Shown here: piece by piece, positions 1 to 38,534 of the stretch | How the letters are laid out: every line of letters starts with the position of its first letter | Numbering within the stretch: the stretch's first letter is position 1 | Virus record (IMG/VR): IMGVR_UViG_3300031951_000489 | Span: 1-38,534 of that record | Strand: one strand, 5' to 3' | Length of the DNA: 38,534 nt | Origin: a virus | Translations under genes and position numbers: made by a program | Notes under the pieces: generated by a model | Database searches by the model: none | What the model was told of the DNA's origin: nothing | The model's input: the letters and a program-made list of their open reading frames with translations, nothing else

Positions 1-629
1 CTTATAACCCCGGCAATACATCTGGAACAATTGGTCATGGCCTTGGTGTAGCGCCGCAATTTATTATCGTTCGTAGTAGAACCAATTCTGGTGGCGACCC
101 GTGGGGCGTTTATCATGTAAGTCTAGGTAACACAAAATACTTACGACTTAATACAACAAATGCAGAAGCAACGCTCTCTACTGTTTGGAACGATACTTCA
201 CCGACAGATACGGTAGTTAGCATCGGAACTTCAGACATTGTAAGTAGCGCAGACACCAGTTTTATTATGTACTGCTTCGCACCCGTGGCTGGCTATTCAG
301 CCTTTGGCTCATACACAGGAAACGGGTCTACTGATGGGCCTTTTGTGTACACGGGGTTTAGGCCAGCGTGGGTAATGTTCAAAATCACAAGCGGCGCTGA
401 CTCTTGGATGATTTATGACGCTGCTCGTAATACATACAATGTGGTGAATAATCAATTGTATCCAAATACTAGCGGAGCAGAATATGCTGCCACTTCAGCA
501 TTTTATGTTGATTTTCTTTCTAATGGATTCAAAATCAGAGCAACTTCTGGATTGTTAAACGGAAACGGATCAACCTACATCTACGCCGCATTTGCCGAAA
601 ACCCCTTTAAGTACTCCCTCGCACGATAG
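1..629 (+). CDS. tail fibre protein, C-terminal part (partial)
   Basis: Open from the left edge (first full codon at base 3) to TAG at 627-629. It reads as the end of a large receptor-binding fibre. It carries two copies of a repeated beta-rich module, each with a 'G-(V/F)-x-P-x-(F/W)-(I/V)' core followed by a 'Y..' strand: GVAPQFIIVRSR near residue 16 and GFRPAWVMFKI near residue 119. A third copy, GFQPDFVWIKER, lies at the end of the partial gene at 36891-38534, so the two pieces are probably one gene split by where the sequence was opened. The phases differ, so some bases are missing between them. It is followed after 9 bases by a fibre-assembly-type gene. The fibre role is inferred from repeats and context; no receptor can be named. 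Confidence 0.75.
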   Translation, partial: YNPGNTSGTIGHGLGVAPQFIIVRSRTNSGGDPWGVYHVSLGNTKYLRLNTTNAEATLSTVWNDTSPTDTVVSIGTSDIVSSADTSFIMYCFAPVAGYSAFGSYTGNGSTDGPFVYTGFRPAWVMFKITSGADSWMIYDAARNTYNVVNNQLYPNTSGAEYAATSAFYVDFLSNGFKIRATSGLLNGNGSTYIYAAFAENPFKYSLAR

Positions 630-638
630 GAAAATAAC

Positions 639-1190
639 ATGGCTTACTTATACAACGGACAACCCGTAAACATTAGAGTAGAGTTCTTCCGCACAGACGG
701 AGTGCGCTACAACAACCTATTAGATGCCGCTATCAGGACTAAGGTGGGTATTGTGGAGAACGGTGAACCAGACCCATTTGAGCCTACTGCACCTGATTAT
801 GACCAGAGATTCTACTGGGGGCAGAATAACCCAAAACTTCTTAATGACCGTGAGGAAGTAGACCAAGACGGTAACCCGATGTGGGTGCAGACCTATGACC
901 CTGTTACCGAGGCAATGGTCAATACCGATAAGCGTCTGGTAACCAAAGGACTGAAGAGCCAATGGATTGCTCAAGTCAAAGACACAGCAGGTAAATTACT
1001 TGCACAGACCGATTGGATGGTCATTCGCAAAGCAGAGCGCGGGGTGGCAATACCGACAGCTATAGCCACTAAACGTGCTGCAATTGTCGATGAGTGTGAT
1101 CGGTTGGAAACCGCAATTGCCGCATGTGCAAATGTAGAGGCTTTAATTGCTGTGGTTATGGATCAGCGTTGGCCTAGAGAGGAAATCTAA
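639..1190 (+). CDS. tail fibre assembly / chaperone-like protein
   Basis: A 183-residue protein started by ATG with AGGA seven bases upstream. The C-terminal part has the 'DWMVIRKAERG' strand, followed by an Ala-rich helical stretch with 'CDRLETAIAACANVEAL' and a final 'WP'. This layout is shared with tail fibre assembly chaperone-type proteins encoded just after fibre genes. Its place directly behind the fibre (stop at 629) fits that job: folding or trimerising the fibre tip, or forming part of it. The N-terminal half contains charged Asn/Tyr-rich segments that I do not recognise. Its stop overlaps the next start (TAATG at 1188-1192), indicating coupled translation. The family call rests on pattern only. 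Confidence 0.55.
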   Translation: MAYLYNGQPVNIRVEFFRTDGVRYNNLLDAAIRTKVGIVENGEPDPFEPTAPDYDQRFYWGQNNPKLLNDREEVDQDGNPMWVQTYDPVTEAMVNTDKRLVTKGLKSQWIAQVKDTAGKLLAQTDWMVIRKAERGVAIPTAIATKRAAIVDECDRLETAIAACANVEALIAVVMDQRWPREEI

Positions 1191-1519
1191 TGGGAATCCA
1201 AGCCTTTACCAAACTTGGCAACACGGTAGTTTTTACTGCCGCTACAACGGCTCCAGCAGCCGTACAAGCCGTTTCTACGACGCTTGGTGGCAACCAGTAT
1301 CGGATTGTCAATCCCGGCTCTGTGACCGTATTTTTGGGCTATGGATCGACTGCCGCTGAAGCCAATATCAACGCTACGGTAGTGACATCTAGCGGCGCTG
1401 CACTACCGCTTTTACCGGGAACGGACGAAATTCTCAGTTTTGTGCCAAACGCCTACTTTACGGGGATCACGGTAAGCGGCAGTGCTAATGTCTACGTGAC
1501 CCCCGGAGATGGCCTCTAG
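1190..1519 (+). CDS. small beta-rich virion protein, paralogue of 11816-12157
   Basis: A 109-residue Thr/Ala/Val-rich protein with no charged core and no membrane segment, typical of small phage decoration or fibre-base proteins. It aligns along its whole length with the 113-residue protein at 11816-12157: both share a 'GNT.V...TTA..AV' opening, 'NQY(R/K)I' near residue 36, and the ending 'VY(V/I)TPG(D/E)G(L/M)'. The ATG overlaps the stop of the upstream gene. Lying between fibre-assembly and fibre genes, it is probably a virion surface or tail component. The exact function is unknown. Confidence 0.6.
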   Translation: MGIQAFTKLGNTVVFTAATTAPAAVQAVSTTLGGNQYRIVNPGSVTVFLGYGSTAAEANINATVVTSSGAALPLLPGTDEILSFVPNAYFTGITVSGSANVYVTPGDGL

Positions 1520-1528
1520 GAGAGCATC

Positions 1529-2836
1529 ATGCTAAAAGTAGTATCGTCGATTGGAGGTGGTGGTGGAGTAGGTGCGGTCACGTATAAAGGTACGTGGAAC
1601 GCAAGCGCAAACTCGCCTTTTTTGGCTTCCGGCGTTGGAACGCAAGGCGATTACTACGTAGTCAACATCGCTGGTAGCACCAATCTTGATGGCATCACCG
1701 ATTGGCAGATTGGCGATTGGGCTATTTTTAATGGCACAGTTTGGCAAAAGGTTGACAATACCGACGCTGTAAGCAGTGTTAATGGTCAGGTCGGCACAGT
1801 GGTGCTTACCGCTGCAAACGTAAACGCCGTAGCAGATACGGCAACAATTACCGCTGGCACTGGTCTAACTGGTGGCGGCACACTAGCATCAAACACCACG
1901 ATTACGCTTGCTAATACGGCTGTAGCGGCTGGCACTTATGGTGGCAATACCAACGTAGCCGTAATCACTGTGGACGCTCAGGGAAGGCTTACAAACGCTT
2001 CTAACGTAGCCATTGCTTTTCCATCTTCGCTAGGTAACATTTCCGTTGATTCTATAGACTTCAATACAGCGGCAAACATTACCGTAACAGAGTCATTGCT
2101 CACGTGGGATTCCGGCAAGGGAACACTGGTTTTTGGCTTGGATGGTGGATTGCCTTTAAGTATTGGCACGGAAAATTTAGTACGTGTTTACAACAATACT
2201 GGCACAGCAATCACAAAAGGGCAGGTAGTTTCTATTACTGGCGGTCAAGGCCAGACTCCTACGGTTGGTTTGTCTGACGCAACTTCTGAAGCGCTTTCCC
2301 GCGATACTCTTGGTATAGCGCAAGAGGCTATACCTGATGCTGATACTGGTTTCGTCTGCACATTTGGAATCATTACCAGCATTAACACATACGGTACAAC
2401 TGCTGGCGATCCTATTTACCTATCAAATGTGGCTGGTCAGTTTAGTTCAACACAACCACAAGCGCCAGATAACATTGTGTCACTTGGCTGGATTGTGCGC
2501 GTTTCAAATACTCCGTCTAGCACCGATGGGCAGATATTTGTAACTATCAATAATGGTTGGGAATTGGACGAATTACATAACGTCCGTATTACTAGCGCTT
2601 CTAACAATCAAGTATTGGTCTACAGCACGCCTAGCAATCTTTGGGTCAATACTTCAAACGTCAATTTAGGCAATATCACTGGCGCTAACGTGACAGTGAC
2701 CGCTAACTTATATGCTAATTTAGCAACTAGCAATAGTGCTGCTATGCCCGATCCTAGCCTGCCATTGAACCCGGAAGGCTATTTGACTGTCATTATCAAC
2801 GGTTCAGCAAAGAAAATTCCTTATTACGGTGTGTAA
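1529..2836 (+). CDS. tail fibre / appendage protein
   Basis: A 435-residue protein with an N-terminal Gly run (residues 8-14), then a compact module 'YKGTWNA...GDYYVV...WQIGDWAIFNGTVWQKV' (about residues 19-76). That module resembles the small aromatic carbohydrate-binding-like domain found in many phage fibres. It is followed by 'VSSVNGQVGTVVL', a linker very common in phage fibres, then Thr/Asn/Gly-rich beta repeats. The C-terminus ends in 'KKIPYYGV', also a typical fibre end. GGAG-type SD (ctaGGAGagcatcATG). The stop overlaps the next ATG at 2836. It probably forms or tips a trimeric fibre that touches the cell surface; the ligand is unknown. Confidence 0.7.
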   Translation: MLKVVSSIGGGGGVGAVTYKGTWNASANSPFLASGVGTQGDYYVVNIAGSTNLDGITDWQIGDWAIFNGTVWQKVDNTDAVSSVNGQVGTVVLTAANVNAVADTATITAGTGLTGGGTLASNTTITLANTAVAAGTYGGNTNVAVITVDAQGRLTNASNVAIAFPSSLGNISVDSIDFNTAANITVTESLLTWDSGKGTLVFGLDGGLPLSIGTENLVRVYNNTGTAITKGQVVSITGGQGQTPTVGLSDATSEALSRDTLGIAQEAIPDADTGFVCTFGIITSINTYGTTAGDPIYLSNVAGQFSSTQPQAPDNIVSLGWIVRVSNTPSSTDGQIFVTINNGWELDELHNVRITSASNNQVLVYSTPSNLWVNTSNVNLGNITGANVTVTANLYANLATSNSAAMPDPSLPLNPEGYLTVIINGSAKKIPYYGV

Positions 2837-3024
2837 TGGCTACTCATTCAGAAATCGTGGAAACCAAACTTTCCTCCCATGAGCTTATTTGTGCGGAGCG
2901 TTATCGCGGTATAAACGCCCGTCTAAAGCGTATTGAGGTCATTGGCATCAGCGCCACCGCCGCATTGATCTCGGCTATGGCTTGGGTGATTAACCTGCTG
3001 ATCGGCCTAGTAGCGAAGCTGTGA
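2836..3024 (+). CDS. small single-TM protein, XhlA/holin-like
   Basis: A 62-residue protein with a charged N-terminal half (E-R-Y-R-x-I-N-A-R-L-K-R, residues 21-32) and one hydrophobic helix at about residues 36-60 ending in Lys. This soluble amphipathic helix plus C-terminal TM layout resembles XhlA-type haemolysin or holin accessory proteins. It overlaps genes on both sides (TAATG at the start, GTGA at the end). It lies far from the main lysis group at 11.4-13.3 kb and immediately before the acyl cassette, so it could instead be a membrane anchor for that cassette. Function is inferred from topology only. Confidence 0.5.
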   Translation: MATHSEIVETKLSSHELICAERYRGINARLKRIEVIGISATAALISAMAWVINLLIGLVAKL

Positions 3025-3362
3025 ACTTTGAGGCGCTAGCGCAAGTACGATTTGGCGACCCTGACGGGCTAAAAGAATTCTTGTTTGAAAACGGCATCCA
3101 GCACCAAGCCTTTGCCGAGCGCCTAATTGACCTTGGCTTTACGGTTCCGCGCTACCCGCTAATTGACGCTGACGTAGAAGACCTTGATGACTGGTTACAA
3201 ATTCACCAGATTGAGCATCAGGCGTTTGCTACGATCCTAGACCTTGACAACCCGTTTAATCTACTTGACACGGATTGGAACCAAGAAGATGATTTTTACG
3301 ATTGGATCAATACACACCTGTTGATCCATGAGCAGATAGCACGTGTTTTAGGTGTGACATAA
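3021..3362 (+). CDS. acidic three-repeat protein of unknown function
   Basis: A 113-residue acidic protein starting with GTG at 3021, which overlaps the TGA of the gene before it. Three repeats of roughly 35-40 residues are visible, each ending in a His-centred helix: 'IQHQAFAERL' near residue 26, 'IEHQAFATIL' near 67 and 'LIHEQIARVL' near 101. Each is preceded by an aromatic/Leu helix ('LKEFLFENG', 'LDDWLQIHQ', 'FYDWINTHL'). I recognise no family. The repeats suggest a small alpha-helical scaffold or binding protein. It lies 10 bases upstream of the ACP gene and may belong to that unit. Confidence 0.55.
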   Translation: MNFEALAQVRFGDPDGLKEFLFENGIQHQAFAERLIDLGFTVPRYPLIDADVEDLDDWLQIHQIEHQAFATILDLDNPFNLLDTDWNQEDDFYDWINTHLLIHEQIARVLGVT

Positions 3363-3372
3363 GGGGCTAAAT

Positions 3373-3654
3373 ATGGACTTTTTGCAACTGGTGCATGAGA
3401 TTGGCAAGGTCGCCAAACCGATGCACCAAGATACGCTTGAGCATCCCGACTGGGATACACCGTTTAACGAGCTAGGCTACGACAGCCTAGACTTGCTTCT
3501 GGTGGGTTTGTACATCTGTGACGTATACGGCATACCAGAAGAGGTCGGCAAGACCATGCAGGTCAAAAATTGCACCGATCTGAAGGCTTTTGTAGACCAG
3601 CACAAGACGATTGAGCCTGAGAGCCTAGAAGCTGCCTTGGCAAAGGTGGTTTGA
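3373..3654 (+). CDS. acyl carrier protein
   Basis: A 93-residue protein with the ACP signature 'LGYDSLDLLLVG': Ser38 is the expected 4'-phosphopantetheine site, close to Ser36 of E. coli AcpP. Helix II follows Ser38, and a downstream '(V/I)x.(C)TDL(K)AFV' resembles ACP helix IV. ACPs carry acyl chains as thioesters and need a phosphopantetheinyl transferase; none is seen here, so host AcpS would have to modify it. The start is preceded by the AAGGGGCTAAAT element that recurs in this genome. The ketosynthase ATG follows its TGA with no gap. Helix II is less acidic than usual, which may limit use by host enzymes. The family call is strong; the role is inferred. Confidence 0.85.
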   Translation: MDFLQLVHEIGKVAKPMHQDTLEHPDWDTPFNELGYDSLDLLLVGLYICDVYGIPEEVGKTMQVKNCTDLKAFVDQHKTIEPESLEAALAKVV

Positions 3655-4752
3655 ATGTATCTCAATGACTACGCAACGGCCTGTACAACCCAAATAACGG
3701 CCTTTGAGGACATTTTATTCCCTCAAAACTGTCATTTTTTCCCTGTTACATACGCCAAAAAAGACTCTGGGCTGGTCTATGCGCCACATCGGCTTGCCGA
3801 GATGGTTCTTACCCCCCAGAAAATTTCAAGGATTAGGGAAAACCCTAAGAAAAAGCAAGCCTTTATTCTTGCAGGAGGCAATCAACACTTTGCTGGCATC
3901 AATCCGCGAAAGATTAAGGATAATAGCCTGTCCTATGTGTATAAGTTTCTACCGTTTACGCTTACTCAGGTGTATGCAGGGCGTGTTGCTCAAAGCATGG
4001 GCATATCTGACTTGATCCAGACCGATGCTTCTGCCTGCGCCTCTAGCCTCAAGGTCATGTTTGATGTGCAGACCCTAATGAAGTACCACGGCTTTGACCG
4101 GGTGGTGGTTTTAGGGGTAGAAGACGCTGTATCTAATTCTGTGCTGGAGTTTTTTGGCGAGGCAAAGGCTGTTTTAAGCCTAGAAGAAGAGAAAAACGGG
4201 GTGCTGCCAAGCGCTTTTGACAGTAAAAACTACGGTTTTCGGGTCGGACAGGGTGTCGTCTTGGCTGTCTTTGAGTCAGAACCCCAAGAAAATACAATTG
4301 CTGCATTGCGTCATAGCTGGAACGCTTCAGAAGTCAGCACCAACGCCATAGGGCAGAACGCCGCAGGGCAGGGCTTTGCCAAGGCTATTGCTGGCTGCGT
4401 GGATCAAGGGCTAAACACTGAGGCGATCACGGTGGTCAAGACCCATGGCACGGGAACCAAAAGCAATAACGAGGCCGAAAAGGCTGCTTTGGCTGGCCTA
4501 AACAACCACTTTGTCGCCACTAGCTACAAGGCCCGAATAGGGCATACGATGGGTGCGTCAGGCTTGCTAGAAACCCTATTACTGTTGGAAAATATGCGGA
4601 ATGGGTTTGTGCCTGAAATACCCAACAGGACAGAAGATGACAAGGTGTACTTGTCTGCCCCTGTCCCGGCACCCAAGGGGCTAGTTTTAAGTTTAGCGGC
4701 AGGCATGGGTAACATCTATTCAGCAGCCGTGTTTGAGCCTATGGGGGCATGA
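3655..4752 (+). CDS. beta-ketoacyl-ACP synthase (KAS)-like thiolase-fold enzyme
   Basis: A 365-residue condensing-enzyme homologue. Visible motifs: nucleophile 'TDASACASS' with Cys128; 'KTHGTGTKSNNEAE' with His264; 'YKARIGHTMGASG' with Lys292 and His297. The Cys-His-Lys-His spacing (136, 28, 5) closely follows FabF/FabB (Cys163, His303, Lys335, His340 in E. coli FabF), so the Claisen-condensation centre looks intact. It is about 45 residues shorter than FabF, mostly before the Cys. The C-terminal GFGGxN loop is replaced by 'AAGMGNIYSAAVFEP'. The protein could extend an acyl chain on the adjacent ACP, or be a decarboxylase or chain-length-factor-like variant. AAAGGTGG inside the ACP end serves as SD, so both are probably made together. 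Confidence 0.85.
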   Translation: MYLNDYATACTTQITAFEDILFPQNCHFFPVTYAKKDSGLVYAPHRLAEMVLTPQKISRIRENPKKKQAFILAGGNQHFAGINPRKIKDNSLSYVYKFLPFTLTQVYAGRVAQSMGISDLIQTDASACASSLKVMFDVQTLMKYHGFDRVVVLGVEDAVSNSVLEFFGEAKAVLSLEEEKNGVLPSAFDSKNYGFRVGQGVVLAVFESEPQENTIAALRHSWNASEVSTNAIGQNAAGQGFAKAIAGCVDQGLNTEAITVVKTHGTGTKSNNEAEKAALAGLNNHFVATSYKARIGHTMGASGLLETLLLLENMRNGFVPEIPNRTEDDKVYLSAPVPAPKGLVLSLAAGMGNIYSAAVFEPMGA

Positions 4753-5201
4753 TGGCACGTTTAGTAGACAGCCAGCAGCAGGAACTAACAGTCGAGGAAA
4801 TACTCGACATTGCCAATTGGTCATCTGCTGAACCAATTGAGACTCCAAGATTTATCGCCATAATAAATACGGAGTTGCAGATGCCGAACACGCTGTTCAT
4901 TCGGCAGGGCAATACGCTATTTATTATACACAAGGCCGAACCCGGAGTCGGCTTCTTCCGTGCGCTAAACGCTGACACGGCTAGAAACTACCTTGCCAAC
5001 AGTGTCGAATTCATCAAAGCCTGTCACAAGATGGGGTTTGACACCATGGCTACACAATTTAGTGATCCGTCACTGCTAACCATTTTCCGGTTTATTTCGG
5101 AAAACCCGCCCTTGCCAAACATGGGTTACAAGGTGCAAAAGACTGAGGATGGGGGCTTTTACGTTGCCGTCAACACTGGGCGCGTGAAAGGAGGCAAATA
5201 A
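4749..5201 (+). CDS. GNAT-like protein (acyltransferase or T7 gp13-like internal virion protein)
   Basis: A 150-residue protein overlapping the KAS stop (ATGATGG at 4749; a second ATG at 4752 is possible). The layout is GNAT-like: strands 'NTLFIRQGNTLFIIHKA', a helix with 'YLANSVEFIKACHKMGF', then 'DPSLLTIFRFI' and a closing 'MGYKVQKTEDGGFYVAV' hairpin. This recalls the end of GNAT enzymes and of T7 gp13, which is also GNAT-like and precedes the internal core genes, as this one does. Two readings are open: an acyltransferase using the acyl-ACP made by its neighbours, or a structural gp13-like protein. A clear CoA-binding Q/RxxGxG/A loop is not seen, which weakens the enzymatic reading. Confidence 0.5.
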   Translation: MMARLVDSQQQELTVEEILDIANWSSAEPIETPRFIAIINTELQMPNTLFIRQGNTLFIIHKAEPGVGFFRALNADTARNYLANSVEFIKACHKMGFDTMATQFSDPSLLTIFRFISENPPLPNMGYKVQKTEDGGFYVAVNTGRVKGGK

Positions 5202-6580
5202 TGGCTGCTGTAGTCAATGCTGTTGTTGACGTTGTAGAGGACGTTGCTGAGTTTGTAGGCGATGCAGTTGAAGATGTGGTTGATGTTGTCGAGACAACCG
5301 TACAGGCTGTCGTTGAAAACCCAGAAATCCTGATTATTGCTGTCGCTGCACCACAGCTATTGCCCACAATTGGGATTACTGGTGCGGCTATTGCGCCGGT
5401 TACTGCTAGCTTGATTAGTGCTAGTCAGGGTGGCGACCTAGAAGATATTGGTAAAGCTGCCTTGACTGCTTACATTGTGCCGCAAGTTGCCCGTGGCGCA
5501 GCCGGTGCTGCCGCCAGTGCTGGTCTGCAAAACAATTTGGCTAATGCCGTAGGTGGTGCCGCAGGTGGTGCTACCGCAGCCGTGATACAAGGCGGTGATG
5601 TTGGCAAAGCTGCTCTGGCTAGCGCAATCTCATCCGGCGCTGGTGCAGAAATAAAAGAAAGATTGACTGGTCTTGGTGCTGCTGAAGATCAAACTGCAAT
5701 TGGTGCTGATCGAGGAATTTCACCCGCCACTGCCGAAACAATAGGCCGGGTGGCTGGAGCAACGCTTGGTGGTGCTGCTACCGGCAACGCTGAAGCCGCA
5801 GCTACTAGCGCACTTTTAGGTGAGCTTAATAGAGAACTACGCCGTCTGAACGAAAAAGAAGTAGATATTGGTTTTGGGCCGGGTAAGTTTACCCAAGACC
5901 TGACAGAAGCAGACGTAACTGGCATGTCCGATGAGGACTTTGATCGCATGATGAGTGCGATTGAAAGTGACTTGAGCGAGGCAGAGCGCGAGGAAATCCA
6001 AGCCTTTGGCCCGCAAGACTATAGCCTGACTGCTGGCTCTACCCGCCGTGAGGCAGAGGGCATGGGTGGCGCACAAGGTCTGCGTGGCAGACTTGGTGAC
6101 ATACGTGAACGCGAAGATGGCACGGTAGACTTTGAACGCATCTTTGAAGGTGAGTTTGGAGGTGAAGGGCTGCGTGTTCCGCGAGTACCCGGTTTAGAAG
6201 ACATGGGTGGTGGCACCGGCCTGACCGTACCGAAAGAAGGTGGCACGGTTACCGAGCGTGGCTTTGTACCTGAAGACGAAATCCTGCGCCAAATCCAAGA
6301 AGAGTTGTATCCAACACCGTCATTCGGTGGTGGCGAGGGTGAGGCTGAGGTTACCCGTCAACCGCTTGATACTGGAACCCTACAAGTTATGGGTAGTGGT
6401 ACTACGCGAGGTGTAGATTTTGCCCGTGGCGAAACACCCGGAATCTCTCCGCGTGTCACTGGTGAAGCTGCTGCTGGCATCCTTGGCGAGAAAGAACCGT
6501 TATTTGGTGGTGATGAAGATAAACAACGTGCGGTATGGAACCGTCGTTCACTGCGCCTAAGACGCGCGTTAGGATTCTAA
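5201..6580 (+). CDS. internal virion / DNA-ejection protein, Gly-Ala-rich
   Basis: A 459-residue protein. Residues 1-40 form a Val/Asp/Glu heptad-like helix (V-V-D-V-V-E-D-V pattern). Residues 40-170 are Ala/Gly/Ile-rich hydrophobic helices with glycine zippers ('AGAAASAG', 'GGAAGGAT') and a repeated 'G(D/K)..GKAAL' element. The last 300 residues are acidic and Gly-rich. Such membrane-active Gly/Ala helices next to other large virion genes are typical of podovirus ejection proteins, which leave the capsid and line a channel across the envelope. ATG overlaps the upstream stop (TAATG). Function is inferred from composition and position; no family is assigned. Confidence 0.55.
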   Translation: MAAVVNAVVDVVEDVAEFVGDAVEDVVDVVETTVQAVVENPEILIIAVAAPQLLPTIGITGAAIAPVTASLISASQGGDLEDIGKAALTAYIVPQVARGAAGAAASAGLQNNLANAVGGAAGGATAAVIQGGDVGKAALASAISSGAGAEIKERLTGLGAAEDQTAIGADRGISPATAETIGRVAGATLGGAATGNAEAAATSALLGELNRELRRLNEKEVDIGFGPGKFTQDLTEADVTGMSDEDFDRMMSAIESDLSEAEREEIQAFGPQDYSLTAGSTRREAEGMGGAQGLRGRLGDIREREDGTVDFERIFEGEFGGEGLRVPRVPGLEDMGGGTGLTVPKEGGTVTERGFVPEDEILRQIQEELYPTPSFGGGEGEAEVTRQPLDTGTLQVMGSGTTRGVDFARGETPGISPRVTGEAAAGILGEKEPLFGGDEDKQRAVWNRRSLRLRRALGF

Positions 6581-6581
6581 T

Positions 6582-7667
6582 ATGCCCGGAATTAAGCCTG
6601 TAGTTGGCATGGAAGGTATGGGTGGTGCCCGTGAGTTAGCAGAAATGCTGCGTCAGTTAGGGCGTGGCAGGGACACCGTACTGGCCCACATCACACCAGA
6701 AGAAGCCCAAATGCTGATGGATATGGGCGGCTCTGGCACAACCAACCCTGCTACTGGACTGCCTGAGTTTTTAGATATTTATGGCGGTGACGATACAGGG
6801 CAATTTCAATTTGACGAATCTACGATTCCAACGGTGGATACCACTTTTGATCTCGGTCAGGCCGTAGGTCAACAACAGGCCGCAGATACATTTTTTCAGC
6901 AGCCACAATACGGCGCTATGTCAGATATGGCAGTGCAAGAACCTTTCATGCCAAGTCGTGATGTTGAAGCACAGATGGGTGGCTTCTATGGTGGCGTTCC
7001 GTCACAGTCAGAATTAGCCAGAGCGCGTTTTGCACAAGAGCAAATGAATCAGCCTGCACCAACCGGGCTGGCCCGTGGCGCTCAGGCTGTAGAAAACACT
7101 GCACAACAGTTTCGTGATCTGGCTAGGCAATACCCAACGGTAGCCAAAATGCTATCGACTGGCGCTACTACGCTTCCTACGCTTATTAACGCTGTTCGTG
7201 CCCGCCGAGAAACCGAACAGGCTGCTCAACGGCTTAGACAATTAGGCGCACCCCTAAGAGAACAAGGTGAGGCTTTGCGTCAACAAGCTCTCGCTGGTCA
7301 GTTAAGCCCACAAGAAGCTGCTGCACAAGAGGCTGCAAGGGCTAGATTGCGTCAGGGTGCGGCTACCCGTGGAACCACTACTGGAACACAGGCTGCAATG
7401 ATTGAGAATCAGCTAGGCCGACAGCGGGCACAGTTAAGCGAAACAAAACTAACTAATGCGGTCAAGTTACTCAATCTTGGAAATGCTTATGACGAAGAGG
7501 CAATCCGGCTTGCATTGTCTGGAAACCAAAGAGTTAGAAATGCAGTGGCTAACATTTTTGCAAACCTTGGTCAACAAACCGCTAGCACGGCATCGCCACA
7601 GCAAGAGCAGCCAGTAGCGCAATCTGACCAAAGAATTACCCGCAGACCTGATACCCGGCAAGGATAA
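6582..7667 (+). CDS. internal virion protein, Gln/Ala-rich
   Basis: A 361-residue protein. The first 150 residues are Gly/Met/Gln-rich and low in predicted order. Residues about 155-310 are a long Ala/Gln/Arg helix with coiled-coil character ('RRETEQAAQRLRQLG', 'LSPQEAAAQEAARARLRQG', 'RQRAQLSETKLTNAVKLL'). The tail is Gln/Ser-rich. Gp14-like core proteins of podoviruses have similar composition and size class. The gene starts 1 base after the previous stop and ends 5 bases before the next start, so all four large genes here form one operon. The role in the inner core or ejection apparatus is inferred. Confidence 0.5.
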   Translation: MPGIKPVVGMEGMGGARELAEMLRQLGRGRDTVLAHITPEEAQMLMDMGGSGTTNPATGLPEFLDIYGGDDTGQFQFDESTIPTVDTTFDLGQAVGQQQAADTFFQQPQYGAMSDMAVQEPFMPSRDVEAQMGGFYGGVPSQSELARARFAQEQMNQPAPTGLARGAQAVENTAQQFRDLARQYPTVAKMLSTGATTLPTLINAVRARRETEQAAQRLRQLGAPLREQGEALRQQALAGQLSPQEAAAQEAARARLRQGAATRGTTTGTQAAMIENQLGRQRAQLSETKLTNAVKLLNLGNAYDEEAIRLALSGNQRVRNAVANIFANLGQQTASTASPQQEQPVAQSDQRITRRPDTRQG

Positions 7668-7672
7668 GGACT

Positions 7673-9175
7673 ATGAACGAAACCTTAACGTCCACAATCA
7701 ATAAGCCGATGACCGATCCTTTTGCATCGGTCAGATCAGCATTTACCCCGGCGTCAGCAGAGCAGCGGGCAGAATCAGCACGAAAGGCTGTCCCCGGTTT
7801 ATTTGAGGGGCAGCGGGTATCTGCCGCCAAAGAAGCAACGCTTCAGTCCGAAGCGCAAGCACAGCAAGAGGCAAAACAGATTGCAGCAGAAGAAGGCTTT
7901 TTGGCTGAAAAAGAAGGCGCATACAAGTATGAAAAGGAGTCAATGGCTCCGCGCCCTGAACCGCAGATCACCAAATTTGATCCTGCTGCTGCGGCAGAGC
8001 TTGCTGTAACGACTGCATTGCTTGGCTCAATTACCGGCATGGTGGGCGGTGAGTTAGCTCTTGGCGCTATGGAAGGATTTACCCGTGGTCACAAACAAGG
8101 CCGTGAAGACCTCTATAAGTCTGAGGTAGCCAAGTTTGAGCGTGATGTTGCTGCTTGGAAAGACCGCAACAAAATGATCCAAGACGAGGTAAAAAACATC
8201 GTTGATTTGGCTGCTACGCGCCGTGATGTGGCTAAAGTTAAAGCCAAACAATTGTCTGGTCAATTAAGAGATGGGTTACTAAAAGCCAAACTTGACATTG
8301 AAGATTACACTGGAGCATTAAAACTCATTGAGCCAATACAAAAACTAGAGGGTGACTTAATCAAGCAGGCTGCAAAGGCAACAGGCCGTCAGGCAGGGCA
8401 GCGTGAACAAATGTTTGCCACCCGTGTTTTTGGAAACATCGTCAACGCTGCACAAGACTTGGGCAACCTGATGATTTCTCCATCGGTTGCACAGTCGCCT
8501 GTTTTTGCTGGTTTAATCAACGTAGACCCAGAAACAGTCTTTGGAAGCCTGCGATCACTGGTTGCAAGAAATATAACCAACGCAGAAGAAAGAGCGTTTG
8601 ACCAAGTAGCCAATAGCCTTTCTGCCGCACTTGCTCGGATTGAAGCTCAGGGGTTGGCTTCCGGCTCAACCCAGAAAAACATTGCTGCATTTGACGCACT
8701 GCGACCAAGAGCAGGTGATAACGCTATTAACATGGCGCTATACCTAGCCCGTGTTAAACAAGAGATTGAGGCTGGCGTTACGGTCTTCAAAACCATGTCT
8801 GGCGCTACACCAGAACAAATTGCTTTGGCTGACCAAATTAACTCACGGATCAATCAGATTGTACCGTTCTCTGTAGATACAGTATTCCAAGTAATGAATC
8901 GTGGTGGCAAGACTTTAGATAACAAAATGCAGCAGTTGTTAAAACTTCCTAATACTGCAAGGCTTATCAATCCTAATCCGACTGACCTAATGAACTTGTC
9001 AAATAGGCCGCAGACAGGCGCACCCATTCCTGCTGCACCTGCTGCCGGTCAGCCTCCAGCAGCACCAAAAACAGCAACAATGGGCAATGTACGTGCCACA
9101 GCAACAAATAGACGGATTTCTGTAGATGAAGCTAAACAGCTATACATAGACCAAGGCTACACAATTAAGGAGTAA
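7673..9175 (+). CDS. internal virion protein
   Basis: A 500-residue protein with long charged helices: residues 20-90 are rich in Glu/Ala/Gln, and 140-230 in Lys/Asp/Glu. A short hydrophobic Ala/Leu/Gly segment (about 105-135, 'LAVTTALLGSITGMVGGEL') could insert into a membrane. The C-terminal region has a Pro/Ala linker ('IPAAPAAGQPPAAPK') followed by a small domain ending in 'DEAKQLYIDQGYTIKE'. A detachable C-terminal segment of this type is common in phage virion proteins. It is preceded by AAGGA and ends 3 bases before the next gene. I recognise no family; the ejection or core role comes from context. Confidence 0.5.
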   Translation: MNETLTSTINKPMTDPFASVRSAFTPASAEQRAESARKAVPGLFEGQRVSAAKEATLQSEAQAQQEAKQIAAEEGFLAEKEGAYKYEKESMAPRPEPQITKFDPAAAAELAVTTALLGSITGMVGGELALGAMEGFTRGHKQGREDLYKSEVAKFERDVAAWKDRNKMIQDEVKNIVDLAATRRDVAKVKAKQLSGQLRDGLLKAKLDIEDYTGALKLIEPIQKLEGDLIKQAAKATGRQAGQREQMFATRVFGNIVNAAQDLGNLMISPSVAQSPVFAGLINVDPETVFGSLRSLVARNITNAEERAFDQVANSLSAALARIEAQGLASGSTQKNIAAFDALRPRAGDNAINMALYLARVKQEIEAGVTVFKTMSGATPEQIALADQINSRINQIVPFSVDTVFQVMNRGGKTLDNKMQQLLKLPNTARLINPNPTDLMNLSNRPQTGAPIPAAPAAGQPPAAPKTATMGNVRATATNRRISVDEAKQLYIDQGYTIKE

Positions 9176-9178
9176 GAA

Positions 9179-10807
9179 ATGGACGAAGACTTGCTTGGTC
9201 AAGATGAAGACCTGTTAAAAGACTTACCGCAAGATTCTGCTGCCGAAAAGATAGTACGGGGCACGACTAGAACCCTTTTGCCTTTTGCCGAACCCAAAAA
9301 CGTACAGCGTTTTGCAAAAGAAGCGGTGACCAAGCCAAGTGACTTGTTCGATCTGCCGGTTTTGGCTAGAGGCGCTAGGTTATCTGGTGAGCGTATGGCT
9401 ACTGCCGTAGGGCAAATGATTCCGTCAACACGGGAAGCTGCCACCAAACGCGCTCAAGAAATTGAACAAGAATTAGAAGAAAGCGGCCCAAAACGGGCAG
9501 CAGCTACCATGACCGACATTTTTGGTCTTGGCAAGGTTCTAAGTCCATTATCCAAATTTGTGCAGTCTACTAGCGCAGCAGGCCGTATGGCCCGTGCTGG
9601 CGGTGTTGGAGCCGGAGCAACCGTTGCTACAACCCCGGTATTGGAAAACGCTGAAGAAAACTTTATTGGCGAAAAGCTCAAACAAGCCACATTGGGTGCC
9701 GCCTTTGGTGTTTTACCGCAGGCAGCAATGGAAGGTGCCAAAAAGTTTCTCTTTCCGGGTTCCCGCTACCAAGTCAACCCTGAGACTGGCAGGTTAATTG
9801 ATGAAGCCATGAAACGTGGCTACACCATCCCAATCTCTGAAATGACAGAAAATGCCGCGATCCGCACTCTTGACCGGCTATTTGATAGTCCCCTTGTGCA
9901 ACGCAACGCACCACTGTTTGCAAAGAGAATCAATCAAATTATGGGCAGCGCCGATGACACTATTGGCCCTGCATCAATGGCAAAAATTGACAGTACCCTG
10001 ACAAACACAATCCAAAGTCTTACAAAGAATCAAAAGGTAGACTTGAGTAAGTTAAGTGGCCCTGCTCAGACTTTGATTGACAGGACACTAAAGGGTATTC
10101 CTGACGTTGAGCCGGGCAGACTCCAGTCAATCCTTACATCCTTGCAAAAGTCAGTGCAGGGTGGCAAAACAACAATTGATGGCACGGTCTGGCACGACAC
10201 CAGAATGTTGCTCAATAAAGAGTATGCCCGCCTGCTAAATGCTGGTAGTCCTGATGCACAGACCATGCGTGGATTGATAAACGAATGGGATAATGCTGCT
10301 TTCAATTCTGCTACTAGCCCGCAATGGAAAGATCGGTTTATCGACTGGAAGAGCAAATACACGACATTTGCTGACGTAAGAGAAGCAGCCCTTAAAAACG
10401 AAACGGCACGGCAAAACTTCTTAAAAGGCGTCCTTGACCCAACCGACTTGATGAACACAATTGCTCAGAAGCGTCCTACCGAGTTTGTGCAGCGCACCTA
10501 TGCACCGCCTAGCGCTGCGCCCGGAGTCAAGGGTGGAAGAGAGCAGACCACTGAGGCGGCTGTTGCCGGTGGTTTGAATGTTTTTGGGAGGGCAGAAGGC
10601 CCGACAGCCGTGGCTCCATACTACCGTGCGCCCACCGCACCTAGAGTGCTGGCTACCCTATTAGGTGCCAAAGGATTGCAAGCTGGTTTATACACTCCTG
10701 CTGGTCAGAGATTGATTCTAGAGGGTATGACACCACAGCAGATGCAACAGTTTTATGGTTTAACAACCCCGTATTCCGTTGATTTAGCAAGGGCACTTGG
10801 TCAGTAA
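9179..10807 (+). CDS. internal virion protein
   Basis: A 542-residue protein, last of the four large virion genes. It has an acidic N-terminus with the repeat 'DEDLL', amphipathic helices, and a Gly/Ala zipper around residues 138-185 ('ARAGGVGAGATVATTPVL', 'LGAAFGVLPQAA'). The rest is mostly helical. The C-terminus, 'GMTPQQMQQFYGL', is Met/Gln-rich. The SD AAGGAG overlaps the end of the upstream gene. Composition and order suggest the largest ejection-type protein of the set. No lytic transglycosylase signature, as found in T7 gp16, could be seen, which leaves open how the peptidoglycan is opened at entry. Confidence 0.5.
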   Translation: MDEDLLGQDEDLLKDLPQDSAAEKIVRGTTRTLLPFAEPKNVQRFAKEAVTKPSDLFDLPVLARGARLSGERMATAVGQMIPSTREAATKRAQEIEQELEESGPKRAAATMTDIFGLGKVLSPLSKFVQSTSAAGRMARAGGVGAGATVATTPVLENAEENFIGEKLKQATLGAAFGVLPQAAMEGAKKFLFPGSRYQVNPETGRLIDEAMKRGYTIPISEMTENAAIRTLDRLFDSPLVQRNAPLFAKRINQIMGSADDTIGPASMAKIDSTLTNTIQSLTKNQKVDLSKLSGPAQTLIDRTLKGIPDVEPGRLQSILTSLQKSVQGGKTTIDGTVWHDTRMLLNKEYARLLNAGSPDAQTMRGLINEWDNAAFNSATSPQWKDRFIDWKSKYTTFADVREAALKNETARQNFLKGVLDPTDLMNTIAQKRPTEFVQRTYAPPSAAPGVKGGREQTTEAAVAGGLNVFGRAEGPTAVAPYYRAPTAPRVLATLLGAKGLQAGLYTPAGQRLILEGMTPQQMQQFYGLTTPYSVDLARALGQ

Positions 10808-10818
10808 AGGAGACAAAC

Positions 10819-10995
10819 ATGCCATTGATGAAAGGCAGCAGCCAGAAGACCATCTCCAAGAACATTGGCGAGATGGTGCGTAAATTCAAAGACACCGGCA
10901 AGATTGGCACTAGCCGTCCCGGTGGCAAACGTGCGGCTATGAAGCAGGCCGCAGCAATCGCTTATTCAACCGCCCGTAGGAGCAAACGCAAATGA
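10819..10995 (+). CDS. small basic protein (DUF6496-like)
   Basis: A 58-residue protein with SD AAAGGAGA eight bases before ATG. The sequence 'MPLMKGSSQKTISKNIGEM' and the ending 'KQAAAIAYSTARRSKRK' match a small basic protein widespread in phages: 'KG.S...IS.NI..' then 'KQA.AIA...A...'. It is highly positively charged, so binding DNA or RNA, perhaps in the virion, is plausible but unproven. It overlaps the next ATG (AATGA at 10991-10995). Confidence 0.65.
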   Translation: MPLMKGSSQKTISKNIGEMVRKFKDTGKIGTSRPGGKRAAMKQAAAIAYSTARRSKRK

Positions 10996-11162
10996 AATCG
11001 TATGACATGATGACACCAGAAGAGAAGCGTGACGCTGATCGTCGTACCCGTATGGGCGGTGAGAATGAGGCCCGTGGCTCTGAAGACGCAATGAAAGGCC
11101 GTGGTTTGAAACCCATGATGCCTAAGCGCGATAAGCGTAGCTCACGGAAGATGGAACGGTGA
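10992..11162 (+). CDS. small charged protein of unknown function
   Basis: A 56-residue protein starting at the ATGA overlap with the gene before it and ending in TGA at 11160-11162, which overlaps the GTG of the next gene. It is rich in Arg, Lys, Met, Asp and Glu ('EEKRDADRRTRMGGENEARG', then 'KPMMPKRDKRSSRKMER'). No membrane segment and no recognised family. Tight coupling on both sides and consistent codon usage support a real gene. The basic C-terminus suggests nucleic-acid contact. Confidence 0.55.
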   Translation: MKSYDMMTPEEKRDADRRTRMGGENEARGSEDAMKGRGLKPMMPKRDKRSSRKMER

Positions 11163-11362
11163 GCAAGAAAACCAAGGGGCTGAACCCTGAACTTGAGGAA
11201 GCGGTGAATACGTTACTCAGACAGGTTATGAATGACAGCACTGCAAGTCTGACTGACAAGACTAAAGTGCTTGACCGCGCATTGAAACTGGAACAGATCA
11301 AACAAAAGATTTCAGACGATGAGTGGGGAAAGGGTTTTTATAACGAAGATGAAGGAGAATAG
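11159..11362 (+). CDS. small helical protein of unknown function
   Basis: A 67-residue protein starting with GTG (11159-11161), overlapping the previous stop. It is helical with even charge: 'LNPELEEAVNTLLRQVM', 'SLTDKTKVLDRALKLEQIKQK', ending in the acidic 'DDEWGKGFYNEDEGE'. I have no family name for it. The 'DKTKVLDRALKLEQIK' helix resembles helical segments of small regulatory or terminase-small-type phage proteins, but no HTH is evident. It ends just before the SD of the first membrane protein of the lysis region. Confidence 0.5.
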   Translation: MSKKTKGLNPELEEAVNTLLRQVMNDSTASLTDKTKVLDRALKLEQIKQKISDDEWGKGFYNEDEGE

Positions 11363-11364
11363 CA

Positions 11365-11589
11365 ATGTCGGAAGGTATGGTTTTAAAGATCGTCAGGGTG
11401 GCGATGGAAGTCCTGTCTATGCGGTTGTTGACCATCTTATCTATGGCGATGAGTTTTGCACTGGCAATTTGGACGATGTTAGAGCCTTCTTGGGAGCGTA
11501 TGGCGATGGCTGCGTTTTTTGCCGTGTGCGTCTATTTACCCTGCATTAACATAGAAAGAGGAAAAAAGAATGATGAAAGTAAAGATTAG
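11365..11589 (+). CDS. two-TM membrane protein, holin-like
   Basis: A 74-residue protein with SD GAAGGAG and ATG at 11365. Two hydrophobic helices are visible at about residues 18-38 ('MRLLTILSMAMSFALAIW') and 46-62 ('MAMAAFFAVCVYLPCI'), joined by a short charged turn, with a charged tail 'ERGKKNDESKD'. Size and topology fit a small class II holin or antiholin. It lies about 0.9 kb before a likelier 3TM holin (12507-12917) and may modulate it. The next gene starts within its end. Confidence 0.5.
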   Translation: MSEGMVLKIVRVAMEVLSMRLLTILSMAMSFALAIWTMLEPSWERMAMAAFFAVCVYLPCINIERGKKNDESKD

Positions 11590-11806
11590 TAAGACTGCCG
11601 TTTATATGAACGGCAACGGTAACGGCAATGGCGAGTACAAAAAAGGGCCAGCAGGGGAAGCCTATCGCCCCGCCGTAATCACTGACGCTTGTGGTCATGC
11701 ACAGCCTACCCGCCGCAACCCAATGGGTTTTGTAGGAATTTGGGATTACTCTGGCTCTGGCAACACCAAGCGCTCACCAACATCTAAGCCGGGTAACGCT
11801 AAATAA
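11570..11806 (+). CDS. small Gly/Asn-rich protein
   Basis: A 78-residue protein overlapping the end of the previous gene, with SD AGAGGAAAAAAG before ATGATG (11570; 11573 also possible). It has a short 'NGNGNGNG' repeat at residues 14-21 and then a basic Pro/Gly/Thr-rich region ('RRNPMGFVGIWDYSGSGNTKRS'). No TM segment or catalytic motif. It is probably a soluble or virion-associated small protein; function unknown. Confidence 0.5.
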   Translation: MMKVKISKTAVYMNGNGNGNGEYKKGPAGEAYRPAVITDACGHAQPTRRNPMGFVGIWDYSGSGNTKRSPTSKPGNAK

Positions 11807-11815
11807 GGATCAATC

Positions 11816-12157
11816 ATGGCGAATAACATAGCCTTCCAAGCGACAGGAAACACTTTTGTAGTGGTAACCACCACAGCGAGTACGGCAGTAAACAAGGAGG
11901 TCACAGGTACGTCGCCATCAAACCAGTACAAGATCACTTCTGCTAGCACCGTAGCGTTTGTCCGTATCTCGGAATCAAATGCCAATGCAGTGCTGCCCTC
12001 TTCCACCACCAGTCAACCGGGGCTTTGGCTGTCAAACGGGGAAAGCGTAGTCGTTACTGCTCAACAGACCAGCGTTGACAAGACTGTCTATGTCTCGGTA
12101 ATTTCCCCAACAGCTAATGCTGCGGTCTACATTACTCCTGGCGAAGGGATGTCTTGA
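11816..12157 (+). CDS. small beta-rich virion protein, paralogue of 1190-1519
   Basis: A 113-residue Thr/Val/Ser-rich protein with SD AAGGA. It matches the 1190-1519 product along its length: 'GNTFVVVTTTASTAV', 'NQYKI' near residue 37, ending 'AVYITPGEGMS'. The duplicates lie 10.6 kb apart, one among the fibres and one before the holin. Both look like all-beta surface proteins. This copy may have been moved next to the lysis genes by recombination. Role unknown; a virion decoration role is the simplest inference. Confidence 0.55.
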   Translation: MANNIAFQATGNTFVVVTTTASTAVNKEVTGTSPSNQYKITSASTVAFVRISESNANAVLPSSTTSQPGLWLSNGESVVVTAQQTSVDKTVYVSVISPTANAAVYITPGEGMS

Positions 12158-12510
12158 TGGATCAGCCAATTGAAACCGCCAAGGAAGTAGCTGGTAAGTC
12201 GATAGGCCGGTTTGGCCTTTTCTACATCACGCTGATCGTATTGATTGGCGTAGGTTCCAGTTACTTTTTGTCCGAAGCTGCAATAACAGCCGTAATGACC
12301 ATGATAGGTGGCGCACTGGTTGCGCTAATTAACATGATGAACGGAATTGCTGGCACCGCAGTCAAAGAAGAAAAGCCTGAGTACAAGGTGATTTCTGACC
12401 TGATCGCTAGGTTAGATCAGAAGGAACCACCCATGCGTGTAGACGTTGTGGATGGCAAGGTAACGGTAGCCAAAGGCCATGACACAGTTACCATGAAGGA
12501 AGGAAAATGA
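12157..12510 (+). CDS. two-TM membrane protein, holin-like
   Basis: A 117-residue protein. I choose the ATG at 12157 (GATGG, coupled to the TGA of the upstream gene) over the TTG one codon earlier. Two TM helices are visible at about residues 19-40 ('FGLFYITLIVLIGVGSSYFL') and 43-66 ('AAITAVMTMIGGALVALINMM'), followed by a cytoplasmic-type tail with 'EKPEYKVISDLIARLDQKEP'. It lies directly before the 3TM-type holin and overlaps it by 4 bases. It is probably a holin partner (antiholin or pinholin). Confidence 0.55.
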   Translation: MDQPIETAKEVAGKSIGRFGLFYITLIVLIGVGSSYFLSEAAITAVMTMIGGALVALINMMNGIAGTAVKEEKPEYKVISDLIARLDQKEPPMRVDVVDGKVTVAKGHDTVTMKEGK

Positions 12511-12917
12511 TTCCCTTAGCTGCGCTTTTCGATGTAGGAATGAAGGTTCTGGACAAGGTGATTCCAGACCCGGAGGCCCGTGCTAAGGCGCAGGCTGAAC
12601 TTGTCAAAGTGCAGCAAGAGGGTAGATTGGCTGAGTTGCAGGCAGATAACATAGAGCAGCAAGAACTCACTAAGCGGCAGGAAGCTGACATGAAGTCAGA
12701 CTCTTGGCTATCAAAGAACATTCGGCCTATGACCCTCATCTTCATACTAGGCGCTTATTTCACCTTTGCAATGATGAGCGCATTTGGATCAAACGCAAAT
12801 GAGAAGTATGTAGAACTGCTGGCCCAGTGGGGCATGCTGGTGATGTCGTTTTATTTTGGTGGTCGGACGTTGGAAAAGATTATGGATATGAAAGCAAAAA
12901 GTGCAATTAAGTCCTAA
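12507..12917 (+). CDS. holin, GTA 3TM-type
   Basis: A 136-residue protein with the layout of the GTA holin (3TMs) family. It has an N-terminal amphipathic helix 'FDVGMKVLDKVIPDPEARAKAQAEL', a charged coiled helix ('VQQEGRLAELQADNIEQQELTKRQEAD'), and then 'SWLSKNIRPMTLIF' leading into two TM helices (about 74-94 and 102-121) around a short loop. Holins make lesions in the inner membrane that release the endolysin at a set time. It overlaps the upstream gene (ATGA) and runs into the M15 peptidase start (GTG at 12901), the classic holin-endolysin pair. Confidence 0.8.
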   Translation: MIPLAALFDVGMKVLDKVIPDPEARAKAQAELVKVQQEGRLAELQADNIEQQELTKRQEADMKSDSWLSKNIRPMTLIFILGAYFTFAMMSAFGSNANEKYVELLAQWGMLVMSFYFGGRTLEKIMDMKAKSAIKS

Positions 12918-13338
12918 CTTTACATTAGAGGAATTAACATCCTCGGAAACGGCAGATCGACATGGAATTGATAACACGCCTACGCCAGAAATTATCGAAA
13001 ACCTTAAACGCCTTGCTGCATCTCTTCAAGAAGTAAGGACATTACTTGGCAACAAATCAATCATCGTTTCAAGCGGCTATCGCAGTCCTGCGGTCAATGA
13101 GAAACTTGGCAGCAAACCGACTTCTGACCATTGCAAGGGACTGGCGGCGGATTTCATTTGCCCGGCTTTTGGTTCCCCCGACGAGATTGTTCGGGCAATC
13201 ATGGCTTCTCCAATACCGTATAAGCAGATCATTAGAGAGTTTGATCGCTGGGTACATTTTGCGGTATCAGCGCCGGGAGAGGAACCGCGCCGCCAAGCGC
13301 TTATCATAGATAAACAAGGAACCCGGAACTATGCCTAA
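12901..13338 (+). CDS. endolysin, M15-type D,D/L,D-carboxypeptidase domain
   Basis: A 145-residue peptidase of the M15_3 type. Motifs: 'SSGYRSPAVN' (Arg61), 'SDHCKGLAADF' (His77 and Asp84), and 'WVHFAVS' (His119). His77, Asp84 and His119 are the expected Zn ligands. Such enzymes cut peptide bonds in peptidoglycan, here presumably to lyse the host after holin action. The GTG start at 12901 lies within the end of the holin gene. No signal peptide is seen, so export depends on the holin. The length is usual for single-domain phage members. No cell-wall-binding domain is present, as is common in Gram-negative phages. Confidence 0.85.
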   Translation: MQLSPNFTLEELTSSETADRHGIDNTPTPEIIENLKRLAASLQEVRTLLGNKSIIVSSGYRSPAVNEKLGSKPTSDHCKGLAADFICPAFGSPDEIVRAIMASPIPYKQIIREFDRWVHFAVSAPGEEPRRQALIIDKQGTRNYA

Positions 13339-13594
13339 AAAGGGTGTCAGCCTATCTATTGGACGCGGGGAGAAGCTCCCGGTGAGCAAAGGTGCTGGCT
13401 TGACTGCCAAGGGCAGAGCCAAGTACAACAGGGCTACTGGCAGCAAGTTAAGGGCACCGGCACCCAATCCTAAGACCAAGGCTGACAAGGGCCGCAAGGC
13501 GTCTTTCTGTGCTCGCATGCGGGGTGTTGTTCGTAACGCCAAAGGCCCTGCTACACGGGCCAAGGCATCACTTAGAAGGTGGAATTGCCGATGA
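13331..13594 (+). CDS. basic protein, DUF6321-like
   Basis: An 87-residue, strongly basic protein. 'VSLSIGRGEKLP' at the start, 'GLTAKGRAKYNRATGS' in the middle and 'SFCARM.G' and 'ATRAKASLRRWNC' at the end match a conserved phage family usually labelled DUF6321. The Lys/Arg content suggests nucleic-acid binding, perhaps packaging or virion DNA contact. The ATG (13331) lies inside the end of the endolysin gene. The two Cys residues (about positions 60 and 86) are conserved in the family as I remember it; their role is unknown. Confidence 0.7.
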   Translation: MPKKGVSLSIGRGEKLPVSKGAGLTAKGRAKYNRATGSKLRAPAPNPKTKADKGRKASFCARMRGVVRNAKGPATRAKASLRRWNCR

Positions 13595-13731
13595 AAAAGG
13601 GTCTTTACTACAACATCAACAAACGCCGCAAAGAAGGCAAGCCGCCAAAAAAACCGGGTCAGAAAGGCTATCCGACCCGTGAAGCCTTCATCCGATCAGC
13701 CAAGACCGCAAAGCGTAGCGGTAGCCGATAG
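13591..13731 (+). CDS. small basic protein
   Basis: A 46-residue protein beginning at the ATGA overlap with the DUF6321-like gene (13591-13594) and ending in TAG at 13729-13731. 'MKKGLYYNINKRR' followed by 'KPGQKGYPTREAFIRSAKTAK' matches a short basic protein found in very many phages near the lysis or virion genes. It is the last gene of the rightward transcript and lies about 40 bases before the terminator. Function unknown. Confidence 0.7.
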   Translation: MKKGLYYNINKRRKEGKPPKKPGQKGYPTREAFIRSAKTAKRSGSR

Positions 13732-13772
13732 TCTCCTTCAGGGCGCATTTCCTTCCGCGCCTTGCTTGAACG

Positions 13773-13798
13773 CCCCCGGTTCGCCGGGGGTCTTTTTT
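13773..13798 (+). terminator. intrinsic terminator ending the rightward transcript
   Basis: Perfect 7-bp stem CCCCCGG (13773-13779) / CCGGGGG (13784-13790) closed by a TTCG loop, followed by TCTTTTTT. The UUCG tetraloop on a C-G pair is extra stable. The minus side has no T run, so it acts on the plus strand only. It separates the late genes from the converging minus-strand operon, whose last stop is at 13797-13799. Confidence 0.93.
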
Positions 13799-14621
13799 AA
13801 TCACCACAATAACAAGCAATAGATTCTTCTTCAGTAGCAAACATATCGCCTTGCGTCTGGGCAAAATTCATCATCCGTGCATAACTTGGACGATCCTTCC
13901 TGAATCTTGCTCCGTCACCTTGAAACTGACCTGAAGATTGAATTTTAGTTTCCATCTTTGCCCACCAAATAGCCCTATCAGGTTTTTCTTGGATAAGACT
14001 TAAAGTCTGTGGATAACCCTTTAAAAAACAAAGATCACAGTTTCCATGAAATGTCTTGCCATTGATATTAGGTAACTCAAGATCAAATGGTTGTGCTTTC
14101 CAGAAGGCTCCTACGTCCTTGGCGGTCACCCCATCCACAAATAGTGGAACCCTAGATTTATCTACTTTGGCGGCTCTGCGAGGTTCATCGGCCCTGATGC
14201 CAATCCAGTCTGAATTTTCATCATGCTCCCACCCTAAATCTTTTAGGTAACGGTTTAGGGTTCTAATCTTTAATTCAGCCGTACAGAATCTAGTTACAGG
14301 GTTTGGCAAGTACTTCTTATACTCAATGAGCATTTCAAATGGCTCACCGTTTCTACTTGCCGTATCAAAGTCTACGACTTTATAACGCTTTTCTCCATTC
14401 TGGTACTCAAGCCAAACGATAGGCACATTCCAATTTTCTTGGCAGGCTTTAACAAACCGCAAAGTAGCTTCGTCTTCTTTCCCAGTATTAGCAAAACAAA
14501 CTATGCCTTCTGACGGCAAACCGTTATTGCTTTGTAACACCCGCCATAACATATACCCAGAGGTGCGCCCACCAGAAAAACTGATAACAGTAGGTTCGGT
14601 TATCTTGAATGGATCAGTCAT
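13797..14621 (-). CDS. PAPS-reductase / PP-loop ATPase family protein
   Basis: A 274-residue protein with the PP-loop 'SFSGGRTSGYM' (SGGRTSG at residues 16-22), which binds ATP/adenylyl groups, then 'RFCTAELKIR' (Cys113) and two Cys pairs, 'CDLC' (195/198) and 'CYC' (270/272), that may hold metal or a cluster. Phage members of this family are labelled phosphoadenosine phosphosulfate reductase. Sulfate reduction is unlikely in a phage; thiolation or modification of nucleic acid or metabolites is more plausible, but not shown. It is the last gene of the leftward operon and overlaps the upstream gene by 4 bases (ATGA). Confidence 0.75.
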   Translation of the reverse strand: MTDPFKITEPTVISFSGGRTSGYMLWRVLQSNNGLPSEGIVCFANTGKEDEATLRFVKACQENWNVPIVWLEYQNGEKRYKVVDFDTASRNGEPFEMLIEYKKYLPNPVTRFCTAELKIRTLNRYLKDLGWEHDENSDWIGIRADEPRRAAKVDKSRVPLFVDGVTAKDVGAFWKAQPFDLELPNINGKTFHGNCDLCFLKGYPQTLSLIQEKPDRAIWWAKMETKIQSSGQFQGDGARFRKDRPSYARMMNFAQTQGDMFATEEESIACYCGD

Positions 14622-14857
14622 ATCTTGTCTACAGCGTCGCAGATCACGCCTGCGATCAGTGCTCGTTCCTCTGCACTGCCATCAATCATCTTGCAGATCA
14701 CGCGATTATCCTCAGAGATGATTTCAATACTGCCGTCCCTACGCGACATAACCACCCAAGGCAGGCTGCACATGTCCCTAACCCACTGCGGCTCAGTGCC
14801 CTTAGTTTCATGCCACTCCTGACCGCCGTCGTCTTCACGTTCTGGTGATGTACTCAT
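14618..14857 (-). CDS. small conserved phage protein
   Basis: A 79-residue acidic soluble protein. The core 'RDGSIEIISEDNRVICKM' followed by 'GSAEERALIAGVICDAVD' has a beta-hairpin plus helix pattern that I recall from phage hypothetical proteins. No catalytic motif. It overlaps the glycosyltransferase upstream (14835-14857) and the PAPS-like gene downstream, so it is co-translated. Function unknown. Confidence 0.55.
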   Translation of the reverse strand: MSTSPEREDDGGQEWHETKGTEPQWVRDMCSLPWVVMSRRDGSIEIISEDNRVICKMIDGSAEERALIAGVICDAVDKI

Positions 14858-15617
14858 TTGGTTTTGCCTTATCTGTTTCGATCAATTGCCCGGTGAAATT
14901 GTAAGACCCAAAGTGCCCTATCTTGCACCAAGGCGCTCCCCATACCTTACCGCCTAGCTTTCGCCATTCATGGCAAAAATGGTAATCTTCACTTAGAAGC
15001 CTGCCGCTTTCAGGGTCTATGCTTTCCGTAAAAAATCTGTAGACAGGTTTTCCACCCGGCATGTGGCTCATGTCGTTTTTGAACTGCGGGGTGACTTCCT
15101 TCATCTTTTCAAAGACTTCCCGCTTAATCAGCATAATCCCGGTGCCACCAGCGGCTATCTCAAAGGGTTGATTCTGTGGCACTGACACGGTGTTAGACCC
15201 CGGCAAAAGGTTGACCACAAACGAGCCAGTGAACTTGCTCAAGTCCTGTTCACCACGGTTTGCTGCCAGCCTGACTGTCTCCCAGTTAATCTCTTTCTTT
15301 GGGCACATCCCCACAATAATGTCTTTGTCGCTATGCAGCATGTAGTAGATGTCCTGACCGCGCCACTGTTGGTCAGCATCAATGAACAACAAGTGCGTGT
15401 TGTCAGTCTCTAAGAATTGGCTGACAAGGTTGTTCCTAGCCCGTGTAATCAGGCTTTCGTTAAACATGAAAGCGCAAGACAGCCGGATGTTTTGAGCTGA
15501 CAGTAGTCCCGACATTTCGATCAATGACTGTACAAACACCCCGGTGCAATGCCCACCATACATCGGTGTGGCTAGAAATATCTTGGCCTTGAAATCGTCT
15601 TTCTTTTCCTCTTCCAT
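14835..15617 (-). CDS. glycosyltransferase-like protein (GT-A fold)
   Basis: A 260-residue protein with the N-terminal strand 'KIFLATPMYGG', a helix containing 'ESLITRARNNLVSQFLE', and then 'HLLFIDADQQW'. The D-A-D at residues 80-82 is the metal/nucleotide-sugar-binding DxD motif. Later 'AAGGTGIMLIKREVFEKM' and 'LSEDYHFCHEWRKLGG' fit the acceptor and catalytic side of GT-A enzymes. It probably adds a sugar to DNA, a virion protein or a host surface glycan. No TM segment. Neighbours are a nuclease and a PAPS-like gene; a second glycosyltransferase lies at 18881-19588. Confidence 0.75.
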   Translation of the reverse strand: MEEEKKDDFKAKIFLATPMYGGHCTGVFVQSLIEMSGLLSAQNIRLSCAFMFNESLITRARNNLVSQFLETDNTHLLFIDADQQWRGQDIYYMLHSDKDIIVGMCPKKEINWETVRLAANRGEQDLSKFTGSFVVNLLPGSNTVSVPQNQPFEIAAGGTGIMLIKREVFEKMKEVTPQFKNDMSHMPGGKPVYRFFTESIDPESGRLLSEDYHFCHEWRKLGGKVWGAPWCKIGHFGSYNFTGQLIETDKAKPNEYITRT

Positions 15618-15668
15618 GCTCTCTCCAATCAGTGAGGGGTGCCAGAACCGCTGCCCCTCGGCAACGTC

Positions 15669-16031
15669 CTAATCACCGTCATTTGCTGACGGATGCACCT
15701 CTGGCTGTGCGGGGGTTAATTCGTTCCCCAGTAACTTCATAAAGTCTGCCCATCGCATCATGGCTAATGTCTTCTCGCCATCGGCCCGCATGAGAACAAT
15801 AGGCGTTTGCTCCTTGGAACACGCTTGCTCTGCCTGCTCCATGAATTTGTAGACGGCGATTTCCCTTCTGCGCTTACACTCAATCACGTAATTGCCTACG
15901 ATCAAATCGCCTTCCCCGGACACCTGATACTGCGTCAGATTCCTTCGGGTCTTAACGCCAAGCGTTTCGGCAAGATCATTCACAATCTCTCGCTCAAACC
16001 CTGCACCACGCTGGCGTTGAAGTTTACCCAT
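15669..16031 (-). CDS. PD-(D/E)XK nuclease, Holliday-junction-resolvase-like
   Basis: A 120-residue protein. I start at ATG 16031, where TAATG couples it to the stop of the Cys-rich peptide gene; an upstream GTG would add 16 hydrophobic residues. 'QRQRGAGFEREIVNDL' holds Glu14, and 'SGEGDLIVGNYVIECKRR' holds Asp42 and the E-C-K triad (Glu51, Lys53). This is the core of archaeal-type resolvases and VRR-NUC-like nucleases. It probably resolves branched DNA during recombination and before packaging, working with the exonuclease and annealing-type genes upstream in the same operon. Confidence 0.75.
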   Translation of the reverse strand: MGKLQRQRGAGFEREIVNDLAETLGVKTRRNLTQYQVSGEGDLIVGNYVIECKRRREIAVYKFMEQAEQACSKEQTPIVLMRADGEKTLAMMRWADFMKLLGNELTPAQPEVHPSANDGD

Positions 16032-16183
16032 TAGAAGCAGTTGGTTGTGCAGTTGCCACCATAGCAGCATGTCGTACACATCACCATCCGACCATCAGGA
16101 GTTGTGATTGTATGTGTGCGGCAGTTAGCATAGACGGCTGTTGCAAACGTCAGGCCAAGCAAACCTACGATAATTTTCTTCAT
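16031..16183 (-). CDS. Cys-rich secreted peptide with signal sequence
   Basis: A 50-residue protein. ATG at 16183 follows AGGGGAAACC, a good SD. Residues 1-19 are a typical signal peptide (M-K-K, hydrophobic core, cleavage after VYA). The mature 31 residues hold six Cys at positions 21, 36, 39, 40, 45 and 49. After export, the periplasm would allow disulfides or metal binding. It overlaps the nuclease ATG. Function unknown; it might affect the envelope or entry of other phages. Confidence 0.7.
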   Translation of the reverse strand: MKKIIVGLLGLTFATAVYANCRTHTITTPDGRMVMCTTCCYGGNCTTNCF

Positions 16184-16196
16184 GGTTTCCCCTAGT

Positions 16197-16481
16197 TTAG
16201 AAAGGCACATCGTCATCACCATCCAGCGACTTGCTCGGTGCTGGCTGGACATTCTGCTTGTAGTTGCCATCAGGTTTCCAGTTGTCTTCCTTCAAGCTGA
16301 TTAGTGGGCCACGCGCAGATTGTTTAGTCCATGCGGCAATCTTCAAAGTCTCGCCTGCCACATAGTCACGTTCTAGTTTTAACTCACCTTTCCAATCAGG
16401 GCCACTACCAGTCTCGCCCTTCTTGTGATTGGTGAACAATACCCCGGTTCCTGCTTGTCTTTCTTGTGGTTGATACGCCAT
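16197..16481 (-). CDS. SSB-like single-stranded DNA-binding protein candidate
   Basis: A 94-residue protein with ATG at 16481 preceded by GGAAAG; an upstream start would add 11 residues without an SD. The body has beta-rich 'TGVLFTNHKK', 'PDWKGELKLE', 'LKIAAWTKQSARGPLISLK' stretches consistent with a small OB-type fold. The end is 'LDGDDDVPF', which matches the acidic SSB tip (DDDIPF) used to recruit repair enzymes. Placement among exonuclease, annealing-type and resolvase genes supports a recombination role. The fold is inferred and not proven. Confidence 0.6.
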   Translation of the reverse strand: MAYQPQERQAGTGVLFTNHKKGETGSGPDWKGELKLERDYVAGETLKIAAWTKQSARGPLISLKEDNWKPDGNYKQNVQPAPSKSLDGDDDVPF

Positions 16482-16482
16482 G

Positions 16483-16668
16483 TTACTTTCCTTTCGCCAA
16501 ATGGTAGCGGGCAAAATTCTTCCCGCCTTGTTTTACATCTTCCGTAATAATGATATGCCCCTGCTTCTTTAGGTCATCCACCCGTGCTGCCAGCCTAGCG
16601 CAGCCAAACAAACGCAGAGCATCCAAGTGCGTGATTGCATTACCAGCTTGCAAGTGCATTAGGATCAT
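16483..16668 (-). CDS. helix-turn-helix protein (HTH_39-like)
   Basis: A 61-residue protein. 'AGNAITHLDALRLFGCARLAARVDDLKKQGHII' is the pattern of the small winged HTH phage family. ATG 16668 is the first start in a longer open frame, with the next ATG at 16659; no clear SD is seen. It is packed between the SSB-like gene and the annealing-type gene. It probably binds DNA and may regulate the early operon. Confidence 0.75.
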   Translation of the reverse strand: MILMHLQAGNAITHLDALRLFGCARLAARVDDLKKQGHIIITEDVKQGGKNFARYHLAKGK

Positions 16669-16712
16669 TTCGTTCTGCGTAAGTTTGCCTGTGTTTCCTA
16701 TGACTGGCTGTT

Positions 16713-17558
16713 CTACTTTTTTGCCTGTGCTTCCTGATTGATCGTAAAGCGGGCACCGCCAATGCCAGTGGTCAATACGGTATACAGACCTTCATTTGTA
16801 TCCCTGACCTTGGAAAAGAAGCCGCGATTTACACGCTCAAACTCGCCAATCTTAAAGAGCTTTTCATCGCCTTTGGACTTCTTGCTCTGCATGATTTTGT
16901 CCATTAGCGTTAAGAAAGCATCCACCCATCCATCAGCATCCTGATGGTAGCTGTAAGGATCATCGCTGCCCGGAACAAACAAAGGCCAGTCCCCTGCTGG
17001 TTCATCAGTAATGACCGGCATGGTAGGGATCGGCTCAGGTTCAGGCATTACGAGACTTTCCTTAACGGCTGTAGGGATTGACTCGACCTCTGTTTCGTCA
17101 AGCATCCCCAATCCGCAATGAGCCAGCACCGATCTGCGTATTGCTTTGGTAGTTGCTTTGAGAACTCCGTTAGCCAAAGCATCGCCTCTGAGTCCGGCAA
17201 TGCTGACGGCACCTTGATTTTCGCTAACTCGACCATCAGCCCCGGTAACTCTGACGCTGACAATGTAAATATCATCGACGCGTTCCTTACCCGTAATTTG
17301 AGTTGACAGTCTGTGGATGTTGCAGAGTTGTTGTGTGGCTCCTGCGTTGGCATATAGCACCTGCTTCCCAGATAGGTTCAGCAGGTCAAACGGTTTGGCA
17401 CTAGGGTCTAGGCCAATCTGCTTGCAGCGGTAGTTGTAGTACTGCACCTTCTGAACTTGGTTTAGCCCCGACAAGTCCCCTTTGGTTACGATTGATTCAA
17501 TGATCGCTGGATCAATAGTAGCGACCTCACCCTTTGGCATACTGATTACGTTACTCAT
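16713..17558 (-). CDS. RecT/Red-beta-like annealing protein (putative)
   Basis: A 281-residue protein. The first half has 'QKVQYYNYRCKQIGLDPSAKPFDLL', 'GKQVLYANAGATQQL' and 'ATTKAIRRSVLAHCGLGMLDETEVES'. This is the layout of phage single-strand annealing relatives (Bet/RecT-like: a 'GLDP' turn and a final 'K...R...GLGMLDE' segment). Between them is 'GALSIA.LRGDALAN'-like sequence. The exonuclease gene directly upstream (10 bases) makes a Red-type pair likely: the nuclease exposes 3' ends and this protein anneals them. The recurrent AGGGGCTAAAT precedes ATG. The family is not certain. Confidence 0.6.
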   Translation of the reverse strand: MSNVISMPKGEVATIDPAIIESIVTKGDLSGLNQVQKVQYYNYRCKQIGLDPSAKPFDLLNLSGKQVLYANAGATQQLCNIHRLSTQITGKERVDDIYIVSVRVTGADGRVSENQGAVSIAGLRGDALANGVLKATTKAIRRSVLAHCGLGMLDETEVESIPTAVKESLVMPEPEPIPTMPVITDEPAGDWPLFVPGSDDPYSYHQDADGWVDAFLTLMDKIMQSKKSKGDEKLFKIGEFERVNRGFFSKVRDTNEGLYTVLTTGIGGARFTINQEAQAKK

Positions 17559-17568
17559 ATTTAGCCCC

Positions 17569-18471
17569 TCATTTGATTAAGAATCTACGACTACCCGCCT
17601 GCTCTATTACAAACTTCTCATAAGTCTCTGGAAGCGCCTGCTTTAACAGATCAGCACTAAAGCGTTTGCTAGGCTTTGCGGTCTTCCATGTGGCTAGAAT
17701 CTCGCCACTGAAAGATTTAAGCGTAGCCTTCTGCGCCATGGCACCTTGGATCATTTGCTTTAGCCCTTCCTCGGCCTCTTCGTATTCTTTGAGCTTTGCC
17801 TTGATCGCGGCTAACTGTTGGCAGGCAGTCTCCAATGCAGCATTAGCCACCATCTCTGACCCATCATCGACCTTATACATGTCGCCTACGGCATCAGCCA
17901 TGGTCTGTGGGTTAAAACTGCGGGTCTGTATCTGCGCCCAGAATTCAGCCATGGTGCGGATATGCGCCTCGGCCTCTAGCTGTGTAAAGTTTTGCGGGAA
18001 GTGGCAAAGCTCCTGCCCACCAAACAAGACAACAAGGATGATGTTTTCCACGCCCTCATGCACTATCTGCTCATGCAGACATTGGGCACGGTAGCGCGGG
18101 CTTACCAATTCCTCGCCATCCTCGCCATACTTTTTGCGCTGGTGAACGCCAAGATTCTTGACTTCAAATAGCGTCTTGCCATCGGCAGAAATGTAGTCAA
18201 AATGACTTGCTAGCCAGTTGTGCTTAGGGTGCATCAGGGTGTAGTCAGCATCCTTAAACTCCCACCCCCATCTGCCTGCTGCTGCCCGCATGATGGGTTC
18301 CTGCATTACTAAACCCATCTGCACTGCCTCATTGTCTGAGAGGTCAGGCTTTGGTTTCTGCCCAGTCTTTTGCAGGTAGACTTCCCCTGCCTGTCCTTCT
18401 GCGATCATGCCTGCATCTGATGACCAGATGTGTTGATCGCGTATTGCTACGTCGTGTTCGCTCAGTGCCAT
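17569..18471 (-). CDS. YqaJ-type (lambda exonuclease-like) recombination exonuclease
   Basis: A 300-residue protein. 'GLVMQEPIMRAAAGRWGWE' (Glu58), 'WLASHFDYIS' (Asp92), 'LFEVKN' (Glu103, Lys105) and 'YRAQCLHEQ' (Gln130, His133) give the YqaJ viral recombinase core. It digests one strand of linear dsDNA ends for annealing. The last third (from about residue 200) is a coiled helix with a basic tail. The adjacent annealing-type gene completes a Red-like module. It ends 10 bases before that gene's SD element and is preceded by AGGGGGCTGAT. Confidence 0.85.
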   Translation of the reverse strand: MALSEHDVAIRDQHIWSSDAGMIAEGQAGEVYLQKTGQKPKPDLSDNEAVQMGLVMQEPIMRAAAGRWGWEFKDADYTLMHPKHNWLASHFDYISADGKTLFEVKNLGVHQRKKYGEDGEELVSPRYRAQCLHEQIVHEGVENIILVVLFGGQELCHFPQNFTQLEAEAHIRTMAEFWAQIQTRSFNPQTMADAVGDMYKVDDGSEMVANAALETACQQLAAIKAKLKEYEEAEEGLKQMIQGAMAQKATLKSFSGEILATWKTAKPSKRFSADLLKQALPETYEKFVIEQAGSRRFLIK

Positions 18472-18472
18472 A

Positions 18473-18853
18473 TCAGCCCCCTACTTTGCTTTGCTCTTCG
18501 CATGTCTTTTCTTCAATCCACTTTGCCAAGTAAAGAGCATCTGTGTTTAGCCGGTCTAATAAAAATTTAGCTTCGTCGAGCGTGTCAAATGAGTAGTCGT
18601 ATAGCTCTACGAAATCGTATATAAGATCGCTCAACGATACGCACAAGTAGCCGCAGCTATCGTATTCAAACCCTTTTTCTTCGGATGTAATGCCAGCAAA
18701 ATACTCCGGCACTTTGATTGTCAGTTCGACATCCTTCGGCGGTAAGTCGGTATTTGTGAAGTCGTGTGTGACTGTGATTTCTGCCGAAAATACTGGATCG
18801 TTGTCACTATCCTTCGGCATTTCAAAGTTTTCTGAGTCGCTTAGTTCAACCAT
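18473..18853 (-). CDS. acidic protein of unknown function
   Basis: A 126-residue protein, strongly acidic (many Asp and Glu), with the N-terminal 'DSDNDPVFSAEITVTHDF', a middle 'LTIKVPEYFAGITSEEKG' and a helical end 'AKFLLDRLNTDALYLAKWIEEK'. No TM segment. The AGGGGGCTGAT SD element (18854-18865) precedes ATG, and the same element precedes the exonuclease ATG directly after its stop. A highly acidic product could be a DNA mimic, but the fold cannot be judged. Confidence 0.5.
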   Translation of the reverse strand: MVELSDSENFEMPKDSDNDPVFSAEITVTHDFTNTDLPPKDVELTIKVPEYFAGITSEEKGFEYDSCGYLCVSLSDLIYDFVELYDYSFDTLDEAKFLLDRLNTDALYLAKWIEEKTCEEQSKVGG

Positions 18854-18880
18854 ATCAGCCCCCTTATAAGATTAGCGAAT

Positions 18881-19588
18881 TTACAGATTACCAAGAAAAT
18901 ATCGTTTGTGCAACAGTGGTCTATTAAGTTTAAGCCAGTCTTCTGCCTCCATCATGTTTTTACTGTCGGCACCCAAACCACGGCCTATGGTGCTAGACCC
19001 CACATGATGTACATAGGCACGGGAGAGCCAGTGGCTATAGCCTTCATCAGTCATATCGGCACAGGCCACGTTATCTGAGAAAAAGTTAGTCGGCGAGAAG
19101 CCGGGCCATCCGTCCCGGTCTACGCTAGCGAACAAGGGAGCAGTCCATTCCACCTTAGCAATCTGCTCTTCGCTTGCCCAACGCATACCCGTCCATTGAT
19201 CCTGCTCCTGCTTATGCCGGATGTTTTGCGGCAGGCTAGCCATGTTGCTACGGGCTGAGACAAACCCCACCTTGTGCCCCTGTTGCTTCAAAATCACCCG
19301 GTCATGGCAAAGCAGCCAATAGGTATTAGGATCAAGCACAACGTCATCGTTAGCCAAGATGACAGTCTCATGCCCGTCCATGAACACCTGAGACATGGCG
19401 TAGTTAAACGACTCGCCAAAGTTAGGCTTATCGTTCTCACCTAGCCAGTTAATAAACTCACAAGTATGCAGGCCGGGGAAGTCCCCAAAAACGTAGACCT
19501 TGGTTTCCCGTGGAACATAGGCTTCAATGCTGGCAAGCAGCACTTGGATGGTCTTGCTACCCTTGGTAGCGATCAGGATAGGTGTCAT
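18881..19588 (-). CDS. glycosyltransferase family 2-like protein
   Basis: A 235-residue protein. I use ATG 19588, which overlaps the stop of the 24-residue TM microprotein upstream (ATGA); the longer version from 19651 would use TTG and overlaps that gene. The N-terminus 'MTPILIATKGSKTIQVLLAS' is a Rossmann-like strand, and 'ETVILANDDVVLD' (Asp81, Asp82) is the nucleotide-sugar/metal motif. Later 'FFSDNVACADM..EGY' fits the acceptor side. It probably modifies a glycan or a virion component. It is one of two glycosyltransferases in the leftward operon. Confidence 0.7.
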   Translation of the reverse strand: MTPILIATKGSKTIQVLLASIEAYVPRETKVYVFGDFPGLHTCEFINWLGENDKPNFGESFNYAMSQVFMDGHETVILANDDVVLDPNTYWLLCHDRVILKQQGHKVGFVSARSNMASLPQNIRHKQEQDQWTGMRWASEEQIAKVEWTAPLFASVDRDGWPGFSPTNFFSDNVACADMTDEGYSHWLSRAYVHHVGSSTIGRGLGADSKNMMEAEDWLKLNRPLLHKRYFLGNL

Positions 19589-19659
19589 TCGCCATACCCC
19601 ACCAAGATTCCTAAAGCCACAACCGCCACCAGAAAAGTCACAAATATCCAAATATCCAT
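19585..19659 (-). CDS. 24-residue single-TM microprotein
   Basis: ATG at 19659 is preceded by AAAGGGGTCAGAG, a good SD. The product begins M-D-I-W-I-F and is almost entirely hydrophobic (Val, Ala, Leu, Gly; residues 3-22), ending G-Y-G-E. The stop TGA overlaps the glycosyltransferase ATG. It is too short for most gene callers. It may be a membrane regulator, an anchor for the enzyme behind it, or a translational leader for it. Confidence 0.6.
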   Translation of the reverse strand: MDIWIFVTFLVAVVALGILVGYGE

Positions 19660-19708
19660 CTCTGACCCCTTTCGATTAGGACAATCTCTGCCTTGTCGGC
19701 AGTTATGG

Positions 19709-19900
19709 TTACAGCAGATCAATTTTCACCTTCACCCGCACTGGAACAGCCTTTAGACGCACCCAATACTGATTGTCTTCTAGCCAAGACAGAGCGTGTA
19801 AGCGTGTACGAAACAGCGCCGTATGCACTGGTTTGCTAGGGTCAAGGCGCTCAGAAACAAACTTGCCACGATAGGCAATCGCCCAACAGTCTTTCCTCAT
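19709..19900 (-). CDS. small basic protein of unknown function
   Basis: A 63-residue soluble protein, beginning 'MRKDCWAIAYRGKF' and containing 'RTRLHALSWLEDNQYW'. It overlaps the stop of the next upstream gene (ATGA at 19897-19900). It has a possible beta-strand at the end ('VPVRVKVKIDLL'). No known motif. The translational coupling supports a real gene. Confidence 0.55.
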   Translation of the reverse strand: MRKDCWAIAYRGKFVSERLDPSKPVHTALFRTRLHALSWLEDNQYWVRLKAVPVRVKVKIDLL

Positions 19901-20094
19901 TTCAGTTTCTCCGCATATTTTTTGTTCTGCTCACCAACCCAAAGGGCTAGGCAGGCCATCTCTAGTTCTTCTGAGACTTGCCGGGTATTGAGCGTCATAT
20001 CCAGCCTTTGCTGCCTGCCTACATTCAGGCCATAGGCATAGCTTGCAAAGGCACAGAAAGCGGTTACAAGGGCTATGGCAGCTAAGTTTCTCAT
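19897..20094 (-). CDS. small N-terminal-TM protein, spanin- or signal-anchor-like
   Basis: A 65-residue protein with an N-terminal hydrophobic helix (residues 3-22, 'NLAAIALVTAFCAFASYAYG') followed by a charged helical tail ('RQQRLDMTLNTRQVSEELEM'). This is a type II anchor or signal-peptide layout. It overlaps both neighbours by 4 bases (ATGA). Such anchored coiled proteins include i-spanins, but it lies in the early operon, away from the lysis genes. Confidence 0.55.
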   Translation of the reverse strand: MRNLAAIALVTAFCAFASYAYGLNVGRQQRLDMTLNTRQVSEELEMACLALWVGEQNKKYAEKLK

Positions 20095-20294
20095 CTCACC
20101 CTCTGCTGGCAGCTATAGGCTTGTGGGCCATCCCTGAAATTACCCATGAACCGGCAGTCCTCGGTGATGTACTTGATCGCTAACTGGTAGCCGAATGTGA
20201 ATGAGACTAGGGCAATCAAGATGCAGCCAAAGGATGTAGCCCAAGAGCGCTTTAGCCACTCCCAAATGCGCTTTACATCTAGCAGGTCTTTCAT
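20091..20294 (-). CDS. small single-TM protein
   Basis: A 67-residue protein with an amphipathic N-terminus ('MKDLLDVKRIWEWLKRSWA'), one TM helix (about 21-40, 'SFGCILIALVSFTFGYQLA') and a short tail containing two Cys ('EDCRFMG', 'AYSCQQRVR'). It overlaps the genes on both sides (ATGA). Part of a chain of tiny membrane proteins in the leftward operon. Role unknown. Confidence 0.55.
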   Translation of the reverse strand: MKDLLDVKRIWEWLKRSWATSFGCILIALVSFTFGYQLAIKYITEDCRFMGNFRDGPQAYSCQQRVR

Positions 20295-20488
20295 TCATAC
20301 ACCCGATCAACAATGCGCTGAATCATGGAGCAGTGGTGCCTGAGTTCAGTAGCAGTGGCATCAATGTCCGACCAGACTGGCTTATAGGTCTGACGCACTA
20401 GCTTATTGAGTTCTGTGACCAGCTTATTGATTTCGACAACGTGTGTGCCTACGTCCAGTAGGTCTGGATCGCCTCTTTTTTCGTACAT
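20291..20488 (-). CDS. small coiled-coil protein
   Basis: A 65-residue helical protein with a heptad pattern 'VVEINKLVTELNKLVRQTYK' followed by 'DIDATATELRHHCSMIQRIVDRV'. No TM segment. ATG is preceded by the recurrent AAGGGGG-type element (GGGGGCTAAT, 20489-20499). It overlaps the downstream TM gene by 4 bases. It probably oligomerises; function unknown. Confidence 0.55.
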   Translation of the reverse strand: MYEKRGDPDLLDVGTHVVEINKLVTELNKLVRQTYKPVWSDIDATATELRHHCSMIQRIVDRVYE

Positions 20489-20504
20489 ATTAGCCCCCGA
20501 ATGA

Positions 20505-20684
20505 TTAGTTACTGGATTGGATTTCGATGTCTAGCCGTCTTTCTTTGGCACGTTGGATGATGGCACGGATGGCGTTTACATTGGCCTGAGCGCGTTCTAA
20601 ACGCTCTGTCATACGTGCCTCATAAATGAGCAATTCACGCATTACATCCGTAGATTTTGGTACATCGTATTCGTACTTAACCAT
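20505..20684 (-). CDS. small helical charged protein
   Basis: A 59-residue protein. ATG at 20684 is preceded by GAAAGGGG, which decides this start over an upstream one at 20744 that would overlap the HNH gene. It is one long helix with mixed charge ('RMTERLERAQANVNAIRAIIQRAKERRLDIEIQ'). Coiled-coil character. No recognisable family. Confidence 0.6.
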   Translation of the reverse strand: MVKYEYDVPKSTDVMRELLIYEARMTERLERAQANVNAIRAIIQRAKERRLDIEIQSSN

Positions 20685-20725
20685 GGTAATTCCCCTTTCA
20701 TTAGGTATGTGTAAACGTCTACACG

Positions 20726-21136
20726 CTATGAACCGTATACCCATGTTTCATTACTGTCAAGTACCTTGTTGTGCTTTTTTCTATTCTCTTGTTCGGATAC
20801 AACACGCAGATTAGACGGCACATGTAGGCCAGAAACGGTAGCTCCGCGCAGTGGGTAAATATGATCAACAACAAAGCGAGAGCCGGTGGCGGCAGTCAAA
20901 TGGACAGCCTGAAGGTAGGTAGCCTTGATCTCCTGCCAGTCTGAATCAGTGAGCCAAGGCGGTACGCAACGGTTAGGAACAGACACGCTTTTAGCCGGAA
21001 TGGCGGTCTTTTTGTAGGCCGCAGTCTTAGCTTTATGACATGTTTTACAGACCGTGTAGAGGCCGTCTTTAGTCGTAAATTTGGGGTAGAAGTCAGACCT
21101 TGATTTTGTCTGCTTGCATGATTTGCACTCTTTCAT
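20726..21136 (-). CDS. HNH endonuclease with zinc-ribbon Cys pairs
   Basis: A 136-residue protein with SD AAGGAGA. N-terminal Zn ribbon 'CKSC' (4, 7) and 'CKTC' (30, 33). The core 'FVVDHIYPLRG' (Asp91, His92) followed by 'PSNLRVVSEQENRKKHN' (Asn109, Asn118) is an HNH nuclease. It could be a homing-type enzyme, but it is the first gene of the leftward recombination operon, next to the origin. A function in recombination, packaging or superinfection is possible. Confidence 0.85.
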   Translation of the reverse strand: MKECKSCKQTKSRSDFYPKFTTKDGLYTVCKTCHKAKTAAYKKTAIPAKSVSVPNRCVPPWLTDSDWQEIKATYLQAVHLTAATGSRFVVDHIYPLRGATVSGLHVPSNLRVVSEQENRKKHNKVLDSNETWVYGS

Positions 21137-21150
21137 AGCTTCTCCTTGCC

Positions 21151-21348
21151 TGTGGATAACATGAGGATAACATTAGGATAACCATTGAACAAGTGCCAGC
21201 AGATATGGCGTATATGTCTTATATTACGGGCGTATACTATATGACATATAGTAAGAATATATGAACGCATACTATAGTTCGTCTACTATACGCCCTTACC
21301 TAGATTACAAAACCTATAGGCTATAGGTCAGGATTGGGCTGTGGATAA
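21151..21348. other. putative replication origin with DnaA boxes
   Basis: TTATCCACA (minus strand) occurs perfectly at 21151-21159 and 21340-21348. Near-matches TTATCCTCA (21162-21170) and TTATCCTAA (21173-21181) follow the first box at an exact 11-base spacing. Between them lies an AT-rich stretch (21190-21330) with inverted repeats, suited to unwinding. One further perfect match, at 14008-14016, is inside a gene, so isolated boxes do occur by chance. The array is the support. Function is not shown. Confidence 0.5.
21235..21253. repeat. perfect 19-base dyad
   Basis: TACTATATG-A-CATATAGTA: 9-base arms around one base. Nearby GGGCGTATACT (21228-21238) is partly inverted as ACTATACGCCC (21285-21295). 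Either could be a binding site for a replication or control protein. Confidence 0.7.
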
Positions 21349-21599
21349 CTTGGACTATAGGGCACGTGCCGCCCTCTTGGGGGAGGCGGCGGTGCCTACT
21401 GGGACTAGGTGGTCAATGGGTTGTTGGCAGCTTGCCAAGTCAACGGGTCAGCCAGCGGAACCTAGCGCGCGTAGGGATTTATCCAAAGTCCCTCATGTCG
21501 TGTCATCCCGTGTGCGCGCGCGTGGGATTTATCGGCAAGCCATTATGTATGAACGGATTGAAAAGGTAGGCGATTGAAAATCGGGCTTCTAATGGCATG

Positions 21600-21634
21600 A
21601 AAAAGCCCGCCTAGGGGGTAACCTAGACGGGCTG
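21600..21634 (-). terminator. intrinsic terminator of the minus strand
   Basis: Read on the minus strand: a 12-base-pair stem AGCCCGUCUAGG / CCUAGGCGGGCU with one U-G pair and a 6-base loop, followed by UUUUUU. On the plus strand the U-G would be an A-C mismatch, so it acts on the minus strand. It ends the clamp transcript before the origin. Confidence 0.85.
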
Positions 21635-21666
21635 TCAGAAAGCCCGCTAAGGGGCTAAAAACGGCC

Positions 21667-21756
21667 CTAGAATAGGGCAAAGATCACAAAGACGAACCCG
21701 TATAAAGCAAACAGACAAAGAATTGCAGAAATCAGGCACAAAAGGGTTTCGTTCAT
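21667..21756 (-). CDS. 29-residue single-TM microprotein
   Basis: ATG at 21756 preceded by AGAGGTCAATC. The product starts M-N-E-T and then is hydrophobic to the end (Leu, Ile, Phe, Val, Ala, Cys; residues 5-28), with one Tyr-Gly in the middle. TAG at 21667-21669, 33 bases before the terminator. It has the size and profile of a membrane-active peptide. Function unknown. Confidence 0.6.
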   Translation of the reverse strand: MNETLLCLISAILCLFALYGFVFVIFALF

Positions 21757-21786
21757 TGATTGACCTCTTCATGTAGTCCGTCCATG

Positions 21787-22071
21787 TTAGACCCCCTCGG
21801 CTAAAACAATGGGCCTCTTTACTAACGACAACCCGATGTCATAGACCATGTCCGAAAAGCCGGATTGATACCCTTTGGCAAAGTGAAACAGGGCTTGCCT
21901 TATTTCCTCATCTGACGGCATGGTGAACGATTCCCCGTCATCCAGTCGCCACTCTAGCCCCTCTTTGACATCCTCGACAGCTACACCCTCAAAAATATGA
22001 AAGCCTAGCTTGGCGCATATTTTGTCGTGTAAGTCCCATAATTCAGCTTGCGATAAGTTTTCAATGTTCAC
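21787..22071 (-). CDS. acidic protein of unknown function
   Basis: A 94-residue protein starting with GTG (22071) behind AAAAGGGG. It begins 'MNIENLSQAELWDLHDKIC' and has an acidic helix 'DEEIRQALFHFAKGYQSGFSDMVYDIGLS'. No recognised motif. It follows the clamp gene by about 80 bases, in the same transcript. Confidence 0.5.
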   Translation of the reverse strand: MNIENLSQAELWDLHDKICAKLGFHIFEGVAVEDVKEGLEWRLDDGESFTMPSDEEIRQALFHFAKGYQSGFSDMVYDIGLSLVKRPIVLAEGV

Positions 22072-22154
22072 GGTAAACCCCTTTTAGGAAATGACGCGAA
22101 ACCCGCGCCCCGTTATCCCCTGCCCCGTAGGGCAAGGGGTAAAAGGTCACGGGC

Positions 22155-22796
22155 TTAGGCTACTGACTGCAATCTGACGGGGGTTTTCAATTCTTGGGAA
22201 AACTTGGGCGCAGGCATAGGGGAAATGTCACCCCGTAACGGCATGACTACGGCTAGAAAATTGTCGCAGCACAGAACCCCCGCATTTGCACCCCTCGGAC
22301 GGATACCGATTGAAGGGGGAGTTTTACCCGTCATTTCGGCATAGATTGAAAAGCCTTTGATCGCGTCAGATACATAGTCGGGGTTGAAAATGCAGGATTC
22401 AGGCGCACCCCCGTCATGCGCTGGAATGATGCGCCGATAGTCGGGAAATTTGCCATCAAGGGCAAATTGGACGATTTCTGATCCGTCAGGCAATCGGGCG
22501 CAGATTTTCCCTTGATCGTAGGTCACTAGAATCTTCGGGCATTTGTCAGCTTTGCTAGCCTTTGCCGTCAGGCATTTTTTCACCATGTCGGCGGGCATGA
22601 TGAAAGTCACGGGTTCAACTACCGGCCCGCTTTCCTCTTGGATCACCATATGTAGGCGATGTCCGTCAGTAGCTATTAGGCGGGTCTCTGCCCCGTTTGC
22701 TTCAATGTAGACCCCCTGCAAGTAGTAACGGATGTCTTTTACTGCCATCGCTAACGAAACGGCCCGCAGGTCTTTTTGATTGATGTCAAAGTGCAT
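22155..22796 (-). CDS. truncated beta sliding clamp (DnaN-like)
   Basis: A 213-residue protein. 'DIRYYLQGVYIE' and 'RLIATDGHRL' (43-48) and 'LDGKFPDYRRIIP' (114-122) match the second domain of DnaN. 'LAVVMPLRG' (183-188) matches its C-terminal end. Compared with E. coli DnaN (366 residues) it lacks domain 1 and roughly the first half of domain 3, and it adds a short tail. Clamps tether DNA polymerase and other proteins to DNA. This one might replace, cap or poison the host clamp. AAAAGGGG precedes the start, and the DnaA-box region lies about 0.8 kb downstream. Confidence 0.8.
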   Translation of the reverse strand: MHFDINQKDLRAVSLAMAVKDIRYYLQGVYIEANGAETRLIATDGHRLHMVIQEESGPVVEPVTFIMPADMVKKCLTAKASKADKCPKILVTYDQGKICARLPDGSEIVQFALDGKFPDYRRIIPAHDGGAPESCIFNPDYVSDAIKGFSIYAEMTGKTPPSIGIRPRGANAGVLCCDNFLAVVMPLRGDISPMPAPKFSQELKTPVRLQSVA

Positions 22797-22884
22797 TTTG
22801 AACCCCTTTTAGATTGATTAGGAAATGGCAAGGGCTAACCCATGCCCCGCTAACCCCTCAAGGGAAGGGCTAGCAGGTCAAAGG

Positions 22885-23130
22885 CTATTCTTCGGTTTCC
22901 TCTTCCTCTTCCTCTTGATTGTGTCCGGCGATTTCATGCCAATTCACATCTGACAAAAAGGCGAGCGCATAATCTAAGGCGATTCCTTGCGCCTGATCCT
23001 CAATGACGGATTCGACATATTCACGGCAGGACTGCGCGTCCTGGTAGTATTCTGATGCACCATCGTCAAAGAATTCGAGGTTGACCCTCCATGTGGCGTA
23101 ATTTGTCCAGCCGTTATAGGTTTCTTGCAT
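22885..23130 (-). CDS. small acidic phage protein ('NGWTNYATWRVNL' family)
   Basis: An 81-residue protein with 'YNGWTNYATWRVNLEFF' at residues 5-21, a conserved motif of a small phage and plasmid protein family (I believe DUF7249). It ends in a Glu-rich run. A Glu tail and small size suggest a regulatory or inhibitory role, but none is established here. It carries the AAGGGGGCTAAAA SD element. Confidence 0.6.
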   Translation of the reverse strand: MQETYNGWTNYATWRVNLEFFDDGASEYYQDAQSCREYVESVIEDQAQGIALDYALAFLSDVNWHEIAGHNQEEEEEETEE

Positions 23131-23145
23131 TTTTAGCCCCCTTGT

Positions 23146-23331
23146 TTAATTGTGTTTTGCAATAGCGGAAAAGGCGCGCACATAGTCCCGTGCGCCTCTG
23201 TATGTGTCGCACATGATCTTGTCGTGTAACTCTGTTCCTAAGTAAACCTTGACTACATAAAACGCGTGATTCTTTTCAAACAGCACGGAATTGCCATTCT
23301 TGAATTCTTTAATTTTTGTCCAATAGTCCAT
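23146..23331 (-). CDS. small protein of unknown function
   Basis: A 61-residue protein, 'MDYWTKIKEFKNGNSVLFEKNHAF' onward. It has Lys and aromatic residues and a helix 'TYRGARDYVRAFSAIAK'. It starts behind AAGGGGCTTAATC (part of the recurrent SD element). No known motif. Confidence 0.5.
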   Translation of the reverse strand: MDYWTKIKEFKNGNSVLFEKNHAFYVVKVYLGTELHDKIMCDTYRGARDYVRAFSAIAKHN

Positions 23332-23342
23332 GATTAAGCCCC

Positions 23343-23522
23343 TTATTTAATGTCGCGTGATACATCAATAAACATGTAAACGCTAACGGCACTAGCGACT
23401 AAACCTAGTGCCAATTCGATAGCGCTACCCGTGAAAAGAATCCAAATAGTGCAGGCCATGACGCCTAGCATGCAAAGCCCTAGCATTGATGCGAATAAGA
23501 CAGTGATTTTTTGATGATCCAT
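23343..23522 (-). CDS. two-TM small membrane protein
   Basis: A 59-residue protein with ATG at 23522 behind AAAGGGGCTTAAAA. Two hydrophobic helices: about residues 8-29 ('VLFASMLGLCMLGVMACTIW') and 34-51 ('AIELALGLVASAVSVYMF'), with a charged end 'DVSRDIK'. It is the first gene of the leftward operon from the control region. Function unknown. Confidence 0.65.
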   Translation of the reverse strand: MDHQKITVLFASMLGLCMLGVMACTIWILFTGSAIELALGLVASAVSVYMFIDVSRDIK

Positions 23523-23655
23523 TTTTAAGCCCCTTTGAGTGATTAGGATTGATACTGCTAATAGATGAAACGGATATAAGTCTATCAGGTTTACGGGTGT
23601 AATCCTATATGTATCTATGATATTTTTCTATCGTAGATTCATATATGATAGTTTT

Positions 23656-23667
23656 CCTATATATAGG
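23656..23667. repeat. perfect 12-base palindrome CCTATATATAGG
   Basis: A self-complementary 12-mer in the AT-rich left half of the divergent control region, about 135 bases upstream of the first leftward gene. It is a candidate operator or DNA-opening element; there is no direct evidence. Confidence 0.6.
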
Positions 23668-23792
23668 TGATACTGTATATATAAGGGTCAGAATCAGGGA
23701 CGGGGGGGAGTGAAATATATTGGCACCCCGTGCGCCCCGTAATGGTGCATTAATCCATGGCAAGGGGACAAAGGGACGCAGCCCCTTTTCCG

Positions 23793-23814
23793 TGCGTCAT
23801 GTTTGCGTCATGTT
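23793..23814. repeat. tandem 11-base direct repeat
   Basis: TGCGTCATGTT occurs twice without a gap (23793-23803, 23804-23814), followed by a related CGCATCTTGCG. The 11-base period matches that of the DnaA-like units at 21151-21181. It may be a protein-binding iteron. Confidence 0.65.
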
Positions 23815-23881
23815 CGCATCTTGCGTTTTGCTGCATCGCAAATTCATTTCTGTCGCGTAAGTTTTGCCCTTTCGATTGGGT

Positions 23882-23910
23882 TTGACTTGCTTTTTTTCGC
23901 GCCCCATAAC
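23882..23910 (+). promoter_or_regulatory. candidate sigma70 promoter for the rightward operon
   Basis: TTGACT (23882-23887), 17-base spacer, CATAAC (23905-23910). The -35 matches 5 of 6 and the -10 4 of 6. It lies about 75 bases before the first rightward gene at 23985, which has a perfect AAGGAGG SD. A second weak pair exists nearer the gene (TAGTAT at about 23953). Confidence 0.4.
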
Positions 23911-23984
23911 CGTCCCCGCCCCAAAGAAATTTGCGCTTTTCCAGATATGCGTTAGTATTCGCCTATATCGTTTAAGGAGGACGT

Positions 23985-24206
23985 ATGGAACAGATGTATG
24001 AGATAACAAAAGATGTGCCAATCCCGATGCCAATTAAGAGGCATAACTATCCCTATGAGCAAATGCAGGTCGGTGAGTCGTTCTGGGTTACCGGGGTGAA
24101 GATGCAGGCGTTATGTAATGCCAACAGACGGCAAAGTAAGAAGCTAGGACGCACCTTTGTCTGCCGCAGGGAAAACGATGGGGTTAGGGTCTGGAGGACG
24201 GCATGA
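23985..24206 (+). CDS. small conserved phage protein
   Basis: A 73-residue protein with the perfect SD AAGGAGG. 'IPMPIKRHNYPYEQMQVGESFWV' followed by a basic helix and 'FVCRRENDGVRVWRTA' matches a small phage family with 'YPF.EM.VGDSF' and a terminal 'GVRVWR' strand (I think DUF7303). It is the first rightward gene after the control region. Function unknown. Confidence 0.6.
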   Translation: MEQMYEITKDVPIPMPIKRHNYPYEQMQVGESFWVTGVKMQALCNANRRQSKKLGRTFVCRRENDGVRVWRTA

Positions 24207-24370
24207 GTGTTACTGAGCAATTAGAACCTACTGCCAAACTGCGTTGGGTCAAGCAAGGCAAAGAGAAGGTCTTGCAGCAGTGGTGGAGTAACGCCATGAA
24301 CGTCAGGATGGGGCCAACCCAGATGATTAAGGGTGAGTGGCGGGACGTGCCGGTAGAGGAAGTGCAATGA
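24203..24370 (+). CDS. small protein of unknown function
   Basis: A 55-residue protein starting at ATG 24203, overlapping the previous TGA (ATGA), and ending at TGA 24368-24370, which overlaps the next ATG. The sequence contains 'AKLRWVKQGKEKVLQQWWSN' and 'MGPTQMIKGEWRDVPVEEVQ'. Short and basic/aromatic. No family. Confidence 0.6.
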   Translation: MSVTEQLEPTAKLRWVKQGKEKVLQQWWSNAMNVRMGPTQMIKGEWRDVPVEEVQ

Positions 24371-24561
24371 CAGCGCCTACCGAGGTAGCCCCGGATCAGG
24401 CTAGGCATGACTACATCGCTAGGGTCTATAAGATGAGCCATGCAGAGCTATTTGCCGAACTCATGCGGGTGCATACCGAGGCCAATCGGTTGGCTATAGA
24501 CCTGCAAGCCCAGATTGATGAGTTAAAGAAAGACAAACCTAATGACTGTGCGGGGGATTGA
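24367..24561 (+). CDS. small coiled-coil protein
   Basis: A 64-residue helical protein: ATG at 24367 (ATGA overlap) is chosen over a GTG at 24337. 'KMSHAELFAELMRVHTEANRLAIDLQAQIDELKKD' has heptad spacing. It overlaps the next ATG (24542). It could be a small DNA-binding or scaffold protein; unknown. Confidence 0.55.
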   Translation: MTAPTEVAPDQARHDYIARVYKMSHAELFAELMRVHTEANRLAIDLQAQIDELKKDKPNDCAGD

Positions 24562-24757
24562 TGTCAATAAAACTGCTGAGGCGTGGTTTAAGCAGGCGCA
24601 ACATGTAGGCCGGGAGTACTTTATTAGGGCAATGAAGTCGCATAGAGAAGAGATGGCGAATGGTGGCACCTATTCAGGCATACACGCAGAAACTTATAAA
24701 CTAATGTCTAGACACCCTTGGGGACAGGAGTATTTGAAAATTGAGTCACTTAAATAA
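24542..24757 (+). CDS. small protein of unknown function
   Basis: A 71-residue protein with a helix 'HVGREYFIRAMKSHREEM' and 'GTYSGIHAETYKLMSRHPWGQEYL'. No motif that I recognise. It overlaps the ORF before it and the methyltransferase start after it (TTG 24741). Confidence 0.5.
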   Translation: MTVRGIDVNKTAEAWFKQAQHVGREYFIRAMKSHREEMANGGTYSGIHAETYKLMSRHPWGQEYLKIESLK

Positions 24758-25307
24758 AGTCTTGCCTCAGATTGCCCCACACTGCATCGACATGTGGGAA
24801 CACTTCCCGACGCTTAGGGACTTAGCCTCCCAATGCACCTCTGTGGTTGAGATGGGGGTAAGAGGTGGCTGCTCTGCCTATGCCTTGGCTGCTGGTTTAG
24901 AGATCAGCACCGCTAAAGACAGGTGGATGCTCTACCTAGACATCAATGCCTGCCAAAACCCTAAGCTAGAAGAATTGGCTAAGGCTGCTGGAATTAAGAT
25001 TGAGTTTCAACAGACCGATAGCCGGTATGTAGAACTGCCTGAGTGTAGTCTGCTTTTTATCGACACTCTGCATACCTATGGGCAGCTAAAAACTGAGTTA
25101 GACCTTCACCACACCAAAGCCCGTGATTTTATTGTCATGCACGACACCGATGCCCCTTGGGGATATAAGAATGAGGTCGATGACGGTAGTCCTGATCGTG
25201 GGCTATGGCCTGCCATAGAAGAATTCTTAGATGAGCATAAGTCAGACTGGTCGCTACTAAAGCGCTACCGTAATTGCCATGGGCTAACCATACTGGCTAG
25301 GAAATAA
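24741..25307 (+). CDS. SAM-dependent methyltransferase (class I, Methyltransf_24-like)
   Basis: A 188-residue protein starting with TTG behind ACAGGAG. 'SVVEMGVRGGCSAYALAAG' is the SAM-binding glycine motif (about residues 34-52), 'MLYLDIN' is the acidic strand that binds the ribose, and 'LLFIDTLHTYGQLKTELDL' with 'IVMHDTD' fit Methyltransf_24 enzymes. The substrate may be a sugar, a small molecule or a surface glycan. It is followed without a gap by a second methyltransferase. Confidence 0.75.
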   Translation: MSHLNKVLPQIAPHCIDMWEHFPTLRDLASQCTSVVEMGVRGGCSAYALAAGLEISTAKDRWMLYLDINACQNPKLEELAKAAGIKIEFQQTDSRYVELPECSLLFIDTLHTYGQLKTELDLHHTKARDFIVMHDTDAPWGYKNEVDDGSPDRGLWPAIEEFLDEHKSDWSLLKRYRNCHGLTILARK

Positions 25308-25858
25308 TGCACCCCTCAGCCATGCAAAACTGCATTAGGTTTTTTGATACCTATGGCAAACACAAAGAGTCTGGGCTGGTAATTGATATTGGTAGCCAAA
25401 ACGTCAATGGCAGTCTTAAAGACGCTACCCCTGCCCGCTTTAATTATGTTGGCCTAGACTTCCAAAAAGCTGACGGGGTGGATGTGATCATTACTGACCC
25501 GTATAACCTACCCTACGCAGACAAGTCTGTAGACATTGTGCTGTCATCATCCTGCCTTGAACACTCAGAGTTTTTCTGGCTTTCATTTTTAGAGATGGTT
25601 AGGGTAGTCAAACCCGATGGTCTAATCTACTTGAACATTCCCTCTGCCGGTCAATACCATCCCTACCCTGTTGACTGCTGGCGTTTTAGGATTGATGCGG
25701 CTGTAGCCTTTATGAAGTGGGCGCAGCGGCAGGGCTATAACCCGGCCTTACTGGAAGCCTATACCGATGCTGCACCGCCATGGCATGACTTGGTGTGTAT
25801 CTATGCGGGTGACATGAAGTTTGTGGAGCATTACCCGGATAGGATTGACCTGCCATGA
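25307..25858 (+). CDS. SAM-dependent methyltransferase (Methyltransf_11-like)
   Basis: A 183-residue protein coupled to the one before (TAATG) and to the terminase (ATGA). 'LVIDIGSQNVNGSL' is motif I, 'YVGLDFQKADGVDVI' the acidic loop, and 'DPYNLPYADKSVDIVLSSSCLEHSEFFW' with 'VRVVKPDGLIYLNIPS' are motifs IV-VI of class I enzymes. It probably methylates a glycan or metabolite. The adjacent pair might act in series. Confidence 0.8.
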   Translation: MHPSAMQNCIRFFDTYGKHKESGLVIDIGSQNVNGSLKDATPARFNYVGLDFQKADGVDVIITDPYNLPYADKSVDIVLSSSCLEHSEFFWLSFLEMVRVVKPDGLIYLNIPSAGQYHPYPVDCWRFRIDAAVAFMKWAQRQGYNPALLEAYTDAAPPWHDLVCIYAGDMKFVEHYPDRIDLP

Positions 25859-27615
25859 ACTTTGATACCAAGAAGTTTTACCAGTTTTGCCGACATCTAA
25901 AGATCGAGTCTAAAGAGCAGGGGATGATTACCCTTGGGCAGACGCTCTTGGGCACCCAGACTTATGTGATTGATGAGGTAGCCAAAGGCTTAGAAGACGA
26001 TATTCATTTCTTTATTGTCTTAAAGGGCAGGCAGCTTGGTATTACCACTATCAGCCTAGCAATGGATTTGTATTGGCACTTTCTAAACCCCGGCATGCAG
26101 GGAACGCTGACCACCGATACGGAGGAAAACCGTGAGCAATTCCGATCTACCCTACAGATGTATATGGACGGATTGCCTAAAGAGTACAAAATCCCTCTCA
26201 TGTCCCATAACCGGAACCAAATGGTGCTTAAAAACCGATCACGGATGTTCTACCAAGTGGCGGGAACTAGGAGCAAAGGCACCCTTGGTCGAGGCAAAGG
26301 TATTACCTTTCTCCATGGCACGGAGACAAGCTCATGGGGTGATGAAGAAGGTTTAGCATCGCTCTTAGCCTCACTGGCTGAAACCAACCCCCTGCGCTAC
26401 TACATGTTTGAGTCTACCGCCCGTGGGTTCAATATGTTCCATGACATGTGGGTGACAGCCAAACGCGCTAGAAGCCAGAGGGCCATATTCTGTGGCTGGT
26501 GGCGCAATCAACTCTATGCTGCTGACGCAAAGTCAGACATCTATAAAGTCTACTGGGACGGCAAACTTTCGGCTGAAGAGAAAGAATGGACACGCGAGAT
26601 CAAAAAGGTCTACAACTTTGAGATCAATAGCCGCCAGATGGCTTGGTGGCGCTGGAAATTGCATGAGGGCCTCAAAGATGAGGGCCTGATGTATCAGGAG
26701 TTTCCTCCGACTGAAGACTATGCCTTTGTAATGACCGGCAGTAGCTTCTTTTCTACTGCCCGATGCACTGACGCTATGAAAGTAGCCAAATCCATAGACG
26801 CATCCTATTACCGCTTCTCTATGGGTGCCAACTTCCAAGACACGGAGCTACTAAAGTCCACTGCCAGACTGGCTACCATGACCATTTGGGAAGAACCCGT
26901 GCCTACGGCCTACTACGTCATTGGTGCCGACCCTGCTTATGGCTCATCTGACTGGGCTGACCGCTTCTGCGTACAGGTTTACCGCTGTTATGCCGATGGA
27001 TTGGATCAGGTGGCTGAATTTTGCTCTGCCGAACTTAATACATTCCAGTTTGCGTGGGTCATTTGCTACCTAGCCGGGGCATACCGCAACTCAACTCTAA
27101 ACCTAGAGGTCAACGGCCCCGGACAGGCAGTCATTAACGAGATGAGAAACCTGAAACGGCAGGCTACCAGCATGGGTGGCTCTGATGGCTACAAACTGCA
27201 TGACGTTTTGGGCAACATGCAGCACTACCTATGGCGAAGGAATGACAATTTTGGTGGCATATCCAATAGCATTGGTTGGGTAACAACCCATAGCAGCAAA
27301 GAACGTATGCTCAATTACTTCAAAGATTACTTTGAGCGAGGCATGCTAAACGTGTATAGCATGGAACTGTTAGATGAGATGAAAGGTATAGTCCGTGACC
27401 AAGGAACGATTGCAGCGTATGGCAGGGGCAAAGATGACCGCGTTATTGCTTCAGCGCTGGCCTGTGCAGCCTTTGCCGAACAAGTACAGCCCAGACTCAT
27501 TGCCGAGAGAATCACTAGGGTCAAAAAAGATGCCCAAGATGCCGCAGGCGCTAACCCAGAAACCATACAACTCCAGCGACAAGTCGGCAGCTACCTCAAG
27601 GCACTCGGCTTTTAA
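25855..27615 (+). CDS. terminase large subunit
   Basis: A 586-residue DNA-packaging ATPase/nuclease. Walker A-like 'KGRQLGITT' (57-65), Walker B-like 'GITFLHGTETSSW' (149-161), and nuclease 'YYVIGADPAYG' with Asp359 and later 'KDDRVIASALA'. It pumps DNA into procapsids through the portal and cuts concatemers. Length is typical. It overlaps the methyltransferase (ATGA). A small-subunit partner is not identified; the next gene, an HTH-like protein, is a candidate. Confidence 0.92.
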   Translation: MNFDTKKFYQFCRHLKIESKEQGMITLGQTLLGTQTYVIDEVAKGLEDDIHFFIVLKGRQLGITTISLAMDLYWHFLNPGMQGTLTTDTEENREQFRSTLQMYMDGLPKEYKIPLMSHNRNQMVLKNRSRMFYQVAGTRSKGTLGRGKGITFLHGTETSSWGDEEGLASLLASLAETNPLRYYMFESTARGFNMFHDMWVTAKRARSQRAIFCGWWRNQLYAADAKSDIYKVYWDGKLSAEEKEWTREIKKVYNFEINSRQMAWWRWKLHEGLKDEGLMYQEFPPTEDYAFVMTGSSFFSTARCTDAMKVAKSIDASYYRFSMGANFQDTELLKSTARLATMTIWEEPVPTAYYVIGADPAYGSSDWADRFCVQVYRCYADGLDQVAEFCSAELNTFQFAWVICYLAGAYRNSTLNLEVNGPGQAVINEMRNLKRQATSMGGSDGYKLHDVLGNMQHYLWRRNDNFGGISNSIGWVTTHSSKERMLNYFKDYFERGMLNVYSMELLDEMKGIVRDQGTIAAYGRGKDDRVIASALACAAFAEQVQPRLIAERITRVKKDAQDAAGANPETIQLQRQVGSYLKALGF

Positions 27616-27617
27616 GT

Positions 27618-28016
27618 ATGGATACGGTACTGACTAAGGCAGAGATACTGAAGCGCCTAGAGGCCATGCGCTCTAAGCGCAGCCGGGGCTTTACCATGAA
27701 GATGTTTGCCGAGTTTGCCTGCATCAACTACCGGCACATGGAGTCCGTTACCCGTAACCAGAGCGACACCTTCACAGAATTGACGCAGCGCAAACTAAGT
27801 CGGGCGCTGCTGGCTTTAGAAGCCGGTGAGGCTGGCCCAAGGATCGACATTTTGGGCCGTAAATTCATTGGCTACTCCAAAAATCCCAAACCCGTTTTGC
27901 GGCGCTCAGTCGGCCTAGAGAAGACCTCAGACGGTTTTCGGATGAAAGTAGGAATCGTCAATAAGTACGACTTTTCCAAACCAAGACTTGATGACTCAGT
28001 GAAAAAAAGGGGCTAA
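27618..28016 (+). CDS. HTH-like DNA-binding protein (terminase small subunit candidate)
   Basis: A 132-residue basic protein. 'GFTMKMFAEFACINYRHMESVTR' looks like a helix-turn-helix, followed by 'LTQRKLSRALLALEAGE'. The tail is basic. It begins 3 bases after the terminase stop and ends 1 base before the next gene. A DNA-recognising partner for the terminase is a reasonable reading, but there is no family match. Confidence 0.5.
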   Translation: MDTVLTKAEILKRLEAMRSKRSRGFTMKMFAEFACINYRHMESVTRNQSDTFTELTQRKLSRALLALEAGEAGPRIDILGRKFIGYSKNPKPVLRRSVGLEKTSDGFRMKVGIVNKYDFSKPRLDDSVKKRG

Positions 28017-28017
28017 T

Positions 28018-28431
28018 ATGGCTGTTATCAACGACTACAAGTGTCCGGCACACGGATACTTTGAAGCACGGGAACCTGTGTGTCCCCATGGATGCACGGA
28101 TGTACAGGTGGTCTTTTTGCAGCCCGTTGGCACGGTTAGTGACCGCACCAAGGGCAGTGACAAGACCATTAAACAACTTGCACTGGACTTTAAGATGAAT
28201 GATGTGAAGTCAGTCAAAAAAGGTGAGGCCCAACCGCCGCGCTTTGCCAATCAGCAAAACCCGTTTGCTCCAAGATGGGGTAATCCGGGCGACTTGGGTG
28301 GCTTCAATCTACGGTCAGTAGGCGGGGAAAATGTCTCTGGCATCGGTGCAGTTAAAGAAGGATCAAAACTTTCGGGGCCGCGTATCGGTAGTTACATTGC
28401 CGACCATCAAAACCTAAAGATTGACAAATGA
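28018..28431 (+). CDS. zinc-ribbon protein of unknown function
   Basis: A 137-residue protein. The N-terminal 'YKCPAHGYFEAREPVCPHGC' has a C-x2-H...C-x2-HGC arrangement that should bind zinc. The rest is basic and Gly/Pro-rich with 'KKGEAQPPRFANQQNPFAP'. It precedes the portal by an overlap (ATGA) and starts behind AAAGGGGCTAAT. Possibly a small connector or scaffold protein. Confidence 0.55.
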   Translation: MAVINDYKCPAHGYFEAREPVCPHGCTDVQVVFLQPVGTVSDRTKGSDKTIKQLALDFKMNDVKSVKKGEAQPPRFANQQNPFAPRWGNPGDLGGFNLRSVGGENVSGIGAVKEGSKLSGPRIGSYIADHQNLKIDK

Positions 28432-30059
28432 GAATTCCTACCGAACCGCTTGACCGCGAGATGTTTTACTTAGACATCATGCAAAAGTGCATGGTGTCAG
28501 TCGAAATGCGTAAGACCGACTACATGGGTCTGAAGGCTTACTACCAGTTTGGCTCAGGGCCAGAGGAAGCGCCAGCGCAATACAACAAAATCTTCCCGCA
28601 TATAGACCAGCTATCAGCCTTTATGTATGCGGCTGACTCTACGCGCTTTTCAATCAACATTGGTGCATCGCAACCGATCCACTATCACAAGATGGTGCCG
28701 GTGCTGACCAAGGCGCTCTATGACTACTGGCTAAACAGTAATACCGATCAAGTTTTCGGACAGGCGCTTAACTGGTCATTTTGCTATAACAGCACATTTA
28801 TTAAGCCTGTATGGCGCAACGGCATCCACCCCTACATGGTTGAGCCTAGCGCTATGGGAGTGCTTAGAGAAGACACGCCTTACACCGATAGGCAAGAAGC
28901 CATGGTGCAAATCTACTACATGACCCGTAGTGAATTGTTTTCAAGGCTGTGGTCGCATCCTAAGCGCGAAGAATTAATTAGACGGATTACCTTTAGTCAG
29001 CAGGAAACCAAAGGTGACGCATCTGGTGTGGATCGTGTCATTACCTCTGCCACTAACCCAACAATTTACGGAAACATTAACCTAAACCTTGCAGGCATTA
29101 ACCGTTACGTGCCCATGGTGGCTGAAGACACGGTAGAAATGCGCGAGCTTTGGATTTATGACGATGATCTAGGCGATTATGTCTGCGTCACGATTGCTGA
29201 CCCAGATGTGGTTATCTATGACCGTCCATCGAAGATGATGTTCCTTGAAGGCGAAGTGCCTTTTGTGCAAATCTGCCCCAACCCACAGTATGACTACTAC
29301 TGGGGACAGTCTGAGGTGCAAAGACTGGTGTTCCTGCAAGACATGAGGAACAAACGCACCACGCAGATCATGCAATTACTGGACAAACAGGTAAGCCCAC
29401 CCACAGCTTTGATGGGCTTTACAGGTATTTTGGATGAGAAAAACTTTGCCTTGCAACGTGCAGCGGGCCTTCTGGCTACCGATATGCCTAACGCAAAGGT
29501 TGAACAATTCACTCCAGACATACCAAACGACATCTTTAGAGAGATTGCTGAGATTGATGCCATGTTTGCGGAGGCTTCCGGTATCGTTTCCGTTCTGCAA
29601 GGCCGGGGTGAAAGTGGTGTTCGTAGCGCTGGACATGCCTCGCAACTGGCTCGACTCGGCTCTTCACGGGCTAAAAAGCGGGCATTGGTCGTAGAAAGTG
29701 CGCTTGAAAAGCTAGCTACTGTCTATTTGAAGATGATGATGGTGTATGACGATACATCGTATGTAGATGAAGACGGGAAGAAGTTTATAGCAGCGCAGTT
29801 TACAGAAGACTTTAACGTCAAAGTAGACGCGCACAGCAATAGCCCAATCTTCATGGAAGACATGCGGGAACTGGCTTTCAGCCTCTTCCAAGCTGGTACG
29901 ATCAGCAAAGAGCGCTTAATTGAGATGCTTGACCCACCAATGAAGCAACTATTGCTTGAAGACTTGAAAAAGCAGGTTCAGAATGTGCAGACACCGCAAA
30001 GCCCTGAGATTCCTCAAGGTCAACCGGCAATTGCACCAGTAGCGGAGGATATGCAATGA
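28428..30059 (+). CDS. portal protein
   Basis: A 543-residue protein between the terminase and capsid genes. Podovirus-portal-like features: a long N-terminal stem region 'YMGLKAYYQFGSGPEEAPAQYNKIFPHIDQLSAFMYA', a central alpha/beta body with 'NPQYDYYWGQSEVQRLVFLQDMRNKRTTQIMQLL', a tail helix containing 'VLQGRGESGVRSAGHASQLARLGSSRAKKRALVVES', and a Gln/Pro-rich C-terminus. It forms the dodecameric ring through which DNA enters and leaves. No family motif is certain, but length, position and helices agree. Confidence 0.85.
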   Translation: MRIPTEPLDREMFYLDIMQKCMVSVEMRKTDYMGLKAYYQFGSGPEEAPAQYNKIFPHIDQLSAFMYAADSTRFSINIGASQPIHYHKMVPVLTKALYDYWLNSNTDQVFGQALNWSFCYNSTFIKPVWRNGIHPYMVEPSAMGVLREDTPYTDRQEAMVQIYYMTRSELFSRLWSHPKREELIRRITFSQQETKGDASGVDRVITSATNPTIYGNINLNLAGINRYVPMVAEDTVEMRELWIYDDDLGDYVCVTIADPDVVIYDRPSKMMFLEGEVPFVQICPNPQYDYYWGQSEVQRLVFLQDMRNKRTTQIMQLLDKQVSPPTALMGFTGILDEKNFALQRAAGLLATDMPNAKVEQFTPDIPNDIFREIAEIDAMFAEASGIVSVLQGRGESGVRSAGHASQLARLGSSRAKKRALVVESALEKLATVYLKMMMVYDDTSYVDEDGKKFIAAQFTEDFNVKVDAHSNSPIFMEDMRELAFSLFQAGTISKERLIEMLDPPMKQLLLEDLKKQVQNVQTPQSPEIPQGQPAIAPVAEDMQ

Positions 30060-30229
30060 GTCAAAACATGCCAGAGGGCAATCTGCGTACCGGCGATCAG
30101 CCCCGGATGACAGAAGGTGCCTTGAAAAACGAGCAGCGCGGTGAGGGAAAGATCAGTTATACCCGGCAAGCGCAGCGCACAAACTTCCCCCGTGCTTCCT
30201 ACGGTACACGATACATGCGTAAATCATAA
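30056..30229 (+). CDS. small basic protein of unknown function
   Basis: A 57-residue protein in ATGA overlap with the portal stop. 'GNLRTGDQPRMTEGALKNEQRGEGKISYTRQAQRTNFPR' is basic and low in hydrophobics. TAA at 30227-30229 lies at the foot of the following terminator. It may be a minor capsid or head-completion peptide. Confidence 0.55.
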   Translation: MSQNMPEGNLRTGDQPRMTEGALKNEQRGEGKISYTRQAQRTNFPRASYGTRYMRKS

Positions 30230-30260
30230 GTGGGGAAAATGCACTCACCCACTTTTTTTT
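30229..30260 (+). terminator. intrinsic terminator after the portal operon
   Basis: AGTGGG (30229-30234) pairs with CCCACT (30248-30253), with one more A-T pair outside (30228/30254) and a 13-base loop, followed by a run of T's to 30260. It separates the portal genes from the capsid genes. Confidence 0.75.
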
Positions 30261-30262
30261 GG

Positions 30263-30292
30263 TTGACATGATAGTTTTGGTCAATCGAAAAT
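30263..30292 (+). promoter_or_regulatory. candidate promoter for the capsid operon
   Basis: Perfect -35 TTGACA (30263-30268), 18-base spacer, -10 GAAAAT (30287-30292, 4 of 6). TTGAC/GTCAA also forms an inverted repeat (30263-30267, 30280-30284), which may be an operator. It lies 28 bases before the next ATG at 30320. Together with the terminator it would let the capsid genes be switched on separately. Confidence 0.5.
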
Positions 30293-30319
30293 CCGCACAT
30301 CATAGGGACAGGTGAGTCT

Positions 30320-30751
30320 ATGGCTGTTTCAAGCAAACAAATGATGGACATGATTAAGCAGGAGCAGGGCGATACCGCCACTGCGCCTACGCCGCCGCCA
30401 TCAGAGCAGGGGGCACTAACACCTCCGATGCCTTCACCAATGTCTACCCCAGAGCCGCAAGCAGGCATGCAAGAGCAGGCACGATTAAACGTGATGATGG
30501 CCTTAGACATGCTGCAAAACGCTTTGCAAACTTTTGGCATGGCCTCCGAAGAAGGTCAGGCACTACAAGATGTGGTTTCCAAGATCACTGCCAAGTTTGG
30601 TTCCCGTGAGTCTGAGACTCGCCAGCTAATGCCAGCAGAGATTATGAATTTGGTTCAAACCTTGCCACAGGCGGGTGGTGCTACGCCTGAAGCAAGGGCC
30701 GTAGCACAAGCACCAGTACCCGGTACTCAACAACCTGTAATGCCTATTTAG
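30320..30751 (+). CDS. Pro/Gln-rich protein, capsid-assembly candidate
   Basis: A 143-residue protein. The first third is Pro/Ser/Thr/Gln-rich and disordered ('TAPTPPPSEQGALTPPMPSP'). The middle is helical ('MQEQARLNVMMALDMLQNALQTF'), and the tail is Gln/Pro/Ala-rich. It precedes the scaffold-like gene; a role in head assembly is plausible. No known family. Confidence 0.5.
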   Translation: MAVSSKQMMDMIKQEQGDTATAPTPPPSEQGALTPPMPSPMSTPEPQAGMQEQARLNVMMALDMLQNALQTFGMASEEGQALQDVVSKITAKFGSRESETRQLMPAEIMNLVQTLPQAGGATPEARAVAQAPVPGTQQPVMPI

Positions 30752-30761
30752 GAGAATTTCC

Positions 30762-30947
30762 ATGGAACTTTTCAAACCGCGTGGTTCGCTGCAACCCCGC
30801 CGCCCGACGGACAACACCCAACAAAACGGTCAGATCGTGAATACCCCGCGTATGGCTGAGTTTGGTGGCTTGACCTCACCGAGCAAAATTGGCGCTAAGA
30901 ACAAGATGACTCTTAGCAAGCCGGGTGATACCAAAAAAGTAATCTAA
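30762..30947 (+). CDS. small basic protein of unknown function
   Basis: A 61-residue protein with SD AGGAG. 'MELFKPRGSLQPRRPTDNTQQ' followed by 'PSKIGAKNKMTLSKPGDTKK' is basic and disorder-prone. Located between the Pro-rich protein and the scaffold-like gene. Function unknown. Confidence 0.5.
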   Translation: MELFKPRGSLQPRRPTDNTQQNGQIVNTPRMAEFGGLTSPSKIGAKNKMTLSKPGDTKKVI

Positions 30948-30967
30948 CTGACGAAAGGGGCTAACAA

Positions 30968-31498
30968 ATGTCATTAGAAAATCTATCACCAGAAGCACAA
31001 CAAGAACTTGCAATCCTTGCAAAAAATCTGTTTGAAGACCCACGTACTCGCAAACCGTTTTTGCATCTGACCAAGCAGGTTCGCCCGGATGTTCCGATTC
31101 CAGAAGTGGAAATCGAAGAGCAAACGAATAAGGTTCTATCCGAAGCCAAGGCTGAAGTACAGAGTCTAAAAGACCAGATACGTCAGAAAGAGGCACGGGA
31201 AGAGCTTGAGAAACGCCGTCAATCTCTGATTAAAAAGGGCTTGATTGACTCCGAAGACGATATTAAGGAAGTCGAAAAAGTCATGGTTGAGAAGGGAATA
31301 GCGAATCACGAAACCGCTGCTGAGTACCATGCGTACATGAAGCAGATGGCAGCACCTACACCATCGCAGTTTCCGCAGCCCGTAATGTCGAAGTTTAATA
31401 CCAAGGATTTTATGAAAAATCCTGTAGGCGCAGCCCGTGATGCAGCACATGCGGCACTAGCGGAGTTTAGGAAGAATCCCAAGCCAATTGGTTTGTGA
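30968..31498 (+). CDS. scaffolding-like coiled-coil protein
   Basis: A 176-residue protein with a central charged coiled coil ('NKVLSEAKAEVQSLKDQIRQ') and a C-terminal basic helix 'GAARDAAHAALAEFRKNPK'. Such proteins precede major capsid genes and direct procapsid assembly. It carries the AAAGGGGCTAAC SD element. It ends 37 bases before the capsid ATG; that gap holds no gene. Confidence 0.65.
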   Translation: MSLENLSPEAQQELAILAKNLFEDPRTRKPFLHLTKQVRPDVPIPEVEIEEQTNKVLSEAKAEVQSLKDQIRQKEAREELEKRRQSLIKKGLIDSEDDIKEVEKVMVEKGIANHETAAEYHAYMKQMAAPTPSQFPQPVMSKFNTKDFMKNPVGAARDAAHAALAEFRKNPKPIGL

Positions 31499-31535
31499 TT
31501 CTGATGGTTTAGGGGCTTTTTTCTAGGAGATCAAA

Positions 31536-32537
31536 ATGCCTATTGGCGGTGGAATTATCCCGGCCTCTGGGAGTCAACAATACACGGAACTGACTTACGT
31601 CACGCGCCGTGCGTTTATTCCCAAGATGGTCGTGCAGATTTACAACTCTACGCCCCTCATGGCTGCACTGATCGCCAATAGTCAAACCGCTTCTGGCGGT
31701 GTGTCATCGGTGACGGTGCCCGTTCAGGGGTCGCAGTTTGTCAACGCTCAGTGGTCGGATTATTCCGGCTCTTTTGCACAGCCTAGCGTTCAGCAAGGCG
31801 CGTACAACGCTGAGTTTAACCTCAAGTTACTGGTGTCTCCCGTACCGTTCCTCGGTATGGAAGGTGCGGTACAGCAAGACTACGCAATCATCCCTCTCAT
31901 TGAGGCTCGCATGAATGACGCGACCAACGTGATGATGGATGCTATGGCGACATCGCTGTATACCAACACATCGGATACTCAGCAATTCACCGGACTGCCC
32001 ATCGCTGTTGATTCTGCCGGTACTTACGGTGGCATTGATCGCGGTAGCTACTCTTGGTGGGCTTCCAAAGAGTATGCCGCTGGTTCGGTCAATCCTACCC
32101 GCCAGAACGTACTTCAGTACATCTCCGGCACAGTGAAGAACTGCGCTGAAGTGCCCACCTTTGGTGTGTGCGGCTTTGGTACTTGGACTTTGCTTGCTCA
32201 AGACTACGTAGGTCAAGAGCAGTACATGATTACTCCGGGTTCCGGTTTTGATGGTGATGCCAATGGCCCGCAGGCTGCTTTCCGCGCCCTGATGGTTGCT
32301 GGTGTGCCGATCTATCCCGATCCGTACTGCCCGGAAGGCACTCTCTACCTGCTGAACACTAACTACCTGTCCCTGTATATCCATGAGCAGGCATCGTTTG
32401 CGTTCACCGGCTTTGAGTCAACCCTGCCCAACTTCCAGATTGGTTATGTTGGCGCAGTGCTGATGATTGCTGAAATGGTAAGCACCAAGCCTAAGTCGAT
32501 GACTAAGGTGACTGGCTACAACTCTCTGTCACTGTAA
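31536..32537 (+). CDS. major capsid protein
   Basis: A 333-residue protein behind SD AGGAG. The N-terminal 'RRAFIPKMVVQIYNSTPLMAAL', a central 'QQDYAIIPLIEARMNDATNVMMDAM', and a C-terminal 'MITPGSGFDGDANGPQ' / 'YIHEQASFAFTG' fit an HK97-fold shell protein. It follows the scaffold-like gene and precedes small beta-rich genes. Its length is usual for podovirus capsid proteins. No direct family name is certain from sequence alone. Confidence 0.85.
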   Translation: MPIGGGIIPASGSQQYTELTYVTRRAFIPKMVVQIYNSTPLMAALIANSQTASGGVSSVTVPVQGSQFVNAQWSDYSGSFAQPSVQQGAYNAEFNLKLLVSPVPFLGMEGAVQQDYAIIPLIEARMNDATNVMMDAMATSLYTNTSDTQQFTGLPIAVDSAGTYGGIDRGSYSWWASKEYAAGSVNPTRQNVLQYISGTVKNCAEVPTFGVCGFGTWTLLAQDYVGQEQYMITPGSGFDGDANGPQAAFRALMVAGVPIYPDPYCPEGTLYLLNTNYLSLYIHEQASFAFTGFESTLPNFQIGYVGAVLMIAEMVSTKPKSMTKVTGYNSLSL

Positions 32538-32547
32538 GGGGAAAACC

Positions 32548-32874
32548 ATGTCACTTACCACAAACAAAATCATCCTTGCCGCAGCAGCGTCTAATACCGC
32601 TGGTGCATACTTCCAGACCAGCACTGTTACTGCTATTGATTCCGGAAACGGAACCCTAGTGCCCACTGGTATTTACCTCTTGGTGCCATCAGCAAACGTC
32701 ACCGTGATTGCAAATACTGGCTCGGCTAATAGCACGATCATGGCTGCTAATACTGGTGGTGTTGTTATCTCTGACGGTATTAACGTCTGGGTTAAGAACG
32801 CTAGCGGCAATGCAACCGTTACCCTGATCGGCATTAACGACGGTCAGGCTGCTCCCGAAACCTTTGCAGTGTAA
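32548..32874 (+). CDS. small beta-rich head protein, decoration candidate
   Basis: A 108-residue Ala/Thr/Val/Gly-rich protein immediately after the capsid gene, behind AAGGGG. 'GNGTLVPTGIYLLVPSANVTV' and 'GGVVISDGINVWVKNASG' give an all-beta pattern typical of head decoration or stabilising proteins. No charged active site. Function inferred from composition and position. Confidence 0.55.
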   Translation: MSLTTNKIILAAAASNTAGAYFQTSTVTAIDSGNGTLVPTGIYLLVPSANVTVIANTGSANSTIMAANTGGVVISDGINVWVKNASGNATVTLIGINDGQAAPETFAV

Positions 32875-32884
32875 GGAGTAGACA

Positions 32885-33283
32885 ATGGACGCAAATCACG
32901 TAGGTAGCAACTATCCCAACGAGTTTGGTAATTTCCGACTTGCAAGCCTGCCCGGTCAGTCGCTTGCTACGACAGGGGATACCAACCTTGTTGTGATGGA
33001 AGCATCTAAGTACATTGTGCGTCGCATTACGCTTACTAACTTTAGTGGCAATGCAGCGGCGGCAAACGTCGGTGTTTACACGGCTGCAACCCGTGGCGGC
33101 ACCGCGATTGCTGCTGTCAAGGCATATACCGGCGCTGATTCAACGTCGGCTTATGTTGATATGACTCTTTCGGCTGCTGCAAACGCCAACGTAGTTACAA
33201 CGCAGGCGCTATTTTTCAACATAGCTAATGCTGCAAGCGTAACTTGTGACGTTAATTTGTATGGGGACATCGTTTCTTTATGA
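32885..33283 (+). CDS. small head protein of unknown function
   Basis: A 132-residue Ala/Thr/Val-rich beta protein with SD AAGGAG. 'YIVRRITLTNFSGNAAAANVGVYTAATRGGTAI' is the most distinctive part. It lies between the capsid and the adaptor. It may be a decoration or connector part. ATGA overlap with the next gene. Confidence 0.5.
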   Translation: MDANHVGSNYPNEFGNFRLASLPGQSLATTGDTNLVVMEASKYIVRRITLTNFSGNAAAANVGVYTAATRGGTAIAAVKAYTGADSTSAYVDMTLSAAANANVVTTQALFFNIANAASVTCDVNLYGDIVSL

Positions 33284-33633
33284 CAAAGCCAGTGTATGTC
33301 ACTAACCGTGGAATGACTTTTACGGCTCGGTACTCAAACCAAGACATTAAGTTTCCAACTAATGAAGAGGTTGAGATTACCGATATAGTGGCAAGACACT
33401 TGTTTGGTTATGGAGAAGACGATAAAGAACCGTATTTTGTAAGGCTTGGTTGGATGAAGATGAACACCGATTTTGAGAAGGCCATGAGCCGACTCAGCGA
33501 GTTTACATTTTCATCAGAGCCTAACAAGAAAGTCCACTTGTCAGCCCCGGTGGTGGAACGAGTAGCCGCGCCAATGCCCAAAGCCTACAAAGCTGAGAGC
33601 AAAGGCGTGGCAAAAGTCCAGCAATTACAGTAA
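33280..33633 (+). CDS. small head/connector protein of unknown function
   Basis: A 117-residue protein with 'GMTFTARYSNQDIKFPTNEEVEITDIVARHLFGYG' and a basic tail ('KKVHLSAPVVERVAAPMPKAYKAESK'). The 'VEITDIVARHLFG' stretch has the strand-helix pattern of small head-completion proteins. Overlaps the previous stop. Not assigned. Confidence 0.5.
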   Translation: MTKPVYVTNRGMTFTARYSNQDIKFPTNEEVEITDIVARHLFGYGEDDKEPYFVRLGWMKMNTDFEKAMSRLSEFTFSSEPNKKVHLSAPVVERVAAPMPKAYKAESKGVAKVQQLQ

Positions 33634-33642
33634 TGAGTAAAA

Positions 33643-34281
33643 ATGCCTACTCTGAACGAATACATCACCGATACAAGGCGGTTGCTGCACGACGTTAATG
33701 GTAATTTTTGGACTGACGCTGAATTAACTTCATACATTAACGAAGCCCGTGCCAACACTGTCCGAGACAGTGGATGCAGGCGTATCCTGCAAACTCATAC
33801 GCTAAGTATTGGCGTTGAGACAATAGCATTTTCTGCCCTGCCGCAAGGTAGCAGCACACTTGATGTGCTTAATATCAATTTGTACTGGGGTGATAGCCGC
33901 TGGCCCATGTATTACATGGCTTGGACGGACTTCAATGCCCAACTACGGTTTTGGCAGAACTACAATGGGAGGCCCATAGGGTTTTCAATGTATGGCTACA
34001 AAACAATCTACATCGGGCCAAAGCCCGACCAAACGTACACTGTGGAATTGGATACTGTCGTTCTTCCGACCCCGCTTGTCACAGGGGCCGATCCAGAAAC
34101 TCAAATCCCAGACCCGTTCACAGAAGCAGTCCCATATTTCGCAGCGTACAAAGCAAAGTACCAAGAGCAGTCCTACGGTGAAGCGGAAATCTTTAAGCAA
34201 GAGTACACGAAAGAAATCCTTGGCTGTCTAAACAGCACCTTCACGCGCCGAATTCCGTCTGTTTATCAGTCGGGGTACTAA
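33643..34281 (+). CDS. adaptor / head-tail connector protein (SU10-type)
   Basis: A 212-residue protein. 'YITDTRRLLHDVNGNFWTDAELTSYINEARANTVRDSGCRR' is the pattern of SU10-type podovirus adaptors, which bind the portal and hold the nozzle. The C-terminal half is beta-rich with 'YKTIYIGPKPDQTYTVELD'. The helical end 'AYKAKYQEQSYGEAEIFKQEY' is adaptor-like. It is directly followed by the large tail gene. Confidence 0.8.
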   Translation: MPTLNEYITDTRRLLHDVNGNFWTDAELTSYINEARANTVRDSGCRRILQTHTLSIGVETIAFSALPQGSSTLDVLNINLYWGDSRWPMYYMAWTDFNAQLRFWQNYNGRPIGFSMYGYKTIYIGPKPDQTYTVELDTVVLPTPLVTGADPETQIPDPFTEAVPYFAAYKAKYQEQSYGEAEIFKQEYTKEILGCLNSTFTRRIPSVYQSGY

Positions 34282-36024
34282 ATGGCTGCGGTAGAGCAGA
34301 AAAAGTCTTATTTCGTAAGCAAAGACTTTCGCGGCATAAACGTCAAAAACAACCGTACTGCCATTGAGCAGGGCGAGTTTGCGTGGTTAGAGAACACGCA
34401 GCCAATCGGCTACGGCAACGTCAAGATTGTTAATGCCCCGCAAAACGTAGCCAATGTGGCCTTTGCCAATACTGTAACGTATATGGCATCAGCCAATATC
34501 AACAATACTGAGTTTATGTTTGGCTTTGAGGAAAATGGCGCTGCTCAGTATGTTGACCTAACTACCAATACTCTTGGCAACCTCGCTGCTGCCAATACAT
34601 TTTCCAATGCTGACGTACAGATCGTACAGTGGAAAAATGACCGTATTTTGATTATTGATCCGGCTAGAGGCTACAAAACTTGGGACGGAACAAACCTAAA
34701 TAGCATTGGATCAATAGGTTCAGTCACTATAAATAACGGTGGCTCAAACTACACAAACGTAGTGGTAACCATTGGTGGCCCCGGAGAGCCGGGAGGTGTC
34801 ACCGCTACGGCTGAAGCTGTACTGGTCGGCAATGCAATTGCAGACATCATCATTACGGAGGCAGGATATGGCTACACATCTGCACCTACAATCACGATCA
34901 CAGGTTCTACCGGGTCGGGCGCTAACGTCACTTGCGCTCTTTTTAACCAAAATGGCACTGGTATTGCCACTTTCTCTGGTCGTACTTGGATTGCTGATGG
35001 TCGTACAGTTTATTACTCTGCCGCTGACACTTTTAATGACTTTGTGTCGATTTCTTCTGGGTTCATCACACTTACCGACTCAACGCTAAGAACCGACATA
35101 TCGGCAATTATTTCCGCTAATAACTTTCTTTACGTCTACGGTGAAGACTCTATTAACGTCTTTTCCGATGTACGGATCAATAGCACCACTGGCGAGACAA
35201 TCTTCACCAATACCAACGTCAGCGCATCCATTGGCTCAAACTTTAAGTACGCCATTTTTCCGTACTTTAGGTCAATGCTGTTTCTTAACCGATACGGCAT
35301 CTACGCTTTAGTCGGTGCCACGACCAGCAAAATTAGTGACAATATAGATGGCTTAATTACCAACATTGACTTTACTCAGCCGATCACTGGCGGTCAGGTG
35401 CTAATCAATAACCTGCTTTGCGCCGCTTGGACGTTTACGTATAACGAGCCAACAAACGGCACCCCAACGCCGCGCAAGATTCAAGCTATCTTTTTTGACC
35501 GTAAGTGGTTCATTACCGATCAGGGCAGCACCATTACCCGGACGGCCTCGGCAGTGCAGTCGGGCAATATCCTGATGTTTGGCACAACCGGCACGGATTT
35601 AATTAAATTTTATGCCGACTCTACTTCCGGCATTGAATGGGAAATCCAAACTGCCCTATGGCCTATGGGTGACCCAATTCGGGACAAACAAGCCTTAAAG
35701 GTCGGCATTGAAGCTACTCTTTCCACTGGTTTTGCTAACTTTGACTGCTACATAGATTCGGAAAACCAGCAGTCCCCACCAATTGATTTTGCCAATTCTA
35801 TCGACTGGATCAATAACTCCAGTCAGGTAGTGCAGTGGACTAACAACAGCAGCAATTTTATTGGCTGGACATCGAATTTTGTGCAGGGCGGTACAGACTA
35901 TTATTTATACAGATCAGACGCTAAGATGTACGGTAAATATCTTGGCATTACATTAACTGGTGAGACGGCACCGTTCACCATAAACGGCTTCCAGTTGGAG
36001 CATGAATTGAGAGCGAGGTTCTAA
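34282..36024 (+). CDS. tail nozzle / stabilisation-type protein
   Basis: A 580-residue protein with repeated beta blades: 'MASANINNTEFMFGFEENG', 'NDRILIIDPARGYKTWDG', 'FSGRTWIADGRTVYYSAADTFNDFVS' and 'NSTQVVQWTNNSSNFIGWTSN'-like ends. This is a propeller-like layout for the tail nozzle proteins that cap podovirus tails below the adaptor. It starts immediately after the adaptor stop and ends immediately before the fibre gene. Role inferred from layout and position. Confidence 0.7.
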   Translation: MAAVEQKKSYFVSKDFRGINVKNNRTAIEQGEFAWLENTQPIGYGNVKIVNAPQNVANVAFANTVTYMASANINNTEFMFGFEENGAAQYVDLTTNTLGNLAAANTFSNADVQIVQWKNDRILIIDPARGYKTWDGTNLNSIGSIGSVTINNGGSNYTNVVVTIGGPGEPGGVTATAEAVLVGNAIADIIITEAGYGYTSAPTITITGSTGSGANVTCALFNQNGTGIATFSGRTWIADGRTVYYSAADTFNDFVSISSGFITLTDSTLRTDISAIISANNFLYVYGEDSINVFSDVRINSTTGETIFTNTNVSASIGSNFKYAIFPYFRSMLFLNRYGIYALVGATTSKISDNIDGLITNIDFTQPITGGQVLINNLLCAAWTFTYNEPTNGTPTPRKIQAIFFDRKWFITDQGSTITRTASAVQSGNILMFGTTGTDLIKFYADSTSGIEWEIQTALWPMGDPIRDKQALKVGIEATLSTGFANFDCYIDSENQQSPPIDFANSIDWINNSSQVVQWTNNSSNFIGWTSNFVQGGTDYYLYRSDAKMYGKYLGITLTGETAPFTINGFQLEHELRARF

Positions 36025-36891
36025 ATGGCACTTCCGGTAACTATTCCTAATACGTTTGCTAACGCAACAACGTCGATCCCGCTATCTCAATTAGATGGCA
36101 ATTTCTCTACACTTGCAAACGCTATAAACGGTATAAACAGTGGCGCTGAAACGCTTGTCAATCTAAAGGCAAGCAATGTCACAATTACCGGGGGCACGAT
36201 TAGCAACGTCACGCTAGATAACGTCACGGTACAGACCGAGACATTTGATAACGTCACCATGTCAAACGTGACGATTACAAGCGGTAATGCCACGCTGACA
36301 AATGTCACAGCTACCCAAGCTAACCTAACCACGGCTAATGTAACCAACCTGCAATCCGGTAACGTAGTCATTACTGGCGGCACACTAACTGGAATTACAG
36401 CGGCAAACATTGCTGGCGCTAACATTTCTAGTGGCAACGTGACCGTAACCATTGCTTCTCTGGCTAACGGCAATGCTGCCAGCCCGTCACTAAGATTTAC
36501 GGACGATACTGACACGGGTATCTATAACTCAGGTGCCAATGCCATATCGTTTACTGAGGGCGGCACAGGCTACCGGATTGGCTATCGTAATATCCCTGAT
36601 GGTGGGCCAAAGAATACGTCTTATACGCTGACCACAGCCGATATTGGCAAATACGTACAGATTACATCAGGCGGGTCGATTACTGTTCCTGATGGCACGT
36701 TTTCTAATGGTGATGCTGTGTCACTATTTAATAACACCAATGCTGCTGTAACGGTCAATTGTGCGATTAGCACAGCCTATATTGCAGGTACAGATAGCGA
36801 TAAGGCTAACGTGTCGCTGGCTACTCGCGGTATTGCCACGATTCTGTTTGCTAATGCTAATGTCTGTGTTATCACAGGGAACGTATCGTAA
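36025..36891 (+). CDS. tail fibre / spike with Asn-Val-Thr repeats
   Basis: A 288-residue protein. Residues about 45-145 repeat 'NVT' at short intervals ('SNVTLDNVTVQTETFDNVT'), like a trimeric beta-helix shaft. A C-terminal domain begins 'YRIGYRNIPDGG' and includes 'TTADIGKYVQITSGGSITVP' and 'GIATILFANANVCVITGNVS', a common fibre end. It starts directly after the nozzle-like gene and its stop TAA overlaps the ATG of the large fibre (36891). It probably joins the nozzle to the receptor-binding fibre. Confidence 0.7.
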   Translation: MALPVTIPNTFANATTSIPLSQLDGNFSTLANAINGINSGAETLVNLKASNVTITGGTISNVTLDNVTVQTETFDNVTMSNVTITSGNATLTNVTATQANLTTANVTNLQSGNVVITGGTLTGITAANIAGANISSGNVTVTIASLANGNAASPSLRFTDDTDTGIYNSGANAISFTEGGTGYRIGYRNIPDGGPKNTSYTLTTADIGKYVQITSGGSITVPDGTFSNGDAVSLFNNTNAAVTVNCAISTAYIAGTDSDKANVSLATRGIATILFANANVCVITGNVS

Positions 36892-38534
36892 TGTCATCTA
36901 CACAACAGTTAATACTTGGCGAAGGCGCTGGTGGTGCGCCAGCAGGCTATCAGATCGAGCGCAGTCTGCGGTTCAACTCTGCAAATAGTACTTATCTGGA
37001 CAGGACTCCTGCGTCTGCTAGTAACCGTAAGACTTGGACTTGGAGTGGTTGGGTTAAGCGGAGTACGCTGGGAAATCAAGTTTTATTAGATGCTGGAACT
37101 GCACCTAACACATTTTTTCGTTTTGACACAAATGAAAAACTTGCGTTTGCGGATTACACATCAGGGCCAACATACAACATTGAACTTATAACAACTCAAG
37201 TATTCCGTGATTTTGGTGCGTGGGGGCACATAACTCTTGTTGTAGACACAACACAAGCAACTTCGTCTAATCGTGTAAAACTTTATTGGAATGGCTCTCA
37301 AATCACCGCATTTACAGTATCAACATATCCGTCTCAAAACTTTGATACAGGCTGGAACGCCGCAACTGCACACAGAATTGGTAGTTATCTAAGTAGCACA
37401 AATTTTTTCAACGGCTACCTCACCGAAATCAACTTCATTGACGGTCAAGCCCTAACCCCATCCTCATTCGGTCAGACCAACGCAAGCACAGGCGTATGGG
37501 AGCCAATCAAATACACAGGCACATACGGCACTAACGGGTTCTACCTCAAGTTTGCAGACAACTCCAACACAACTTCGACAACACTAGGCAAGGATTCATC
37601 CGGCAACGGTAATAACTGGACGCCTAGTGGATTCTCTGTCGCCGCTGGTGTTGGTAATGATAGCCTTGTAGACACGCCTACATCGTATGGTACAGACACA
37701 GGTGCTGGTGGTGAGGTGCGGGGGAATTACGCTACATGGAACCCACTTTCAAGAACTGCGTGCACAATAACAAATGGAAATTTACAAGCCGTAGGAGTCG
37801 GAGTAAATTACGATAACCTACCTGCTACTATCGCTTTCGATGCTGGTTCTTCTGATGGATTTTATTGGGAGTTTACTTCCATCACTAACGATTCTGACAC
37901 AATCCTCGGAATATGCGCAATAACTAATAGTGAATTAAATAAAGAAAACGCAACTTCTAATTTTGCAAACTCAGCAGATGGGTATGGTTATAGGGGAGAC
38001 GGACAAAAAACTAATTCTGGAAGTAACTCTTCTTACGGAAATTCATGGACTAATAATGATGTAATTGGAGTTGCCGTAAAGAGCGGAAAAATATGGTTTA
38101 GAAAAAATGGGGCATGGCAAGCAAGCGGAGACCCTGCGGCTGGTACTAATCAAGCGTTTTCAGGTATTTCTGGGCTGGTGTATCCAGTGGCAGGAATTAA
38201 CGGTACTCAAGGTTTTTATGTCAACTTCGGTCAAAGGGCTTTTAGGGACACCGCCCCATCAGGCTTTAAGGCACTCTGCACACAGAACCTGCCTCCCGTA
38301 ACCATAGGTGCTACTAGCACGACACAGGCGAATGATTACTTTAACACCGTGCTTTACACAGGCACAGGGTCTAGCCAAAGCATTACAGGCGTAGGATTCC
38401 AGCCTGACTTTGTGTGGATTAAAGAACGTAACGGTGCGGCTGACCACGGGTTATACGATGCGGTCAGGGGTGTTCAGAAGCAAATGGAATCAAACACCAT
38501 TACCGCAGAGAGTACCGAAACCACAGGTCTAACC
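36891..38534 (+). CDS. large tail fibre protein, N-terminal part (partial)
   Basis: 548 codons open to the right edge. Domains in order: a LamG/concanavalin-like sandwich ('RSLRFNSANSTYLDR', 'WTWSGWVKRS', 'GYLTEINFIDG', about residues 25-185), then a SPRY-like part ('GYGYRGDGQK', 'VIGVAVKSGKIWFRKNGAW', about 315-430), then the first of the repeated 'GFQPDFVWIKER' modules. Such proteins bind surface carbohydrates. The 3' end is probably the partial gene at 1-629. The start overlaps the stop before it (TAATG). Confidence 0.8.
   Translation, partial: MSSTQQLILGEGAGGAPAGYQIERSLRFNSANSTYLDRTPASASNRKTWTWSGWVKRSTLGNQVLLDAGTAPNTFFRFDTNEKLAFADYTSGPTYNIELITTQVFRDFGAWGHITLVVDTTQATSSNRVKLYWNGSQITAFTVSTYPSQNFDTGWNAATAHRIGSYLSSTNFFNGYLTEINFIDGQALTPSSFGQTNASTGVWEPIKYTGTYGTNGFYLKFADNSNTTSTTLGKDSSGNGNNWTPSGFSVAAGVGNDSLVDTPTSYGTDTGAGGEVRGNYATWNPLSRTACTITNGNLQAVGVGVNYDNLPATIAFDAGSSDGFYWEFTSITNDSDTILGICAITNSELNKENATSNFANSADGYGYRGDGQKTNSGSNSSYGNSWTNNDVIGVAVKSGKIWFRKNGAWQASGDPAAGTNQAFSGISGLVYPVAGINGTQGFYVNFGQRAFRDTAPSGFKALCTQNLPPVTIGATSTTQANDYFNTVLYTGTGSSQSITGVGFQPDFVWIKERNGAADHGLYDAVRGVQKQMESNTITAESTETTGLT

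What the first reader, a model, noticed from the sequence alone, without database searches (positions are those of the whole stretch)
3373..5201. Acyl-carrier protein, ketosynthase and GNAT-like gene as one unit in the virion block
Seen: an ACP with Ser38 in LGYDSLD, a ketosynthase with Cys128, His264, Lys292 and His297, and a GNAT-like gene, with the last two joined by overlap and no gap between the first two. Known: ACP and KAS together extend acyl chains, and GNAT-fold or other acyltransferases can use acyl-ACP. Inferred: the phage may make a specific acyl group that ends on a virion or host protein or lipid. The position among tail and ejection genes favours a virion target. I do not know how widespread this set is in phages, so novelty is not claimed.
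Basis: partly seen in the sequence, partly recalled or inferred. Interest (0 to 1): 0.87.

Follow-up and report, generated by a model that had tools for sequence, protein, structure and literature searches.

The report
Phage cassette that may lipidate ejection protein
Hundreds of uncultured water phages carry a carrier protein, a fatty-acid-extending enzyme and a transferase-fold protein, nearly always as neighbours just before a protein thought to be injected into the host cell, which suggests, without proving it, that these viruses attach a fatty chain to their own DNA-delivery protein.

Summary
In detail: an ACP (Ser38), a complete FabF-type ketosynthase (Cys128, His264, Lys292, His297) and a GNAT-fold protein lie in one tight unit (3373-5201). 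AlphaFold plus Foldseek confirm the GNAT fold, which sequence searches miss. Catalytic residues are invariant in 152 ketosynthases, and the ACP Asp-Ser-x-Asp motif in 157 ACPs. Viral contigs yield over 500 ketosynthase relatives; a motif scan of 84,980 species genomes found none. Every ketosynthase with readable upstream DNA has the ACP, and 172 of 173 have the GNAT gene next. The reverse does not hold: 27 of 190 GNAT genes lack a neighbouring ketosynthase. One such phage has ACP-ketosynthase elsewhere in its genome. The gene after the GNAT gene, in the position of phage ejection genes, starts M-Gly or M-Ser in 167 of 179 cases (background 17%), with about 22 Gly/Ser switches on the tree. The window's own protein has Ala2, one of 8 such cases. 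T7 gp13, in the same position, is also predicted to be a GNAT. Best reading: a virus-encoded acyl-ACP pathway in which the GNAT acylates the first ejection protein, perhaps at its N-terminus. Chemistry and target are inferred, not shown.

The parts
3373..3654 (+). acyl carrier protein, 93 aa; phosphopantetheine site Ser38 in DSLD
   Evidence: PF00550 E 8e-4; PDB profile hits are ACPs; D37-S38-x-D40 invariant in 157 homologues
3655..4752 (+). beta-ketoacyl-ACP synthase of FabF type, 365 aa; Cys128-His264-His297 with Lys292
   Evidence: PF02801/PF00109; FabF TIGR03150 2e-24, far below its cut-off; phrog_35856 8e-34; aligned with solved FabF; catalytic residues invariant in 152 homologues
4749..5201 (+). 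GNAT-fold protein, 150 aa, without the canonical CoA P-loop; putative acyltransferase
   Evidence: AlphaFold pLDDT 93 and Foldseek to GNATs; invariant S8, E42, G54, N55, N74, D76, F104 in 183 homologues; P-loop motif near beta4-alpha3 in only 3 of 183
5201..6580 (+). putative first ejection protein and proposed acyl acceptor; amphipathic N-terminal helix then hydrophobic stretch (residue 2 is Ala here)
   Evidence: follows the GNAT gene; residue 2 Gly/Ser in 167 of 179 relatives; amphipathic residues 1-36 and hydrophobic residues from 41
6582..10807 (+). three further genes of the putative ejection-protein block (6582, 7673, 9179)
   Evidence: position; the same block in MW202545 ends with an annotated transglycosylase SLT protein

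Best explanation
The phage carries its own acyl-ACP pathway for acylating a virion protein. Inferred steps: host AcpS loads the phage ACP at Ser38; the phage ketosynthase extends a host acyl chain with malonyl-ACP, host reductases completing the cycle or leaving a 3-oxo chain, which fixes the kind of acyl group on the phage ACP; the GNAT-fold protein transfers this acyl group to the membrane-active ejection protein encoded next, most likely on its N-terminal Gly or Ser (Ala here) after Met removal. The lipid would help that protein insert into, or cross, the host envelope during DNA delivery, or help it assemble inside the head. Shown: gene identities, catalytic residues, predicted GNAT fold, tight co-inheritance, and constraint on residue 2. 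Inferred: every chemical step and the acceptor.
For: Catalytic residues of ketosynthase and ACP invariant. ACP present before all 171 evaluable ketosynthases, GNAT gene after 172 of 173, across ketosynthases down to 55% and GNATs down to 36% identity and with differing upstream genes. Where ACP-ketosynthase has moved away from the GNAT gene it is still in the same genome in one phage (L038/G016). GNAT fold with invariant polar residues and no CoA P-loop; a LuxI-type AHL synthase, a fold that takes acyl groups from acyl-ACP, is among the structural matches. The next protein has Gly/Ser at residue 2 in 167 of 179, with about 22 Gly/Ser switches among about 29 changes in all, against 2% Gly and 15% Ser elsewhere in these contigs; where the ATGA overlap forces codon 2 to begin with A, 24 of 25 are Ser. 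Precedents: HlyC uses acyl-ACP (PMC8339906), CdiC lipidates a contact-delivered effector (PMC8510554), GNATs lipidate the N-termini of lanthipeptides (PMC13060382).
Against: No activity or modification has been observed. The GNAT gene lacks a neighbouring ACP-ketosynthase in 27 of 190 distinct cases, yet there too the next protein keeps Gly/Ser at residue 2, so that constraint does not depend on ACP-ketosynthase being adjacent. The window's own protein has Ala2. ACP-ketosynthase sits beside replication-side genes in two phages, which would also suit a metabolic role. The closest structural matches of the GNAT are acetyltransferases. The near-invariant His61 is missing in some phages that do carry ACP-ketosynthase.
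Confidence: 0.45

Rival explanations
1. ACP-ketosynthase is an auxiliary metabolic pair that changes host fatty-acid or membrane composition; the GNAT-fold protein is an unrelated structural or assembly protein that happens to be the neighbour.
For: In L136/L368 and G016 the pair sits beside replication-side genes. GNAT genes exist without a neighbouring pair. T7 gp13, in the same position, is called a probable scaffold.
Against: 172 of 173 evaluable ketosynthases are directly followed by the GNAT gene and never stand without the ACP. No ketoreductase-type SDR and no PPTase was found in the window.
Confidence: 0.25
2. The GNAT N-acetylates the N-terminus of the ejection protein with acetyl-CoA, as RimI does, and ACP-ketosynthase is a later addition with another job.
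For: Structural matches include N-terminal acetyltransferases RimI and Ard1. Gly/Ser/Ala at residue 2 fits the NatA-type range (general knowledge). The constraint holds in phages without a neighbouring ACP-ketosynthase.
Against: The canonical CoA pyrophosphate loop is missing in 180 of 183 sequences. It does not explain the tight linkage to ACP-ketosynthase.
Confidence: 0.15
3. Residue 2 is constrained only as the cap of the amphipathic N-terminal helix of the ejection protein, with no modification.
For: An amphipathic helix starts right there; Ser and Gly are common helix caps (general knowledge).
Against: Asp, Asn and Thr, equally good caps, are practically absent, even where codon 2 must begin with A and so Asn and Thr are allowed (24 of 25 Ser). 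It leaves the GNAT and ACP-ketosynthase linkage unexplained.
Confidence: 0.15

Closest known systems
RTX toxin-activating acyltransferases HlyC/CyaC and CdiC
   Same: Acyltransferase gene beside the gene of the membrane-acting acceptor; acyl-ACP as donor (PMC8339906, PMC8510554).
   Different: Those use the host ACP and no dedicated ketosynthase; the acceptor is an internal Lys; no sequence match to the HlyC family was found here.
Goadvionin, lipolanthine and selidamide lipopeptides
   Same: A GNAT attaches an acyl chain, in some cases polyketide-made, to a ribosomal peptide, at the N-terminus in several (PMC13060382, PMC9505594).
   Different: Bacterial natural products made with larger gene sets; here a phage with one ketosynthase, one ACP and a large virion-type protein.
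T7 gp13 (PF11090) and the SIO1/Cobavirus GNAT pc40
   Same: GNAT-fold protein next to the internal virion (ejection) proteins; gp13 fold predicted here; pc40 likened to gp13 in PMC6775973.
   Different: No ACP or ketosynthase described with them; no detectable sequence homology to gp13; T7-like gp14 starts Met-Cys, not Met-Gly/Ser.
Cellular FabF (KAS II)
   Same: Same catalytic residues and fold family.
   Different: Shorter N-terminal part; FabF's C-terminal GFGGTN gate region reads AGMGN, invariant in all 152 (the FabF motif is from general knowledge); scores far below the FabF equivalog cut-off.
Eukaryotic N-myristoylation of viral capsid proteins, e.g. picornavirus VP4 (general knowledge)
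   Same: GNAT-fold transferase acylates an N-terminal Gly of a virus protein that helps the genome cross a membrane.
   Different: There the enzyme is the host's and uses acyl-CoA; here enzyme and carrier are the virus's own. Analogy only.

Membership tests
Beta-ketoacyl-ACP synthase (thiolase fold) | Cys-His-His triad and conserved Lys | tested here: met
   invariant in 152 of 152, aligned with FabF
Beta-ketoacyl-ACP synthase (thiolase fold) | decarboxylative condensation activity | not testable with these tools
   needs an assay
FabF (TIGR03150 equivalog) | score above the curated cut-off (493.75 bits) | tested here: not met
   85.8 bits: FabF-like, not FabF
Acyl carrier protein (PF00550) | score above the Pfam cut-off | tested here: inconclusive
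   20.1 against 20.8 bits for the window protein; 8 of 15 members match at E up to 0.1
Acyl carrier protein (PF00550) | phosphopantetheine Ser in a D-S-L motif | tested here: met
   D37, S38 and D40 invariant in 157 (Leu39 is Met in 11)
GNAT superfamily | GNAT fold | tested here: met
   predicted structure, pLDDT 93; Foldseek to GNATs from E 7e-5, TM up to 0.59
GNAT superfamily | CoA pyrophosphate P-loop Q/R-x-x-G-x-G/A | tested here: not met
   3 of 183 near beta4-alpha3; GNAT-like fold, not a canonical CoA-type GNAT
HlyC/TAAT family | sequence match to the HlyC family | tested here: not met
   no HlyC Pfam hit for any of 15 members
T7 gp13 family PF11090 | sequence homology | tested here: not met
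   hhalign probability 0.1%, with shallow profiles
T7 gp13 family PF11090 | GNAT fold and place just before the ejection genes | tested here: met
   works-like argument only

The most novel reading that the evidence does not exclude
A virus-encoded equivalent of N-myristoylation in bacteria: phages that make their own acyl-ACP and use a GNAT-fold transferase to lipidate the N-terminal Gly/Ser of a DNA-ejection protein, with T7 gp13-gp14 as a distant parallel in which the GNAT-fold gp13 would act on an invariant N-terminal Cys.
Probability: 0.25. Interest if true: 0.92.

Novelty: new variant of a known kind. Interest (0 to 1): 0.74.

Why it matters
If right, a common group of uncultured phages lipidates its own genome-delivery machinery with a self-made acyl donor, a virion modification that my literature searches did not turn up for phages. 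It would also give a testable function to the GNAT-fold proteins that sit before the ejection proteins in T7-like and other short-tailed phages, where the role of gp13 has remained a guess (assembly or scaffold).

Tried and rejected
Sequence searches for the GNAT gene in Pfam, PHROGs, NCBIfam and the PDB gave nothing usable, so structure was used. Direct homology to T7 gp13 and P22 gp14 by profile comparison: none. Cellular relatives of the ketosynthase subfamily: none found with the motif scan, which needs exact conserved motifs. The FabF-like hits in Listeria and Enterococcus phage records and three human-gut phage records (24-27% identity, unannotated) look like ordinary bacterial FabF or contamination and were set aside unchecked. 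Loss of His61 as a marker for loss of ACP-ketosynthase was considered after and dropped, because His61 is 92-93% in both groups. A phage PPTase or ketoreductase was sought and not found in the window. Ketosynthase elsewhere in records whose GNAT lacks a neighbouring one: found in 1 of 25 records; the others are mostly fragments. Papers on phage ACP-ketosynthase: none that describe this set among the titles and abstracts returned.

Full report
WHAT IS THERE. The window is a 38,534-base virus record from IMG/VR with a short-tailed-phage-like gene set: SU10-type portal and adaptor, terminase, and a block of large genes after the tail region. The ACP matches PF00550 just below its cut-off; its family profile finds almost only ACPs in the PDB. 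The ketosynthase matches both Pfam ketosynthase domains and aligns with solved FabF enzymes over its catalytic part. The third gene has no sequence match, but its AlphaFold model (pLDDT 93) has the GNAT order of elements, and nearly all of the best PDB matches are GNATs; a LuxI-type AHL synthase (TofI) is among the rest.

HOW GENERAL IT IS. Among 50,697 phage records only one, the metagenomic genome MW202545, has the set. IMG/VR has at least 533 stretches that encode ketosynthase relatives and 288 that encode GNAT relatives. In the loci fetched, after removal of identical proteins, the ACP precedes all 171 ketosynthases with readable upstream DNA, and the GNAT gene follows 172 of 173. These loci are the best matches to a few queries and near-copies remain, so the numbers describe this clade and are not independent events. 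The catalytic Cys, His, Lys and His are invariant in 152 ketosynthases, and Asp-Ser-x-Asp in 157 ACPs. A motif scan of 84,980 species genomes found no relative; it sees close relatives only.

ASYMMETRY. The ketosynthase is almost never without the GNAT, but 27 of 190 distinct GNAT genes have no ketosynthase next to them. On the GNAT tree this needs four changes. One of these phages (record of L038) carries ACP-ketosynthase elsewhere, beside a helicase-like gene. In a second phage (L136/L368) the pair stands beside a nuclease-like gene and no GNAT is seen in the 13.9-kb fragment. The pair can therefore move, and it accompanies a GNAT that may be the older part.

THE NEXT GENE. The gene directly after the GNAT gene encodes a protein with an amphipathic, acidic N-terminal helix and then a hydrophobic stretch, at the place of the first ejection protein; in MW202545 the block ends with an annotated transglycosylase. 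That it is an ejection protein rests on position, not on a family match. Its residue 2 is Ser in 96, Gly in 71 and Ala in 8 of 179 distinct cases, residue 3 is mostly Ala and residue 4 is Val in 163. In other ATG-started genes of the same contigs Gly is 2% and Ser 15% at residue 2, while Ala (31%) and Thr (17%) lead. The tree needs about 22 Gly/Ser switches out of about 29 changes in all, so the pair Gly/Ser is kept although the residue itself keeps changing; Gly and Ser codons (GGY, AGY) are one transition apart, which eases the switch, but Asn, Asp, Thr, Cys and Val are as close to one or the other and are not seen. Where the ATGA overlap forces codon 2 to begin with A, 24 of 25 are Ser, although Thr, Asn and others would be possible. 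The window's own protein has Ala2. The constraint also holds in phages without a neighbouring ACP-ketosynthase, so it ties residue 2 to the GNAT, or to the ejection protein itself, rather than to the pair.

THE T7 PARALLEL. In T7 the gene before the ejection proteins is gp13. Its model (pLDDT 93.5) is also a GNAT, with only GNAT-type enzymes in the list of best matches. Sequence profiles do not link the two families, and homology is not claimed. [quoted passage not shown] T7-like gp14 begins Met-Cys in all 29 loci read, again a constrained small residue 2 right after a GNAT-fold gene. P22 gp14 holds the corresponding place but its fold was not tested.

MECHANISM. The simplest reading that uses all parts is an acyl-ACP-dependent protein acylation: carrier, chain-setting condensing enzyme, GNAT transferase and acceptor in one ordered block. 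The lack of the CoA P-loop in 180 of 183 GNAT sequences is compatible with an ACP-borne donor, and equally with a non-enzymatic role; seven invariant residues, five of them polar (S8, E42, N55, N74, D76), argue for an active site. The phage would depend on the host for AcpS, malonyl units and reductases. Everything after gene identity and linkage is inference.

VERDICT. Known kinds that it resembles are HlyC/CdiC-type acyl-ACP-dependent acylation and GNAT lipidation of ribosomal peptides; a phage version aimed at a virion protein is, as far as the searched papers show, new.

Noticed in passing
L260-L288 (gene after T7 gp13): T7-like gp14 proteins start with Met-Cys in 29 of 29 loci, including the most divergent; Cys at residue 2 was absent among 344 background genes of the window's relatives.
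   Followed up: partly
L436:1698-3082 and L136:4714-6107: ACP-ketosynthase pairs relocated next to helicase-like or nuclease-like genes, away from the virion block.
   Followed up: partly
L001:19998-21098 (MW202545): The deposited ketosynthase CDS starts about 50 codons downstream of the start suggested by homology, and the ACP is annotated only as hypothetical.
   Followed up: partly
22155-22796 (-): Gene with a DNA polymerase III beta-clamp domain (PF02767, 1.3e-10), a phage-borne sliding clamp.
   Followed up: no
24741-25858 (+): Two adjacent methyltransferase-like genes directly before the terminase gene.
   Followed up: no
3021-3362 (+): Small conserved gene with repeated EHQAFA-like helical segments just before the ACP in several relatives; no family match.
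   Followed up: no
13797-14621 (-): PAPS-reductase-like gene (PF01507, just above cut-off).
   Followed up: no
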